This document shows, piece after piece, positions 1 to 64,000 of a stretch of 64,000 nucleotides of DNA (positions are counted from its first letter, which is position 1; every line of letters begins with the position of its first letter). Source of the stretch: Tetrahymena thermophila SB210 (lineage: Eukaryota; Ciliophora; Oligohymenophorea; Hymenostomatida; Tetrahymenidae); the NCBI RefSeq assembly GCF_000189635.1, contig NW_002476426.1, positions 1,178,001 through 1,242,000 of the forward strand. Direction: 5' to 3'. The notes beneath the pieces are model-generated. The model was given only the letters and a program-made list of their open reading frames with translations. It had not been told where the DNA came from and did no database searches. The position numbers and the translations under genes are program-made.

Positions 1-244
1 TTTAGAGTAAATAAAATTTTATTGATTTAGTGTGTTTTTTTTAAATATAAATAAAATAATAATTTATTTGAGGAAAAACAATAACTGAATTAATTTAAAC
101 AAATAAATTTAATGAGTTATTTTATTTTATTTTATTCGTTGTTGAAAAAGTGCAAATAGATATAAATTAAAATTACAACTCTTTAAAATTAATTTAATCA
201 TTTTTAATTTTTATTACAAATATATTCTATTTTATAAATATTAA

Positions 245-3200
245 TCACATTGCCTATTCCATCATCATATATCTTATTTCTTCAATTTAACTATTAATTT
301 GCTAAAGTTTATTATTCAAATCTATTATTGCAGCACTTCTGCTCAATCCTTGACCGTATTTTTTGCTTTACTCTTTCATAATTTTTGTTTCAATCTATGT
401 TTTAAAATATAAATTTAACAATTTAAAAATATTTTTTATTAAAAAGTTTAAAATTAATTACTAAATTTTTTTCAAGCTCAAGCTCAACAAGTTACTAGTT
501 TAACTTTTTTAAATTTTCTCCTTTTAGAGATGAGATTGTATTTACAGAAGACCTATTTTGACTGTTAGGAAATGTACTTAGATAATTAGAAAATTAAAAT
601 TAATTTTAAGAGAAATTCTATGACTATTGTAAAGTATTGTTGGTAGGCTGGAAGTAGTTTGTAGATGAGTTTTGTTAATGATTATGTAAATTGTTAGACT
701 AATAAATAGAGTGTGGATTATTTGCTTGTTAACTTAATCCAATTTAGTACGCATTATTTAAGCTATTTTACTACTAATTTGTTGACTGATATTAATTTGA
801 TTACATAGACTGATTCAAGACAAGTTAGTTTGGAGATTAATTTAGGTGAAGCTAATTGGGAGATTAAGGAGTAGTGATTTAATTAAATTAGCTATTTATT
901 TGAGGAGTAGAAGTTCGTTACTAAAAGAACATTTGCTAATAAGGATTATTCGGTACTAATTATACCTATTGAACTTTATTGTATTATTGGTATCCGTTAT
1001 TGCTTATCTATTTATCTTAAATTGGTATATCTGATAGATTTTAACTGGGCTATCTTTCAAAAGGCTGATGCTGAGGAGTTTATGTAAGGATTTAATTTTA
1101 ATTTTACATCGATTTATTAAGAGTCTGAGGTTATTGCTACACATTTTAAGGATACAACTACTAACTACTCATTGCTCTTTTATTCAGTAAGTTACTAAAT
1201 TAACTATGTGACTAATCTGCAGATAAAATTTAATTTTAGCTAATATTGTTTGAATTTTATTGGTTGAAGTAAAGCATATTTTGAGAAGGATGCTGATTAC
1301 TCTAGATATTTTAATTCACTGCTAATCTAGAATTTTAAGAAAAATTATCATACTATTCATTAAGCAGGTTTTTTAATTTTTAAGTTGACTAATTTTATGG
1401 ATAATTGGGTTACTGTATGTTTGGTCCTTGGATATACTATGCTTGCTATTATTATAAATTATGTTATTATTATTATTGATTATTCTATTATTGAAGATCA
1501 TAATGTTGTTGTTATTCTAGCTCAAGTTATTATTCATACATTTATTATTGCTAAAACTAATTCATATAGCCATTTGGAGGGTAATTTTAATTTGCATGAA
1601 TTTACTAATTTACAATTTCTTTACGGCTTTCTTACAAAGTTTAATTTTATAAAGTAAATTAAGACTCCTAGTTAAAAATTGGTTAATTAATTTATTGTTC
1701 TTCGTATTAAGATTTTTCTTAAAATATCGGAATAGCATTCCTCATTGGAGTAGGAATATTTTGTGATAAATCCCTAGGAGTATAACTTGATGCTCCATGA
1801 ATCTCACTCTGGCTTGTCTCGTTAAGCTATTTGTTATTTATTCTATCCATTTCATTTTAAAATTCTTTTTGATTTACTTAATTGTTAAATACAGTTTTAA
1901 ACTAAGTTGCAGCTAAATTTTTATTTTGATCATTTATTTTTTAAGATGCAGAAAGATTTGTATCTTATTCTTATTAACTGTTTTCATTATTTTGACTATG
2001 AGGCTTTGTTGTTCTTGAATAGAGCTAATTCTAATTATTTATATTTTAAGACTCTGATGACTGCTTTGGTATTTAGTCTAAATTAGATCTTATTTTTTCT
2101 GCCTGATAAACTTTTTCACTTAAAACTTAATTTTTTGTACGTTAAGTCTATTTATATAAATTAATATTTTATTTTTAAATGTAAACTTTAAGAAAAAATT
2201 TATCAAAGTTATAAAAATTTACTCTAAGCAAGCTATCAGTGCTCATTAATGAGTTTTTAAGTTACTTAATTTCCGAACTAATTTTCTCAATGCTTATTTT
2301 TTAAGTTGTTGAATTATTTTAGCCTTAATTTTTTGTGGAGCTGTTATTTGTGTAATATTAATTCATGCTTTTGTTAAACTTTTCATCTTTTAAAATTTAG
2401 CTTTACTCTGTCTAAATTTTATTTATTCCCACTTTTCTTGGAATATTAGCAGATTTTACACTTAACTCCTTTTAATATTCTAATTAACTATGATCTGCTT
2501 TCTCTCTTTAAGCTTAAATGTTTATTTCTGAATAAAAGCTCCCCTTTCTTTGAGATGTTTATTGTTTAGGAGACTTTATGCTATTATGTCCTATCTTATC
2601 TTGGATTTTCTTTGTACTTGGTGATAATAATCCATTGAAAGATCTATTTTATTAGAATAGATTAAGAATTTTTGCAAAAAAATAAAAATATTTACTAAAC
2701 ATGCTTTAGGTCTAACTTCAGTGTTTCATTTTGTAAATAAAGCTTTTTTATTTCCTGATTTTTTTCCTTCAAAATAACATCTTTGGCATTCAACTGTGAT
2801 TGCAGCTCAAGGATCCTAAAATTTGATGATTTTATATTATTTTCTAACTCAGCTTTTTGTTGCATCAATTCTAAATTTTTTGTTCTTAAACTTTCTATTT
2901 CTTGATTTTATTTTTGAACAATTTCATCCTGCAGTTGTTTTTGCAGCTCCTCGTGTTTTTAAGAATGGCTAGCTGATCTATTATGAGAAGTTCTATCATC
3001 TTTTTATTTACCAGCTGAAGGGGAATTAAAGCTATTTTCTTCTTTCTTATTGCGTTGATTGGTCTAATTTTCATCTTTTATTTATTACTTTTCTTGATAA
3101 CCTAAATTTTTTATTGTTTAATTTAACACACTTTACATTAGAAAATTCTTTTTGAAAAGAAAATTAAAATTAAAATCATCTTACTGTTAACTTATTTTTA

Positions 3201-4465
3201 TAGATCGTCGACTTATTACTTTAGCTTTTCGTAACCATCAATCAAAATCTATTTTATTAAGGGAATTTAATTTTTTATTTTTCAAACTTATTTATTACTT
3301 TGTTCTAAGTCAACGTTTGTTTGTAACGTTATGTAGACTCATTTAATTAGGCTCTTAAATTAGTTGTTTCTTAATTTTGCAGATCTTAAATAAAACTCTG
3401 CATATCTTTGGAATTGGTTCTTTGCTAAAGAGGGTAATCAAAAAGCATAGAAGAACTTTACATCATTGAGCTATCATTTAAATTTTCTCCATTTAAAAAT
3501 TTTTAAAAATACTTAGAGGATTTTTCAAATTAGAAATGGACTGCATCGTCTTATCTTTACTCAGCCTTTATGCTGCTTAATAAATTATCTTAATGTCCAC
3601 CTTTTTCATTTTCTAACTAACCAATTTATGTCTGCTATTAATAATTTTGCTTTTATTAGCTTTGCAACTATTGCTAGTTTAACATTTTCTAAATAGTTTA
3701 AGGAATAGAGGAACTAGAATAATTTTAATTGGTAATATTTTATTCAGAAAGAATTGATTCGTTTTCATCATATTGTATAATAAAGTTATCACTAACTTTA
3801 TTGTTTAAATTATAATTACCTATATAATTTTTATCCTAATAATTCATGAATAGAATTTTATTAACTTTTTAATCTTGTGAATCATCCATTAATGTTGTTA
3901 GTTTATTAGCCTGAGAGCTAGATACATTTTAGCTAGAATCTATCTTTTCAATTTGTGATTAAGAATATTCAATCGTTTTATGATTTGGAGTTAAATTTCC
4001 TTAAGATGATAATTCATCACTAATAACATCTTCTTCGTATCCTTTTTTATCTAAATTATTTTTGCTTTCTGTGTCCTCTCTTAAACTATGTGCAGAATAA
4101 TTATCCAGTTTAATTTACTCTTTATCCTTTTTTTAAATTGAAAGCATATTAAAATACAATTACTCGATATTTAAAAATGGATAAAATCAAAACCATTTAG
4201 AAAATACAGCTTAAGTTAGTAAATTAATATTAAATTAAGTAATCATATTTGTATATAAAAAACTATTTACTTGATTATTTTTTCTTTAATGTTTTAATAC
4301 TTTATCTTCAGTCATTAGATTACCTTTTTTATTATTATTATTATTTGAATCATAACCACCCTAATGGTTGGCTCCCGCATAATAAGTTTCTTAAAGATTT
4401 ATATGATTGTAAGAATTAAAATCTTTAGCTTTGTTCTACTACTACTATGAATGTGGAGAGTTCAT
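245..4465 (-). CDS. Gln-rich coiled-coil protein, multi-exon
   Basis: No family recognised. In the ciliate code the minus strand gives a protein of about 1,250 residues starting MNSPHSQQQNK and ending IRYMMMEQAM before TGA. The first third is Asn/Ser/Gln-rich; the middle (plus 2700-2960) is a clear heptad coiled coil (EELQKQLQDEIVQKQ, then ELQSQLNAKD); the C-terminal half is low-complexity Q/N/S/P, ending in a short helical stretch. Introns I can place: 4127-4270, 3249-3298, one near 3120-3180, 2644-2695 (52 nt, restores frame), one near 2155-2230 and one near 412-475. The plus strand carries a long pseudo-open frame across the same DNA, but it is Phe/Leu/Cys-rich, has in-frame TGAs and ignores the introns. 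A scaffold or cytoskeletal role would be inference only. Confident as a gene, not in its function. Confidence 0.85.
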
Positions 4466-5821
4466 AATGTTAAATCCTTAATTATAATTAACTTATGAAA
4501 TTGTTATGTCTTGGATCAAATTACAATCAAAAATGTTTAAAAAATAAATTATGAAGATAATACTTTTTTATCAAATAAATTTGAAAAATAAATCTTATTT
4601 CTATTTATTTGCTGGCATTTTAAAGTGTAATAGTTAATTTATTAATTTGATTTTTATTAATTTAATATACAATCAATTACTTTTTAAAATTTCCATTTAA
4701 TCTTTCCAAAATAATATTCTTCTTCAATCTCTTCTTATCTCAATTATTATTTATTTTTATTGACTCAACATAATATTTATATTAACTTCTATTTAATTAG
4801 CTCATATTTACTTGCCATTTACAATTCAAATGAATGTAATCATTTTTAGTCCAGTTTCATAAATATTATTACTTACTTTATTCAAATATATTCTTCCAAA
4901 ATTATTTATCATGCATGCACTATGTGCATTCAAGATGTTTAAAAAGCCATTTTAATATAACAATTGTGTGCCATTTCATCATTTTTTGATTTTGTGAAAA
5001 GTTTGCTTTAATTTTATATTAATATAATTATTATTTAATCTTTCAGTTTTTTAAATTGTAATAATAGTGAGTCACTATTCTTAAATAATATTTAATGTTA
5101 ATATTTATTTTCAATAGAGTAGAGTAATAAAATTGGTTGATTACAATAGACAAATATGTTTAATTTTCCATTAATATGTTTTAAGTTAGATAGTTGGTAA
5201 TAAAAAAAGGATTTAGGGTATATTAATAAAATTAATTTTTAAAAATAAAGAATTAGTTTATGATATTAGAATAAATTTGATTATTCAATATATATAAAAA
5301 GTTTACATAAAAAATATTTGATTTTAAGTGATTTCTATGTTATGACTGTTTGTTTATATTGATCTATAAACTTTAAAATCATGACTAATTCACTTAAATA
5401 TTTTATTTAGATTATTTGATTTATATTTTAAAGTATTATTTATTTATTTAGTATTAAATTGCTCAAAATTTTATTTGTTATTTTAGGATGTAAAATATTA
5501 AGTTAGATTATTGAAAGATATATTTATTGGAAGCAGATTTAGCTTCTACTTTTATTTTATTTAACATCGTGCATATAATTTAAATTTATTCCTTTTTTAT
5601 TTTAATGGTTTTTAATTAGTCTTTTTATTTTACATATTTACTTTTTGAGGGAAGCTTTTTTGAATGATTTTGCCTATTAGTTATTTTACTGATTTTTAAT
5701 CATTAGCTTTTATTTTCTTTTTCGAAAAATAAATAGTTAGATTAGTGTTTTATTCAAAATTTCGAAGATTTTTATTTGATTGTTATTTTTTAAGATAAAC
5801 TATATCATAGAAATATTAGCA
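4466..5821. other. Intergenic, no gene seen
   Basis: AT-rich spacer between two minus-strand genes. No frame shows ciliate-type coding character. It should hold the upstream region of the 245-4465 gene and the 3' flank of the 5822-6964 gene. A pyrimidine-rich block with a TTTTTCGAAAA core lies at about 5713-5729 and is nearly repeated at about 53353-53370. Confidence 0.6.
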
Positions 5822-6964
5822 TCATTTAGAAATGCTATATACGTTTTAGTAAAGTTCGAAAGGATCATGATCTAATTGATGGTCCCTGTCTTTTTTGAAA
5901 GCTCTGTGAGGATCTTCCTCATTCAAAAGATCCTAATACTGTTGCTAAAAGATTTTACCAAAAGCACTTTTTTTTTCAATATTTTGCACTAATTAAAAAA
6001 AATCAATAGTTGTTTTAGTTAAGCATTTTGAGAGAGATTTTCTAAGCTCTTCTAAATCTTCAAAGGAAGAATTTGTAGAATTTTAGCTAAATTTTTAGAA
6101 TATTTATAAAAACTCTTTACTAAGCAAAGATGTTTTGAGCTTAAATATGAGCAGCTAGAATTAACCTAGGAATTCTATATTTTTAAGAACACTGATAAAG
6201 CGTTTACTCTTTTTAATAAAAATATTAATGACTTCGATCAGCTACTAAAGCATAAACTAATTGCTTGAGAAACATCTTTCTGAAAAGAGAGCAATAAGGA
6301 CTAAAGTAGAGGTAAAAAGAGAGCACTCTGTAGCAAATACATTAACTATAATACATTTTATTAAATCGTTTGTCTTAGCAATATCTGTAATATCTTTATT
6401 TAAAAAATTTTCTACAATAATATCCTCAAATTCATTCATTTAATGAACACAGTTGAAGAATTCTTCTAGCGGTGTCGTATTCTAACTCAACTAATTTTGG
6501 TGATAAGGATTAAGATTGTGTAGTAAAGCTATTTTGTGCTTGACATATATAGAGTACTTTAGTAAAAATGTATTTATATTTTATATAGATTCATTTGTAC
6601 TTGAATCAAAATTAACATCTTATTAATCTAGAAAGTGCTCTTTTATCCAATTCGTTAATTTTTCTTCATCCTTCGCTTTCCATAAATATTTATTATCAGC
6701 TACAACATCTATGACTAATAATAATTTAAATTTTTGTAGTATTAAAGATTAATCTTTAGCTTCTACAAATTTTTATTGCATTAACTCTTCTGCTTTAATT
6801 AAAGAAGTTTCATCATCCTAATCATTTAATCCGTTAACTATTCTTATCAAATGTTTTTCTTTAGGAGGTACTTCATCATTTTTTAAACTCTTTTTTACTG
6901 ATCTTTCATATTTCGTTCCTCCATGAATCGTTGCTTTGATTCCTCTCATTACTTTTTTTAGCAT
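5822..6964 (-). CDS. ANTH-domain protein, AP180/CALM-like clathrin adaptor
   Basis: Single exon, 380 aa, start MLKKVMRGIK, stop TGA. The N-terminus matches the ANTH fold of AP180/CALM: a KATIH segment (Lys10-His14), then PPKEKH (residues 33-38), corresponding to the family's PI(4,5)P2-binding Lys/His cluster, then a helix of the FKLLLVIDVVAD type and a later LLKYSIYVKHKIAL helix matching the family's FIRRYSRYLNEKA region. The C-terminal two thirds is all-helical and ends in a charged stretch (EEDPHRAFKKDRDHQ). Known ANTH proteins bind phosphoinositides and recruit clathrin during endocytosis; no NPF, DPW or clathrin-box repeats are obvious here, so coat binding is inferred. The start is the first ATG of the open frame. 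Domain call fairly sure, cargo unknown. Confidence 0.75.
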
Positions 6965-8491
6965 TTTTGTAAATTTGATAATTACAATCCAATAATAATT
7001 ATTTATAAAACTTTGAAAACTCTTCTTATTTCTAATAATATATTTAATATAAACTATATCTCTATCTCTTATTATATTTACCAGTAGCCAGTTTTTTTTA
7101 AGTCTAGTTATTTTATTTATTTAAGTAGCGTTCAAGTAAAATAGTGGTTCTAACTAGTTTTAAAATAATATTATATAGCAAGCAATAATTTATTTGACTG
7201 TCCTTTTTTAATTATGCTAAGAGTGAAAAAAATATTTAAAAATAAGCTATTTGAGTTATTCAGCAGTGATAATGGCTATATAATAATCTTTAAAATATTT
7301 TATTGAATATGCGCTTTGCCTTCCTTGTTTATTTTCTTTTAATTTTAGAAGCTTATATTTTATTAATAGTTTTTAGTTACTGTTTTTTTACAATAATTTT
7401 TGCGTAAATTATAGTTATAAGCCAGAAAAAATAAATAAATTCAATTTTCTTTTGTGAAATAGGATTATACTGATTTTAGTTAATATTAATTTTAATTAGG
7501 ATTTTTTCCTTCTAATTATCAATTAATTAATTCATAGACTCGATTAATTAATTTATTGATTAAAAAAATTAATATTATCACTTTTTTCTTCCAAAGAAGG
7601 ATATTTAATAACTTTTATTTTATAAATTTACATGTTAATAAATTACAGTAATAATAAATCAAAGAAGGTTTTTATTTTATTATAAATTCTTATGAATAGT
7701 CAAACATGTACGATGCTAATCCTTTTCCATTTTTATTGCTTTTGTCAAATGTTTTTTTATAATATACTATGTTAGATTTTTCTACTTTTAATATTTTTGA
7801 ATGACTAAATTTCCTTCAGATAAATGCTTTTACATGATTTTTTTAAAATTTAAAGTTAATTTTAATTAGCTTGGCTCATAAATTCTTGGCAATATTAATC
7901 ATTTATCTTGTGCAAATTTATAATTTAGAATAAAATTTTTTCTATATCATTTAAAAGGGTTTATTTTTTTTAAATAGAAATTTATTACTTACTCAATAAA
8001 TATTTTAATTGGTTATTATAAAAGTACTTTTTAAAAAAAATTGTTTGTTTTTTGTTTACAATAAGAGTTATTGATATTAATATCTAGATTTAAACTAGTT
8101 ATAACTAGCTGAAAAGGGTAAAAATACAATGAATAAATAACATAAAAAATGTTTCAAACAAATAATAATTAAAAATGTAGTATAAATAAATGCAGTAGTA
8201 TTTAAATAGTAGATTATATAGGTTTTAATAATTTTTGAAAGTGGGAATTATAGCAAACTATTTAGGCTTTTAAATATTTTTTCGTTGGATAGGTAAAGGC
8301 ACAATATTCAAATTTAATTATGAGATAAATTTTTGCTACCTACTTCAAAAAATATTTATTCGCTTTTTGTTAGTGTAACTTAGATTAATTATAATTATTA
8401 TTATTATTATAAAAGTGATTGAAATTTGATATTTTAAATCTATAAAGCCTAAATCAGTATTTAAGGTAGACTAGAATTAATTTAATTTCAT
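6965..8491. other. Intergenic, no gene seen
   Basis: About 1.5 kb of AT-rich spacer with homopolymer runs and ATT microsatellite (near 8395-8411). I found no frame with coding character in the ciliate code. Confidence 0.55.
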
Positions 8492-9418
8492 TCAATTATT
8501 TACTCTTCTTGCAGAAACAAAAGATTGTTAAACAATTGGAGATTTTAAAGGTTGCTAGTACTTCGATAGAGAAATTTTTAGTTTTGAATAGCATTTGATT
8601 TAGTCATCTATTTTCTGCATGATGATTTAATTTTTTAACTTAATGTTCTCAGGAGTTGTAAATAAAGATTGTTCAAAAGCTTTCATTTCAATTGTTTCCT
8701 TGAAAAATAAATAAATTGAAAATGAATAACTGCGTAAAATCAAAATGAAAAGGCATTTTAAGATTTAAAATTCATGGCTTCTGACTATAGACTTAGGTAA
8801 AAGCTGTTATTCAATAATAAGAAGCACACAAAACATAGGCCAATAAGAAAGAATTTAATTAATATGTACAGAATAGGTATTAGTAGTAGAAGTTAAGCTA
8901 TTTCTTGAATTTGAAATATTTTAAGATTTTGCATGAGTAAGCTCTTTATTTGAATCTTCAGCTAAACCTTTTAAGCAAAAATCATCTCTAAGTGGCAAGT
9001 TTATATCATGTTCTATGTTATAAACTTCAGCACATCCTAACTTATCTTGTAGAGATCTTTCAGAATTAACATTTTATTCTATAGGATATATTTTCTTTTC
9101 ATTGTTGATTGACGCTGAAGAGTTTGTGGATGAGTTTGAAGAGAAAGAAGATTACGAATTGTAAGAAGATGATGGTGATGATAAACGAATAGATGAAGGT
9201 CCAAATTTTTTAGTTAAATTATATGAATTTAAAATAGGTGATGAAAAAGAGTTATTTGCTGAATTAATATGTCTTTGAGATTTTATAGCAACGAGGTGCT
9301 AATAGATGGGAATAAATAACCCAAAAATTAAGTTAATTTTTGCTGCTTACTGCTCAGAAATCAGGAGTATGCCAGCCATAATTATTTAAACAATAACACA
9401 TACATTCCATCTCTTCAT
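8492..9418 (-). CDS. Small protein with N-terminal membrane or signal segment
   Basis: Family not recognised. The frame opens MKRWNVCVIV and continues IIMAGILLIS: a basic tip and a hydrophobic stretch that could be a signal peptide or anchor. An intron at 9299-9350 (52 nt, GTAAGC...TTAG) joins this exon to a Ser/Asn-rich region (residues about 35-90), followed by a mixed segment with a few Cys. A second intron probably runs from about plus 8880 to 8700, ending at a TTCAAG acceptor; reading through it would instead add a second hydrophobic segment. The C-terminal 68 residues begin ETIEMKAFEQ and end SARRVNN before TGA. Length is about 215 aa if spliced. Gene likely; start and second intron less certain. 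Confidence 0.6.
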
Positions 9419-12400
9419 TAAAATGATGAGGGATTTAAAATAAAGAATTAATTTAGAAGTAGAAACACTTATTTATTTTTCATCTTAGATTTCTCTATTG
9501 TTATTTATTGTTTAATTATCACAAACGTAGTTAACTGCCATAAGCGTTCAATATATTTTGCTGTTGTTCAGCTTGTGTTTCTTTTAATTATAATAAGTGA
9601 ATACTAAATATTTTTTTTTTTTTTTCCTTTACTTTGTTTGAAGTTAGTAGTTGTTTTTTTATTGAATTTTGTATAGAATTTAATTTTTTTTTTCTTGTTT
9701 CTAATATCTCTGATTTTTTTTAATTATTAATTATATTATTTACATAGACAAAAGAAAGGATTTTAATTGAGTCTCTTTTTAGATAAAATCTTTGAAAATT
9801 TTTTCTTCTATTTTAAAAGATAGATTAAGCTTGAAGGAATCAGTAATATAAAAGTGGTAAAGAATCTTAATATTTGTTAAATATTGAGGAAATTCTTGTA
9901 CTTTTAATAATATTACCATCAAATTTACTTAATTATTTGCCAAACAAGCTAAAAATTAAGAGAACCCCACCTCACCCATAATAACTTCCTTATAAATTAA
10001 TTCTTTTATCTATAATCTTTTTTTATTTCTCAATTTTCCACCTAATAATTCATTAATAGCAGCAAGTTAAATTTAAATTTACATTTTAGATTTTTAAATA
10101 CCATTTATTTTAACAAACTAGCACTTACATTATATTTACAAGAATGCTGCTTCCTTTAATTTTTTAATGAAATTTGCTTTTTTATAAACAAAAAATTTAT
10201 TTAGCATGCATGAACAATTAAGCTGACTGTTAATTAATGTTTTTTTTCTTCTTACTAATTTTTTTAAAACGGATATATACGTACATACATCATATATTTT
10301 GTTTTAAGGGTTCTATAAATTGATCTATATTAACAAATGCATTTACCTAAAAATAAGTAAACACTATCTAATTTTAATTCAAAAGTAACTAAATATTGGA
10401 ATAAAATTAGCAGGAATTTTAACACAAACACCCAAATACTCCATTTCAATTTATATTTTAGGGCTATTTGAGAAGTAAATCCATTTGAAATTACAATTGT
10501 TTAAGCATAAATAAAATAGTAAACAATCAATAATCTGATCAATGAAATTCTTGACGATCAACATTTAAAAAGATAAATTCATATTTCAATCAATAAAATA
10601 ATTAAAGTAAGAGTCTAGCTTATTTTTACAAAAAAAAAAAGTGAAAATTGAATATTTTTAGAGCATTTTTTAAAAAAGTAATACTTTTCAAATTAATCAA
10701 ACAAATTTGGAAAAAACAAAGGTACATAAAAATTATTCATACATAAATTATCATTCAATTTAAATATCAAATGATGTCAAAAAAGCCATAAGATAGCGAT
10801 TTAATTCGAAATAAGAATTATAGTAAAAATGTGATAAATTGAATAGGATTTAATAATTTTTCTACTTTATGTATAACAAAATGAACAATACTATAGAGTT
10901 TTTCAAATAGTAATTATAAAAAGGGAAAGAAAATAAATTGATTAAATTTAAATTGTGTATAGAAGAAACTAAGTATCAACTAATTAATCCTAAAGTATTA
11001 AGTTAGAGATCCGAAGATGTTTTTATTAGAAAAAGTATCCAAATAAAATTTTAATTACAGCATTTACTCTTAAAGATACTACTTATGAGTAACATAATAT
11101 AAAATTCAATAATATATAAAATTAATCATGTGATTAATTCACTGAAATAATTAGCCTCCAGTGAAGCAAGCAAGTTATCACTTTTTAAAACTAAGTATAA
11201 ATTGAAAAAATATTTATCTTGATTAATTATCAACATTGTAAAAAGCTTTATTTTACTTAAAGAATTTAAATTTCTTATTTTTAATCTCAACTCTTTTATT
11301 TTTGCATCAAAATTTTTATTTAAAAAGTTACATTTCTCCATATTAGCACAAGTCAAATTAAATTCGCTAATTTAATTTTTTAATTTGACAAGGTACGGGT
11401 CAGTGCTTTACTTATGTACTGTATTGAAAAATAAAGTATAATTTTTTTACTATTACTAATATTCAGTTTTCTAAAGATAAGCTTTAATAAATTAAGGAAT
11501 AAAATTATTGGTGAGGGAACAAGTTAGTACCTATTTTTTAGGCTAAATTTAAATTTAAGATATATTTAGTAATTCAAGAAAATAGTAAACAATAATCAAC
11601 AAATTATTTTTCATATTATCAAATTTAGAAGAATACCTTCATTGGTATTATTAAAATATATTTACTGTCTCTTTTTTCACTTTTCTTGAATTATTTACTA
11701 GAATTTTTATGATTTAATAACTCCATCTATTTTATTTTTAATGATGCTTTTTTAATTTCTTAGTTTTAAATATTGTAGTAATCATATTAAAACAATTCAA
11801 AATAGTCTCTAATTATTTATTTTTTTTGCTATTATTGTTTGTTCATTAACATATGATAAAAAATATATGTCCATTATAAAAAAATCATGATATTAAACTA
11901 GATAAATTCTAAATAATATTTTATATTAAAAAACAAATAATTTCAAACATATAAAAATCTTAATTAAAATACCCTGTTTTTATTTAGAATTAGATTGTGA
12001 ATTTAATTAAATAAGCTATTTGATTTGGAGTTTTAATTTTTTTAGGGAGTAAAGTTGTATATATATTAGTATATTTGATTTTAGATATAAAATAAAAAAT
12101 AAGGACGTTAGGAATAGTAAATGTAAATTTAAATTTGAAAATACTTAAATTTAATAAAAATACTTATGAAATCATTCAATTTTATTTTTTTTTAAACTTT
12201 ATAAACATTTAAAACCCTATTTTAGTGATAAATTATATGATTTATTTAGCATATCATATATGATTGTTCTTAAAATATCCTCAGTTATAAATATTATTCT
12301 TGGAAATTCTAACCATTTTTTATCATTAGTAAATGTTTAAAATTATTTTTGGTAATTTTAAAAACTATTTCATACATTATTGCAACAAATATGTTATCAT

Positions 12401-13901
12401 AGTACACTCCTTTTTAGATAAATATTTTAAAATAGGTAATGTTTTTAATAAGTTTTTCCTAATAAATTTCTTAGTAATTATTCACAGAATTTTAATTTAT
12501 TTATATATCAAGTTTAATGACAGATAATTTTTATTTGATTACTATTTTCTTTTCGAATACAATCTATATTGTTTGGTATCATATTAATTTACTTTATCTT
12601 AAAGGAGTCTCAAACAATTCTCATTATATATGGGCTAAAAGCATATTTTTTATAAAAAATGCTAAATATAATAAATGTTTGAAAAGTGCACTAAATATTT
12701 AAGATTTAATAAAAAATTTGGACTTAATAAGTGTAAACAACTAAACAATTTCATAAAAATTATTTAAAAAAAAATCATATATTATTTTGATTTCATATTT
12801 TAGGAATTTAAATATTAATTAATATTTTCTTAATAAAAGGTTCTTCAAAATGTTTTTATTTGATTTATTTTTATTATTAATGTGTTTTTATTTTTTTTTA
12901 CATTTTCAGTAAATTAAGTACTTTAACCAATAAAATAAAAATAACCAATGGATATTTTAAAATTTTTATTGAATAAAATAATTATGATAAGATTTAATTA
13001 AAAAATAGTACTGTTCTATTAAAAAAAATTATATGTAAAAAATATTAAAAGTATGTTGAATATATTTTCTCATAGATTAAATAAAATATCAAAGTAAATA
13101 TCTTATTTATTTTATTATATAATTTAAAAACTCTTATTTTAACATAAAAAAAATACTTTTAATATTCTTATTACAATTAAATATTTATAAAATATAATTT
13201 AAGAGAATAATTGATGATTGATGAGATAATTACTTAAATTCTTAGATACAAATTAAAAATAAATTGAAGAATATGCAAAAAAATGAAATTAAACCTTTGA
13301 TAAGATAATTATTAATATAAATATCAAATTTAAATAAGAGAAAGAATAGAGGAATTACCAAGAAGTAAAAAGATAAATTTTTTGTTTTATAAATAAAATT
13401 AATTACTTTTCTTAAATTTATTTGCAATTTAAAATAAGAATTAATAATCATATTATTATTATTATTCATTTATATTTTTCTAATGAATATTTAGCATACA
13501 ATTAATTCAGAAAAAAAAATTTTGAAGAGCTTTTTTTTGCCGTTCAAAAATAATAAAAATATTTTAAATAATGAAGAAAATCAATTAGAATTTATAAATT
13601 GACTAAGTTTTGTATCTTTTAAAAAGGGGTTTTTGTCAGAGAGCTTCCAAGAAAGATATTTTTTAATGAATAATTATCATTTTGTTTATCAAAAAGAGAG
13701 ACAAACATTTAAACATTTATGAGGAAAAATTAATGCAAAATTTTTTTTTGGCATTTTAATTATTTGAATTTATTTTTTTTTATGAGATCTTCTTCTTCAT
13801 TTTATTTTTAATAGGAAATCTCAAATAAATTAAATAAATTTTAAAAAAAACAAGAAAATACATAAACAAAATTTTTAATAAAAAAGAAAAAAGCTCAGTA
13901 A
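9419..13901. other. 4.5 kb gene-poor region
   Basis: The longest stretch without a convincing gene. It contains only short ORFs of biased AT composition (11126-11356 minus; 12333-12702 plus), homopolymer tracts and AATAAT repeats (about 13449-13466). I saw no tRNA-like cloverleaf. It separates a minus-strand cluster from a plus-strand cluster, so both flanks should carry promoter regions. Confidence 0.55.
11126..11341 (-). CDS. Doubtful short ORF
   Basis: From ATG (MEKCNFLNKNFDAK) to TGA the minus strand encodes 71 aa: a short helical, Lys/Leu-rich stretch, then a hydrophobic stretch. The frame is also open upstream of the ATG for at least 100 nt, which could mean a longer exon, but there is no obvious donor or acceptor and no family resemblance. 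In DNA this AT-rich an open frame of this size is common by chance. Kept only because its composition is less degenerate than its neighbours. Confidence 0.2.
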   Translation of the reverse strand: MEKCNFLNKNFDAKIKELRLKIRNLNSLSKIKLFTMLIINQDKYFFNLYLVLKSDNLLASLEANYFSELIT

Positions 13902-14936
13902 ATGTCACAACAAAAAAGCAGAGGATACAATAAATCTGACCAACAACACAACTAATATAACTAACAAAATCAAGAGCCACCCAAATAGGTTAAGCCTACA
14001 TATTATGATCTTGAATTGAACAGCAAGAAAAATGCAAATAGCGTTTTTATTAAAGCTCAAGTTGTTAGCATTGAAGAATAAGAATCAAAATTCCCTACTA
14101 GCAATCAAGCTAAAACTTTGATTGTAAGTCTTGCATAAATTCTTTAAGAAAGAAACTAAACCCAAAAGGCTTAAATAAAAGTTCATCCTCCCAACCCAAT
14201 CTTTTACAAGGACCTAGAAGAAAAATAAAAGGAAAAGCACTACAACTTTTTCTTAAATGCTAAGAAGTAGCTTGATAATAATGAACTTGTTTTGATAGAA
14301 ATTTTGAATGGTAAGCTCAAAAGAGAAAAAGAAAACAAGTAAAGGGATAATAATGAAACTACAAAGAAATAAAAAATTATTTAACTTAAAGAATGGACTT
14401 AAGTTAAGAAATGCGAGAGATTCTTCGAGAATAACGATAAAAAGATGGGAGAAATCAATCAAATTAAGGATATTACTGCCAACAACAAATATGTTAATAT
14501 TCTTGCTGTAGTCACTGCTATTAAACCTTTAGGAGAAATTGCCAAAGGAAGCTAACTCTTATCACCAGAATTCAAAGCCGAAAAGCCTGAAGATTAACCC
14601 CTTAATCATCATATCACTTTACGTGATTAAACTGGAGAAATACATTGTATTCTTCCTAATATTGACAAGTTTAAGAGCTTTATATAATTGGGCAAATATC
14701 TCTTCTTCCAAAAGGCCTAAATTCAACATTCCAAAATTAAAGAAGGAGAAACCAACATCTTCTTAAACATCTACATTAATGAAAAGAAGCAAAAGCCCAA
14801 AGGTTTCATCTGGGATTGCTCTAGTTTACCTGAATTTGAAACTGCTATTCCAAGTATTAAGAGCTCTACTAATTTAATCAATGTAAGCAATAAAGTCTGG
14901 ATTGTTAAAGTTCCTCAAACTCAAACTGCTCAATGA
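13902..14936 (+). CDS. OB-fold nucleic-acid-binding protein, predicted
   Basis: Single exon, 344 aa, start MSQQKSRGYNKS, stop TGA. The first 35 residues are a Gln-rich tail. Residues about 197-280 have the pattern of an OB fold: YVNILAVVTAIKPLGEI, a loop, HHITLRDQTGEIHCIL (236-251; the LRDxTG turn is typical of RPA-like OB folds), then a KYLFFQKAQIQ strand. Residues 46-140 (SVFIKAQVVSIEE, KTLIVSLAQIL, VLIEILNGKL) may be a second, more divergent OB unit. Such proteins commonly bind single-stranded DNA or telomeric DNA; which one applies here is not shown. GC content is higher than in neighbouring genes and many Gln codons are CAA, suggesting strong expression. The gene is compact, intronless and preceded by a gene-poor region. 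Confidence 0.75.
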
Positions 14937-16052
14937 TCAGAATAGAAGAATGAACTCATTAACATGTCTATAAAAATTTCAACTTGTTTGCATATAACAC
15001 CTCTCTCTATTCATAAAAACTAATTTCATATTGCATTTTTTATGTTTATCTCAACTAAGTCTTCAATTTAGTAATATTAATAAATGCATTAATTAATTAA
15101 CTAATTAATAACTTCTTCTTGATATGCTATAAGATTTTTTTTGTTTCTTTTGTTGAATTTATGATTCAAAGTATTTCTTAATGTATATATTTACTTTGTC
15201 TATCAAAAATATTAAGTTTTATTTAGATAGAACTTGATTCTTAAATAATTTCTTTATTAATTGATTATTATTTAATTAATCATCTAATAAAATAAGAAAA
15301 ATAAATAAATTTCAATATTTTATAAAAACAAATGATGTTTTATTGAAATAAGCTAATTCCAAATAAATTTTCCACGTTTTCACAAATTCTTAACTTAAAT
15401 TTTCAAAAAAACCTAAAATTCTTAATTCTTTATTAAAATAAAATATTTTAATTTTTTTACTTTAAATTAGTGGTTAGGTTAATAATAATTTATAGAGTTA
15501 TTTAATATTTAAAATAAATATCATTAAACTATTCTCAAAGTCATGATAGATGGATGAATGAGATTTCTTGTATTAAATATTTATAATTTTTAATACATAC
15601 ATACATATATATTTGTCAATCATTTATTTTAAAACTTTTCAATTAAGTATAATATTTTGACTTGTAAATTTGTAGGGGGTGTTATTTTTATTATAAATTA
15701 AAATATTTTATATAAGATAAATAATTGATCTTTTTATTAAAAATCCTAAAAAATGTATTTTATTTGAATTTATAGGGAGGAATATTATTTTAAGTATTTT
15801 CATGAAAAAATTTAAAATTAGAAGAAAGATTTGAATAAGTTTTAAAAGATTCATAATAATAAAGACAGACAATATCAAAAAGTTTTTAAAACAAAAACAT
15901 TATAAAAATTTTTAAATAGAAATTAATCATCTATCTATCTATCTTTCTTTCTATTTTTTCAGTAATTTAATGATAAATTTTGAATAATTAATTCCTGTTT
16001 TCAATTTGTAAAAAAAATTAGTAAGTTTTTGTGCTTAAAAAAAGTAAAAAAA
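14937..16052. other. Intergenic, no gene seen
   Basis: Spacer between two plus-strand genes. It includes an ATCT microsatellite with a CTTT tail at about 15929-15953. No coding frame recognised. Confidence 0.6.
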
Positions 16053-17894
16053 ATGGTAAAAACAATTGAACAGAGCATAACAGATTTTAATGAAAAAATA
16101 AGCATCACCAAACACAAATCTTTATCTCAGATAAATAATTTGTAAAGGTTTCTGTAGCAATAATTAGAGGATTTGACTGAAAAAATTGTAAATAAGATTG
16201 ACAAATACGATAAGCAAATTTAATAAAATATAAATTTCTACCACTCCTTACCATAATAAAATTTGCTAAAAGGGTATTTTGAGAATATACTTTTATCTTA
16301 ATTGAATGAAGATTTAGATATTTTAGAAGTAGAAGACTCTCAAGAGTAATAAGCTTTGCCTCCTATATAATAAGTTACAGATTAGCAGTAGTCAAGCCAT
16401 CAAAAGCAATTAAAGGAAGTTTATTCCATATTAAAAAAAGCAATAAATTTATTTTCAGAGCAATATTCAAATTCAATTTAAAATATAAACAACAAACTTA
16501 TAGATTTTAGCCAGAAAAACATAGACTTTTATTCAGATTATTGCTTATCATAAGACAGATAGCACTCAAATATTTTGTTTCAAAAATCAACAACAGAAAT
16601 AAATAACCAAGAAAATAGCTTGTAGAATGAATAAAAAAATATTTAAATAGAGATTTTTAGTTAAATTGACTTTAAAAATGAATCACCTAGTCACCTTCCT
16701 GAACAATATCACTACAGCCATGTTAAGTGTTTTTCTATTTTAGATGATAATAGAAGGGCAGTCCTTTGCACAAGAAATAATCTACTTTTAATTGATATTT
16801 TAAGTTCAAAAGTACTAAAATGCTCTTACATAAGAGGTGACTAGCCCACACTCCCAACATGTATTTAGCCTCTTTATTCTTATGAATATGAAAATGAAAT
16901 ACTGTATTCAGAAATGTTTAAGAGCAGTACTGATGCTACATATTTCTAAAGTGTACAATAGGATTTATAAAATAATTTATTTACTATAAATGGGACATAA
17001 TAAAACTCAGGCGAATCATCAGCAATTTAGTCAGAAAATAATTAAAATTAAAGCATAAAAAGAAAAAGATAGCAGAATTTAATTGCTGTGGGTATGGGAA
17101 GCTTAAGTTCAACAATAGACATATGCATATACAGTTTAAAAAACCTATAAAAGATTATTCGCTTACCAGGACATTTAAGGACGATTTGTAAAATAATATA
17201 GACTCCATTAGACTATGAGACGATGTTTTCAATATCCTCAGACAAAAAAATAATAGCATGGAATTTGACAAATTCAAATCAAATCTTGACTGAAAATACA
17301 AACCATGCTTAAAGCATAAATGATGCATTGATGTTAAACGAATATCTCCTTGCAACATTTAGTTTGAATGGCGAAATATTTTTATGGGACATAGAGTACA
17401 CAAATTAAACTCCAAATAAGTTTAAAAGTCTCAAAAAGAAGATTATAATTTAACGCTCATGTTTAAGTCTATATATTGGGCAAGTTTTAATGAACTCAGA
17501 TAGAGTTTATCTAAGCATAACCTCTTAAGGTTTAACAGAATAAAAGTACTTCCTTGAAATGAATGACTTTTAAAATAGAGTTTTAGTTAAGCAAGAGCTC
17601 CCATTAAAGGTTATAGGCTTGAATGTGTTATCTGTTAACATGCACATATATGCCTTTGTTACTTATTCCTATTCAAGCTTTTTTGAAGTTTATCTGATAG
17701 ATACTTGCTAATCTGGTTAAAAGTCTGCTACTCTAGTCTAATAGATAGATTTTCCTTCTAAAAATTAGAATATAAACACTGTTATAGAGTCTCCAAGAGT
17801 TTAATTCATACAATTAAGCGAGTAATAAAATAAAATTCTAATTGCTTTTGCTTTAGATAAAAATATATCTATATACAGTATTACTATAAGTTGA
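16053..17894 (+). CDS. WD40-like beta-propeller protein with N-terminal coiled coil
   Basis: Single exon, 613 aa, start MVKTIEQSITDFNEK, stop TGA. The first 190 residues are helical and Gln/Glu-rich, with coiled-coil character (LEDLTEKIVNKIDKYDKQI). From about residue 215 onward come repeated propeller-blade patterns: HVKCFSILDDNRRAVLCT, then FSISSDKKIIAWNL, then EYLLATFSLNGEIFLWDI. These are the hydrophobic-strand plus W-[NDS]-[IL] endings of WD40 blades, about five to seven of them, several weak. No catalytic motif is visible. A protein-interaction scaffold is the usual role; partners are unknown. Propeller call fairly sure, blade count approximate. Confidence 0.7.
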
Positions 17895-19196
17895 AAAAAT
17901 TTATTTTTTCTATATGATTGTAAAAAATAGAGCTAATCCATTGAATTTAAATTAATAAATTAAAACTTATTTAATTTTTAACTCTTTTATAATTCAAAAA
18001 AAAACAAACATCAAATTGCATAAGTGCATAAATTCTGTAACTTATTTTTAGTTTTAAAATTTTAAAGATTTTAGCAAAATTTTATCTTTCTTAAATTTAA
18101 AAATAAATAAAATGAAAAGTTAGTTTGATAATTAATTAATTACTGCTTTTATTTAAAATTTTGATTAAATCTAAACTAAAATTAATTCTTTAAATTTGAT
18201 AACAACTAATTTAAAGATAAATCTAAAAAACTTAAAAATCTTAAGGATTTTCTCATATCTTCTTTAGATTTGAAAAATTTTTATTAAAGATTGAATTTGG
18301 TTTTATGACTTAATTTTGGTTTAAGATATATTAAAGCAATCAAAGAACATGCAAATTGAGTTAAAGGATAGAATTTTATTTTTTATAATACCTGTAAAAA
18401 AAATTGTTAATTGAAATTAAGAGATATAATTTGATAAAAATTATTAAAAGAAAATAATATAATTCAATCATTTTTTAATAATAAATATATGATAAAATAA
18501 AGAGAAAATAAAATGAGTATGTGCTTAATAATAGGAATATTATTTTAGAGAAAAAGGGAATAAGCACAATTAGTTTAATTTGTTAGTTAAACATTAATTA
18601 TGAAGTATTTTAAGTTATAGAAAAAAAGATAAAAATTACCTACTTTATTAGAATGGTTTAGAGAGTGTATATAAACAACGCCTTTATTTTATTCATTTTT
18701 ATTTTTAACATTTCGTTTTAAACAGAAACTATGAAAAAAAAGTAAGTAATTTAATAAGTATAAAAATTAAATACAATAATTAGAATTAATTAATTAATTT
18801 AATAAATTTTACTATTTAGAACCTGTTATTTATTCAAATTCGTTTGATATATATTTCATATTTAATAATATTAGAACAAATTGATTTTAATTATCTTATT
18901 CATTCAACAAAACTTTAAAAATAAGAGAGAAATCTCTATTCATAAAAAAGGCAGGTTTGATTTTTACAAAGTGAAAATAAGGATTATTTTATAATTTAGT
19001 CTATTTATAAATTATACACAAGTAGAGCTCAAGCAAGATTATCTATATATTAGATTAGATTTAAATATTTAATCTCTTTAGGGAATCATACACTAAAAAT
19101 TAAAAGATAAACCATTAATTAATTAGCATATTTCCATTTTTACTATAGTAACATACACATTAAAAATTGCACCTAAACTGATAATAAATTAGTAAA
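17895..19196. other. Intergenic, no gene seen
   Basis: 1.3 kb AT-rich spacer ahead of the Ca2+ channel gene; presumably includes its promoter. No coding frame recognised. Confidence 0.6.
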
Positions 19197-22100
19197 ATGG
19201 ATATATAAAAAACTTTTAAAAAAGTAAATACCCTAGATGCAAATAACAGCTAGGTAGGATAAGCTAACAGTAGCTTCCAAGGTTAAATACAAGAAAATTC
19301 CAATATGTTTAGATCCTAATAGCCTTTAAAAGATAAACTAGCAATATCAGGGTTTATAATGCCAAAATAAGATGAAGTCATTGATTAGAGGACTTCATTT
19401 AATGATCTTGGATTTGATTATAAAAAGGAAAAATAAGAAATCGAAGAAAATGAAGAGGATATGATACTAAAGAATGAAAAATATTAAAACAGAACAATAC
19501 AAGTTTAATATGGCTCATTAATTACAATTTCATTAGCAGAATATACAGATTGTTACATTTATTCAGACGGCTTCTCTTCGAAAACAATTAAATTAAAAGA
19601 GTTTAAATCAGCTTGCGGATAACGTGACCTCGACTTTTTTAACTCAGTTTTTATGATTTTACCCACCATGGAATATAAATACTAGTACCAACTTCTTCAT
19701 TAGTTCGTTTTTCCTGAGTCTAAAAAGAAGCATGGAAATGACAGTAATTTATTTGATATTGATTACATTTAAAATATTTAAACGTCTAAATTTGTTTTTG
19801 TGTAAATGAAACAATTAAAGAAAGTTAACCAATCAACCAATGAGCAAGCAAGCAAACAAACAAATATATAAATAATAGATTATTTAAATATAATTGTATT
19901 AAAGTATAAATAAAATTGAATAGCAAAATTAGATTAAAAATAAACTTAAAAATACTTGCTTTTTTTAAAATTTTATAGTTAAATTACTGCAATAGTGTAA
20001 ATAATTCAACTATTTCAATTATTCACAATGCTTCTTAACTGAAAATTTATATCGCAGACGAGTTATTTTTCTATTTATTTTATATACACATATGAAATAC
20101 TTTTGAAGAATTTATTAATTTAACTATCTATCTATTTTTTTAAAAAAAACTCAATTAGAACTTTAGGAACGTAAGCAAAAGATACAAACATTTCAATAGA
20201 ATATAGAGGGTGAATTTAGTGCTAATATCTTAAGTTTTAATAAACTCAAAGGCACTCCTGTCTCTTTTTCAACATCTTCTTTTCACTTAGTCCATAAAGC
20301 ATCACTGAAATATCTTTCAGTTGATGATACAAACTAAGATAACTACATGTAAATTTTTTTTATGTTTAATTTTATTTTTTTATTTCATTATTTATTAATT
20401 CAATTATAAAAGTAGAAAATAAGTGGTAAACGATATCACAAATTTCCTTTTTCATAGAATTAATACAAATCTTTTATATTTCAAACAGATTTAAATTTGT
20501 CGACTTTCCAGATCAAAATTGCTTATTTAAATTCATGCCTTGTCTCATGTTTTAAAATCAGCGTCAAACTACCTCAAATGCAGTATTTAACAAAGATAAT
20601 CTTTACATAGTAAGTTCTAAGCCCATTCATAATCGTAAACCCTACATATTTACTGATTATGCAGGACAAAAAGAAATCAATAAAATAAATGTACTCCAGG
20701 ATGAGTCTTCGTATGGCAAAATTTACGCAAATTTAGAAACTACTTGCAAATGGAGGTAAATATTTTTATAAAATTAGTTCTCACCTAAATTATTTATTTA
20801 CCTTAAAATATTAAATATTATTTATTTATTTATTTTTGAATTTTTACTTGACAAATCTTGTTAATTTAATAATTAAAATTTATAGAATTAACATATTTTA
20901 GCAGCCTGAGCTGGCCGATAAATCTTATTATATGAATGTTGGTGATTCTATTTGGCTAAATTTATCAGAATACCATGTAAATAAGTTATAAAGGTGTGTT
21001 TATATATTAATCAAATATTAAATAATTAGTACCAATTTTCTACTTCAAGGACTGTTAATATTTATCAAAGAATAAAAAACATAATTTATTCAAATAACGA
21101 TTAACAGTAATCTAACAATCTATAAAGCCATGCCTCTGAAGTAAACATAAATAAAAATAAGTCTATGCTAAATAATAGCTAAGCTATCCCAAACCAATAG
21201 AACTAATAAGCAAATTAACCTCAATCTACTCAAAATTAATAAATACCTTTTTCACCTGTGGCTTTAAATAACCTCAATATAAATAATACTGCTAATGATA
21301 AGTAATATTAAAAATCATCAAGTACTGTTGGAAAAATTCAAAAATAGTTTACTCAAGGACAAGAATTCCTCACTCCTAATTATTAAAAAATGAACACTCT
21401 GCAAGTCGAAGATCAAAATGCTGCATATTCTGTTAGCGGTTCAAGAGTTTCTAGGTAATAAAGTGGTTTAAGCAACTCCCATGAGTTTGAAGATGAGGAA
21501 GACTATGATGAAAATTTAGATAATAATATTGAAATACTTGAAAATGAGATTTTTCATAATGCTGAAGTGGCTTTAATTCATTAAAATCAGGACGATATGA
21601 ACAATTTCGATAAGAAAGAAGAGGGCTAGAAATTTAGATCTATTCCTTCCTAATACAAAAATGAAAAAGCTTAAGCAAATCAATTAGAAGAAAATGATTC
21701 GGATGATGAAGAAATCAAAACAGATCAAAAAAATTAGAAATCTTAAAATTTGAACACTTAAGGTCTATGGAAGATAGAAAGCGAGTACTTTGCAGTTGGT
21801 GGTTTCTTAGAATGGAAGTAAAATTACCGTCTAAGACATTTTGCTACAGGAAAGTATCTATCTCTTCAACAAAAGAATGGATAAGTAAAAATTATTTGAA
21901 TTAGTAATACTGAATAACATTTATATATTTAAATAATAACAGGTTGAGATGGTCCTTACTTCAAGACCAACTCCATAGACTTTGTTTAATTTTGTAGCTG
22001 TGCAAGCTATATCCTCTAACTTGAATACTTTTTCAAAACAAAAATATATTTCAAAAGACAGCTTTTATTGCTTAAAAAGCAAAACTATAGATGGATATAT

Positions 22101-25100
22101 TGGAATAAACTAGCTTAAACTCTTAGAAGAAAATAAATGCTAAATGAAGATAAATTAAACATGTAAGAAGAAATATTTACTTGAATTGATTTTTTGCCAT
22201 TTATTGTTTAAAAATTTTTTATTTATTAATTAAAAGAAAATCAATTCAATATTTTCAAAATGAAGAAAGCCAACTTTGATGATAATTGGGAAATTAATTT
22301 CTTATTGTGTTGTGTTCCTATTCTTACTGAATCTATAAAGTTTATTAACAGAATTGTATTATTTGAAATTTATTTTTTGCATATTTTGTTCTTACTTTTT
22401 TATTACTTTAACAGGGTAAGAAGTCTATCCTTGAGAGGTTTTCTAAAAATAGGTCAACCTATGAGTATATGTTTTCAAGAATAAAATAAGTTCTTAAAGA
22501 TATTGATGCATTTATCTGCAATACATTAACATCTAACATTTCAGTAACAGAAGAATATGGTAAACCTTCCATTGAACGTTCTAATGTAAAGCAACCATTC
22601 ATTAAAACTTATCAAATAATTTTTATTTTTTGTGAAAAAATAAGATTTTGAGAGAATAGCATGTAATTGGTATCTTATGCCTGTTACTGTTTAAGACATA
22701 TCCAAGAGAAGATTTACAAAAAGCTCTAAATATGGAAAATGTAACAGAAAGAATAAGATAAGAATAAGAGAAAGGGTTTAACAGAAACAATAGCAATAAT
22801 ACTGTCCATTAATATTAAGCTTCAGAATGTAAATAAATAAAATTAATAGATAGCTTTTTAAATATAAATTAATTTTTTAAACTAAAATTTTTAGATGGGA
22901 CAAACAAAAAACCTCTTTCAAAAATGATGGAAGACTTAATTTTAAAAAAATACAGCATTAGCATTCTTATCTATAAGATATTCCAAAACGTGTGCTTTGA
23001 CAATAAATAGAATTAAGAATATCTTTTTAAGTATATGAGCGAATTTTAGAAGCAAGTAGGCTCACAAGATATTGTTTGTGAAAGCTTAATCAAATTCTTT
23101 AGATTGAACAGGATGATTATTTAAAGATTTTCTCTTCCCATTTATCATAGAAAGACATAAAGGAAATTAAGTAGAATGGCTCCACCATAATTGTCTCCCT
23201 CACCAAGCGACGTTAAGTAGACAGGAAGCCATTTAAGTGCTGGCGAAGAAAAAACATCTCATTTAAATATGATAATTAATAAATTAGTTTCATACTAAGG
23301 ATAGAAAAAGAATGATATCCTTAAATTTCTTACATAATTTTGTAAATATATGGATAAAGCTATCTTTAATAATTAGGAAGTTATATTTAGTAATCTAATC
23401 ATTAAATACAAAAATAGTTCTCAGTCTCCTTTGTTTTAACTTTGTCTTTAAGGAGGGGATTGTTTGACTATATAACTTCTTGACAACGTATAGAAAATTT
23501 AGTTTTAAATTTTAATTAAAAAAATTACTTTTACCAAAAATTAGTTTGACGAGAAGTAGTTATAAATAGCAGATTTTTTGCAACTTGATGAAGATGAATA
23601 TGAATTTGATGATTAGGATGGAATTGCAGATGAAGAAGAAAAACCTGATTCAAAGAAAAAATTATCAGGATAAAATATTAAAGTAAATGCTGAAAAAGAA
23701 AATCCTAACAATAATTTTTTGATGAATTAGCTCAATCTATTCTCGAACCTTTGTTTAAATCGTAACTATAATTGCTGCAATTACTTCATGGAGATATTCC
23801 CTCTAAAGACTCTTATAGAGCAAGTTGAGAATGAGCTTATTAAAAATGAATAAGTAAAAGCTGCTTTCCTCAAGCTTATTCACTATATTTATTTGGGTAT
23901 GTTATAAAAAATTATTTTTTTTTTAATTTTATTTTTATTTCTTTTGAATAGATAAGGAGCCTAGGACTATTCAGATAAAACCAAATTATATCAGAATTAT
24001 TGACTAGGAAGCTGATTAGTTGTATATTGAAAAATTCTAATCAGAGAGAAAAAGAGTAGCTAGCTTAACATATAAAGAATCAACTCATAATAATCATTAG
24101 AATGGAAATATTGAAATGTAAAATTTGTAAATTATGTCACAAGCAAGCAAAGTAAATAAGCTAAACCAAAACAACTAAGAAGCAATAAGTTTGCTTTAAA
24201 AAGTTGAAGGCCAAGAATTACTCACAACTTTGAATGAATAAGATTAAAACGAAATCAACTGTCTAAAAAAACTAAAGAGTGATTTATTAAAGTTTTTGCT
24301 TTAAAAGGAAGAGCTTCTGAAGAAGGTTACTCATGACACACAAGATAAAATTTTTAATGCAATGACTTATGAAGCTATTAAAATGTTAAAGATGATGCTT
24401 AAGTTTGGAATTTTCAATTAAGAATTGGAAGCCCCAGTTGAAGATTTTAAAAAAAAGACAATGAAAACATTTATCCCAACAAAGCTTGTTGAAGCATTAA
24501 AAAAGAAGGAAGAGCCAAAACCAAAAACTGAAATAGAAAAATTAATAGGAATTTGTGTGAAGATTTTAGAATACGATCAATTTTACTAGGAAACTTTGTA
24601 AGATCTCAATATCGTTAGAAGAACAGATGAAGTGAAGAAGCCTACAGATATGATTAATTTAAAGGTATTCCAAGGAGGTATTAAAATAACTTGTTTTTTA
24701 GTTTGGATAGTTTAATTAATAAAATGAATAAAATATAGGTATGAACCTTATTGGATAGGGATTAACAGGTATTAAGGACATATTTGATCTGGCTACAGGA
24801 GGAGGTAATAAGGAAGGTAAAAAAAATGAATAAAAGAAGAAAGCTGTTGCTTTAGATGAAATTAGCGCTGATATTGTTACTGATCCACTTTTTAAGAAAA
24901 TATAAGGCCTTAAAAAAGTTTTAAACAAATATACCAATAAAACTTACCTTTCTAAGGAAGAGCTTAAAAAAGATTAAGAAGAAGATTACGAAACTGGAAT
25001 TAAAATATAAATTTGTTAAATTTTCTAAGAAATGCTAAACATCTAATAAGATTTCTATTTAGACAATACTATCAGCTTCTTTAAAAAGAATTTGGTTCAA

Positions 25101-28100
25101 ATTCATAATAAAATTAATTAGCCAAAATCTCAGCAAAAGATAAATATATCTTCACTTCTTCCCGAAGATCCTTTTGAGGTTGGTCAACCATATGAAAATT
25201 AAGAAGAAGTAAATTTTTAAATACAAATCTTCATTTTAACTCCTTATTTTTTTTCAAAAGTTTGTCAATTATACAGAGAAGATACCCCCTAAATCATTTG
25301 ATGCAATTCTCGAAAGATCTTTTATGGAAACTTTATTGATTAGCTTTTACTTTGCAGATAATCCTAATTTGAGCAATGAAATTATGAACCTCTTAAAAAG
25401 AGTTTGCAACTAAAAAGGAGAATTGATTAATAACATAGCTAAAATAGAGCTATTACTTACTCACGAAAGTAAAAAAACTTACCATACACTTAGCTTGTAA
25501 GTGAGTAAACTTAAGAATCTTATCTAAAATAGTTAAATTTGGCTCTAAATCTCATAAAATAAAGAGAGTGAAATCAAAATGACACAATGTTTAGAATGCT
25601 TACAATAAATCATAAATTAATTGACTTTTTCTGATATTCAAAACTCAGAAGAGCAGTAAATAATTTAAATTATTAATAATGTTTTAATTTCTATTTTTTT
25701 TTATTAAAAAAAGATAACAGTAAATGAAGATAGGATAAAGTATATTCAAACATGTTACAGGAGATGATACCATTTTACAATTAATAGAAAGAGCTACTAT
25801 TCTATTTCATAGTCAGAAAGAAATATTCTTTAATAACCAATTAGAAAAAAATGAAAAAATAAGCCAAATCATTCAGATGATTAACTTTTGCTATTAGATA
25901 TTAGTATTATTCTGTAGAAATAATAGCGCTCACTAAGAGTAAAAACACATATTAATATTATTTTTTATAATCAAGCTAATCAAATATATTTTTTATGAAA
26001 ATAGGCTTTTCTTTGAAAAGATATTTAAAATTCTTATTTAATTTTAAGACTTTAACTTTGGACAGCTACCTTTAATTCAAGAAATCATTTAAGGGAATGT
26101 GAATATTTGCACGTAGTTAAGGGCAGAGGATTTAAAATTCATAGCAGAATTTATTGTTAACCATGGAAAATACACATAGTTTTTAAGTATATTTGATATT
26201 ATCATAGAAACAGTCACTGAAAAAGATGATAAATAAAGCAAAATTATGCAATCTATGGTTATAAAAATTCTATTTGATGATAGAATTGCTTAAAAGATCA
26301 ACGTAATCTCAATAATTATATTATAATAAAATTTAATCAAATATAATTAAATTTAATCAGCCTTTTGTTGAAAGCTACTCAGATCAAGATGAAAACACCT
26401 ATTAGTTCTTTGCAGAATTACCTGATATAAAAGGCTACAAGGAAATTCTAATTAGAGTAAAAAAAAATTTGTTCAAAAAACAAAATTTAATAAAATTTTT
26501 AATTTTCTTAACCAATAGTTGATATCTAAAGGATTAGATAAAGATAGTGATATTTCTTTGATTTCGAAAATGAATAAAGTTATTTCAGCTGATAATTTAT
26601 TACAAGAATTGTATCAATCATAAACAGAAAGCATCCAATATGAAAGATCGCAAGAAAAATAGCATTTAATGATACCTTCTTATAAAAAACAAAAAAAAAT
26701 ATTAAAAATACTGCTTTACTATTTGACAAAGAGTCAAAAAGATTATATCGAAAACTAATTCCGTGGAAGTAAAGTTTTATTATAACTAATCTAATTAATC
26801 ACGGATAGACTAAAAGAAGAAAGACCTTATACTATTAAGTTTTAAATAATTCTTATAGATAGGATTATTCCTTTAATTAATATTTATTCAGAGCTCTTTT
26901 TAAGAGAATAAAACATATAGCTAACAGAATCGTAAGACTTCTTAGCTCTTTCTAAAAGTTCATTCTAGTAGTTTACTGTTGAATATATCCGTTAAGCTGA
27001 TTAGTAACTTTCCTTCTTTCTTACTTTTTTTAATTTAAATTATAAATATTTTTTTAATTAAAAGATTCCACAAAGAATATGAACCGATTTTCATTAAAGA
27101 TGTTAGATATAGAAATCTTTTTAGACTTAGTAATTTCTATTCAGTTCCCATACCAAAAACTTTGAATTTTGCTAGGGAATAAGGAGATGGATTTATATAA
27201 AATAAGGATTCTGAAATGGGCCAATTTGTAGCGAGATTAGAAAATAGCCGTTTAGATAGTTACTCTTCTCTAAATAGTAAGAGATAAAACTCCTTTAATA
27301 TGAATAATACTAAAAGAGGAGGAAGTCTTACTAGCAGATCAAAATAAGTAGATTAAGATGATATGAGCTTCGAAGGAGATAAGCTTAAGAAAAAATAAAG
27401 TAACTTTAACACTAATAATAACAACAGTAGCAGTGCTATCAAATAAAAATTAAATGGAGATAGAGGAAGTCCTTTGCTTTAATTGTAAAATTCACCTTCA
27501 TAACATCAAAATGGAAAAAATTTGGATATAGAAATGATTAATTTTAATCCCATTCAGAAAAATAATATTGCTGAAGAAGATATGCAGGGTATTGATAAAA
27601 TTAACTCAAATAGGTTAAGCAATAATAAGCTGCTTACTGTTAATCTTAACAAACACTTGAGTTCTATGAAACCAGCAGATTAAGTTTTATTCAATCTGCA
27701 AATTAAAGATTAGTGGGATAATCTAAAAGAACTGCTTCAAATTAATGAAGAAATATAAGAAAAATTAGAAGATGAAAAGAGCCTGCTTTCTAACAACATC
27801 TTAAATGTCCAAAATATTTTCATGGCAGATTTGAAAGATCACTAAAAAGACATACTCTTAAACTCTGAAGATTTGATAACAAAATGCCTAAGTAAAACTT
27901 TTACAAATTTATCTTATTTATTTTAAAATTATTTTATCGTAAATAAACAATATTTAATTTTTTCACTAATAATTTAATTTTATTATGTGAAGATTATATT
28001 GAATTTTGGGAGAAGAATCACTCAGATAAAAATGACATCATTTTTACAATAAAATCACTCTCAAATATTCTTAAACTGGAGGATGAAGATGATGAAGAGT

Positions 28101-31100
28101 AACAAAAAGTATAATTTGAAAGGCAAATTATGCTGGATAAACTAAATGCTACAAAGATTTGCCTTCTTTTAATTTCTAGTGATTAAATGACAGTTGATAA
28201 TGATTTACTTTATTATATTATAAAATTCCTTATTCTAATTCTTGATGGTGGTAATTAAACTGTTTAGAGGACAGTCTATGAATTCTTTTACTCCAGTTTA
28301 TATTCTGAATTTTCTGAAAAGTTCTTTTATAAGATTTATAATATTTTAAATGATTAAGTTATGTAAGAAACTACAGGCTAAAAATACATTGTTGGCAAAA
28401 AATCAGATAAAATCATATTGAGAATATTAAGACTATTACAATTATTTTGTGAAGGACACAACAATAATTTACAAAATTTAATGAGGGATTAAAAAACAAA
28501 CAAAAAATCATACAACTTTATTCTTTAAATCATAAAATTATTATCAACTTACAAAATACACAATGAAAACTATGAAACCGTTATTCAGTGCTTCGATACA
28601 TTAACTGAATTTATTCAAGGTAAAATTTCTTTTTATAAAGCTATTATATGAAGAATGTATTTTTAAATATATTAATATAGGACCTTGCCATGGAAACTAA
28701 TAATGCATAATTAGTAGTAAATTTTTAGATTATGCAGTCTTGATTCTGAGTGGAGACAAAAAAATTTTGGATGCTTAAGAATTAAGATAATAAAAGTTTT
28801 TAGAGAAAAGCGAAAAACAAAATAATGCATCATAGCTGATGAAAAAATCAGGTTAAGTTGATTCTAAGGGTGACAGATAAAGTAAAAACTTGACTCTTAA
28901 AGAAAAATCTGTCAAGAAAGTAGATGTTGAAAATAATGTTTCTGGATTTTTAAATACAGATAGAGATGGTAATTTATTTTAATTTTTAATTCATTCAAAG
29001 TTGTTAAGAAAATTTTTACTTATTAAGAACTACCATAAGACGATTTCCCTCTCCACTTAGGAAAATTAGCACGTTTAAAAAATAAATGCTTAATAACTAT
29101 AGTTAGTTTGCTTGAATGTAATATCAATTCAAAAGAGTTTGTAACTAAGATTGTGAGATCTATCCCTTTGAATATACTTACAAATAACTTGTCAAGAATC
29201 TACCAACTATATCAAAAATACGAAAAAGATTATGTTTAGTCAATCTTTAATAGAGCAGATGAAGATATTGATCCTAAAAAACCAGAAGAATACTCTGAGC
29301 TTATCATAGAAAATGGTTTTAACTTATATATTTTAGTGAATCTTTTCTTAGAAAACAAAAAAGGCCTTGATGAAGAAGATGATGAAATTAAAGAATTCTT
29401 CGATGAATTTGCTAAAGAGGAGGAAGAAGGCGGTCTAAAAGGATTATTAAAAAATAATTTTTTGATGGATCTTACGAAGGTTGGATAAGCATTTATCGGA
29501 TTAGGTGTTGGAGCTTTGAAGGACATGTATAAAAAAGCTACAACACTTGGTGATAAAAGAATGATAGAAGAGCAATAAAAATAACTTATTGAAATAGAAA
29601 ATAAAGAAACAAAAAAGAATGCAATCAAGTTTTTCAAAGAGTAAGTTGGAAGAATTGAAATAGTCCGTGATTAATAACTTTAATTTATTTACTTCCCTAT
29701 TTTGCCATTCTGCAAAATGTTGCCAGAAGAAATTAATGAGGATTTCCGTGAGCATGTGCCACGTACATCTGTCAAGACCTAATTATCTGCATTGATGGAT
29801 AAATCTGATTTTATGATAAAGATCATGAAACATGAAGAAAGATTGCGCTTACTCTTTTAAAATAATAAAGCTCTTGGTTTTTTAGCATCTCATGTACGTT
29901 TATGGGAAAAAATAGCCTTCTTCTTTGCTAGTGCAATTAACATCATTATTTTATTCAGTTATAGTTAATTCTTTGCAACTGATGAATAAAAAGCAGATTC
30001 AAATCAACTTAAAACTGAGAGATTGTTTGATCCTAGACTTTTCTACATTAAGAGTTAAACAAGTAAAACTATTTTTTATTCTTTCATTTTTAGAATTTTA
30101 ATTAATTAATAACCTTTATTAGATACTGAAAACTATATAATTTCGCTTGGTACAGTTACTATCATATTTTATTCTATTGTCGTGGCTGTATTCTTAATGA
30201 AAAAAGCACCTATTTTGATAGGTGATATTTGGGAATAATACTATTTATTGTATACTACAAAGGAGAAAAAAGACAAAAAGAAGAAAGATAAGGGTGTAAT
30301 GCCACTTAAATTAGTTGGCGCACTATCTTCTCATTTTTTTGATCTAATTAATAAAATTATGCTCTTTGTTCTTAATGCCTTAAAGAGTGTCATTATTATG
30401 CTTTATGACTATGAAATCGTTTATTACACTTTTAACATGGCAGTTGTCATTTTTGGTCTTACAATTCACCCGTTTTTATTTGCTGGTATTTTATTAATTA
30501 ATAAAAAGTTACCCCTTGATTAATATATTTTATTTTATAAGGTTGTTTAACTGACTTGTTGAGAACAAAAGTATTAAAAAATGTAGTTGCTGCAGTTTGG
30601 ATACCAAAAGGAGAAATCTTTTTGCTACTGATTTTATTCATTATCTTCTAATATTATTTTTCATTAATCGCTTACATTTATTTCAATGATCACTTCAAAG
30701 ATAACAGGTGTGAAACACTGTGGAGATGTTTTATTACTGTTTTTGATTGGACATTTAAGTAAAATGGTGGTGTTGGAACGAGTATGTGGGAACCAAATAG
30801 TTTATTGAATTATGCAGCTGCTGCAAGTCCACCTACTTTAACAAATCTTAGTTCTACTAGTCCTAATGGTACACTCGAACAATACACAGGAGTTTATTTC
30901 TCAAGATTCGTTTATGATACTATCACAAATATAGTCTTATTATTCATTCTAATTAATATCTTGAAAGGTACTGACTGAAACAAATAATTTATTTATTTAT
31001 TTGTTTTGTTTATGCAAATTAATATAAAAAAATATTTTTTATTCATTCAGGTATTATCGTTGATAAATTTAAATCTCTAAAAGATGACATGTCTAGTAGA

Positions 31101-31658
31101 GAAGAAGATGAGTAATTCTACTGCTTTGTTTGTGGTATTCATAGAGAAATTTTAGATAAAGCTTAGGAGAAAAAAGGATATATGTATCATATTAAGGTAT
31201 AATTGTATTTTATCACAATTTTATAATTCAACAAAATATAATAAATTAAAAAAGTACGAACATTACATGTGGAACTACATATATTATAGAGCATACTTAG
31301 AATCCAAAGATAATACAGAATACAATGGAGATGAATCATATGTGATCAATAAAATTTAGGAGAGTGATTTAGGTTGGTTCCCTGTAAATAAAACTTGGTC
31401 TGTGCAAAGAAAAGAAGATGAGGAACTTAGACAGATTCACAGTTAGGTCATTGAAAATGTAATTGATATACATTTTTTATTCTAAGAATTTCATTTTTTA
31501 ATTTTTTGTGTTAAAATTTAATTAATCATAAAAATACTAAATAGATCAAGGATATTAATGATAAGCTTAAAGATACCTAAATGAAATTTGATTCGAAGAT
31601 AGAATAGGTTATAACTTTATAACCTGATGATGACGAGTAGTATGAATATATAGATTGA
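19197..31658 (+). CDS. IP3-receptor-type intracellular Ca2+ release channel
   Basis: Multi-exon gene encoding roughly 3,400-3,600 residues (my estimate), starting MDIQKTFKKVN and ending DDDEQYEYID before TGA. The N-terminus (about 19.5-22.1 kb) has the ligand-suppressor and MIR signatures: SSFHLVHKASLKYLSVDD, the CKWRINIFQQ and NVGDSIWLNL strands, and FLEWKQNYRLRHFATGKYLS. A long helical RIH/ARM-like middle follows. Six-TM-type hydrophobic segments lie at about 29.9-30.95 kb, with HPFLFAGCLTDLLRTKVLKN before the pore helix. The selectivity filter (30766-30780) reads GGVGT. After the last TM come FKSLKDDMSSREEDEQ and the linker with Cys-x2-Cys (YCFVC) and downstream His residues, then WFPVNKTWS, as in IP3 receptors. 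Clear introns include 19824-20166 (343 nt) and one near 30,485-30,545 (phase 1). The family sits in ER or calcium-store membranes. Whether this one binds IP3 cannot be read by eye. Confidence 0.93.
30766..30780 (+). other. Channel selectivity filter, GGVGT variant
   Basis: Five codons encoding Gly-Gly-Val-Gly-Thr, preceded by FDWTFKQN and followed by SMWEPN. In animal IP3 receptors the filter is GGVGD and in ryanodine receptors GGIGD. Here the terminal acidic residue is replaced by Thr (ACG), and about 40 luminal residues rich in Ala/Ser/Thr/Pro precede the last TM helix. Confidence 0.85.
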
Positions 31659-31925
31659 ACTTTAATCCTACATTTAATATATTAATTATCTTTGAAAATA
31701 TAAATATTTTGATGTGTGTATATAATAATTAAAATTAAATACAATTTAAATTGACTTCAAAAATAAATTTATCTAATTTTTTATAATTTATTTAAATAAA
31801 TACTATTACAACTTAAAAAAATTATAGGTCAAACTTTAAATATTTTTTTGTCATATTAAATCCAGCCAGATTAAAGTATTTTTGTTGTAAAACATTTTTA
31901 TCATTTACTTATTTATAAATTTTTT

Positions 31926-33089
31926 ATGTGGGATTAAATCTAAAGCAAATTTCAATATAAAGAAGCAGAATTTATATTCTAATAAATTGTATATTTCAAA
32001 AATAATGAGATAAATTAATAACCCAAATATTTAGTAAATTTCAAGTTTGCAACAGTAGAATTAAAGCTAAGCAAACTAATCCATCTCTTAAAAAATTACT
32101 GATTATTTAAATGATAACAATAGACTTATCAGTTAAGCGTACATATCTTAGTGCCATGAGAATTATGAATAAGCATTAGAGTATTTCATGATTTATAATT
32201 AAGTTATTTCATAAAATCTAAATTAGTGTTTATTTTAAATGCAAAAATGGATGATATAATTTTTAAAATATTATTTTAAAATAGGTGTTTAGATAAATTA
32301 GTGTTTAGAATGATTGGAATGATGGAAAATGCTGATAAAAATCATAAAATGCGATAAACTATTTATGAAAACCGCGAAATATTATCTGAAATACAAATTA
32401 AGTAATACTAAGAGCTTTATTAAGCAAATATCAACAAAAATATAGATTAAAATTATTATCTGGACTACTACTTGAGTAATCTACCTGTTAAAAAATGTAA
32501 AATATTTTCTTTGGCTCAATAAACCCTTTTTTTTTAATAACTAGTTTGTGCTTTTTTTTCAAAATTGCTAAAATTCTTTTCAATATTTCATTAAATATAA
32601 AGAAATAGAAAAAAAATAAGAGAAAAATAAAGTCCAAAAAGTGTATTGGACAGAATAAGAAAAAGCTCAATTCAAAGAAGCACTTTAAAAATTTGGCAAA
32701 AAAGGTATTTTTATTACAATTTGAATTAATTAAATTAAAAAACTGTAAATCAAAATTAATCTAAAACAGATTTAAAAAAGATCTCAGAATATATTGGAAC
32801 AAAAAAACCAATACAAGTAAGATCACATATGTAAAAATATTTTAAAAGATTAGAAAAGGAAGGAAAACTTCAACAATAGTCAGATATAAATAATTCAAAT
32901 GAAAAAAACAGAAGTAATGAGGAAGTCTAGCATATTGTAGGAGAAAACATTTCGAGTAATTTATAAAAGATAAAAAAAAATCAAAAAAACTAATAATAAA
33001 ATAATTTATTATTTGATGTTAATTAAGAATAAAAAATCTAAGTTAATCAAGAATAAAACTTAAAAAATAATTTAAAAAATAATGATTGA
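31926..33089 (+). CDS. Myb/SANT protein, SHAQKYF class
   Basis: About 285 aa in five exons, starting MWDQIQSKFQYKEAE. Introns by eye: 31989-32058, 32226-32284, 32497-32602, 32705-32769; each restores the open frame. The N-terminal 130 residues are helical (DYLNDNNRLISQAYISQ, ENYEQALEYF), perhaps a TPR-like hairpin. The Myb repeat reads YWTEQEKAQFKEALQKFGKK, then DLKKISEYIGTKKPIQVRSH, then MQKYFKRL: Trp at the first position, Phe/Tyr/Ile substitutions at the later ones, and the SHAQKYF-class helix as SHMQKYF. Its invariant Gln is codon TAA (32832-32834). The tail is Gln/Asn-rich and ends before TGA. Proteins of this class bind DNA as single-repeat regulators; targets unknown. It starts 267 nt after the channel gene, in the same direction. 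Confidence 0.85.
32832..32834 (+). other. TAA codon at the invariant Gln of SHxQKYF
   Basis: The Myb recognition helix is encoded TCA CAT ATG TAA AAA TAT TTT. The Gln of this family's signature is highly conserved, so TAA read as Gln here is direct internal evidence for the ciliate code. Confidence 0.9.
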
Positions 33090-33902
33090 AAGATATATTG
33101 AAAATACTTTTGATAAGTACTATGTTAAAAAGATTAAAATAAGTGTTTAATAAAATGTGTTAGATTATTCAAAAATAAATAAATATAAATATAAAATTGT
33201 TCTAAATGCTTATAAATAATGTTATGTAGTTAATAAGGATAAATATCATTTTCTGGTTTTTTTAATAATTAATTAAGTCTTTTTTTTTATTAAAGTTAAT
33301 TAAATATTTTTATGCTCATTTAGAATCCCTATTTATGAATTTTATGTTATTTAAATTTATTTTAGATTCTACTAAAACCATATAAATAAATCATTTGGTG
33401 ATAATTAGAAATTATCTATAAAAATAAAAATTATTAAAACAAAATATTTTGTTAAGTTTAAAAATATTGTTTTGAGATAAATAATTGAATTTAAGAATCT
33501 TTCTATTACTTTTTTTATAAAGTAAAATTATTTAAGGATCTATATTGATTACTTTAAAAATAACATTAAAAAAGTTGTATTGGTATTCTTTAGCTTTTAC
33601 ATTGTATAGAGGCTAATTAGCTTTATGTTTATAGTTTATCTCTAGAAGATTGAGGTAAATCGTATAAATATTTTTAAATTAAAAATTTCGATGTGTCTTT
33701 ATCATAAGTATTTTTTTAAAAAAATTTTATTATTAATTTAATCTATAAACAAGATTTTTCATAATTTAAAATTTCTTGAATAAAATATTTAATTTTTTAA
33801 TGACTTTTTTTAATTAATTGGTTATTTTTTAATGCTAAGTAGTTGTATTAAATTAATGCTAAAAAATCAATTTATAAAACAAAAACTAATAAACATTATA
33901 AT
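33090..33902. other. Intergenic, no gene seen
   Basis: AT-rich 3' flanks of converging genes; no coding frame recognised. Confidence 0.55.
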
Positions 33903-34388
33903 TCAAAGACTATTTATTTTAATAGCTGGATTTAATTTCTAGGTATCTAAGAAAAATAAATTTAAATTCTAAAATTAATTTCTGAATTAAATTCTTATTT
34001 AATTAGTCATAATGAATGAATTTAATTTTAAAAAACATAATTTTTTTTATTAATTAATCTATTTACTTATGTTTTAAAATTATAGTTTTCTATTTATCTA
34101 TTGTTAAATATCTTACCTATTTTGATAAAGATTTAATTAACCATTTTAAGTCATGATAATGTCACCTGAATTAATACTTTTTCTATCTTTAATATTGTAT
34201 AATATACCACCATTATAATAATGTAAGACGTCTACTTTTAAATACGATTTTACTTTTTTATCACCTTAAATTTAAAATACCCTTACCTTAAAAATCTCAT
34301 TAAAAAAAATGAGTATTTCATACTATTTTTTGAGATAGCTTTCACTTTTCAAGTATACATAAATTACACCTTCATCTTCTTTAGTCAT
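33903..34388 (-). CDS. Possible small protein, unknown
   Basis: A continuous minus-strand frame of 161 codons starts MTKEDEGVIYVYLKSESYL and ends at TGA. Residues 1-95 look protein-like (balanced charge, alternating beta-type hydrophobics such as KSYLKVDVLHYYNGGILYNI); the last 60 residues are low-complexity Q/N/I and may be non-coding. Further upstream on the same strand (34584-35080) there are exon-like pieces: an ATG at 35078-35080 (MNFLVNFIIKKLN), a piece reading FSEGIDEKLL before a GTAAGG donor, and a Lys-rich piece before a GTAAGT donor. They might be a separate short gene or leading exons. No family recognised; boundaries uncertain. Confidence 0.35.
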
Positions 34389-35138
34389 TCATGATATAAT
34401 TTTTTTCTTTCCTTTCTTCAGCAATATTTAGAAAAAATTTTATAGAGAGTATTATAAATTCTAGATTACCAAACTATCTACTATTCTAATAATTTTCTTC
34501 TAAACTATCTCTTAATTCAAAATTAATTTATTTTTAAATATCAAAATAATCATTAAAATATCAAAAAATTATGAAAAAATATTTCAAATTAATAAATTCT
34601 CACTTTCTAATTAAAATTTAATAAAAAAAAATTTTTCAGAAATTTTTACACCTTAATAAAAACTTACCTTTTTTAAAGAGAAACTTATAAATTAATACTG
34701 ACAGTAGTTATAATTTTCTTTATAATATTATTTAAATAAATATTAAATATATTGAATTTTTGTAAATATTTGTATTTTAAATAATTTAATTCACCTAAAA
34801 TATCCAAAAATAAAAATAAGAATAAATATATGAAGATACTTTAGTTTTAGATTTTAATTTTCTTCTTTTTATCTATCTTAAATACGTTATAAATAGATTA
34901 ATTATCTATTACAAAATATATATGAATTTATGAAATGAAAACTAAAATTAAATTCCTTACTAACAATTTTTCATCGATTCCTTCAGAAAATATTCTCTGG
35001 AAATTTAAAGGAACATGTTTAATTTTTTTAAAAATTTACGAATTCAATTTTTTAATAATAAAATTAACCAAAAAATTCATCTAAAAAGGATATAATTCAA
35101 CCAAAACTAAAAGCATATTTATAAAAAGAAAAACTAGA

Positions 35139-35468
35139 ATGGGACAAGAAAATAGCAAATCTAATAATACCTTAGATCCTAATGGATTCTAGAAACCCAT
35201 GGAGAAAAATATTAAAGATTAAATATTATCGCTACCTTAATACACCCTCGAATAAGTAGCATAGCATAATTAGCCTACAGATGCCTGGATTATTATTAAT
35301 GGTTTAGTTTTTGACATAACCTAATATCAGCATGCTCATCCAGGTGGTTCAAAGATTATATTTGCAAAAGCTGGTTAAGACGGGTCTGATGATTTTGAAG
35401 CCTTAAAGCATTCATAAAGAGCAAAAGAAAAACTTAAAACTCTTTGTGTAGGAAGATTAGCTAAATGA
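35139..35468 (+). CDS. Cytochrome b5-like heme protein
   Basis: Single exon, 109 aa, start MGQENSKSNNTLD, stop TGA. The core from about residue 33 is a cytochrome b5 domain: YTLEQVAQHNQPTDAWIIIN, GLVFDITQYQHAHPGG, FAKAGQDGSDDFEALKHS, VGRL. Heme-ligand histidines are His67 (in HPGG) and His91 (in LKHS). Family role: one-electron carrier to membrane desaturases, hydroxylases or P450s. It lacks the C-terminal transmembrane anchor of microsomal cytochrome b5; instead Gly2 with Ser6 (MGxxxS) fits an N-myristoylation signal, a plausible alternative way to reach membranes (inference). Several Gln are TAA/TAG. The start is only about 60 nt from a possible minus-strand start. Confidence 0.92.
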
Positions 35469-36378
35469 AAATAATCTGATAATGAAGAATCATAACTTAT
35501 AAAAAATACTCAAAATATAAAGAAAAGTTTAATTTGCTTTTTGTAGATAAATTTCTTTACTATAAAAGCATAAAATAATTTACAATATATTTTATTAAAT
35601 AATTCCATTCATTGAATGTGTTAAAATTTTGTTTTCAAAGTTTAAATATTTATGTTTTATATATTATTACAATTATTGCTCAAACAATTTGATCTATTAA
35701 ATTACTTTTTTAGTCGTCTTTAATGTAGTAGTAAATGAAAAGATTAATTTTATTAAAACAAAAAATTAATATTAAAATTTTATAATAGTATTGAGATGCT
35801 TTAAAAGAAAAACTTCTCATAACAATCTTTAAGATAGATCATTAAACTTAGCAAAAAAATATTTTTTTAAGTTAAATACACCTTTTACCTATTTTAATGA
35901 AATGTCAACAAGTATAATGAATTTTTTTTAAACCATAATAGAGAATGTAAAAAATAGAAAATAAAAAAATAAATAATAAAAATAAAATAACTTAAATTTA
36001 CACAAGCTTCTTTTCATTTTTGCAATAATAAAATAATTAATTAATTTGAATATAAATAAATAATTGTTTTTTTATCAAATATTTTTGATAAAATTTAATA
36101 TAAATCAATTTGTTATTTAAAACTTAAGAATAAAAACTATTTATTTTATACAAATTAAATGTTAAATATTTCTTAGATTTAATAAAATATTATGAGTACA
36201 TATGCTACAAATCTTAATGTAGTAAAAACTTAACATAAATTATTTACAAGTGCATTGTTTTAGTTATTAATATAAAATATTTGTTTTTATTAGTAGATAA
36301 GTTAATTAGTTTATTAGTTTGTTTATCTTAGTAAAGAGATATTTACATTTTTTAATTTTCATTTTTTATAATTTTTTA
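35469..36378. other. Intergenic, no gene seen
   Basis: 3' flanks of two converging genes, very AT-rich. No coding frame recognised. Confidence 0.6.
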
Positions 36379-39300
36379 TCAAACTCTACCATAGACCTTT
36401 TCAATATCATTATCATACAGCTCTTAAGTAGACCATTTGTCAGTAAAAGATGTTAAACACTTTGCATCATACTAAGTGACTTGCTTTATGTCGGCTTCCT
36501 TTGTGTAACACCCAACACCAAAACTATGGGTTGCTCCTCTTTACCATTAAACTTAAACAAAAACATAGTAAGTTCCAGCTTTAAATCTTTAACGATCTTC
36601 ATTGTCTACATACTTAGGAGAAAATAAATCTCTTTTTTTACCTTTGATTTTATGTATTATGTTTCCATTAGAATCTGCAACACAAATTTTTGTTTCAGAG
36701 TAATGGCCTTAGTCTTTAGGATTTACAAACTAATAATCTTCATCAAAGCATCTAATAGAGAGCTGACTAACAAAAAAGAAGCAATATGCGTCTTTTTTCA
36801 AGTCTACTCTAAAGTATTTGGCTTCGTTGCATTTTGAGCGACATCTATTAATTAATTAATTATTTTATTTAAATAATATATAAATGAATTTATTTTATTT
36901 TAGACTGTTGGATATTCAAAAAAGTCTATTTCAAAGCATTTTTGGTTTACAAAAATTTAATTTAAAACACTAATAAAATTTATTATTTTTATTGAATAAA
37001 CTCTTTTGATATTTTAAAAATACACGCTAACCAATAAGCTTTACAAACTAAAAAAAAAATAGTTTTGTTTAATTGCTTACTTAACACCAAAATAGTTGTA
37101 ATCATCATAGTAGTAGCAAATATCTACAGAGTCGTAGTATTGCCTAAAAGTATCGAATTTCATGAAAAATGTACCATCATCTTCATTTAAATATTCCATT
37201 CTTCTTTTGTCTTCTTCAGTAACATTTTGCCATTAATAATCCTTGTCAGCATATGTTTTATTCCATTCTATTTTAAAATAAATAAAATATATAATTCGTT
37301 AATAAAAATCAAGTAGAATTTTTTAAAAATTTTCTAATCATATTTGTTTGTTTGAGGGGTTTTAAAATTTTTGATTCATTAAAAACTATGCAGCAAATAA
37401 ATATTAATGTCTATAGCTTTATTAGAATAGAAAATTAATAACTGAATATATATGTGTATGACTGATTGTATCAAATTTAAAATTAAATTGTTACCAAAAT
37501 TTCCCCAAGGGTTTCTCATTTTTACTAATTTTTCTTTATAGCCACTTTTTAAGGTAATTTCGTATGCACCAATTAAAGAATACGCATGTCCACTAATTAA
37601 GCCATGCTTTTTTAATGGATCATTATCATCGCCTGTATCTTCTCCCAAAGTACCTGCACAGATGATTCTATTTAAATCTTAAGACTTAGCCTTTAATATT
37701 TTTTCCCAAAGAACTTTTGGATCACAATTTCTAGGATCAAAGTTTCTCACTGGAGCACCTGTTAAATCGTGCATACTTTCTTTTACTAATTAGCCATTAA
37801 GCTAATGATAATTTTTATGCAATTTAGCCCAAGCTTTTTCTATCAAGAAAGCCCATAATTCCTTTTCTTTTGATTATTAGAAATAAGGCTTATTCCTGGA
37901 GTCAACAGGAATAAGATCGTCTACTATTACTTCAACTGGAACTCCTTTCCAAACTAAGTTTAATCCATAAAGGCCGTACTTGCTTTTAGATTCATTAATA
38001 AAAATTCTCTAAATACGAGAAGGTGTTTCAGCTATTGCAGCTATTGTTGATAAAAATGCGCAGTCTCCTAAATATCCTTGTTAAATATCATTAGGTTCAA
38101 TAATCTTGAAATATAATTCAAACTCCTCTTTGCCCCAAATAACTCTTGGACGAACCCAAGTTTTAATGCTGCGATATTCATTTAAGTTTTAAGGTGGAGC
38201 AATACTTTTTTCTGAAGCAGGGAATTCATAATCATTGAATTCTGAATTTGTTTACATGCAAATTTTCAATGCAGATTGATATTTTTAATCAAGTCGAGGT
38301 CTATTTACTTTACTATGCTAAGATTAAAAGGGGGAAATATAGCTCTTTAAAAGACTAGAATTCAACATATTATTGTTATTAACGTTTGTAGTAACAGGAG
38401 TTTGGTTGTAATTGTAGTTGTTATTAAAATTGCTGAAATTGCTGGCTTTGTTGGGATTTGGAAGATTAGATACATTAGAAGGATTAGAGTAAGGAGATGA
38501 AACATTGTAAGGAAGATTATCAACTGGTTTTTTTATAGGCTCTTTTATGTTTAAAGGAGAAATATCATTTTGGATATGTGGTGAGATAGGGTTTGAGGAA
38601 TATCCAGCTCCTGTATATTAATTATAAGGAGTAGGAACACTAGAAGGTGATGAATAATCTTTCTAAATTGGTGTATTAGGGCCTGTGCTAGAACCTGAAT
38701 TTCTTTTAATATCTGCAATTATTCTATTCACATCTTGGTTATAAGAAGGCTACTAAACCAATGGAATATTAGGTGTATTAAGAGGTGATGTTGTATCATA
38801 TTTAGCGAAATTACTAGGTTGTAGGTAGCTATCGGAAGGTCTGCTAATATTAGAAGGTGACTTTGCATTTAGATAGCTATCTTTTGTATAATTAGGTAGT
38901 GCAGTATTTGAATGGGACCCTAAACCAATATTAGATAATTTAGTAGCTGGATACTGAAGATTAGTTCCTAAATTTGACAATTTATTAGGGTTATAGACTA
39001 AAGAGTCTTTGGTTTAGGTTGGAACAGGAGCTGGGTTATATTTATATTTTGCAGACAAATCATCTGCAAATTTTGAAGTTCCATGAGATGTAGGTTAATA
39101 CTTATTGCTTGATTCAGCTCTAACTTTACCATCTTTACCTAAATTAATATTACCTACTTAAAAGTATGGGCTACTATAATCAGCTTTAGGAGTGTTAAAT
39201 TCGTAGGCCCTTTATTTTTATGTGATAAATTGATTAATATTCCATTTATTTTTACAATTTTATATTTTTAATTATAAATGATTGAATGAGGAGTTAATAT

Positions 39301-39594
39301 TTATGTTTAACGAATTATATAAATGAAATTTCTTTCTTTTTTTACTTTTACTGAGTTTAGGGGATGCTGATTGGTTTACTAACAGGAGCTTTATCTGCTA
39401 AATTTATTGCTGGATTGTTTCCAAATCCTATTTGTTCTATATTCAATGGCTGTATTCCAAAACCTTTAAGGAGATCATTGACTTCAAAAAAATTGCTGCT
39501 CTAAAAATTGAAAAAATGTTTAATATTTAAACACTTTTTAAGCGTGAATTAAATATTGAAAGAAATCTAATATATAAGTAAAGTTTTTTACCAT
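36379..39594 (-). CDS. Calpain-type cysteine protease
   Basis: About 850 aa. The first exon seems to be only the ATG (39592-39594), spliced to an exon starting SSNFFEVNDLLKGFGIQPLN. A long Ser/Pro/Asn/Tyr-rich segment follows (repe­ats such as SPSNISRPS, NPISPHIQN), then the CysPc domain: PNDIQQGYLGDCAFLSTIAA holds the oxyanion Gln and catalytic Cys, SGHAYSLIGAYE the His, and KMRNPWGNFG the Asn, so the triad is complete. The C-terminal beta-sandwich (KCNEAKYFRVDLKKDAYCFF ... ATHSFGVGCYTKE) resembles calpain domain III. No EF-hands, so it is a non-classical calpain. Other introns lie near 39.22-39.34, 37.27-37.49 and 36.85-37.08 kb. Likely a Ca2+-responsive cytosolic protease; the substrate is unknown. 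End TGA follows KVYGRV. Confidence 0.92.
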
Positions 39595-41293
39595 ATTTAA
39601 ATATTAAATAATTGGCTATTATAATATTATCCTTCCTTTTTATACTTATAATATGTTGATTTTGTTCAAATACCAATTTTATGAAAAAGTAAGATTTATT
39701 ATTATTTTTTTAATTATAAAATATCTGGTAAAATTATGATTTTAATAATCCTTTTTGAAAAAAAAATAGAAGAAAAAATATTGACGTTTTCTTTTTAATA
39801 ATTAGATTACATAATTTAAGTAATGTAAACTAATCAGGTGCATTTTGATCAAAAAATATTACCATTGATAAAAGAATATAAATATAAATAAAAGAATTAA
39901 ATATCAGAATTTTTTATAATAGTTTTGTGATTCTATTATTTTATTCGTTAAATTGTAATATTTTATTTTTAAATAGGTTTCATTCGAAATTTATACAAGC
40001 AAAAATTAGATAAGTATAATTAAAGATTTGTATTTAAAAGTTTACGAGCAAATCTGAAAAGGAAACAAATAGCTTCAATAGAAAATACATAAAATATTCA
40101 AGCAGATTTTAATCAATCAAATTGTTTGATCGTTATGAATTAATATATTAATTGTGTTTAAATAAGGTAATATGCAAGATTAATAAAACTGCGGCTATTA
40201 GATATTTCTTTCTGATAAATCCTTTGAAATTTATTAAAAATATCAATTAATAATAAGATAAGTTAAATTGATATTATTTAGAAATGCAAATTGCTTCATT
40301 AAGATATATATAAAAGGTTTTAAGTACTTTCTCGTCAAAATATTACTGTCTTTTTTTTACAAAGATTATATTAATCGGTCATATTATATAGACTCATAAA
40401 AATTAAGTCTATTTCAAACAATTTTGCTTAGAACATTTTCTTAATAGATTAATTTTCATGTTCTAAATCATATTTAAATTCATATTTAAATAAATAATTT
40501 TTTGAAGTTTAAATTTAAAATAGACAATCTATATAATTTTATTGCTTCACGTCATATACAAATTATTAAGATAAAAAAATATCTTTTTAAGATAAGAAAA
40601 ATATTACAAAATAAAGTGCATTTTATTAAGAATTTTTGAATAAGGTGTTTTATCTAAGTTACCTACTTCTATTTATGTTACACAATAGCAGAGTAATTAA
40701 ATTTCTATCAAAAATTTTTACAAATAAGTGGTAAATTATTTATTAACAGAATTTTCAAAACAATCAAGAACGATAGAAAATAAATTTTTCAAAACTCTAA
40801 TTTAGAGTAATGTACAGAGAATATTACCATAAATAGCATCTTTTTAAAATTATTGAAAATAATAAATATAATATTAACAATAAGACTAATTTTAAAAGAT
40901 GAAATTAATTTTAAAATGATAAGCAACCAACATGTAAAAATAGATTAATAGGATAGATAAATCAAAAATTAGATAGACCTAAATTAAAATTTTTAATATG
41001 TTAAATATATTTTTAGATCTTATATTATTTGGTTTTACTTTATCTTCTGATTAAGCTAATTAATTTGAATTAAGTTTCTAATTAAATCTAATTTATCTAT
41101 TTCAAATAAAATCACATTTTAAATTACAGTTAATAGATTAATTTGTTTTCGAAAAAGGTTCTAAAGTCTAATATATTTGCAAAACAAGTATTGCAGCTAG
41201 CTACCCATATTATGTATACGCATGAAAATTGTTTATATAGATAACATTATATATTTAATATTAATTTATTTACAAAATAATTCATATATCTAT
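39595..41293. other. Intergenic, no gene seen
   Basis: 1.7 kb AT-rich spacer between two minus-strand genes. No coding frame recognised. Confidence 0.55.
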
Positions 41294-43741
41294 TCATATT
41301 TCTCCTATTTTCTCAAGTAACTCGTTTATTACATTTTTTCTCTGATTTAATAAATGATGTATTTCACTTCTAGTACTTCCAGATGAAGATGGACCGTTTT
41401 CTTTGGATCTTGTATCATATGCTCCTCCTTGTTATGAAGGAGAGTTATTTTCTCTAATGCTCTTTGAAATATGCTTTTACCCTGAATTATCCCTATTGTA
41501 CTATGGATAAGAATTTTATGATGTCTTTAGGATATTTGAAATATCATTTTTTTAATATAAACCTCCATTCTAAAAGGTTTAGTCTTCATATTTATATGAT
41601 GGGTATTTATCCTAATTTAATTAAGATAATTCATCAATCCCATATTGCTAAGTTATTTAATTGCTGTAGTTATCTCTTAGCTTTGGAGAAAGAGAATTTG
41701 ATTAGTGATTTGGATAGGTATATTGTTGTGAAAAGGAAGAAGGATAACGATAGCTTCTACCTTCGTTTTCTATTCTTTGTTCTTCTTGCTATACAGCTTA
41801 TAAAGTATCTTATTTGTATTTAGCATATTCATTCATCGTCTATTAAATACTCTTCAATTATGTATTATTTTACTTGTGGTTATTTGTATTAAAGCTATTC
41901 TTCTTTTTATCACCTTACTATCCTATTTTCAACTCATCTTAGAGTTGGTGAATTTCATCAAGTAAAGACTCTCTTTCTAATCTTAGGGAGTGAAAATACT
42001 CAAAAATTTATCTGAACTCTTACAATTTGAAAGTTGCACGACTTGAAAAGGTTAATTTCTCTTATTATATCCTTTTCAATAAATTTTTTAAGTCTCCCTC
42101 TAAAATAAAATTACGAAGCTTTAATTGCTTGTTCTCAACTTCTAATTCGTGAGTTCTTTTAAATTATGTTTCCAATTAATTTCTAATGTAGTCTGAATTC
42201 ACTTATAAATTATGAGTCTTTGCTTCTTCCTCTTTAACTTTATCTAATTTTCTAGAGTTATTAGGACTCATTTGATAAGTTGTGGTTTATTTACTTAATT
42301 ATTAATTGCTAACATTTTGTTATTATTCTATATATTTATTTTATTTCCCATTACTGCCTGAGACTCCCTATTACGGTACTTACAAGCTCCTTGTTGTTAT
42401 AGGGCTTTTAGATCTCTAAGTGTTTTATTTCGCTTAAACTTAAGCAATTCCTTTTTTTGATGCGCTTAATGATTGAATAAATTCTTAAACAGGCATTTAA
42501 TGCCTTTGTGATTACTATTACTGTAGTTACTGACTATTCTGAATTTATTATGATTAAGATATTTAACTCATTAATTGTTTATATCCTGAATACAGCTTTT
42601 AAATTCCCTTTTAAATGGATGGGATATATTTCTTTTCGCATCCTCTGCAAGGATGTTTTTTAAGAGCTTCAAACTATTCCGATATTTCTTACAATAAATT
42701 TTTAAGTTCTAGGTATTATGAGCGACGCTTTTCAATAAGAGAATTAAAGCTTTTATTCTAAATTTTTTTAGCAAGTTTAACAAGCTCATCTTCTAAAACA
42801 TCATAAATCTCATTTGATTCAGTCATAAAGATAGCTTAAGAAGGGCCATTTGGTGAAATTTGATTTTTATTTAGCTAACTAGATTGAATTATAAGATTAT
42901 CTCCATTGCTATTAATTAAAGAGGAGTCAACTTAACCATCATTTAAGGTCAGCTAGTTATTTTATTTAAATTTTTGGAATGTATAACCATTTTTTTTTAT
43001 GTCTTAGTCTTCAATCACTTTAATAGGGGAAATTGTAAAGATTTCTTTCTATTGTTAACTATTATCCTCACCATTTTTCTATGAAGTCTAAGCTTCATGA
43101 GATTAGCTTTTAGTCTGTTTATTTTGACTAATTTCATTATCTAAATATTTTTGATATTCTTGATTTGCAGTTTACTTTACAGGAGATTAGTTTTACATTT
43201 TACTTGAATCTTCTGATTTGTTAATTACTTATTAATTTCCATTATTTAGCTATGTAGATTGAATGCAAGGGATATACTTATCGCTCCCTGATAGCTAAGA
43301 TTAAAGCTAACTATTTCTATTTGGTTATTAACCTGACTCTACTTCATTTACCTAATTTTGATTTCTTAAAATTTTGCTTGAGCTTAAAGTTCCCATCTTT
43401 TGAATTTCAAATTCAAAGAGAAATTTGTGCATTTTTTAATTATAAATGCTAGGAAGCCACTTTTAGAAAAGCCTTTCATTTTCTTAGAGAAGCTATAAAG
43501 TTGCTATATCTAGTACACCTATTGTTTAAGGAGGTGACATATCTTTGATTTCAAAAGTCAGAATATCTTATTTATGAATAAATATAGTCGTTGAACCTTT
43601 AATTTTAATTGTATCATCTAATTCACCGTTTAAGTATATCAATGCTACTGCTTTTGAATTATCTTCTAAATCTGTGTCAAGAAAATTAATTATAATCAAT
43701 GAATAATTTTCTCTATCATACTACTCATCTTCAATGCTCAT
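41294..43741 (-). CDS. N-terminal C2-like domain plus Gln-rich coiled-coil protein
   Basis: Single exon, 815 aa, start MSIEDEQYDRENYSL, stop TGA after INELLEKIGEI. Residues 10-125 alternate like a C2-type beta-sandwich (LIIINFLDTDLEDNSKAV, IKIKGSTTIFIHKQDILTFE, IGVLDIATLQLL, HKFLFEFEIQ), without an obvious set of Ca2+-binding Asp loops. Residues 130-330 are Gln/Asn/Ser-rich; 330-400 and 520-650 form coiled coils (EDELVKLAKKIQNK; LEVENKQLKLRNFILEGDLK; RLERESLLDEIHQLQDELK). The tail is disordered and ends in a short amphipathic helix (SEIHHLLNQRKNVINELLEK). An NT-C2-like membrane-binding scaffold is plausible but inferred. No introns needed. Confidence 0.8.
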
Positions 43742-44551
43742 TATAGCTATTGTTTAGTTAAACTCTAAATTTTGAATAATTTATTTTGATATCTGAATTC
43801 TAACTAATAGTCTTCAAAATGAATATAAAAATTAATTAATTCTAAACCAATTTGATTGAAATATCTTAATTAATTTTTGCAAAATATTAATAATTTGTTT
43901 GCTCTTAACAACTATATTTCCAATTATTATTACTAACCCTACAAATAAATCATGGTTGATTTTAATATATTTTTAAGCTTAATTAACTCACTCTTCATAT
44001 TTTTATAAATTTTATATTCATGAGAAATGAATGAATCAGCGAGTATAAAAACCTAATATTGTTAAATTTATCATTATATTTTATTTATTTCTTTATTTTC
44101 AATTTATTTAATTAATTCATTATTTTATTAGAAGATAAACTATTTTTTTTAAGTAAATCTATTTTTATTTCCTTTCTAAATTAAAATTAAAAAATGCTGA
44201 AATACTATTTTTTAAAATATAGAGTAGATAGTAGATTTAAATTTACAAAAAAAAATTATTAAAAAATATATTTTTTGTAATTCTTTTGTATTTACTTTAT
44301 TAAATTCTCTTAATTTTTTCAAGGAGAGATATGATAATTAGGTTAAGTTATATTGATTAATTTATTTATTAATGCAAAAAAAGTCTTTTAACTATATATT
44401 GATTAATATAAAAGTTTAATAATATATAAATAAATTTATTTTTGTAGGTTTTATAAAATAAAGTAAATTAATTTTAATGAATGAATAGAAATAAGCTTAA
44501 TAAAATAAAACAAATTTATTGATAGATAAATAAATAAATAATTTAATTTAA
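43742..44551. other. Intergenic, no gene seen
   Basis: AT-rich spacer between two minus-strand genes. No coding frame recognised. Confidence 0.6.
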
Positions 44552-47500
44552 TCAATTAAATTTTAAATTGTCAATATTATTGTTTGATTTAGTTGTTGAG
44601 CCTTTATTTTTATCAAATAATTTAACAGGAGAAAAGCTAGTGAGAGTTTAACTTTTTTAGGATTTGCTTTTGATGAAATTAATTTCATATTCAATTTAAT
44701 CTTATTCTTGCTTATCTTATTCTCTATTATGAAAAAAGTTGGTATGTCTAAAATCTAAATTAGCACTTTACTGCTTTTTAAGGTTTATGTTGATATTTTG
44801 CTATTAATTTTTTTACTACTATTAATCAATTAAATGTTCAACTTAACCTATTTTGTTTTCTATTTAGAGTTTATTATTACTTTGATAATTATCTTTTTCT
44901 TCATTATCTAAATCAATTATTGATTATAAATCTTAGTTAGATTCTAATCCCCGTTGAGTTAACTTGAACTTACTTGATTTACTTTGCTTATCGTGAACTT
45001 ATTCCACTCTAGGAGACTCAATCATTCCTATTTTAAGTATACTATCCTACAAATTTAAATTATAATTTAAATTATTGCCCAACTTGTTAGAAGAATCATG
45101 ATTTTAAAATAATTTATTATGAGAAAAGGGTTCGTTTAATGAATAAATATGAGAATCTTATCTTATTCTTGTAGAAGCTTCAGAGCTATCTATTTCATTA
45201 ATGTTATTCAAGTTCTACTTAAAGTCAAAAACTGGCTTGAAGGGTTAAATAAATGTTTCAGGAGAATTTTAATTAACTGTAGCATATGTATCTTAATAAA
45301 CATGCTCATGTCCTCTCATAATTTTAGCCAGGTGAGCAGACTTAGGTTCGTTATTGTAATAATTTTAATTTGCTGGATTAACAAAAGTACTTGCCTTTTC
45401 TTTTTTTCTTTAAACATCATTTTCTGATTTCTTATTTTAATCTTAATTTTAAGATTTATTAAAGTACATTTCTAGGGTTTAAATTGTGTCTTTTGTTAGT
45501 TTTACTGTTGCATGTTTTTTATTAATGCGAACATCTCTTTAGTGCTGAGGTGATTCTGCTTGTTTTAATGATTGAAGACTAAGAGTATGGAAATATATTG
45601 GTTTTTTTTCTACTTTTAAGTTTATTATATCTTTCTTGACCAAATCAGCTGAAAATACATCTCCATCATAAGTTTTATCTTTCTTGCAATTCTCTTATTC
45701 ATTATGTTTTAGTTCATCTTACTGATTATCTTTGGGTAATTTACTTTTTTCTTAATCAATGTCAGATTTATTCAATTTTTTGCTATCGATAGTAGCTACA
45801 GAACCTAGTGACTAGTCAAGAGGATAATACTTTATCGTTTTAAGCTTCCATTCTTTAAGGGCTGCCTCAGTGATTGGTGTTCTGCAATAAGGGCAATTTT
45901 AATTTTTATACAACCAAGGATCGAAACATGCAATATGAAAAATATGATCGCATATTGTTAATCTACACTCATCTTCGTATTCAAAATTGCATAAGCAAAT
46001 ACCACATTCCCCATTTCCTAAAATATTTTCACATCTCTCCTACACTTTTCTACACATTTCTTCTTATTCTTATCTTCTTTTTTCCTCTTCTTCTGGGCTC
46101 CTTGGTTGAGATGGTACAGCCTGCTCTTACTAACATTCTTTAAGAATTTCATCTCTTCTCTTTTTCACAGCTTTAAAAATATGCTTGAAAGTATACTTCG
46201 GAATATGAGATTCAACAATTTCGGGATTTAATTTCTCAAGATTCCTACGATTTAAAAGAGCTCTTTAGCTTTGCTCATCCTAATATCTTTTGACAAGAGC
46301 CTTGACTAAGCAAAGGATAGCAATAAAGAACAAAATAGCGAACCCCATCATAAGATAGAAAACCCAGGAAGGCAAATCAAATAAATTCATGTACTAGAGT
46401 TGATACTTTTAATAAGATTGATCATCATAAAAAGCAAATTCAACATTAAAATCTTGATATCCGTTATTAAAAAGGTTAATATAAAAGACGATTTCATATG
46501 TCTAGTTATTAATATTTTAACTTGCTATTGAGCTTTACTAAACAACAGATGAAATATATTCTTTGGTTAAAGATTCATCTAAAGTACTACTTGAATTTCT
46601 TACCTAAGAATTATCAAATCCAATTATTGGATAAGAAGCATCTTCTTAATTAGATTTAAATCTAATCTATTGGGAATAAAGCAAGCTAAAATTTTACTAA
46701 AGTAATGTTTATTATTAAATCATTACAATATGATAATTAGCGTTTAATTTAGTAGGGACATTAACCTATACTCTTATGAATTTCCATCTCTTACTAGAAA
46801 ATGTAAACTGGTACTAGTTATTTACTAAAATTAAAATAATTAATATTAATCTTGAAAATTTTTATTATTTTTTACAAAAAATCAACTTTTTTTCAAGTGA
46901 AATTAATTTTAAAAATCTTTCGTTAATTTTTTTGTTTTGTTATTTTAGAAAAAGTTTTTGGATAAAAAAAATATTTTTAATATTTTGTATAAAGAAAAAC
47001 TGTTTTATTTTTAAATAGTAATTCATAAAATATGTATAAATTAATTTAAAATTTACTTTGGTATATTTAATAATTTAGCTGACAGTACTATCCGATATAA
47101 TAATTAGGACAAGTTTGGCACACATTTTATAGGTTAAAAGATGGCTCGCTCAAAGAATTACAAGTAGCTCCATTGCAAACTTCTGGGCAAAGACCGTCTT
47201 TTTTAATGAAATTAGCATTAAATTATGTTTCAATAGGAACAAGCCTTGAAAAGTTAATTTGTTTTAATTCATCAATAAAGATAGGATTTATATAAACTTG
47301 TTTAATTGCTGGATCTAATTCTACTAATACCGTTTGATCAAGTTAAAGCAAACAATTTTAAAAGTCTATTGAACTAAGCTAATCTATTGAATAAATAGAT
47401 TGCTAATCTATTATTGATACTTTATCTTTAGTAACTAAAAAGCATAAAAAGGTGTCTTTCGATTAATTAAGTTGTATGAAATTGTTTGTAAATGTTAATT

Positions 47501-47663
47501 CTAAAAACTATTATCCTTTACTTGAAGATATATCTATTTAATAAGGAATATTTTAATCTTAAGAAAAAAAGGTGTTTTGACCTTATCCAAATATACAACA
47601 AATCATTAATAAAAGTATTAAAAATGTAGGCGCAAGATTACTACTACCTCTTCTTACCATCAT
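44552..47663 (-). CDS. Membrane RING-H2 E3 ubiquitin ligase, predicted
   Basis: About 950 aa in at least two exons. It starts MMVRRGSSNL and continues APTFLILLLMICCIFG, a signal peptide. The lumenal/extracellular part (about 330 residues) includes a Cys cluster (GLCPEVCNGATC ... CQTCPNYYIGQYC, EGF-like spacing) and a beta-rich region after an intron near 46.82-47.06 kb. One TM segment follows (LPSWVFYLMMGFAILFFIAI), then a basic linker and the RING-H2: ECGICLCNFEYEDECRLTIC, DHIFHIAC, then CPYC, with all C3H2C3 ligands present. The remaining 400+ cytosolic residues are Lys/Gln/Asn-rich and disordered, ending before TGA. Architecture fits a type I membrane E3; a PA domain is not evident. Substrate unknown. 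Confidence 0.88.
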
Positions 47664-48610
47664 TAAAAAACTTATTTTTTATATCTTCTATGATTAAAAC
47701 TAATTTCCTTTAATTTTGCTTAAATTCTTTTTATTTTTTTTGTAGATAATTAAAAATTTGATGATATAACATTGAAATTATAATTTTTTATTACTTTTGT
47801 TTACTTTTAAAAAAGGCGAGTTTTTAATTCCTACAATTAATGATTAAAAAAAGTCAATGTATACAAACATACATATATTAGGCAAATAAATAATAAATTA
47901 GTTACCCATGAAATGATTGTAAGCACTTCTAAAATTTATTATTTTTATTAAGTCTATTAATTATTCCATCAATCTGTCTATCAAAATAAAATATGATGAA
48001 GATAATACATAATTTTTGTGGTTTAAAAACAATAGTTGAGTTTTACTTTTTTTTTCTTCAATTAAGATAGACTATTTTATAAGTTTTATTCAAAATAATA
48101 AATTTTACTATCTTCACATTATTCCATAAATTATTCAGCTAGTTATTCTTATTTTTCAAAAATATCAATTTAAAAAAAAAGTTAAATAGTAAATTTTTGA
48201 TTGTAAAAATATTTTATCCATATTATCATTAAATAATTTAATTTTAATTAAAGGATATTTCCAAATTAAGATTATTCACATTTTAAATAGATTTAATTTT
48301 AGATTCTAAAATATAGATTTGCATTTATGATAAAAGTATTAACCTATAAAATAAAATTTACAGTTTTTAAAATTATATTAATTTATTCAAAAAAATTTAG
48401 ATGTGTGAAAAAGGCAGAGTTTACTACATCAATTTTCTTTGTAGTATTATTTATATATCTATATTTATGAATTAATGATATAATTAAAATATATATATAA
48501 TTTTTATTTTATAATTTTAAAAAAATTTTTATTTTTTCTTTTAAAACTAACATTTGTAAGTAGAGTTAGAAGCCATATTTAGTTATATATAATAATGAAT
48601 AAAATATAAA
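47664..48610. other. Intergenic, no gene seen
   Basis: AT-rich spacer between two minus-strand genes with long A and T runs. No coding frame recognised. Confidence 0.6.
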
Positions 48611-49528
48611 TCAAAATATAGATGAGGGTATTAAACATTTTGAAACTATTAAAATGACTAAAATAATAATAACATTAATTAAAATTTTAAATGTTTTATT
48701 GTTTTATATTGAGTTATTTTACTCTTTTAATAACATTTGTTAGGAATTTAATAAATTTTACTCTTCTCTTAAAAGAATTTAAAACTAAACTTAAATTTTA
48801 GGTTGTATATCTATTTTTTTTAATTCTAATTCCTTTATTTCTTTTTCAGATTCTTATAAAAGTAAATTTTCTAGCTATTCCTATTATTCTATCTCTTACG
48901 CTTTTCTGCTATTCTCTTTAATTAATAGCTTTTTATGCTCCTATTGATTCTACTTAAGTATTTGTTCTTCTAGTAATTTTAGATCATGTTTTAACTTACT
49001 TATTTTTTCAGCCTCTTTTCTGTTTATGTTAGACAGTTTTACATATTCCTGCAAACATAATTATTCTTCCTCACTTTTTTATATTTAAATTTAATTTAGC
49101 TCGTCTCTTTATTCCGTATATTATTCAAATAAATCTTATAGGACATCTTTATGTGATTTTTCTAGGTTCTGCATTCTTTCTAGAACAAAGTCATATTGAA
49201 TTTGAGTTATATTTTCAATTTATTAGTTTTTAAATTCTTCTATTTCAGATCTTTGTTTTTATATATAGATTAGATGATCCTACAGTTTTTTAGCCATTTC
49301 TTCTACAGCGTTTGAATTCTAGATCTTCTATTTTGAACAATAATTTAAATCTTTGACTTTTTGTACTAATTCATAATACTACTGCAACTTTTACTATAAT
49401 TAGCTATCATTTTTAATGGCTTATTCAAGTCTTTCTTCTAACTAATTTTATAACATTCTGATTTCGTGTCCTTATTCTATTTGAATCTACATCAAGTGAT
49501 TCTACTACAAATAACTTCTTTATTTCAT
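48611..49528 (-). CDS. Tail-anchored coiled-coil protein
   Basis: Single exon, 305 aa, start MKQRSYLQQNHLMQIQ, stop TGA. Residues 20-270 are almost uninterrupted coiled coil (QLEERLEQAIKNDSQLQQKL; EAEKISKLKHDLKLLEEQIL; ESEKEIKELELKKIDI). The last 27 residues are a single hydrophobic segment with a short polar end (FKILINVIIILVILIVSKC, then LIPSSIF), the layout of a tail-anchored membrane protein facing the cytosol. Similar architecture is seen in Golgi or vesicle tethers and in some SNARE-like proteins, but no SNARE zero-layer motif is evident. More than 30 Gln residues are TAA/TAG. Function inferred only from shape. Confidence 0.8.
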
Positions 49529-50200
49529 ATCAAATACTTAAAATGGTGTTTTTTAAAAGCAGTTAAATATCTTAATCTTGGTTATTTAAAAGTAATTCTT
49601 TTTTTTAGCTGTTATAGCAGTGTTTAATAAAATGAGTTTTTATATTTTTAGTTATTTTTATGAAAAATTAAACTATTAATTATGCAGAAATATCTATTTT
49701 AATATAAATTTAAATTATTAGCGCTCTTTTTTTTAGAGATATAAATAAATAAATATATTCGTTAATAAAAATTATTATTAATTATTTATTTATTTTTTCA
49801 TTTAATATTTAATATTTATAATATAAAATTTAAATACTTTTTTTAGTTTTTAAAAAAAATAATTAAATAAAAATTATTTTTATTGGTCATCAAAATAATT
49901 TATAAAGATTTTATCAAAATAAATTAAATAAAAATCAATCTGGTTATTTTCAGAGGAATAACTAAGACTTACAACTAGTTTTAAGGAAATTGATGATTTT
50001 AAAAATTTAATTGCTTCAAAAATGTATTTTTGTAAAGTTTCATTCTGTTATTAGTAGTGATTGATATATATCTTTTGCACACTTTATTTATTTTGACAAT
50101 TTAGATTTCTTGTTAATTTCAATAAACGAATAATTAATGTATTTTTTAAATTGAATGGTTGTAAACACAAATATTAATCAAAATTAAAATTATTTAAGAC
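49529..50200. other. Divergent intergenic region
   Basis: 670 nt between a minus-strand and a plus-strand gene, so it should carry both promoters. Very AT-rich; no distinct element recognised. Confidence 0.6.
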
Positions 50201-52600
50201 ATGGGAAATTCAAATAAAAGTAAGGTTAGATCAATATCCAATCCACATTTAGGAGAGGATTAGCAAAAATTAGAATAACAATAACCTATTGAAAAGTAAG
50301 ATTAAGATAGCTAAGATCTAAAATACACTTAGGTTAAATAAATAACTCAGTAAAGCTAATAGAATTCATCTTAGAAACCCGTTAAAAAATATGTAAATGT
50401 TTTAATCAAATTTTAATTTCTATTTTAGTTTCAAATTTATTAGGAAAATTCAACTTAAAAATCTCATAGAGAAAAAAGATTAAGCAGTGAACACGATTAA
50501 AGAAGCGGCAAAAATCATAGATATGGAGATAATAGGTAGTCTTAAGATAGTCCTCCTAATAAACCTATCAAAACATGCTAAAATGTAGGGAGTGGAGGAA
50601 AGAAAAGAAAAAGTTTGGAAGATATCATGATCAGTGAAATTTAAAAACTGAAGAAATATTAGCCTTAAAAACACACACAAAGCAATTAAGTTCAAAGTTT
50701 GCTGAATTATAAAAATAGATTATAGAATCAAATAAGCGCTAGCTAAAATAATTATGAGAGTATTGTGAAATCAAATCAATCATCATTGTTAATGAATCAT
50801 CTTATTACACATAGCAGGAGTATTTCACCTTAACTTAAAAATAAATAAAAATCAATAAGTCCTGATAGTAGTATACTAAGCAAGTCTAAAATTTTTATCC
50901 CCTAAGTGATTTAGGTAAATGACTCTGAGCTAAAGCAATTAGAAGGATTGGAGGTAATCAGCTCTTTAAAATTAATGCAATGTAAAAATAATAAAAAAGA
51001 TATCTAAAACTAAGATAAAAATCATCTCTTTAGATCTCAAACAAATCCTAGAAAGAGAAATAATTGGGAAATGATCACAAAAAACTTTAGTGCAACAAAT
51101 AGAAATTATAAATTTTAATCTTTTAATAATCAAACCTACATAGTAAATTCTTCAAAATAGAATTCTAGCCATGGATTTAGTAATCTCATATCTCCAGAAA
51201 TGCGACCAAAGAAAAATAGTGATTTAGTTATTTATAATTAAAATAATGTGCTGCCACAACTAAACGAATAAAATAAGATAAATTAATAGAATGAAAATAT
51301 ACCTAAACACACTCCTAGGAGGATAGAAGAATTATTTTCTATATATGAAGGAGGTAGAAGGAAGATATCACAGGATAAAAATAAAGAGAAATAGAATTAA
51401 TTGATGCAAATTACTTCCTATTTAGACAAAAAGTATTAAACAAACTCCAAAAAAAAAGCTGAGCTCGAAAAGATAGAACCTTACATTAGATCAAAATCTC
51501 AAAGTAATAACAATACAACTGTATCTCCTCGCCAGCCAGCTTCTACTAAAGTTAAAAAGGATATACTAATGCCTATGTTTATAGTATAATCTCCTTAGTA
51601 GCAATAAGAAGAAGATGATTTTGAAAAGTGTTGTAAACCAAGTTCATTTATATAAACAAAATAATCTTACTAAAGAACTTAATCAACTAAAAATCCAGGC
51701 TAAATAAAAAATAAAATGCTAAGAACGTAGCTAAATAGCAGTACAATAAGATCAAACTCAAGCACTCATAAAGAGAACATAAAAAATCTTTCTAAATTAA
51801 GGTATAATAAGCCTTACTAAATAGAATTTGATCAGCAATAATATGATATTCTGAACAAATCAAATGTAAATAGTAAAAAGAACAATCATATAAAATTTAA
51901 TGAGTATTTAAAAGAGTGTTAGCTATAGCAATAAGAGTAATAAAACAATACATTTTACTCAAAGAAAAGCCAATCATTTTATGATGAAGCTTTGGATTAG
52001 TCTAAGATATTATTAACTAATTAAGAAAATTCTACCTTTTATATGAGCAAAGCTAAAAATTAAAATTAATAAATAGATGGCTAGCTTGATAGTGAAATAC
52101 CATAAAATGAAGAAAACAAAACAACAAAGGAATTAAATTCTAATCAAAGAGAGCTTATTTCTGAAAGCAGAGAGTAAGACAATAATCTTTAATCTTTTAT
52201 AGATTAAAGTTCATAATATGGATTTTAAGAAACTAATAGTTATCATTTAAATATTGGATATGAAAGAATGAAAATAAGGAAATACTAAAATAATTCTTAG
52301 GTTGGTATCTTATCTAATATGGATATTCAAAAAATATATATGAAAAATCCTCTTCTTGATGTTTACACTTCAACTCTAAAATAAAATTAAAAGTTAAATT
52401 AAAATATTCAAAAAAATAATTTGTATATATAAAATAACTCCTGCTTGATTAACAACTCTATGAGTACTTCAAATGGACAATTTATAAAATTTGTACCATA
52501 AAATTAATAAACAATTATAGATAACAAAGAATATTAAAAGTAGTAACTAATAAAGACATATCAACCAAAAAAATAAAAGCAAAATAGATAATAGATATGA
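50201..52600 (+). CDS. Low-complexity Gln/Asn/Ser/Lys-rich protein, MGNS start
   Basis: About 787 aa, starting MGNSNKSKVRSIS and ending before TGA at 52598-52600. A 36-nt GT...TAG segment (50393-50428) looks like an intron but is also in frame and stop-free, so splicing is optional on sequence grounds. No globular domain is recognised: the protein is Ser/Asn/Gln/Lys-rich, with several SP/TP sites (SPRQPASTK, TPRRIEELF) and a slightly more ordered patch near residues 335-400. Gly2 and the basic residues after it suggest membrane targeting by acylation, though Lys6 departs from the usual MGxxxS/T rule. Intrinsically disordered scaffold is the best description. Confidence 0.75.
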
Positions 52601-52632
52601 CTACACTATAAAAAAGATATCAAAATTAAATT

Positions 52633-53009
52633 AAACATTTAAAATCATTTATTAGATCAATTTAAAAATCGGTATTTAATATTCAAAATAAAAAAAAATA
52701 AAAAATAAACTTTTATTAGTGAATTATTTCATTATTTTACTTTTTATTTTGTAGATATGTTTTCTTTTCATTTTTTGTAATTATTTTATTAAAATTCTTA
52801 CTGCTAGTTTAATTAATAAACATTTTATTTTTTTTAATATAATTCAATATTTTTTATTCATTACTTAAAATAAATAAATTTTATGTGAATTCTAAGAAGA
52901 TCATCTTATAAATTTAGCTTTGGGTCAGTAGTTATGTATTTTTTTTTTTGCTTTCTTTTAATTTTACTAATAAGCTAATTTTCTTTTCAAAAACAAATAA
53001 TTCAAAACT
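52633..53009. repeat. Tandem repeat copy 1
   Basis: First copy of a direct repeat of about 377 bp. It begins AAACATTTAAAAT, contains GTGAATTCTAAG at 52885 and ends just before AAACATTTAAAAT recurs at 53010. The copies align along their full length with scattered substitutions and short indels; I estimate over 80% identity by eye. Confidence 0.8.
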
Positions 53010-53386
53010 AAACATTTAAAATAATTTATTAGATCAATTTAAAAATTGGTATTAAATATTCAAAATCTATTAAAAAAATAATAATTTCCTATTAAATAAT
53101 TATTTCACTATTTTATTTTTTATTTTGTATAAATGTTTTCTTTTCATTTCTTGTAAAAATTTTATTAAAATTCTTACTGCTCAGTTTAATTGATAAATAT
53201 TTTATTTTTCTTAATTTAATTTGATATTTTTTATTCATTATTTAAAATAAATAAATATATGTGAATTCTAAGATGAGATCATCTTATAATTTTAGTCTTG
53301 GATTAGTAGCTATGTCTTTTTTTTGCTTTCTTTTAATTTTGATCATTAAACTAATTTTCTTTTTCGAAAATAAATAATTCAGAGCT
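53010..53386. repeat. Tandem repeat copy 2
   Basis: Second copy, offset 376-377 bp, with GTGAATTCTAAG at 53261 and the matching TGCTTTCTTTTAATTTT block at about 53324. A weaker partial match (CTTCTTATTCAG to TTAAATTTATTTTC, about 53668-53733) may be the decayed remnant of a third copy, partly inside the 3' end of the next gene. Confidence 0.8.
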
Positions 53387-53627
53387 TAAAAATGGCTAAA
53401 TATTTATTGATAGAGGTAGATACCAAAAATATTCCTAACAATAGTTAATAAAATCAAATATTAAAAAAAATAAAAATAAAATAGAAAATATTAATATATA
53501 TGAATATGCTTTTATTCAAAAAATATTACAGAAATAAATATTTTTAGATATTTTCATGTTTTTTTAATATTTATTTAATATATTTGATGTTTGGTTATAA
53601 AATTAATGTAAAGTAATTATAACTTTT

Positions 53628-55046
53628 TCATAATTTTAGTTTTGAATTTATAATTACATTTTCTTTGCCTTCTTATTCAGTATTTTTTTATAATTATTAT
53701 TGCTCTTAATTTTAATCATTAAATTTATTTTCTTTATTTTACTGTAACTTATTTTATTCTTCTATTTCCTTCATGTGATCTTCTAAATCACTCATTTTTT
53801 ATTTTTAAATAGCTTCTTCAAAATTTATTAAAGAAGCACTGATTCTTCTCTAATTTGCTCCACTAAGTTTTTTTAGAACTTAATCTATAGATTCTTTGAT
53901 TTAAAAGCAATTAATATCTACTCCCATTTCTTCATTTAGGTAAATAGAATATTTATAATATTACTCAACAGAGTGAGAATAAATGTCCTCATCAATTTTA
54001 TCAATTTTCTTTTATTTATTGAATTTTTATGAAGATAAATCAATGTAGTTATAATAGCTTTAGATACTTTCTAAAGTATTGATAATATTTTAATGCTATA
54101 ATTATTTTTGGATCATGTCTCTATAATAATTTTTTACATAGAATTTATAATATTTTAGGGATCTTTCAAACTCTTTTTTTTCAATATTATAATGTATGAC
54201 ATCAATCATCATTTAATCGAATTAATTTAAAACTTAAGGTTTTAAAAGCTAAAATAGCTTTAAGTTTTAATTGCTCACAAGCTTAGAAAGATTATGAACA
54301 ACTTCCATTGATTTTTAATAATTCTACTCACCCTATCTAAAAATTGTCCATAAGTAACTAGAAATAGTCACAGATTTATTGATTAACTCTTTTTCTTTAC
54401 TTTTATCACTTTCTGTTTCTTTCTTCAATTTTTCTAAATTCGAATTTAGCTTTTCAGTGAATATCAATGCTTCTTAATAATTTTCTATTTAAATATTGCT
54501 TATTATATACTAATGAATAAAGTTCTCCAAATCTTCTTATTAAATATCTTCATTTTTTAATTAGTAATACATATTTTTCATTTTGATCAATTGTGATTCA
54601 GCTTTTTTTTTGTCCTTTATCAAAATTAAATCATTTAGGAGACTTGTTCTAATTGAAAGAATTTTAAAGAAATCCTAGTTTTTATCCTCTTCTAGTTCTT
54701 GTAAAAGAAGTGTTTTTACTTTACAAATAAATACTGGATCTTTCATGGTTCCCAAAATAATATCGCTTCCTGATTTTACTTTCTAGATATCTTTTTCACC
54801 ATATTAACCAAACTTATTGACAATTTTTTCAAAAAAATACATTTTTCTCTCATCTTCAACCAAATATATCAAATTATATCTTACTTTCCATTTAAATAAA
54901 AAATTACTATAGTTATATTATTGGTTATTAGTAATACTATTATATCTTAATATTCTATTAGTGTTGAAGTTATCGCTTTTAAGAATTAATTATTATTTGT
55001 TGTAAAATATTTTAGATTTGACTAATGATTAAATTGATTTAATCAT
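53628..55046 (-). CDS. Helical, TPR-like protein with presequence-like N-terminus
   Basis: Single exon, 472 aa, start MIKSIQSLVKSKIFYNKQQL, stop TGA. The first 60 residues have Lys/Arg/Ser/Asn, almost no acid, and could be a mitochondrial presequence. Residues 60-400 are all-helical with hairpin-like spacing (YLVEDERKMYFFEKIVNKFG; ENYQEALIFTEKLNSNLEKL; EKKEFERSLKYYKFYVKN; VEQYYKYSIYLNEEMG), suggestive of degenerate TPR units. The last 70 residues are Glu/Gln/Lys-rich coiled coil. A later in-frame ATG at 54842 is possible, but the upstream frame stays open and protein-like. Family not recognised; mitochondrial location is inference. Confidence 0.75.
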
Positions 55047-56022
55047 GATTATTTTATTTATCTCTACTTTTGTTTTTAATTAAAAAATAAGTCTTTCTTA
55101 AAACTAATATAGAATTTTGTCCCTAAGTTAATATTTATCTTGGGCAAATATTTTCTAGAAAATTGTGCTAAAAACGTTTAAATTTTAAAGCAATTAAATT
55201 AATTTAATCCAAAATCAATTTATTAAATTCAATTTTGATTTTCAAATTATTTGATAATATATTTTTTTTATAAAATTTAAATTTTATACCAATAAATTAA
55301 CCAGAAGACAGAGATATTTATTTGATTTTTGATTTGAAAATATACTTCGATACATAAAATAGGTAAAATATAATTGATATATTTACTATGTGTGGTGATA
55401 TTTATCTAGTCAATTCCTATATCTAATTCCATAAATTACTCAATTAGTTAAGTGTGATATTATATTAAAAGTAAAATAATAACAAATTGTATATTTGTCC
55501 GTATTTATTTATTAATAATTAATTGATAAAATATTTTTGAATATTTATGAAATTTAAATTTTTGATACATTTTAGATCTCAAAAATAATTTGTAATTTAA
55601 AATAAATAAATAAGAAATAATTGATTTAATTGACAGATAAGCAAACAAATAAAAATTGAATTAAAAATATTATTTAAAGTACTTGAAATTAATTAATAAG
55701 TAGATTTTATTACATCATTCATATATTTGAATTCATTAAGTAAAGGCTTTTATTTCTTTACTCTATTTTTAAAATTAATTAAAATATTTGATAATATATG
55801 AAGTAAAATTCTTAATAAACATAAATATAATAAGTAAAATATAGTGATTGATATATAAACTGTATGTAGCAACATTTATACTTATTGAATAAATCAAGAT
55901 ATCGAATTTATAAATTACTCAATTAAGTTTAATATAAAAATAAAATTAATATTAATTAATTATTAAAATATTTTTTTATTAAAGATAAGTAAATTAAACT
56001 CAGCTTATATTTTCTAAATATT
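55047..56022. other. Intergenic, no gene seen
   Basis: Nearly 1 kb of AT-rich spacer between two minus-strand genes; no coding frame recognised. Confidence 0.6.
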
Positions 56023-59000
56023 TCATACATACTTAAGAGACCATGCTATTGTTAACTACTGCTCATAGTAATCAGTAATGTGCCTTAGTACATAGAATAT
56101 TTCTCCCATTTCAAAATGTTGCCTAAGGAATGGAATTTTCTTAATCATTTTTATAAAAGATTTAGTAATTTTTATGGAGTTTTTTGTTGATATTTAAAAC
56201 ATTTCTAAGTTAAATGTCATATCATGAGTAGATATTAGAGTTCTTATGTACGTTCTTTTAAATGGATTTACAATTTTTGTGTGCATAAATTAAATGTTTT
56301 GAGGATTAATAAACCTAATATTTTTTTTATTATATTTTTTAGGGATGTTATTAACTTTGAATCTGTTTAAATCTTCCTTTTTAATTCTCTTCTATTCAGA
56401 TTTGTCATATAACATTTCAAGGAAATTAGAATTACATATTTTGTATAGGATAAATTGAGCAAGATTGCAAAAATCTGCATAGTTAATATTTGAATAAATA
56501 TAATTAGCTTAATACTTAAAGTAACCTTCAGCAATAAACACATTTGTTATTTCTCTGCAATTTAAATAAATATCTTAGAATGTAGCTTAATTTAAATTCA
56601 TATGAGAAATAGTAAAGTTGAATGCACTTGTTGCTGCATATTGAATGTATTCTATGGGGTAGAAGTAATCAATCCCTGTAAAATTTTTAACGAATGTCAT
56701 ACTTCTATTTGGATTTTCTCTTACTTTTCTAAATGTTTATTCTTTATTATCTTTTGTGCTATCTTTCTTAGAACTTTAGTTGTTTTTCAGTTACTCTTCT
56801 TTTATTCCTTCTTGTATAGCTTCTTATTTCTTTTTGGCTTTTTAATTTAATTACTACTCGATATGTTGAGTCACAATATTTTTAAAGTTGATTTCAAAAT
56901 TCTAATTCTATCCACCATTATTTTACATTTATATTTACATATTTTTTTGCTACAAAACTTCTAGCAAGTCAATACTTATTTCGAAAAAGTTCTCGCTGGT
57001 CTATTTAGTAAAAATGATGTTAATTTATTATAAATTAAATTGAATTTTAAGACTACCTTATCAACTCTGAGATATTTAGAAATGAGAATTTCTTTTAGAT
57101 TGATTCCTTCTCCTCCTAAATCTAATTATAAGCATGTTAATCTCAAATTTGAGTAATTAATGATATTTTCCCATATTTTAAGTTCATAATATCTATCATT
57201 TTTTTCTTATTTTAACTTAAAGTGTTGTTATTGCTTTCTTAATCTTATATTTTTGCTCATATCAAACTGCTTTATTGTATCTATAAAAGACTGATCTTGG
57301 ATTAAAGTCATATTTTTTAATCTTTCTATTCTATTTATTTTATCATTTCTTTTGGGTTTCAAATACTCTACAATACTCTTAACACTATTTATAATTTTAA
57401 CAGACTTCAAATGTTTATGTACGATATCTCTCAAATTTTTCTTTTTTTAAATAACATTTTCTTTTTATTCCTCTTTTTCTTTAATTTTTTAGGAGCTACT
57501 TATCGATTTTTAAGATGTTTCTTTTATTTCTCCGCTTCTGCTTTCAGTTTGATTTTCTTATGTTGTTTGGATTTTTTCCATCTTACTTCTTATTAAATTC
57601 TAAGACTAATCATGCTCTTTTTCTTTAAATTATTCTTCAAACACTATATGATTGCTTGTTCTTGTTTAATGGGATTGTTTTTTCTCTTATTATTCTAAAC
57701 TAGAATTAGATGGAATTATATATGGTAAGTTATTAATGCTACGATTTTTAACTTTTTCATTTTCTTCATTAAATGAATTATTAATATTAATATCGTTACG
57801 CTAAACATACAATGCTCTTTCTGATCCAATATTATTTAGTGATCCATGTGACCCATTGAATATTCCTGAAAGCTACCTTTTCTTAAGTGGGATTTATCTT
57901 TCAGTTTATATATAACTCCTTAAGTAATCCTAAAACCCTCCGGTTTTAATTCCGATACCTAAAATAAGAAATAAATAAATAAATTCACAAAAAAATATTG
58001 ATATGAAAGGTTTTATAAGGCAATTACTTTTAGATGTCATATCATATTAGCTGTCGACAGTAGGTTCATTTTGAATAATTGATTTTTTCTAATTTTTATG
58101 AGTGCTTGATTTCATTTTCATTTTATCACTTTTATTTTTAACAGTTTCAGCTGCTTTTTTTTGAACAAAAAATTTAGATAAAATAACATTATTTCCTTAA
58201 GGTGACTACTAGTATTCATTTTTATATGAATTAGGAGATATCTCACTTCTTTTAGTAGGTGAAGGAGATCTACTGCTAAATGGTGATTTTTGAAAAACAT
58301 AACTCATATTTCTACGTTCATTAGCAGGATTATTGGCATTACTTGCTTATATAATAGAATATTTTTTGAGATCATGTTTACTTAAATGTAGAGTGCCTCT
58401 TTTTTTATTTAGAAAAACAGGGCTTTAAATAAATGTTTCATTTTATTATTATATTTATGAGCTATCCGATAGCCCTTTTAAGTTAAGACGCTTTTAAAAA
58501 TCCAGGTAAGATTGAAATATATCTTGGTATTCATTTTCATGACTAAGCCATAGTATTTGATTGCTAATAGTCTTTTTTAGGAACTTCGAGCTAGACTAGA
58601 ATAAATCACTTGAATCTAAGTGACACTAAAGATACCTACAATTTCTAGGAAAGTAAAACTTAATGAGCCAATTTTGCTAAAGTAAATCCCTAAAGACGCT
58701 AACAAGGATGTATTCATTTTAAAAAACTTTAGAGATTGAAAAAATAAACCTGTATCTAACAATATCTTCATTTAGAAAATTTTGGGTTTATTTTTCTGCC
58801 ACTTTTTAATCAAAATTTAGTTTTATCATACTATTTCTAAATATTCTTAATTAATTTAAGTGGTTGTTCCATTAAAACATCTCTTCATCTCCCTGTACAG
58901 AACTATTAAAAGCTGCTTCTGATGCCTCTTCGAAGTTTTGATTATTTTACAAACTCTTTTTATTTAGGATTAGTAAAAAATTATTAAAATATTATTTCTT

Positions 59001-62000
59001 TCAGTTTAAATTTAATTTTAATAAACAATAATATTACTCTCAGTCTTTAGTTGTTTCTTGAATATATCCCACTTAATTTCTTACCTTCATAGACTTATGT
59101 TTTAAAAAGTCTTTTCGAAGTGCTTGGTGTGTTTATTTAAAATAAGTAAGTTGTTTAGGAATAGTGAAAAACAGGTAACCTCCCAATTTAAGTATTTATA
59201 AAAACGCTCTTTTTCAGGATTGATTTGAAAGTAGACATTACTATAGAGCTTGCCATTTTAGAAGAAACTATTCGGACACTATTCTGAGGGTCTAATATAG
59301 ATAAATCTTGTAAGCTTAATATTGTTTTATACATAATAGTTTTGGAGAGAAGTGGCATAACATTAATAGATAATAAAATTGAGTATTTTGATGAAGATAT
59401 ATCTAAATTAGAAGTAAAGCTGAAACCTACAACAAGACTTCTTCCTATATTCTAATTATTTATTTATTTATTTATTAAATGATATAGAATTTAAATTAAA
59501 CTTACTTTCAAGCCATATGCAAAGGTTTATTTAATATTTGAGTATTGTGAAAGAAATTCTTTTGTTTGAAGATTTAAGTGGTACTACACAGAACTATTGT
59601 TAGACAAAATTAATTATTATGTTCCATACTCTGAAGGTTTCCTGGGAAAAAAGCGAAAACTAGTAAGAGATCTAAAGTCTTTCTAAACCATGTTTTAAAG
59701 CATATATCTTAGCATAGTTTTAGTATTTTAAATAGGCTTTTGCTCCTCATATCTTAGATTGACAGCATAGCTTAAAATATTAATAATAATATTTTGTTGT
59801 TTGTTGGTAATTTAGTCAAATGTGAGTTCAAGCTTTGGCAAGAAATTGTTAATTTTAAAATTTATTTTTCCAAGCTCATTTACATATATCAAAAATCTTC
59901 CAAACAATCCATATACTTACCAATCCATTTGATAATCAGCCTTTCTAAGTTATCTATAAAGTTTATCTAAAACTTATTCTTTTTTTAAAAATATATTTTT
60001 ACATTTAAATTTAAATGCTAAATTCAGATGAAATATAAAAAAAAATAATTAAATGTAAGCAAAAGCAAATTAAGTTAAAGAAATCTTTGTTTTTAATAAT
60101 GAACTGAAAATATAAAAAAGTTTTTACCTTGCTTATAAATATTATTAAGCTGAATGTTTTAGTCGTTTTGATAAAAACTACCTTACAAGTTATTGGTAGA
60201 AACAAATGAAGAATCTAAGCTAATATTGTTAATCGAAATATTTGGCTAGGCAAGGATGTTATTTTAAATGTCTTAAATTAATTTTATGTTTTTGATAATC
60301 CTTTTTCTGTGCTTTTCTAATTATTTTACTTCATTTTTAACGTTTTTGGTAATATTTAAGAACTTATTATTATTGAGTAAGTTTGAATAGTTGTTAGATA
60401 ATTGTGTTAATTATTTCCTAGAAATAGGATTTGCTGAGAATGTAGGATTCTGTTTATCAACATCTTCGAAATTATTTGTCCCAAATTAATACTAAAGACT
60501 TTCATCTAAGTTACTAGCTTGATCTATTAAATTGGTATTTGTAAAAGAGTTGTTTAAAGAAAGCATTTGTTGCTAAGTATTAATTTATTATTAGCTTTAC
60601 ATTTCGATTTCTCCTTCCTATAGGGCATTCTATTTTAAAACATTGTTTTATTAACTGATGTTTTAGAAAATAGCATCCACATCAACATTTCTGCGATTTA
60701 TGAAATCTTTTTCATACACTTCGTTAAATAGCTTTTCAAATAGCTTTTCATAAATTGTAGGCTCAATCTACTACTTGATTTTTTCAGAAAATATACGAGG
60801 TAGATCTTGATAAATGAGAGAAGGATCCATGTGTAATTAGCTAAATTCATCAAATTTTGCAGTTTAGAATGCTACTTTTTACTGCTTTGTTTAAGTTGTT
60901 TAACTGCTTTTCATAGAATAGTAGCCTTGTCGTTATCTTTAGTTATTTGTAGATAGCATTATAAAAATTTTTTCTTCAATAAAAGGCATTAATTTTCTTT
61001 TAAAATTTTTTTGTATTTAACCAGTCAATAATAATTAGGTTATTGAAGTAAGAATCTCATCTCTCGGAAAGATGCCAATTAATGTTTCTATAGGAAGCTC
61101 TAATGGAATAATTTTTTCTTGACTATCTACGTTAACTGCATCTACTAAAATAATGAATGGAAGTTCTTTAATTTTACAGTACTTATCTATAGTTGAAACC
61201 AAATTAATGTCTTTAATTTTATTGTGGCTTAAGTAGATATGAATATAGAAATAAGAGTTAAATAAATATTGCTTTTTTATCAGAGTACCAATATAAGACT
61301 TTTATTGTAATCTTTTACTCAAAAAGCATATTACATCATCTCTTTTTTATACTAATAACTCACTCAATTTAATTTTTAACTCCTACTCTTTTTTATTATG
61401 ATTTTATTAATTTTTAATCCAATAACTTAAAAAAATTTTGTCTCTCTTTGTTAAAACTAGCGATTAGTCCAATAAGCTTACACTTCTCTAAGAGTGTGAT
61501 GTATTAACTTTTGATTCATCTTCTTTTTTGTGCAATATTATGCGAATAGACGTTCCTTGCTCAACATTATCACAAACATAAGGTATTATGCCTATTCGAT
61601 TTAAAATTAATTTTTAATAGTGTTTTATAAAAGTAAATTGATAAAATAAGTATTTTACATTATCTAGCTGACATTCTACTTATTTTTTTCTACAAATTAA
61701 ATATTTCATGAATTGTCTTTTAAGCCTAGATGAAATTAATGTCTTCTTATTCTATTTTTCTAATCAGTTATTTACCAGATATCCTATAACTGTGCTCGTA
61801 GCAACTTAAAAAGTAATTATTCAAAAGATTTTTAATTGAGCCAATACTTTTGATATCTTTTTCATTCAAATACTTATATTCTTCTTTATCTAAATTACAA
61901 AAATAATTCATCTTGTATTTTGTTCTCATGAAATATGTTGATTATCTTTTCAGAACTCGTGCTTGACCATCTTTAGTAAATTAAATATTTTCGCTTTATG

Positions 62001-64000
62001 AGTGCCCTTTTAATTTTTTTTAGGCGAGACTCTAGCTTCCTATATTAGTTCGAGCTATTTTTTCTTTCCAATCGTGCAAATCATTTAATGTTTAGTCATG
62101 ATCTTCTAATTTTTGTAAATTTTGATCTGTTATCAAATATTATCCTTCATGAATTGTTTTATCATTAATCATCTCTTCCAACCCTTAAAAAGCTAGCTGC
62201 TTTTTTATTGATTCCAAAACCAGAGGCCATATTGTGTATTGATCCATTAAGTTTTTCACATTAGAGTTCCCAATAAAATTAAAATCGATTTTCATAGAAT
62301 CATTAATATTATATCCCAAAAATGTTAAAAAATATGTAAAAGTTTTATCTGGATTAGGAGTTGCCTATATTTTTAATAAAAATAAATACTTAAGAACACA
62401 ATAATACATCAATCAAAGCATTCCTTACTTTCAATTAGATTTTTATTTTGTCTATTTTGAATGGGTGATAAAATGTGAATTCAAACGATGGATGATTTTT
62501 CTCAAGGTTGACTTTTTTTTTAAAATAATGAAAATTTATTTATTTTTATTATAATTCCATTTAATTTGAAAAAATGAAAAAATAATTATTTTATTAAATA
62601 AAAAATGTAAAATGAATTTTATAAAAGGTTTTAGCTCAAAATAATAAATTATTTCTTAATAATAAATAAATATAATTTACCCTGCTTATTGTCTTCATCT
62701 ATAATCTAAAACATTGTTTTTTAGTCTTCATTCATGATAAATTAGATTTAGCTTTAGGAAAGAGCTTTTTGCTTTCTTATTTTAATTTTTCCTCTAGCCA
62801 TTTAAGATTAAATTTCTGCAAAGCTGGGTTACTTGAAAGTTTTTTGCTTTTTTTGGTTTATATCTTCGTCACTTAAATCTTCTAGTGAATCTTAACCAGA
62901 AAATTTATTTTTTTTCATATTTTCAAATTATTTTAAAATATTTTCTGAAGCAAAAGCATCGTTGTCACTGTTTTCTTGAAAGATCATGCTTATAGGTTTC
63001 TTCTTAGTCTTTTTGTGGGTTAACTCACTCGAACTCTTTTTTGGATTATATTTTTTGTTATTATATAAGTTTAATAATAAATTTAGTTTAAATAAAAACA
63101 AATGATTCGTTTACTTAACTCAATACTTCATCTTCATCATCTTCTAAAATATCTACTTTATCAAGGTATTCGCTTTAATTATTTGAATATTTTGATTATT
63201 CAATTTAATATAGAACATCTTAGCTTTCTTCAGTATCCATCAATTCTTTAAGCCCTCCATCATCTCTCTTCTATTTTCTACTAATATCCTACATTTCTAA
63301 AAACTTCTCTTCACCTACTATTGAGTCTATTAATCAAAATAATTTTATGCAAATAACTAAAATAAAATAAAATAAAACCTTAATTAGATAGCTACTAATG
63401 AGAAATCTCATTTTTAGATTAGTTTTAAAAGTGCGTTGATATTTTTATACTATCATCTTTGATGCTTTACTATTTTTTTAGATTTTCTAAACCGATGGAT
63501 TAGCTGTTTTTTAATTTCCTTTCATTTTATACTTAGCCTTAAGCTTCTTAGGCTTTTAGCCTTTCTCTTTCTTATTCAAGTTCCATACAAATACCTTTTT
63601 GCTTGTCAAGCAAGTACTTGTTAAAGGATTCTTCTATTTTGTCAATATCCGTTTTAGTGATTTCTTCCTCTATTTTTGATTGCTAATTTAATATTTCTCT
63701 TCTAATATTTTATTATAACTTTTCAACTTCATCTTATTCAAGGTGCTTTGGAGTTGCTCTTTTTTTTTAAACAACTTCTTTAACGAAATTCTTTTAATTC
63801 TCGGGAACTAAACCAATAGTTTGGGATTTTTAAATTAATTATTGTAAAATTCTTTCTTTTTCGACATTCTTGAGGGCATATTAAATAAATGGGAAAGGAG
63901 TATGAATATCTGAAGGATTTGCATATTAATTTTCCATTATAATTTAACTTTATCCAATTATTTAATCTATTAAATTTAATGTCGATTTTGGTTTTTTCAT
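56023..64000 (-). CDS. Giant multi-exon protein of unknown family, possibly 5'-incomplete
   Basis: At least about 2,300 residues with a dozen or so short introns. The window's last bases give an ATG (63998-64000, MKKPKSTLNLID) that may or may not be the true start. N-terminus: Gln/Glu/Lys coiled coil (KIEEEITKTDIDKIEESFNK), then an acidic stretch. Region A (62.5-61.0 kb) is globular: SFEFTFYHPFKIDKIKI, TFTYFLTFLGYNINDSMKID, QYTIWPLVLESIKKQLAF, KELPFIILVDAVNV, ELPIETLIGIFPRDEILTSI. Then disorder, then more helical blocks (59.9-58.5 kb), a Ser/Lys-rich linker (58.4-57.2 kb) and a folded C-terminus (FTGIDYFYPIEYIQYAATSA; HITDYYEQQLTIAWSLKYV, TGA). Clear introns: about 57003-57057, 57960-58026, and one after plus 59.0 kb. 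No TGA interrupts the chosen frames, so I treat it as one gene; two adjacent genes cannot be fully excluded. Confidence 0.65.

Follow-up and report, generated by a model that had tools for sequence, protein, structure and literature searches.

The gene at 19197-31658 of the window (the whole 64,000-nt stretch of DNA that was analysed) is best read, with a probability of about 0.8, as one of at least 27 ciliate CRC genes, encoding a weakly selective cation channel whose filter acid has been lost across its entire clade and which carries a luminal loop before S6. The analysis shows the sequence and its homology, the gene structure as predicted, the clade, the length of the loop and how the filter letters are distributed; the direction of the acid loss, the tetramer, the location in a store, conduction and glycosylation are inferred. 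Judged by its sequence, the gene is a real ciliate Ca2+-release channel gene of the IP3-receptor type.

The gene was modelled using a codon/splice-site Viterbi procedure, with the splice profile trained on 24 introns of the family. TAA and TAG are read as Gln in the pore frame and neighbouring frames (ciliate code). Tiny N-terminal exons of the model around 19996-20425 are unreliable. The gene and its domains outside the pore exon were placed as follows.

19197-31658 (+), predicted IP3R/CRC-type channel gene (Viterbi model with 34 exons, 33 introns and 3384 residues; Pfam domains)
21690-22035 (+), MIR domain, model residues 576-671, split by the predicted intron 21885-21942 (Pfam PF02815, E 1.2e-9)
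28400-28749 (+), RIH_assoc domain, model residues 2470-2565, split by the predicted intron 28620-28680 (Pfam PF08454, genome search)
31051-31196 (+), last part of S6, then C-terminal linker, carrying the motif CFVCG (IP3R: CFICG) (PDB alignment; homology-guided joining and Viterbi)
31255-31458 (+), remaining C-terminal linker domain, with EHYMWNYIYY, TEYNGDESYV and WFP (PDB alignment; homology-guided joining and Viterbi)

Bit scores were 38.7 for MIR (cut-off 25.6), 115.1 for RIH_assoc (cut-off 28.5; E 1.5e-33), 25.5 for Ion_trans (cut-off 25) and 21.6 for RIH (RYDR_ITPR; cut-off 22.3). Ins145_P3_rec was not reported in the 3384-residue model by Pfam at E up to 0.1, and none of the six matches from a genome search with Ins145 fell within the gene; the N-terminal part of the gene model is shaky. 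A chance ORF was ruled out because the spliced 223-residue pore segment matched IP3 receptors in the PDB, its best relatives there, at E = 9.2e-27. The IP3R-type channel named in the original prediction is borne out. Assignment to the ryanodine receptors was rejected on domains and score, given a weaker PDB match (best E 5.2e-18), a length of 3384 residues versus about 5000, and the absence of SPRY and RyR-repeat domains from the Pfam results for the model at E up to 0.1.

Other genes in the window were recorded in passing: a calpain-family cysteine protease at 37376-39442 (-; PF00648, E 1.3e-56), a RING finger protein at 44552-47149 (-; PF13639, E 2.5e-11) with an upstream stretch that looks hydrophobic by eye, and a cytochrome b5-like domain at 34926-35468 (+; PF00173, E 5.3e-22). 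The product of 13575-14936 (+) has by eye the look of an OB-fold nucleic-acid-binding protein; it matched neither a Pfam family at E 0.001 nor a PDB entry at E 1. Nothing came up when the 64,000-nt window was scanned with ARAGORN and with Rfam at gathering thresholds.

The features of the pore region were located at the following positions.

30486-30541 (+), predicted intron upstream of the pore exon (Viterbi only)
30542-30967 (+), pore exon with S5, pore helix, filter, loop and S6 (translation; Viterbi; AF2 model; fold matches)
30745-30747 (+), pore-helix Asp codon, in F-D-W-T-F-K (sequence and alignment)
30766-30780 (+), filter codons GGVGT in the context NGGVGT, with Thr at the metazoan Asp position (alignment, translation)
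30781-30903 (+), loop between filter and S6, 41 residues, 20/41 being Ser, Thr, Ala or Pro (sequence SMWEPNSLLNYAAAASPPTLTNLSSTSPNGTLEQYTGVYFS)
30968-31050 (+), predicted intron downstream of the S6 exon (homology-guided joining, then Viterbi)

A GGVGT filter followed by about 40 Ala/Ser/Thr/Pro-rich residues before the last TM helix had been described for 30700-30990, and both elements were recovered there; the interval runs 23 bases past the predicted exon end at 30967. The metazoan-type filter GGG(V/I)GD was not found in the gene, which has NGGVGT instead. S6 starts, after the loop, with the conserved RFVYD. An AF2 model of 30544-30966 was obtained with pLDDT 80.2 and pTM 0.65, and it gave fold matches to IP3R and RyR. 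Introns 30968-31050 and 31197-31254 were each called by both homology-guided joining and Viterbi, although the two calls are not fully independent because both introns are in the 24-intron training set.

The pore exon is known here as a prediction from genomic DNA, and the loop could in principle be a retained intron or the filter mis-spliced. Such an artefact is very improbable. The loop DNA has a GC content of 36.6% versus a mean of 14.6% for the 33 predicted introns (maximum 25.0%, shortest 48 nt), and the loop start, MWEPNSL, resembles LYEPQSL of the sister gene C259; on these two grounds the retained intron was rejected. The pore exon contains no frame-preserving GT-AG pair of at least 32 nt with GC of 25% or less, and none of the forward frames across 29000-32000 holds a G-(V/I/L/M/F/A)-G-(D/E) stretch; nothing therefore points to splicing that restores GGVGD.

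Paralogues were sought in the 101-Mb genome (445 contigs), whose size and code fit a Tetrahymena-like ciliate. The pore segment gave 22 genes, Ins145 added C154, and the genome search with RIH_assoc added C184, C99, C39 and a second gene on C350 (C350b); the resulting count of 27 IP3R/RyR-type genes, the present gene included, is a lower bound because the searches score best candidates only. The pore was readable in 26, C242 being left out as it had no joinable exons. At the position of the metazoan filter Asp, the 26 pores have Gly (10), Glu (4), Asp (2), Thr (2), Ser (2), Asn (2), His (1), Gln (1) or a gap (2; C158 and C375, scored as without acid). The acid is thus kept in 6/26 and missing from 20/26, two of these by the gap. 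Asp is retained in C350 (GGGIAD) and C350b (GGGIGD), and Thr occurs in the present gene and C364. The filter letters of C259 span a predicted splice join, and those of C144, C4, C177 and C184 come directly after one, so that the readings of all five depend on which join was chosen.

Several of these paralogues have features of their own. The two IP3R-type genes of C350 (L032, L045) lie about 12 kb apart and are paired in the tree (95/91), one with the complete metazoan filter and the other with the variant given above. For C154 (L038) the pore matched animal IP3 receptors in the PDB at E 2.6e-48, by far the closer of the two pore segments searched; its filter is AAGIGE and its loop short. C158 and C375 (L029, L023) are related; their pore loop is strongly shortened, with 5-6 residues by alignment, and a GGxG filter cannot be recognised in either.

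In a paralogue tree from which the columns of pore helix, filter and loop had been left out, the present gene fell within a 14-gene clade (support 96/88), its closest sisters being C259 (VGALGH) and C134 (SGSIGG) with support 99/96. The filter acid was absent from all 14 clade members, which have Thr, Gly, Ser or His instead. Going by these sequences, filters of the family usually lack the acid, and Thr is uncommon. The oddity that the original prediction had implied for such a filter therefore does not hold in this genome; GGVGT can be called an ordinary ciliate filter as regards the missing acid, but not as regards Thr itself, which is found in 2/26 pores where Gly is usual.

The loop fared similarly. 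It reaches 30 residues or more in three genes only, with 41 in the present gene and 31 and 32 in the sisters C259 and C134; those of the other readable paralogues have 6-25 residues (14 in ITPR2, by alignment). The lengthening corresponds to one change on the tree, and the long loop is shared by this gene with its two sisters. Two N-glycosylation sequons were found in it, at 30844 (NLS) and 30865 (NGT). Among 22 genes tabulated, loop sequons also occur in C144, C4, C336, C322 and C364, and not in C259 and C134. Because its relatives share the acid-less filter and the long loop, the gene is a further member of a known family and no surprise.

In mammalian IP3R1 the mutation D2550A gives a non-conducting channel, without Ca2+ release but with structural or regulatory roles retained, in the portions of the reports used (PMC6700175, PMC10406432). 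Because exchange of this last Asp for Ala has that effect, the ciliate channels would be expected to conduct in another way or poorly, and the altered permeation originally suggested for the GGVGT channel is plausible by analogy and not an idle idea. Filters of IP3R-type channels are described as formed by glycine carbonyls (PMC7399828, in part), and mutations of filter glycines in mammalian IP3Rs as giving non-functional pores (PMC7939385, in part). In the preferred reading, the channel would be a tetramer in which the Gly-Gly-Val-Gly stretch lines the filter with its backbone. The terminal acidic ring of the metazoan filter, absent from the whole 14-gene clade, probably disappeared in the clade ancestor or earlier. 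The channel would most likely be weakly cation-selective and provide Ca2+ exit from a store, with the charge at its mouth reduced or supplied elsewhere, the first candidate being the pore-helix Asp of the clade. The loop before S6 is expected on the luminal side, possibly N-glycosylated.

Compensation by other acidic residues, also part of the original prediction, is compatible with this Asp (F-D-x-T-F-K and similar), which is present in 12/14 clade members and absent from the channels with an acidic filter; in the 12 genes outside the clade the position has Asn, Leu, Lys or Gly, and in ITPR2 Asn. That the charge has been relocated, the helix Asp replacing the lost filter Asp in a different permeation design, is unlikely. 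Among 26 pores, 12 have the helix Asp only, six the filter acid only, eight neither and none both (Fisher p 0.017), but shared descent can account for this pattern. The helix trait changes three times and the acid trait four times on the tree, which leaves two independent pairs on well-supported branches or three if all branches are counted, a number much too small for testing, and C302 and C322 in the clade, together with six genes outside it, have neither acid. With two independent comparisons on well-supported branches, the exclusion of helix Asp and filter acid was taken as a hypothesis and not as support, and charge compensation as an established fact was rejected. Slightly less likely still is the more general claim that the whole clade conducts Ca2+ without a filter acid, with the charge moved to the pore helix; if true, it would represent a second, independent solution for permeation within one channel superfamily. 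A pore that is non-conducting or nearly so, the protein acting as a scaffold or at contact sites, or being active only in mixed tetramers, would fit the roles kept by D2550A IP3R1 and is somewhat more doubtful again: S5, much of the Gly core and S6 are still recognisable although the acid is absent in 14/14 clade genes, and Paramecium CRC-II-1, with the core motif only, is presented as a true InsP3 receptor (PMC3213138).

By itself the gene is ordinary for a ciliate, and its value lies in the family. One genome holds natural pore versions in which the key filter position is occupied by Asp, Glu, Gly, Thr, Ser, Asn, Gln or His, a ready-made set with which to test how far IP3R/RyR permeation depends on the filter acid, which is a question left open by the Paramecium authors in 2011 (PMC3213138, in part).

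In the portions of that publication used here (PMC3213138), the Paramecium CRC family comprises 34 genes in groups I-VI. The full GGG(V/I)GD is named for three group IV CRCs, while others keep variants or GG(V/I)G as the core and group VI has practically no filter similarity; in CRC-III-2, -3 and -4 extra residues are inserted between the pore and TMD6, and the permeation of most CRCs is given as an open question. The acid-less filter of most Paramecium CRC channels and the pore-S6 insertions of CRC-III are thus already published, and neither feature of the present gene is new in this light. Compared by description only, the Paramecium CRCs are alike in forming an expanded ciliate IP3R/RyR-type family with six TM helices, and unlike in that the portions used state no Thr at the last filter position. 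Oomycete ITPR homologues, also compared by description, belong to a different lineage but include candidates with acid-less GGGLG(G/S) filters (PMC7399828, in part), and channels of other parasites are reported with a conserved GGGXGD motif (PMC3194816, in part). By title, no ion-channel paper was among the matches listed when the literature was searched for GGVGT. Ryanodine receptors share the pore superfamily and differ in the match, length and domains given above. Of 11 positions taken as IP3 contacts, two are identical (T266, R511) and three are Arg-to-Lys changes in a weak alignment; IP3 binding by the predicted channel is doubtful because so few contact residues, unlike in metazoan ITPR1-3, seem to be kept. 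R568 and K569, two of the 11, are named in published IP3R work (PMC6700175/PMC10406432). The channel further differs from ITPR1-3 in having NGGVGT for GGGVGD and a loop of 41 residues versus 14 in ITPR2, and resembles them, its best PDB relatives by sequence, in MIR, RIH_assoc, S5-P-S6 and the CFxCG C-terminal linker.
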